NCBI GenBank assembly: GCA_031406795.1
Contig: JANOHV010000196.1
Location: 1 to 12,172 of the forward strand
DNA: 12,172 bases
From: DATDCY01 sp031406795 [NCBI: Candidatus Rokuibacteriota bacterium]
Lineage (GTDB): Bacteria > JAUVQV01
Direction of reading: 5' to 3'
The notes under the pieces are model-generated. The model made no database searches, had not been told where the DNA came from, and worked only from the letters and a program-made list of their open reading frames with translations. Shown here one piece after another: positions 1 to 12,172 of the stretch (its first letter is position 1; each line of letters opens with the position of its first letter). A program made the position numbers and the translations under genes.

Positions 1-208
1 CGTTGCCCATATCTGATCGCAATGCATGCTTCAAGCGAAACTTGACCTCTGCCACCCCATGCTTCCTGCAAGAAATCGTGCTTTTTCAGCGGTTGAAATG
101 CCTTCTCTGCTGCTGGATCCGCGCGTACGCGCGGATCTGGGCACCTCCCCTTCGCGCCACCCCTCCACCCAGCCCAGTCGGGTCGGCAGTGGAGCTGTGT
201 CACCCTCG
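1..208. other. Non-coding left edge, downstream of cheD
   Basis: No convincing gene is seen here. The first 110 bases are visibly less GC-rich than the rest of the window. Two short plus-strand open frames (3-212 and 26-217) overlap each other in different frames, have no Shine-Dalgarno and give low-complexity translations rich in Cys, Pro and Ser, so I do not call them. The only structure is the palindrome at 116-137. The segment may hold the cheD 3' UTR and regulatory DNA of whatever lies to the left. Confidence 0.4.
116..137. repeat. 22-bp perfect palindrome downstream of cheD
   Basis: A perfect inverted repeat centred between 126 and 127 (arms read gatccgcgcgt / acgcgcggatc). As RNA it would give a 9-bp stem (116-124 with 129-137) and a GTAC loop, which G-U wobble pairs plus one further pair could extend to 113-140. 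It lies about 70 bp beyond the cheD stop in the direction of cheD transcription, so it may end the che transcript. There is no T-run on either side, so it is not a classic intrinsic terminator. A binding site for a dimeric regulator is the alternative. Confidence 0.4.
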
Positions 209-792
209 TTAAATTGAGCCTCGCACGTTCTTGAGCACCTGCCGGCGGAACTGCCCCTCCTCGCGCCGCACCACCGCGACGAGCTTCACCGGCACCCGTT
301 TGAGGATCACGTCGGCGGTGTCCGTGCGGAACCAGACCTTTCGCGCCTCGTACCCGCCGAGATCCGAGGCGACGACGGGGATGCGCTCCTGCTCCATCAA
401 CTCGCGGATGAACCGCACGTTGCGGAAGCCGGGCGAGGTGACCTCGTCCATCTGGCGGATGACGTGCCCGCCGCCGAAGAGCTTGGCCGCCAGGCGCCTG
501 CGGGCCGCACCGGCGGCAACCAGCGCCCGCACGAGCAACTCCACGGCGTCCTGACCGAAGCGGGAAACGGCCTCGAACCGCCCTTCGTCCGCGGCCCGCC
601 CCGGCAGCAGAATGTGGTTCATGCCGCCGACGCCGGCCGCGGCGTCGTAGAGACACACGGCGACGCAGGAGCCCAGCAGTGTGTAGAGCACTTCGGGTGA
701 GCGGCTGACCCGGTACTCGCCGATGTGGAGCTGCATCGCCGGCGGTGGCGCGGTCTCCCCGGGCCGGATCAGATGCGCGAGACCGCGACGCA

Positions 793-793
<1 letters not shown>
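209..793 (-). CDS. cheD: CheD, chemoreceptor glutamine deamidase
   Basis: CheD deamidates specific receptor glutamines to glutamates, creating methylation sites; it acts in the cytoplasm on MCPs. The 194-residue product has the family's catalytic core: TLLGSC with the nucleophile Cys43 and an upstream Thr38, then GGMNHILLPG with His60, followed by the KLFGGG (LFGGGHVI) segment typical of CheD. The start at 793 shares one base with the cheB stop (TGATG), which points to translational coupling, and no Shine-Dalgarno is visible there. Met20 (position 736) is an alternative start: it removes a non-conserved, Pro-rich leader and begins MQLHIGEYRV, where many CheD proteins begin, but its upstream GGGGAGA is too distant. 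It ends with TAA and is the last gene of the che run. Confidence 0.93.
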
Positions 794-1875
<1,082 letters not shown>

Positions 1876-2748
1876 TCAGCCGACGGTGCGATACGTCGAG
1901 AACCCCATCGCGGTCACCGGCAGTCCCATGCCGTGGATACTCTCGGTGTGTCCGAGAAACAGGTACCCGCCGGGTCCGATCCGTCCGATCAGCCGCAGCA
2001 GCAATTCGCGCTGAAACTCCTTCTCGAAGTAGATCAGCACGTTGCGGCAGAAGACCACGTCGAACGGCGCGCCCACCGCGTAGTCGTTGTCGCGGAAATT
2101 CAGCCGCTGAAACGAGACGCGGGAGCGCAGGTCGGGGTGGATCCGCACAAGAGGCTGGGTGCGGTCGCGGCTGCGCAGGATGTAGCGCGAGCGCAGCGGG
2201 GCCGGAACCGGTTCGATCCGCTCCGCGCGGTAGACACCGCGGGCCGCCGCCTGCAGCACGCGCGTCGACAGATCGGTGGCGAGGATCTGGTACTCGAAGC
2301 CCGGACGCCGGAACCGGAATTCCTCGAGCACCATGGCCAGCGTGTAGGCCTCCTCCCCGGTGGCGCATCCCGCGCTCCAGGCCCGCAGCGGCGCGCGCAG
2401 CCCGCGTTCGACCAGTGCCGGCAGGGCCGCGCGCTGCAAATATTCGAACTGCACGCCCTCGCGGAAGAAATCCGTCTTGTTCGTCGTGACGACGTCGAGC
2501 AGGTGCACGAGTTCGTGCTCGAAACCGCCGGGGCCGAAGACGTAGTCGCAATATTCCTCGAAGTGGACGAGACCCAACGCGCGCAGACGCTTTCTCAGGC
2601 GCGCCTCGAGCATGGTCTTCTTGACGACGGGCATCTTGATCCCGCACTCCTGCTGGATCATCTGGCTGAAGCGCCTGAAGACCGCGTCGGGCATCGGGAC
2701 CAGCGGCGCAACGCAATTGACCGGCTCGCGGACCGACTCCCGCGCCAT
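1876..2748 (-). CDS. cheR: CheR, chemoreceptor glutamate methyltransferase
   Basis: CheR methylates conserved glutamates in MCP signalling helices using S-adenosylmethionine, opposing CheB. The 290-residue product has an N-terminal helical domain (about 20-80) and the SAM-binding catalytic domain. Recognisable motifs are TTNKTDFFRE (88-97), WSAGCATGEEAYTLAM (124-139, SAM site), ATDLSTRVL with Asp159, and FCRNVLIYF (233-241). From memory, the beta-subdomain between RY and LVR matches E. coli CheR in length, without the short insertion reported for tether-independent CheRs. That fits the pentapeptide on MCP-A but should be aligned properly. The ATG at 2748 follows a run of eight G in the Shine-Dalgarno position, 62 bp after the cheA stop. 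Met19 (2694) is a weaker alternative start. It sits between cheA and cheB in one operon. Confidence 0.96.
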   Translation of the reverse strand: MARESVREPVNCVAPLVPMPDAVFRRFSQMIQQECGIKMPVVKKTMLEARLRKRLRALGLVHFEEYCDYVFGPGGFEHELVHLLDVVTTNKTDFFREGVQFEYLQRAALPALVERGLRAPLRAWSAGCATGEEAYTLAMVLEEFRFRRPGFEYQILATDLSTRVLQAAARGVYRAERIEPVPAPLRSRYILRSRDRTQPLVRIHPDLRSRVSFQRLNFRDNDYAVGAPFDVVFCRNVLIYFEKEFQRELLLRLIGRIGPGGYLFLGHTESIHGMGLPVTAMGFSTYRTVG

Positions 2749-2754
2749 CGACTG

Positions 2755-2762
2755 CCCCCCCC
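2755..2762 (-). promoter_or_regulatory. G8 homopolymer as the cheR ribosome binding site
   Basis: On the coding strand, eight consecutive G lie six bases before the cheR ATG at 2748 and are the only Shine-Dalgarno-like sequence there. The run is preceded by CCCGGCGGGCTCC, so a small CCCGG/CCGGG hairpin could hide part of it. Length changes in the run could alter cheR translation. This is a sequence observation; a regulatory effect is inference. Confidence 0.35.
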
Positions 2763-2810
2763 GGAGCCCGCCGGGTTCGCGGCGCGCCCCGCTCTCGGCC
2801 GCGCGAAACG

Positions 2811-5360
2811 TCACGCCCGGGAAAGCCCCGCGGGCGCCGCGAGCTCCACGTGCTGGACCAGTTGGGTCACATCGAGGATCAGGGCCACGGTGCCGTCGCC
2901 GAGGATCGTCGCCCCCGAGAACCCGCGGACCTCCCGGAACAGGCGCCCGAGCGGCTTGATGACCGTCTGCTGTCCGCCGATCACCCGGTCGACGACCAGG
3001 CCGACGCGCTGGCCATCGGTCTCGGTCACGACGATCTGCTCGCGCGCGGGCGCCGCGCCGGGCACCCGGAACCAGTCGCGCAGCCGCACATACGGCACGA
3101 GTTCGCCGCGGATCTCGGCCAGCGCTCGCTCCCGGCCCTCGTCCCCGGGACGGCGCACCAGTTCGACGCACTCCTTCACGACCGCCAGCGGCAGGATCAG
3201 GTGATCGCCGCCGAGCACGACCTCGAGACCCTCGATAATCGCCAGCGTGAGCGGGATGCGAATCTCGAACGCGGTAGCCTCGCCGCTGCGGCTCTCGACG
3301 TGCACCCGGCCGCGCAGCGACTCGACGGTGCGCTTGACCACGTCGAGCCCCACGCCCCGCCCGGAGATCGTCGTGACTTTGTCGCTGGTCGAGAAACCCG
3401 GCAGGAACATCAGCGCGTGGAGTTCCCGTTCCGTCCGCTGGTCGCCCTCCGCGATCAGGCCGCGGTGCACCGCCTTGCGCCGCACCGCCTCGGCGTCGAT
3501 GCCCGCGCCGTCGTCCTCGACGCGGATGACGACATTCGCGCCGGCGTACGACGCGCTCAGCCGCACAGTGCCGCGCTCGGGCTTTCCGGCGCGCAGACGC
3601 TGCCCGCGCGGCTCGATGCCGTGATCGATGCTGTTGCGCAGCAGATGGACGATCGGGTCGTTGAGCCGGTCGATGACGTTCTTGTCCAGTTCGGTGTCCT
3701 CCCCCTCGGTCCTCATCTCCACGTCGCGGCCGATCTCATGCGAGAGATCGCGCACGAGCCGGCGGAACTTGCCAAAAGCCGGGCCGATGGGCACCATCCG
3801 GACGCTCAGGCTGTGATCGCGCAATTCCGCCGTCAGCCGCTCGACCTCCTCGGCGACCCCGAGCAGCTCCGGGTCCGACTGCCGGCTGGCCAGCAGCGTC
3901 AGGCGCGCCTGAACCGTGACCATCTCACCCACGAGATCGACCAGCTTGTCGAGCTTCTCCGCCGCCACCCGCAACGTGGAGGCGACTTCGCCCGACTTGC
4001 GCAGCGCCGCCTCTGCGACGGAGCCGCGCTGCACCCCGGCCGGTCCCTCGCCTCGGGCGGCGGGGATTTCACCGGGAGGGCGAGGGCCGCACTCGTCCGC
4101 GTCGCTCGCCGGTGCGAGCTGCGCGCGAGCGGTGAGCGCGGGACCGGGTGGGACCGGCGCCTCGGCGCTGCTCAGCGGAGTGATCGCGACGGCGGCGTCC
4201 CCGCCGACGAAGATGAACGCGTCGCGAATCTCCGGCAGCGTATGGTTCGTGGTCAGCAGGATCTCCCAGGAGAGGTAGCAGGCACCCGGGTCGATCGACT
4301 CCAGGGCGGGCACCTCGTCGAGGAGCGCGGTCACGGTGCACTCCCCCATCCTCTGCAACTCCTCGAACACCAGCAGCGGGTCGGTTCCCCCGGCGAACAG
4401 GGAGCGGTCGGGCTTGAACAGCAGCCGCCAGGCGACGGGAGCCGCCGGGACGGCGCGATCGCCCGGCGGAACGGCGTCGATCTCGCCATGAGCGCGCATC
4501 CGCTGGAAGGTCGTGATTTCGCGGGCCCGGAGCTCCTGCTCCGCGTCGTCGTCGACGCCGGCGAGCAGGCTCAGGATCCGGTCACGGGCCTCGAGCGTCA
4601 TGTCGATCAGCTCCCGGGTGACCGGCAGCCGGCTGGCCCGCAGCTGGTCGAAAACGCTCTCGAGTTCGTGCGCGAAGGCTTCGAGCTCCGTGTAGCCGAA
4701 CATCCCCGCATTGCCCTTGATGGTGTGCAGCGCGCGGAACGCCCGGGCAATGAGTTCCTCGTCGTGCGGACTGCTCTCCAACGCCATCAAGGCGCCCTCC
4801 AGGTCGGCGAGCAGGTCTCGCGCCTCGTCCTTGAAGTGCGCCACGAGGGCGGCAGGAAGCGGCTCGGGCCCCTTCTGCAGCGATGCCCGCCCCGTGGTCA
4901 TCGCCGCGCGCTCAGCCGGCGCCCGGGCGGCCTCCGGCGAACCGGCATCCTCGAGCACCCGCGCGATCCGTCGCCGGGCGACATCGCGCAGGCGGGCCTC
5001 CGCGGGGGTGTCGTCGGCGGGGTCGAGAAGTGCGAGCAGTCGGTCCTTCGCGCCAAGCGTCAGGTCGATGATCTCGGGCGAAACCCGCATCTTTCCCTTG
5101 CGCAGCAAGTCGAAGACATGCTCGAGATCGTGGGCGAACTCCTCCAGCGCGGCGAAACCGAACATTGCGCCGTTGCCTTTGATGGTGTGCAGGGCGCGAA
5201 AGGCCCGCCCCACCAGCTCGTCGTCGTCCGGACGCCGCTCGAGTTCCATGATGGCGGATTCCATGTCGCAGAGCAATTCGCGGGCTTCGTCGCGAAAACC
5301 GCCGATCAGCGCCGGCAGAATGTCATCCAACGTCTCGTCGGGCTGCAGCGGTTCAGCCAT
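2811..5360 (-). CDS. cheA: CheA, chemotaxis histidine kinase with two HPt domains
   Basis: CheA autophosphorylates under control of MCP/CheW arrays and passes phosphate to response regulators, here including CheB. The 849-residue protein has two consecutive HPt domains with nearly the same core, RAFRALHTIKGN: His58 in the first and His212 in the second. Next comes an adaptor-like domain (about 311-393) in the P2 position, then P3 dimerisation (about 455-520). The P4 ATPase has the N box HLLRNSIDHGIE (572-583), G1 EDDGAGID (615-622), a GFSTS loop (655-659) and G2 GRGVGLDVV (668-676). A CheW-like P5 domain follows (about 707-836). The chosen ATG at 5360 overlaps the end of the STAS gene by 8 bp, consistent with coupled translation; an upstream extension to 5405 adds only non-conserved residues. 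No C-terminal receiver domain is present. It is longer than E. coli CheA (about 650) because of the second HPt and linkers. Confidence 0.97.
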   Translation of the reverse strand: MAEPLQPDETLDDILPALIGGFRDEARELLCDMESAIMELERRPDDDELVGRAFRALHTIKGNGAMFGFAALEEFAHDLEHVFDLLRKGKMRVSPEIIDLTLGAKDRLLALLDPADDTPAEARLRDVARRRIARVLEDAGSPEAARAPAERAAMTTGRASLQKGPEPLPAALVAHFKDEARDLLADLEGALMALESSPHDEELIARAFRALHTIKGNAGMFGYTELEAFAHELESVFDQLRASRLPVTRELIDMTLEARDRILSLLAGVDDDAEQELRAREITTFQRMRAHGEIDAVPPGDRAVPAAPVAWRLLFKPDRSLFAGGTDPLLVFEELQRMGECTVTALLDEVPALESIDPGACYLSWEILLTTNHTLPEIRDAFIFVGGDAAVAITPLSSAEAPVPPGPALTARAQLAPASDADECGPRPPGEIPAARGEGPAGVQRGSVAEAALRKSGEVASTLRVAAEKLDKLVDLVGEMVTVQARLTLLASRQSDPELLGVAEEVERLTAELRDHSLSVRMVPIGPAFGKFRRLVRDLSHEIGRDVEMRTEGEDTELDKNVIDRLNDPIVHLLRNSIDHGIEPRGQRLRAGKPERGTVRLSASYAGANVVIRVEDDGAGIDAEAVRRKAVHRGLIAEGDQRTERELHALMFLPGFSTSDKVTTISGRGVGLDVVKRTVESLRGRVHVESRSGEATAFEIRIPLTLAIIEGLEVVLGGDHLILPLAVVKECVELVRRPGDEGRERALAEIRGELVPYVRLRDWFRVPGAAPAREQIVVTETDGQRVGLVVDRVIGGQQTVIKPLGRLFREVRGFSGATILGDGTVALILDVTQLVQHVELAAPAGLSRA

Positions 5361-5724
5361 GATCCGGAGCACATCCTTCCGGCGTCTCGGGGGCCAGATC
5401 ATCATCCCAGAGGCAGCGTCCGGGACAGCCCGGGCCCCGCCGCGCGCCCGCGGCGCAGATCAGCCGCCGAACCGCAGCAGCCGCCGCCAGGCCGCCGAGG
5501 CTAAAGGTGATCGCGCGGGCGGCGGCCGTGTGATGAGCCGCGCACAGCAACTGCAGGAAGCTCAGATCGACCTCCCCGACCTCACGCATCTCCAGACAGA
5601 CCCGGGTTTTCTCCTCGAAGGCCTGCAGCAGAGCCTGCTGCAGAAGGCCGGCCTGCGAGGCGCAGAACTGCCCGCCGGCCACAACGACCGCCTCGTCCCC
5701 CCGGTGCTCGATGCCGATCCGCAT
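5353..5724 (-). CDS. STAS-domain protein of the chemosensory operon
   Basis: A 123-residue protein of the STAS (anti-sigma-factor antagonist-like) fold. It has an N-terminal beta strand pair (IGIEHRGDEAVVVAGGQF), a central LEMREVGEVDLSFLQLLCAAH segment matching the STAS switch region, and a Cys-bearing tail with GCPGRCLW (99-106). In classic SpoIIAA-type STAS proteins the switch reads Asp-Ser-Ser, with the first Ser phosphorylated. Here it is Asp53-Leu54-Ser55, so the usual phosphoacceptor position is Leu. It has seven cysteines. The ATG at 5724 follows an AGGGG about 8 bases upstream; the gene starts 37 bp after the GAF-gene stop and overlaps cheA by 8 bp. Small STAS proteins are known next to cheA in some proteobacterial clusters, but their role is poorly defined; a scaffold or partner-switch role here is inference. 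Confidence 0.8.
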   Translation of the reverse strand: MRIGIEHRGDEAVVVAGGQFCASQAGLLQQALLQAFEEKTRVCLEMREVGEVDLSFLQLLCAAHHTAAARAITFSLGGLAAAAAVRRLICAAGARRGPGCPGRCLWDDDLAPETPEGCAPDHG

Positions 5725-5761
5725 CTGCAGCCCCTGTCTCTTCACGTGTCCTGCGACGCGC

Positions 5762-6592
5762 CTAGCCGAGGGCGACGGCGAGGCCGTCGTCGGCGCCCGA
5801 CCAGTCAAGGACCTGGCCGCTGCGACTGAACGTCCGGGCGCCGATGAGCGTCGCCGCGGCCTGAGCCGCGAGCAGACCGAGAATCTCCTGATCGAGCGGG
5901 GTGAACCCCTGCTTCTGCTCGAGCAGCTTGTAGATGGCGAGGACGCCGACCGGTCGCTCCTCGAGCTTGAGCGGAATGCACGAGACCGGCTCGCCCGCGG
6001 TCGCCGGTGCTCCTCCCGGAGCGCCGTACCACGGCTCACCTGCGCGCAGCGTCTGCCAACGCTCCGCCGGCAACCTCACCGGCTTCCCGTCCAGCAGGCC
6101 GCACTCGTCCGTGACACTCACCAGCTGCATCCTGCCGGAACCGGCGTCGAGCAGCCAGATCCCGAAGACCTCGGCGCCAACCAGGTTCAGCATGATCTCG
6201 CGGATGATCGTAATCACTGATTCCTCGTTGAGCGTCGAGTGCAGCTGATACCCCGAAACGTAAAGGTTGAGCAGACTCTCGTTCTGGTGCTCGACCTCCT
6301 GGTAGCGTTGGCGGAAATCCTCGTTCTCGCGATTCAGCGCCTCGAACTGCGACTTGATCTCCTCGAGCTGCCGGCGCAGCTGCTGGTTCTCGCTGAGGAC
6401 GTCCTGGTGCCGGTCTTCCGGCGCCCGGGACACGCTGGACAGCTCCTGCTGCAGATGAAAGACCTTGTAGCGCAGGCGCTCGTTCTCCCGCATGATCTCG
6501 TCGACGAAGGTCTTGCTGCGGGCATAGGCGCGAACCGCGCCCTCGGCGGCCGGCAAATGCTCCTGCGCGTCCTTCTCTTTCTTCTGGCTCAT
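5762..6592 (-). CDS. Coiled-coil/GAF-domain protein, first gene of the cheA run
   Basis: A 276-residue soluble protein. Residues about 29-110 are a long heptad-rich, strongly charged helix (many Glu, Gln, Arg; Leu at regular spacing), predicted to form a coiled coil. Residues about 114-252 look like a GAF domain: LHSTLNEESVITIIREIMLNLVG, then GIWLLDAGSGRMQLVSV, a middle loop, SCIPLKLEERPVGVLAIYKL, and a final helix DQEILGLLAAQAAATLIGA. No catalytic domain follows, so it probably senses a ligand or scaffolds other proteins; the ligand cannot be told. The ATG at 6592 has a good Shine-Dalgarno (GGGAGGAACAGGA). It heads the run GAF-STAS-cheA-cheR-cheB-cheD and diverges from the plus-strand gene at 6760. 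A role in tuning CheA output is inference from position. Confidence 0.8.
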   Translation of the reverse strand: MSQKKEKDAQEHLPAAEGAVRAYARSKTFVDEIMRENERLRYKVFHLQQELSSVSRAPEDRHQDVLSENQQLRRQLEEIKSQFEALNRENEDFRQRYQEVEHQNESLLNLYVSGYQLHSTLNEESVITIIREIMLNLVGAEVFGIWLLDAGSGRMQLVSVTDECGLLDGKPVRLPAERWQTLRAGEPWYGAPGGAPATAGEPVSCIPLKLEERPVGVLAIYKLLEQKQGFTPLDQEILGLLAAQAAATLIGARTFSRSGQVLDWSGADDGLAVALG

Positions 6593-6668
6593 CGGTCCTG
6601 TTCCTCCCTGCCGTGCCTGCCCCCGACCCGCTGCTGTCGCCTGCGGCACCAACGCGGGCCACAGTTGC

Positions 6669-6680
6669 CTGAAGATAGCA
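6669..6680 (-). promoter_or_regulatory. Possible extended -10 promoter for the GAF-cheA run
   Basis: The minus strand reads TGCTATCTT (TATCTT at 6677-6672), an extended -10 element matching TATAAT at four of six positions. No convincing -35 is seen 16-18 bp upstream. Transcription would start near 6665, giving a leader of about 70 bases before the GAF ATG. It is the best candidate in this 167-bp divergent gap but weak. Confidence 0.2.
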
Positions 6681-6745
6681 CAGTTGGCGAGCCGGAGAGC
6701 GATGTCCGACGCGCACTTTCTCTGGCCTCCCGGCGCCATGGCGGC

Positions 6746-6751
6746 TATAAT
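6746..6751 (+). promoter_or_regulatory. Perfect TATAAT -10 box just upstream of the J/MshEN gene
   Basis: A full match to the sigma-70 -10 consensus in otherwise very GC-rich DNA. It lies only 8 bp before the ATG at 6760, so transcription would begin at about 6758-6760. The bases between are CCCCCCTG with no Shine-Dalgarno. Together this suggests a leaderless mRNA. The -35 region is poor (TGGCCT at 6723-6728 for a 17-bp spacer). Confidence 0.45.
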
Positions 6752-6759
6752 CCCCCCTG

Positions 6760-7521
6760 ATGAACGCGGCATGCCGGAGCGAACTGCTTGCAGCCTGCCG
6801 GCTGCTCTTCGACCGGGAACTCGACGCGACGTTTCTCGACCATCTTCAGGAATCCGGGCTCAGGGCCGCCTGGCGGCTCAAGGCGCTCCAGACGCACCCG
6901 GATCGGGCGGTCGGGCAGGCGGCAAAGGTGCGTCAAACCGAACGCTTCATCGCGGCCCGCCTCGCGTACGGCCTGCTCAAAGCGCACCTGGGAGATCGCG
7001 CGGAGGGCCGCGAACCGGCCCCCCCGCGTGCCCCCCGCCCCAGCACCGTCCCGCACCGGCCCTGGCGGCCGCCCGCACCGCGGCAGCCTCCGCCGCGATC
7101 CGATGCGCCGCGGCAGAAAGGCCCCGCCCCGGTCGCCGGCGTTCCGCGAAGGCGCCTGCGGCTCGGCGAATTCCTGTACCACTCCCGGGTCATTACCTTT
7201 GCAGCGCTCGTGGAGACGCTCGTCTCCCAGCGTCGCCAGCGCGAACGCTTCTGCGAAATCGCGCTGCGCTGGGGCTATCTCACAAATGGGCAGCTAAGCA
7301 TCCTCCTCGCCCGGCGACTGCCGCTGGAGCTCATCGGGGAGACCGCGCATCGCCTGCAGCTCCTCACGCCCCCTCAGATCCGCCTGGTGCTGACGTTTCA
7401 GCGGATGCGCCAGGAGCCGCTCGGGAGGCTCTTCGTGCGCCGCGGACTGCTCACGAGCCGCCGCCTGGAGGAGCAGCTCGGCCGGATGGTCCGGCACAAC
7501 GCCTCGCTCCCCGCCGGTTGA
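6760..7521 (+). CDS. J-domain-like protein with two consecutive MshEN-type modules
   Basis: A 253-residue protein I do not recognise as a named gene. Residues 1-78 resemble a DnaJ J domain: a helix ending LKALQT, the HPD triad at 46-48, then a helix QTERFIAARLAYGLLKAHL. J domains recruit and stimulate Hsp70 (DnaK). Residues 82-130 are a Pro/Arg-rich linker. Residues 134-243 hold four 24-residue motifs of the MshEN type (RLGxxLLxxGLLxxxxLxxxLxxQ): 134-157, 163-186, 191-214 and 220-243. Each pair is separated by exactly five residues, the layout of cyclic-di-GMP-binding MshEN domains. Motif 1 keeps Arg134-Leu-Gly and Gln157 but has Arg in place of the mid Gly; motif 4 keeps LG, Gly229 and the Leu positions but has Pro220 for Arg. 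No signal peptide or membrane segment is seen. Cyclic-di-GMP binding is plausible but unproven. Confidence 0.72.
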   Translation: MNAACRSELLAACRLLFDRELDATFLDHLQESGLRAAWRLKALQTHPDRAVGQAAKVRQTERFIAARLAYGLLKAHLGDRAEGREPAPPRAPRPSTVPHRPWRPPAPRQPPPRSDAPRQKGPAPVAGVPRRRLRLGEFLYHSRVITFAALVETLVSQRRQRERFCEIALRWGYLTNGQLSILLARRLPLELIGETAHRLQLLTPPQIRLVLTFQRMRQEPLGRLFVRRGLLTSRRLEEQLGRMVRHNASLPAG

Positions 7522-7578
7522 TTCCTGCGTGTCCCGATGGAGCTTGTGCGATCGCGGCTTTCGTAATCCACCTGTGTC

Positions 7579-7587
7579 TGCTAAGGT
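7579..7587 (+). promoter_or_regulatory. Possible extended -10 promoter for MCP-C
   Basis: The 114-bp gap before MCP-C contains TGCTAAGGT, an extended -10-like element (TAAGGT at 7582-7587 matches TATAAT at three of six positions). The -35 position (TTTCGT, 17 bp upstream) is weak. Read-through from the J/MshEN gene is the alternative. Confidence 0.15.
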
Positions 7588-7635
7588 ACGGTTCAGAAAA
7601 GACTCACACTTTGCCGAAAGAGGGAGAATGACCAG

Positions 7636-9102
7636 ATGCCGTCGCTCGCAGGTATCGTCCTGCCGATCGTGCTGACCGCCGCCGGCGGCCTGCTGCTCTC
7701 GCGCGGGAGAAGCTCCGCTTCGTCTCTCCGCGCCCGCGGGGACGGAGCCGGCAAGCGGCCTTGCCGACCGGACCTCGACGGGAGAATCCCGGATCGCGGG
7801 CTGTTCGGACTGCGCTCCGGCCTCGTGGCGCGTGTGAATGCGCTGCTCGGCGAGGTTGGCTCCTGCCTCAAGCATCTCTTCTTGAGCGGATTGGAGCAGA
7901 CGAGGTTGTCGGACAGCGTCAAGCGGGACGCCGGGGAGATGGCGGAGACCGCCGACCGGACCGAACGCCTCGCCGCGGAGGTGGCCAACGCGATGAGCGA
8001 GATGTCCGCCACCGTCGGAAAGATCGCCTTCACGGTCAGTCAGAACTCCGCGTCCCGCGGCGCTCTGGACAAGAGCGAATCCTCCGTGGAGAGCGTCAGA
8101 CGACTCTCCGTCCAGATTACCACCTGGGCCGAGACCAACAAGACGCTCTCCCAGGCCTCTGGCGAGATCTCCGGGTTTGTCGGCGTCATCAACGAAATCG
8201 CCCGGCAGACGAACCTCCTGGCTTTGAACGCCGCCATCGAGGCCGCGCGTGCCGGCGAGAAGGGTCGGGGCTTCGCCGTCGTCGCCGCCGAAGTCAGAAA
8301 ACTGGCCGACCGGACATCCGAATACACGAGGGAGATCGCCGGGGCCATCAGCGTGATCAGGCAGCAGGCCGAGAATTCGCTGGGAAACATGGAGGCCACG
8401 CTCAGCAGCGTCACCGAGAGCATCGAGAAGGCGGAGAACACCGACCGCTCGCTGCGGCAAATCACCTCGAAGGCGGCGAAGATCGCCAGCGAGGTCTCCT
8501 CGAGTATGCAGGAGGTTTCCGCGCATGCAACCAAGTCCCGCCTGCTCGCGGAGCGGCTCACCGAGTCCGGGGAAGCCGTCGCGCGCGGCACCCTGGAGAT
8601 GTATTCGCGTCTTTGCACATTCCAGACATCGGCAACCGACCGGATGATCGACGCGCTGCTCAACGCCGCAGCCGAGGAGTTCGGGGAAAAGCTGGCCCTG
8701 GACGTGGAAAGGGGCGCCCTCAGCGCAACGGACCTGTTCGACGAGAACTATCGGCCTCTCGACGGCGAGCGGTGCGCTTCGGGAGCAACGGACTATTTCC
8801 GGACCGAAATACTGCCGAAGCTTACCGCCTGGAGCGGGGGACACACCGGTATCATCTATGTCGTCGCGATGGATCGGAACGGTTTCATGCCGGTGCACGT
8901 GATGCCGGCCAGAAGCGGCGTCATCATGAAGGACCCGGTTTCTCAGCGCGGCGCGCGTGCGGACACCATTCTCGGCCAGGCCTTCAGGCGGCCCCTCCAG
9001 GCCGGCGGCGAACTGGTGGTCGACGTGGCGACGCCGATCGTCGTCGGCGGCCGCCACTGGGGCTGCCTCAGGATCGGTTACCTGCCGGATACCCGAGGCT
9101 GA
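7636..9102 (+). CDS. MCP-C, methyl-accepting chemotaxis protein with C-terminal sensor domain
   Basis: A 488-residue chemoreceptor with unusual domain order. An N-terminal hydrophobic segment (about 4-22) could anchor it; a basic, variable region follows. The signalling domain (about 90-330) has the conserved hairpin tip [20 protein letters not shown] into [20 protein letters not shown] (185-224), which contacts CheA and CheW. After it, residues about 335-486 form a Cache/PAS-like sensor with [16 protein letters not shown] (406-421) and [22 protein letters not shown] (461-482), a pattern I know from other MCPs with C-terminal sensors. The sensor should be cytoplasmic; its ligand is unknown. 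No HAMP domain and no C-terminal tether are seen. The ATG at 7636 has AGGGAG 9 bases upstream; an ATG at 7628 is out of frame. It converges on MCP-B with one base between the stops. Confidence 0.88.
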
Positions 9103-9103
9103 C

Positions 9104-10720
9104 TTACCGCCGCCCCGCCGGAAGTGGCGGCTTTACGGCGGGGCCCAAGCGCGCGACTCGCGTCTTCTGAAACATCTGCTGCACCGCGCCCGTCCCCAGC
9201 GCCGAGCCATCCACTTTGAAGAACTCCATGATCGACTGGAGGTGCTCCGCCTGGCTCGAGAGCTCCTCGGCCGTGCTCGACATCTCCTCGGCCGCGCTCG
9301 CGTTCTGCTGCACCACCTGGTCCAGCTGCTGGATCGCCTTGTTCACCTGCCCGGCGCCCTCGTTCTGCTCCTTGCTCGAACCGTTGATTTCCTGCACCAG
9401 TTCCGCGGTACGCTGGATGTCCGGCACCAGCCGAGCGAGCATCGCCCCCGCCTGCTCGGCCACCTGCACGCTCGTCCCCGAGAGCTTGGAGATCTCCCCG
9501 GCCGCCGTCTGCGAACGCTCGGCGAGCTTGCGCACCTCGCTCGCCACCACCGCGAAACCCCGTCCCTGCTCCCCGGCCCTCGCCGCTTCGATCGCCGCGT
9601 TGAGCGCCAGCAAGTTTGTCTGCCGCGCAATCTCCTCGATGATGGTGATCTTGCCTGCGATTTCCTTCATTGCCGCCACGGTCTGCGTGACCGCACGCCC
9701 CCCCTCGCGCGCATCCTCGGCCGCCTTCAGTGCGATCTTCTCGGTCTGCTGGGCGTTATCCGCGTTCTGCTGGATGCTGGAGACCATCTGCTCCATCGAG
9801 GCCGACACCTCTTCCACCGAACCCGCCTGCTCCGAAGCTCCCTGCGACAGCCCCTCGGCGTTCGAGGAGAGTTCCTGCGACCCCACCGCCACATTTCTGG
9901 CCGCTGCCTGAACATCGGCGATAACGTTCTTGAGCTTTTCCACCATGGTCTTCATGGAAAAGAGGACACTCGATTCGTCGCGACGCTCCGTCCGGATAGC
10001 GAGAAACAGGTTCCCGAGCGCGACGTCGTTTGCGACGGCGGCAACAAATGCGGGCTCAGCTCCGAGCTGATTGACAATGCTCCTGGTCGTCAACCAGGCA
10101 ACGACGGCAAAGAGGATGACGATCACCGCGAGCACCGCCAGATCGACTCGAACGGCACTCCAGAATGCAGTGTCGACATCATCGACGTAGATCCCACTGC
10201 CGATGATCCACCCCCAGGGCGCGAAACCCTTGACATAGGAGATCTTGCGGACCGGCTTCTCCTTCCCCGGTTTCGGCCAGAGATACTGGGCAAATCCGGC
10301 ATTGCTCTTCCGGACGATCTCGACGAAACCGACAAACAGTCTGTTGCCCTCCGGGTCCCGGTAGTCGGAGAGATCATTTCCGTCCAGCTCGCTCTTGTAG
10401 GGATGCATGATCATCGCGGGCTGCATGTCGTTGATCCAGAAGTATTCCGAGGACTCGTAGCGCAGGGCTTTGATCGCTGCGATCGCGGCGAGCTGTGCTT
10501 GTTGCTGCGTCAGGTGTCCCTCGCCAGCCTGCCGGTGGTAACCCTCCAGCACGCCATACGCCACTTCGACAACGTGGCGGGTCTGCAGCCGCTTTTCGTT
10601 GTCCAAAGTCGACCGCAACGCCATGGCGGACAACAGCATATACAGCGACAGACTGCAGATGACGACCCCCGCGTAGATCCAGAGTCGGTCCCTGATCTTC
10701 AACTTTCCGAACATAGACAT
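9104..10720 (-). CDS. MCP-B, transmembrane chemoreceptor with single Cache sensor
   Basis: A 538-residue receptor. The layout is TM1 (about 13-34); a periplasmic single-Cache (sCache_2-like) domain (about 36-187) with [17 protein letters not shown] (91-107) and [14 protein letters not shown] (170-183); TM2 (about 190-211); HAMP (about 212-265, starting [13 protein letters not shown]); and a signalling domain with tip [20 protein letters not shown] (361-380). Consensus methylation sites are seen at Glu303-304 ([10 protein letters not shown]) and Glu478-479 ([10 protein letters not shown]), matching the CheR/CheB/CheD set downstream. The start at 10720 has AGGGGGAG at good spacing; Met3 is an in-frame alternative. 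The protein ends PLPAGRR with no aromatic tether, whereas its near-copy MCP-A continues for 38 more residues. The sCache_2 ligand cannot be told from sequence. Confidence 0.95.
9112..9144. repeat. GC-rich stem-loop at the convergent MCP-C/MCP-B ends
   Basis: GCCCCGCCG (9112-9120) is exactly complementary to CGGCGGGGC (9136-9144), giving a 9-bp GC stem with a 15-base loop. It lies inside the last codons of MCP-B and just past the MCP-C stop, where a two-way terminator would be expected. No T-run follows on either strand, so termination is only possible, not shown. Confidence 0.3.
9151..9808 (-). repeat. Direct repeat copy 1 (signalling domain of MCP-B)
   Basis: This aligns without any net gap to 11515-12172 at a fixed offset of 2364 bp. 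By hand I count about 54 differences in 658 bases, roughly 92% identity; most are silent and about a dozen change the protein. It covers the C-terminal half of the receptor signalling domain and the start of the tail. The repeat probably continues past the right edge of the window. Confidence 0.9.
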
Positions 10721-10837
10721 GCCGCTCCCCCTGCTATCATTTGAACCCGGCGGGCTCGCTTGCCCGGCCGCCCCCGTCCCGGTCGGCATCCACCCGACCC
10801 GAGTCCGCACCCGACGTCCTGATCGCGGGTAGCCGGT

Positions 10838-11341
10838 TCAGGTGATCTCCTGCGTCGGTTCCCCGGCGCTCTGCACCAGAGACAACTCGTTGCCGGAGAA
10901 GACCCGGTCGACGTCGAGAATGATCACGAAGCCCTCATCGCGCTTGCCCATCCCCCGGATGAACTGCGAGTTGATGCTCGTGCCGAGGCGCGGCGGCGGT
11001 TCGATCTGCCCCGGACCGAGATCGATCACCTCCTGGACCGAGTCGGCCAGCGCCCCCAGCAGCGTGTGCTCGCCCTCGATCGCCACCTCCGCGATGATGA
11101 TGCAGGTGTTCAGCGTCCGCTCAGTCGCGCTCATCGCGAACTTGAGCCGCAAGTCGACCACTGGCACCACGCTGCCGCGCAGGTTGATCACGCCGCGCAT
11201 GAACTCCGGCATCCGCGGCACGCGGGTGATCGGCGTATAGTCGAGCACCTCGCGCACCTGGGTTATTTCCAGCGCGAACACTTCCTCTCCCAACCGGAAG
11301 GTCAGATACTGCGCAGTCTGTTCCACCGCTGTCGCTCCCAT
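10838..11341 (-). CDS. cheW: CheW, receptor-kinase coupling protein
   Basis: CheW is the SH3-like adaptor that links MCP tips to the CheA P5 domain in the array. The 167-residue product is normal for the family and is a single CheW domain (about 10-150). Typical features are YLTFRLGEEVFALEITQVREVL (12-33), a Pro-rich turn (TRVPRMPEF), RGVINLRGSVVPVVDLR (49-65), GALADSVQEV (96-105) and GFVIILDVDRVF (137-148). The ATG at 11341 follows the MCP-A stop by 12 bp with AGGGGCGCGGGACA upstream, so the two are co-transcribed; MCP-B starts 117 bp after the cheW stop. Confidence 0.96.
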   Translation of the reverse strand: MGATAVEQTAQYLTFRLGEEVFALEITQVREVLDYTPITRVPRMPEFMRGVINLRGSVVPVVDLRLKFAMSATERTLNTCIIIAEVAIEGEHTLLGALADSVQEVIDLGPGQIEPPPRLGTSINSQFIRGMGKRDEGFVIILDVDRVFSGNELSLVQSAGEPTQEIT

Positions 11342-11353
11342 TGTCCCGCGCCC

Positions 11354-12172
11354 CTAGTACTTCTCGAACTCGGCGTCTTCGGCGTCCCGGCCGCCCCGCC
11401 CCATGTCGAGGACGACCCCGCCGGGCTTCGCCCCGACCGGGCCGTGGCCGGGCGCCGCATGCAGGGAGGCGCGCCGCCCAGCCGGGACGGCGGGCTTCGC
11501 TCCGTGGCCCAGGTGCGCGACTCGCGTCTTCTGGAACCTCTGCCGCACCGCGCCCGTCCCCAGCGCCGAGCCATCCACCTTGAAGAATTCCATGATCGAC
11601 TGCAGATGCTCGGCCTGGCTCGAAAGCTCTTCGGCCGTGCTCGACATCTCCTCGGCCGCGCTCGCGTTCTGCTGCACCACCTGGTCCAGTTGCTGGATCG
11701 CCTTGTTGACCTGCCCGGCGCCCTCGTTCTGCTCCTTGCTCGAGCCGTTGATTTCCAGCACCAGCTCCGCGGTACGCTGGATGTCCGGCACCAGCTTGGC
11801 CAGCATCGCCCCCGCCTGCTCGGCCACCTGCACGCTCGTCCCCGAAAGCTTTGAGATCTCCCCGGCCGCCGTCTGAGAACGCTCCGCGAGTTTGCGCACC
11901 TCGCTCGCCACCACCGCGAACCCCCGTCCGTGCTCCCCGGCCCGCGCCGCCTCGATCGCCGCGTTGAGCGCCAGCAGGTTCGTCTGCCGCGTGATCTCCT
12001 CGATGATCGTGATCTTGCCCGCGATCTCCTTCATCGCGGCCACCGTCTGCACGACCGCCTTGCCCCCCTCGCGCGCGTCGTCGGCCGCCTTCTGCGCGAT
12101 CTTCTCGGTCTGCTGCGCGTTGTCGGCGTTCTGCTGAATGTTCGAGACCATCTGCTCCATCGAGGCCGACAC
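11354..12172 (-). CDS. MCP-A, chemoreceptor (C-terminal part, cut by window edge)
   Basis: The frame is open through the right edge, so the sensor, membrane and HAMP parts lie outside; the first visible codon (GTG) is internal, not a start. The 272 visible residues cover the signalling domain with tip [20 protein letters not shown] (57-76) and a consensus methylation site AEE at 173-175, almost identical to MCP-B (about 12 changes in the first 219 residues). Unlike MCP-B, the tail runs on after AGRR through a Gly/Ala/Pro-rich flexible stretch to a terminal EFEKY. This fits the x-aromatic-x-x-aromatic pattern of C-terminal CheR/CheB tethers (E. coli Tsr ends NWETF). The stop is TAG, 12 bp before cheW. 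Confidence 0.93.
11515..12172 (-). repeat. Direct repeat copy 2 (signalling domain of MCP-A)
   Basis: Partner of the copy at 9151-9808, same orientation and without net gaps, cut by the window edge. It places cheW between two near-identical receptor ends, so recombination between the copies would delete or duplicate cheW and part of one receptor. Confidence 0.9.

Follow-up and report, generated by a model that had tools for sequence, protein, structure and literature searches.

The gene considered here raises the question of why a J domain would be joined to motifs of the MshEN type in the midst of chemotaxis genes, and whether such a protein could bring the DnaK system under the control of cyclic di-GMP (c-di-GMP). 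An initial annotation of the stretch of DNA in which it lies (12,172 nucleotides, here called the window) had described an HPD triad, a Pro/Arg linker and four 24-residue motifs, and had interpreted these as a chaperone-recruiting module under c-di-GMP control beside chemoreceptors. The described architecture (hereafter J-MshEN) was confirmed, the coordinates given in the annotation being exact (Table 1), except that the "exactly five-residue" spacers hold within both motif pairs but not between them, where the spacer has four residues (i.e. a spacing of 5, 4 and 5). Of the interpretation, the fusion of a J domain to two MshEN units stands, whereas the control by c-di-GMP is weakened and the linkage to chemotaxis is not kept among the homologues.

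The window opens on the minus strand with genes for CheD, CheB, CheR, CheA, a STAS protein and a GAF protein, after which J-MshEN and a methyl-accepting chemotaxis protein (MCP) follow on the plus strand, and then an MCP, CheW and another MCP on the minus strand. Scanning of positions 6400-7800 for a promoter or terminator pattern gave none. The CheA of the window (2811-5405) has two Hpt stretches. In the MCP directly downstream of J-MshEN, the only sensor-like match is to sCache_3_2 (E 0.0039, below the cut-off), and it lies C-terminal to the signalling domain.

Table 1. Features of the J-MshEN gene and of its two direct neighbours (nucleotide positions in the window; residues of the J-MshEN protein).
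Feature	Position	Strand	Basis or remark
Divergent GAF neighbour with coiled-coil-like stretch	5762..6592	-	ORF extends to 6772; start at 6592 picked by inspection
J-MshEN protein, 253 aa + stop	6760..7521	+	ORF; homologues begin at about the same position
Divergent J domain, ~residues 8-77	6781..6990	+	PF00226 at residues 31-74; family members
HPD triad, residues 46-48	6895..6903	+	
Pro/Arg/Ala-rich linker, residues 81-130	7000..7149	+	17 Pro + 9 Arg in 50
MshEN motif 1, residues 134-157	7159..7230	+	NF053729 + residue comparison
MshEN motif 2, residues 163-186	7246..7317	+	NF053729 + residue comparison
MshEN motif 3, residues 191-214	7330..7401	+	residue comparison
MshEN motif 4, residues 220-243	7417..7488	+	residue comparison
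C-terminal His246-Asn247	7495..7500	+	conservation in alignments
Downstream MCP with signalling domain	7636..9102	+	domain match

The only Pfam match reported for the window protein is to DnaJ (PF00226), which at 17.1 bits stays under the cut-off of 27.8. The profile is nevertheless matched by all 33 members of the family alignment (window included; E<=0.01, best 2.1e-9), and the family profile finds J domains among solved structures (best 1.1e-9), so that the DnaJ assignment falls short for the window copy by itself but is borne out by its family. The HPD triad stands between helices II and III in 81/81 members, window included, and A12, L16, F17 and R39 are invariant in the same 81. The triplet alone was set aside as evidence, the degenerate HPD DNA pattern having 4 matches in the window with 2.02 expected; because its occurrence is thus near chance, the claim of a J domain is carried by the profile and the family. 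On this family evidence the domain in the window copy is classed as a divergent J domain. Zinc repeats or a DnaJ C-terminal domain, by which a canonical DnaJ is defined, gave no Pfam match either in the window protein or among the 33 family members tallied. In J domains the HPD triad and the arginine of helix II are tied to the recruitment of DnaK and, as both are invariant here, the recruitment of DnaK has presumably been kept across the J-MshEN family.

The C-terminal part was recognised by NF053729 (the NCBIfam c-di-GMP_motif, related to MshE), which matches the window protein in two stretches with an E-value of 1.8e-13 (50.1 bits, cut-off 38), the best at residues 134-185 over profile positions 1-52 of 53, and which is matched by 33/33 members of the family alignment (E<=0.01). 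A phmmer search of the window protein against the PDB found MshE (5htl, E 0.0069, residues 130-207), and the family profile found PilF among solved structures at 0.0011, with no stretch passing alone. The Pfam profile that the initial annotation had put forward (PF05157, T2SSE_N/MshEN) gave no match, neither in the window protein at E<=1 nor in the 33-member tally at E<=0.01. Single-sequence AlphaFold predictions of the whole protein and of residues 122-251 were of low confidence (mean pLDDT 47.4 and 55.8, respectively). Both intra-pair spacers measure five residues in 81/81 members, while the between-pair spacer measures 4 in 74, 3 in 5 and 5 in 2 of them, as is expected of two 53-residue MshEN units that are loosely joined. 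The stretch from residue 80 to 134 spans 32 to 75 residues across the 81. Homologues lacking both the HPD triad and the spacing, which would have told against the initial annotation, were not encountered among the 81, both being kept in every member.

This architecture defines a widespread bacterial protein family that is apparently undescribed. A literature search (titles and the starts of abstracts) found no description of J-MshEN, and nothing on MshEN with a J domain or GSPII_E with DnaJ; a joint mention of MshEN and DnaJ concerned PilZ proteins. Searches for relatives with the single protein (a peptide pattern in genome and viral contigs, tblastn in plasmids) returned none, and scans of viral sequences with small family alignments returned 4 and 6 loci, all matching within the J region only. 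Genomes were reached via the sensor part of one of the window's MCPs, and the family was then found in them by whole-genome search. In the Desulfuromonadia-like class (of G001), 191/277 genomes hold a match at E<=0.001, a count that takes in MshEN proteins without a J domain; the best 30 of these matches all span from residue 1-8 to residue 247-253. With the family alignment as query, a match at E<=1e-20 was obtained in 43/395 genomes of the phylum of G001, and in 41 of these it included the J part. The Nitrospirota-like phylum (of G003) gave 43/198 genomes at E<=1e-15, of which 18 were judged to include the J part (within a single row or across two adjacent ones), plus a cut copy (G811), most other matches being stand-alone four-motif ORFs of ~125-163 residues. 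The phylum of G006 had 8/299 genomes matched, none with the J part, and that of G007, a phylum without a positive control, 0/95. Of 72 family rows, the 61 that no other row contained were retained, and 20 more brought the set to the 81 members used here (window included); L082-L086 were excluded for want of a J part.

The family is under purifying selection, as follows from dN/dS values of 0.05-0.33 in 9 close pairs of relatives. Outside the contacts named for MshE, R161 and N247 are present in 61/61 rows of the first alignment and invariant in the 33-member alignment, while H246 is present in 61/61 and nearly invariant, respectively. The invariant R161 and N247 would fit a protein surface that has been kept.

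Whether the MshEN units can still hold their ligand depends on the residues of the pocket. According to Wang et al. (PMC5013675), each motif of the form RLGxx(L/V/I)(L/V/I)xxG(L/V/I)(L/V/I)xxxxLxxxLxxQ takes half of the ligand. None of the four motifs of the window copy fits the relaxed form of this motif and no pair is fully intact. Motif 1 keeps R1, L2, G3, L17, L21 and Q24 and has Arg143 in place of Gly10; motif 2 has Cys165 for Gly3 and Arg186 for Gln24; motif 3 keeps G3 and Q24, with Leu191 for Arg1 and Gln200 for Gly10; and motif 4 keeps G3 and G10, with Pro220 for Arg1 and Met243 for Gln24. Arg143 and Pro220 had been pointed out correctly in the initial annotation, which missed the other replacements. 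An ATPase found in the same search (L082) served as positive control, and its motifs scored as intact (4/4 by a looser pattern, 3/4 by the relaxed one), which indicates that intact sites are detected where present. In the family, Gln24 of motifs 1-4 is found in 81, 0, 81 and 15 of the 81 members, position 1 is Arg or Lys in 26, 4, 52 and 47, and Gly3 occurs in 81, 80, 75 and 80. The consensus R, L, G, G, L, L, Q is loosely complete for pair 3-4 in 9/81 members, and for pair 1-2 in none.

Cys165 stands at the glycine equivalent to G40 of MshE, and the MshE variants G40I and G11L are reported to show no ligand response (PMC5013675). GSPII-A of PilF, in which a nearly perfect motif is paired with a degenerate one, is reported not to bind c-di-GMP (PMC11731258). 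Binding of c-di-GMP by the window copy is doubtful, and the canonical mode of binding has probably been lost. A firm verdict of loss is nevertheless withheld, because changes of Arg9, Asp12 and Gln32 in MshE cost at most a fivefold loss of affinity (PMC5013675), because GSPII-B of PilF is described as binding c-di-GMP at nanomolar concentrations without the arginines (PMC11731258), and because in pair 3-4 of the window copy each motif still has its Gly3 and is hydrophobic at positions 2, 17 and 21.

For the linkage to chemotaxis, 80 other J-MshEN neighbourhoods from 75 genomes were considered (40 + 20 + 20, each of at most 16.8 kb, some ended by contig edges), the loci being hand-picked and non-random (long contigs, second copies and distant members). 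The che, clp and aat genes were counted by phmmer with proteins of the window or of L128, L123 and L121, because the gene caller reported spurious antisense ORFs in some loci and in the window, which is rich in GC. A CheB-like gene lies within 8 kb in 5/80 neighbourhoods (L148, L156, L158, L162, L163), with ~1.5 expected from 84 CheB in 20 genomes (~76.7 Mb), a chosen background set with four of the linked genomes among them. As the five fall into three lineages, this excess is weak, and a conserved che linkage is not supported by the homologues. In L156 (G154) and L158 (G155), the J-MshEN gene comes directly after cheB, in a cluster whose proteins resemble those of the window (CheB 72%, CheW 66-67% and CheA 48% identical), and in L162 and L163 it is 3.4 kb from cheB. 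An MCP without other che genes lies at most 2.6 kb away (centre to centre) in L117, L120, L124, L125, L146 and L247, and weaker MCP matches lie near J-MshEN in L131, L252 and L261. A CheA like that of the window occurs in 150/277 genomes of the Desulfuromonadia-like class (E<=1e-120); by a by-eye comparison of the matches, ~75 genomes have both, yet the two are adjacent only in G154 and G155 among the matches listed with positions. In the tree, the window row is not grouped with L156 and L158, its position being unsure because of its long branch.

A different set of neighbours recurs in part of one class. Matches to both Aat and ClpA are found nearby in 12/80 neighbourhoods, all among the first 40. 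Aat, ClpA and ClpS all lie at most 6 kb away in L118, L119, L121, L123, L128, L130, L131, L132, L134, L144 and L145, while in L129 ClpA is cut and Aat is 7.7 kb distant; aat-clpA-clpS was not found in the other 40 of the 80. This block points to proteostasis, although it may be inherited gene order. In 10/80 neighbourhoods (L118, L119, L121, L123, L128, L130, L132, L134, L144, L145), a gene for a DUF815 AAA+ protein lies upstream on the same strand, an assignment made by Pfam in L121, L128 and L130 and by homology to L128 in the others. The outer neighbours of L128 and L130 differ, whereas the order RlmL-like methyltransferase, DUF815, J-MshEN, Aat, ClpA is constant between them. The recurrent block thus comprises the DUF815 AAA+ ATPase, J-MshEN, Aat, ClpA and ClpS, with the RlmL-like methyltransferase present in some of the 10 loci; a literature search found no paper that names DUF815 together with an ATPase. 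A PilZ gene lies upstream in 5/80 neighbourhoods (L118, L119, L123, L129 and L131, of which L123 and L129 were checked with Pfam).

The reading that we prefer, held with moderate confidence, is that J-MshEN is a specialised DnaK co-chaperone (an Hsp40) in which a degenerate double MshEN serves as partner-binding module, its control by c-di-GMP being doubtful. We infer that the J domain would recruit and stimulate DnaK, that the flexible Pro/Arg linker would connect it to the double MshEN, and that the latter would hold a client or partner for DnaK to act upon. This module would descend from the c-di-GMP-binding MshEN fold and, in the window copy, would more likely than not have given up canonical binding of the ligand and become a scaffold for a partner, which in the window may be a neighbour from the che cluster. 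Binding of a partner or client is the most likely role of the module.

It could also be that c-di-GMP still controls the co-chaperone, with the ligand bound at one MshEN pair (most likely 3-4) altering the exposure of the J domain or the binding of the client. We regard this as possible but rather doubtful. It would fit the NF053729 score above cut-off, the members with a loosely complete pair 3-4, the Gly3 and hydrophobic contacts that this pair keeps in most members as well as in the window copy, and the finding that neither Arg nor Gln is strictly required in MshE or in GSPII-B of PilF (PMC5013675, PMC11731258). The PilZ genes just upstream in five neighbourhoods and the existence of PilZ-DnaK chaperones in Myxococcus (PMC10313047) are likewise in line with it, but motif 2 is without Gln24 in all 81 members, and neither pair of the window copy is fully intact whereas the motifs of the L082 ATPase score as intact. 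Alternatively, the four-motif module might be a distinct type of receptor that retains a single guanine half-site in each unit (motifs 1 and 3). It would take up a guanine nucleotide or c-di-GMP in a dimer-spanning site and, in J-MshEN, would gate the delivery of clients to DnaK and, beside aat-clpA-clpS and the DUF815 AAA+ protein, to N-degron proteolysis; such a second-messenger-gated proteostasis switch seems quite unlikely to us.

That the protein serves the chemosensory system itself, i.e. by bringing DnaK to the array, CheA, CheB or the receptors of the window cluster, is suggested by the position of its gene between the CheA-side gene group and the MCPs, by the two loci where it directly follows a cheB that is 72% identical and the two where it lies 3.4 kb from cheB, and by related four-motif modules in ORFs whose C-terminal part resembles CheX (L083, L085 and L086, by eye), MshEN with CheX being known (PMC5013675). 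Given a CheB in only five of 80 neighbourhoods (three lineages) and adjacency to CheA in only two of the ~75 genomes that have both, among the matches listed, this reading is nonetheless unlikely. Finally, the J domain of the window copy might be a relic, the protein working through the MshEN module only or decaying. Its row has the longest end branch of the tree (1.67 changes per column), and it departs from near-invariant residues at S156 (Trp), E162 (Pro), C165 (Gly), I192 (Phe) and L224 (Tyr/Phe); because of this branch and the subthreshold PF00226 score, the function of the window copy may have drifted. On the other hand, its frame is open over the full length and HPD, R39, A12, L16 and F17 are all present. 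Where every other row agrees at a site of the module, the window row alone deviates only at 165 and 192. A relic is the least probable of these readings.

The nearest known systems are alike in part only. The N-terminus of Vibrio cholerae MshE shares the paired 24-residue motifs with their five-residue joint (PMC5013675), whereas J-MshEN is without the ATPase part, has two units in tandem and misses a key Gln, Arg or Gly in alternate motifs. Fusions of MshEN to CheX, CheA and other domains have already been published, and the main text of that paper (PMC5013675) names none with DnaJ. Thermus thermophilus PilF resembles J-MshEN in its consecutive MshEN-like units of unequal quality (GSPII-A/B/C), but is a traffic ATPase of which GSPII-B is reported to bind tightly without arginines (PMC11731258). 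In Myxococcus xanthus, the PilZ-DnaK chaperones CsdK1 and CsdK2 are described, as are four PilZ proteins that carry a domain of DnaK or DnaJ (PMC10313047, PMC8316039). These proteins likewise fuse a domain of c-di-GMP-receptor type to a protein of the Hsp70 system, and CsdK1 is without half of its binding motif, comparable to J-MshEN; they differ in that the domain is PilZ rather than MshEN and in that those studied belong to the Hsp70s, whereas J-MshEN is a J protein carrying two MshEN units. For CsdK2, the relevance of c-di-GMP binding is stated in these sources to be unknown (PMC10313047, PMC8316039). Shewanella AtcJ also joins a J domain to a short C-terminal part, which is, however, a 21-residue extension and not MshEN (PMC6715715).

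Should the module sense a messenger or bind a partner in signalling, the Hsp70 system would have a direct tie to second-messenger or chemosensory signalling in two bacterial groups of environmental importance. Even without ligand binding, a nucleotide-receptor fold would have been turned into part of a co-chaperone.

Related four-motif modules also occur outside J-MshEN. Stand-alone MshEN-like proteins of 124-151 residues (L223, L225-L240 and L242) were found in Nitrospirota-like and Pseudomonadota-like genomes, and, with the Che proteins of the window as queries, L232 is the only one of the stand-alone loci at which a che-like neighbour turned up, matching CheR. In the seven stand-alone proteins that were read (L195, L197-L202), motif 3 starts with RFGE in 5/7 and motif 4 is without Gln24 in 7/7, as in most J-MshEN. 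In L083, L085, L086, L224 and L241, four-motif modules open longer ORFs of 261-335 residues; by pattern, L083 has no intact motif, and L085, L086 and L224 (= L196) have one each. L084, which is CheA-like by eye, has MshEN-like motifs at 137-160 and 162-185, one residue apart.
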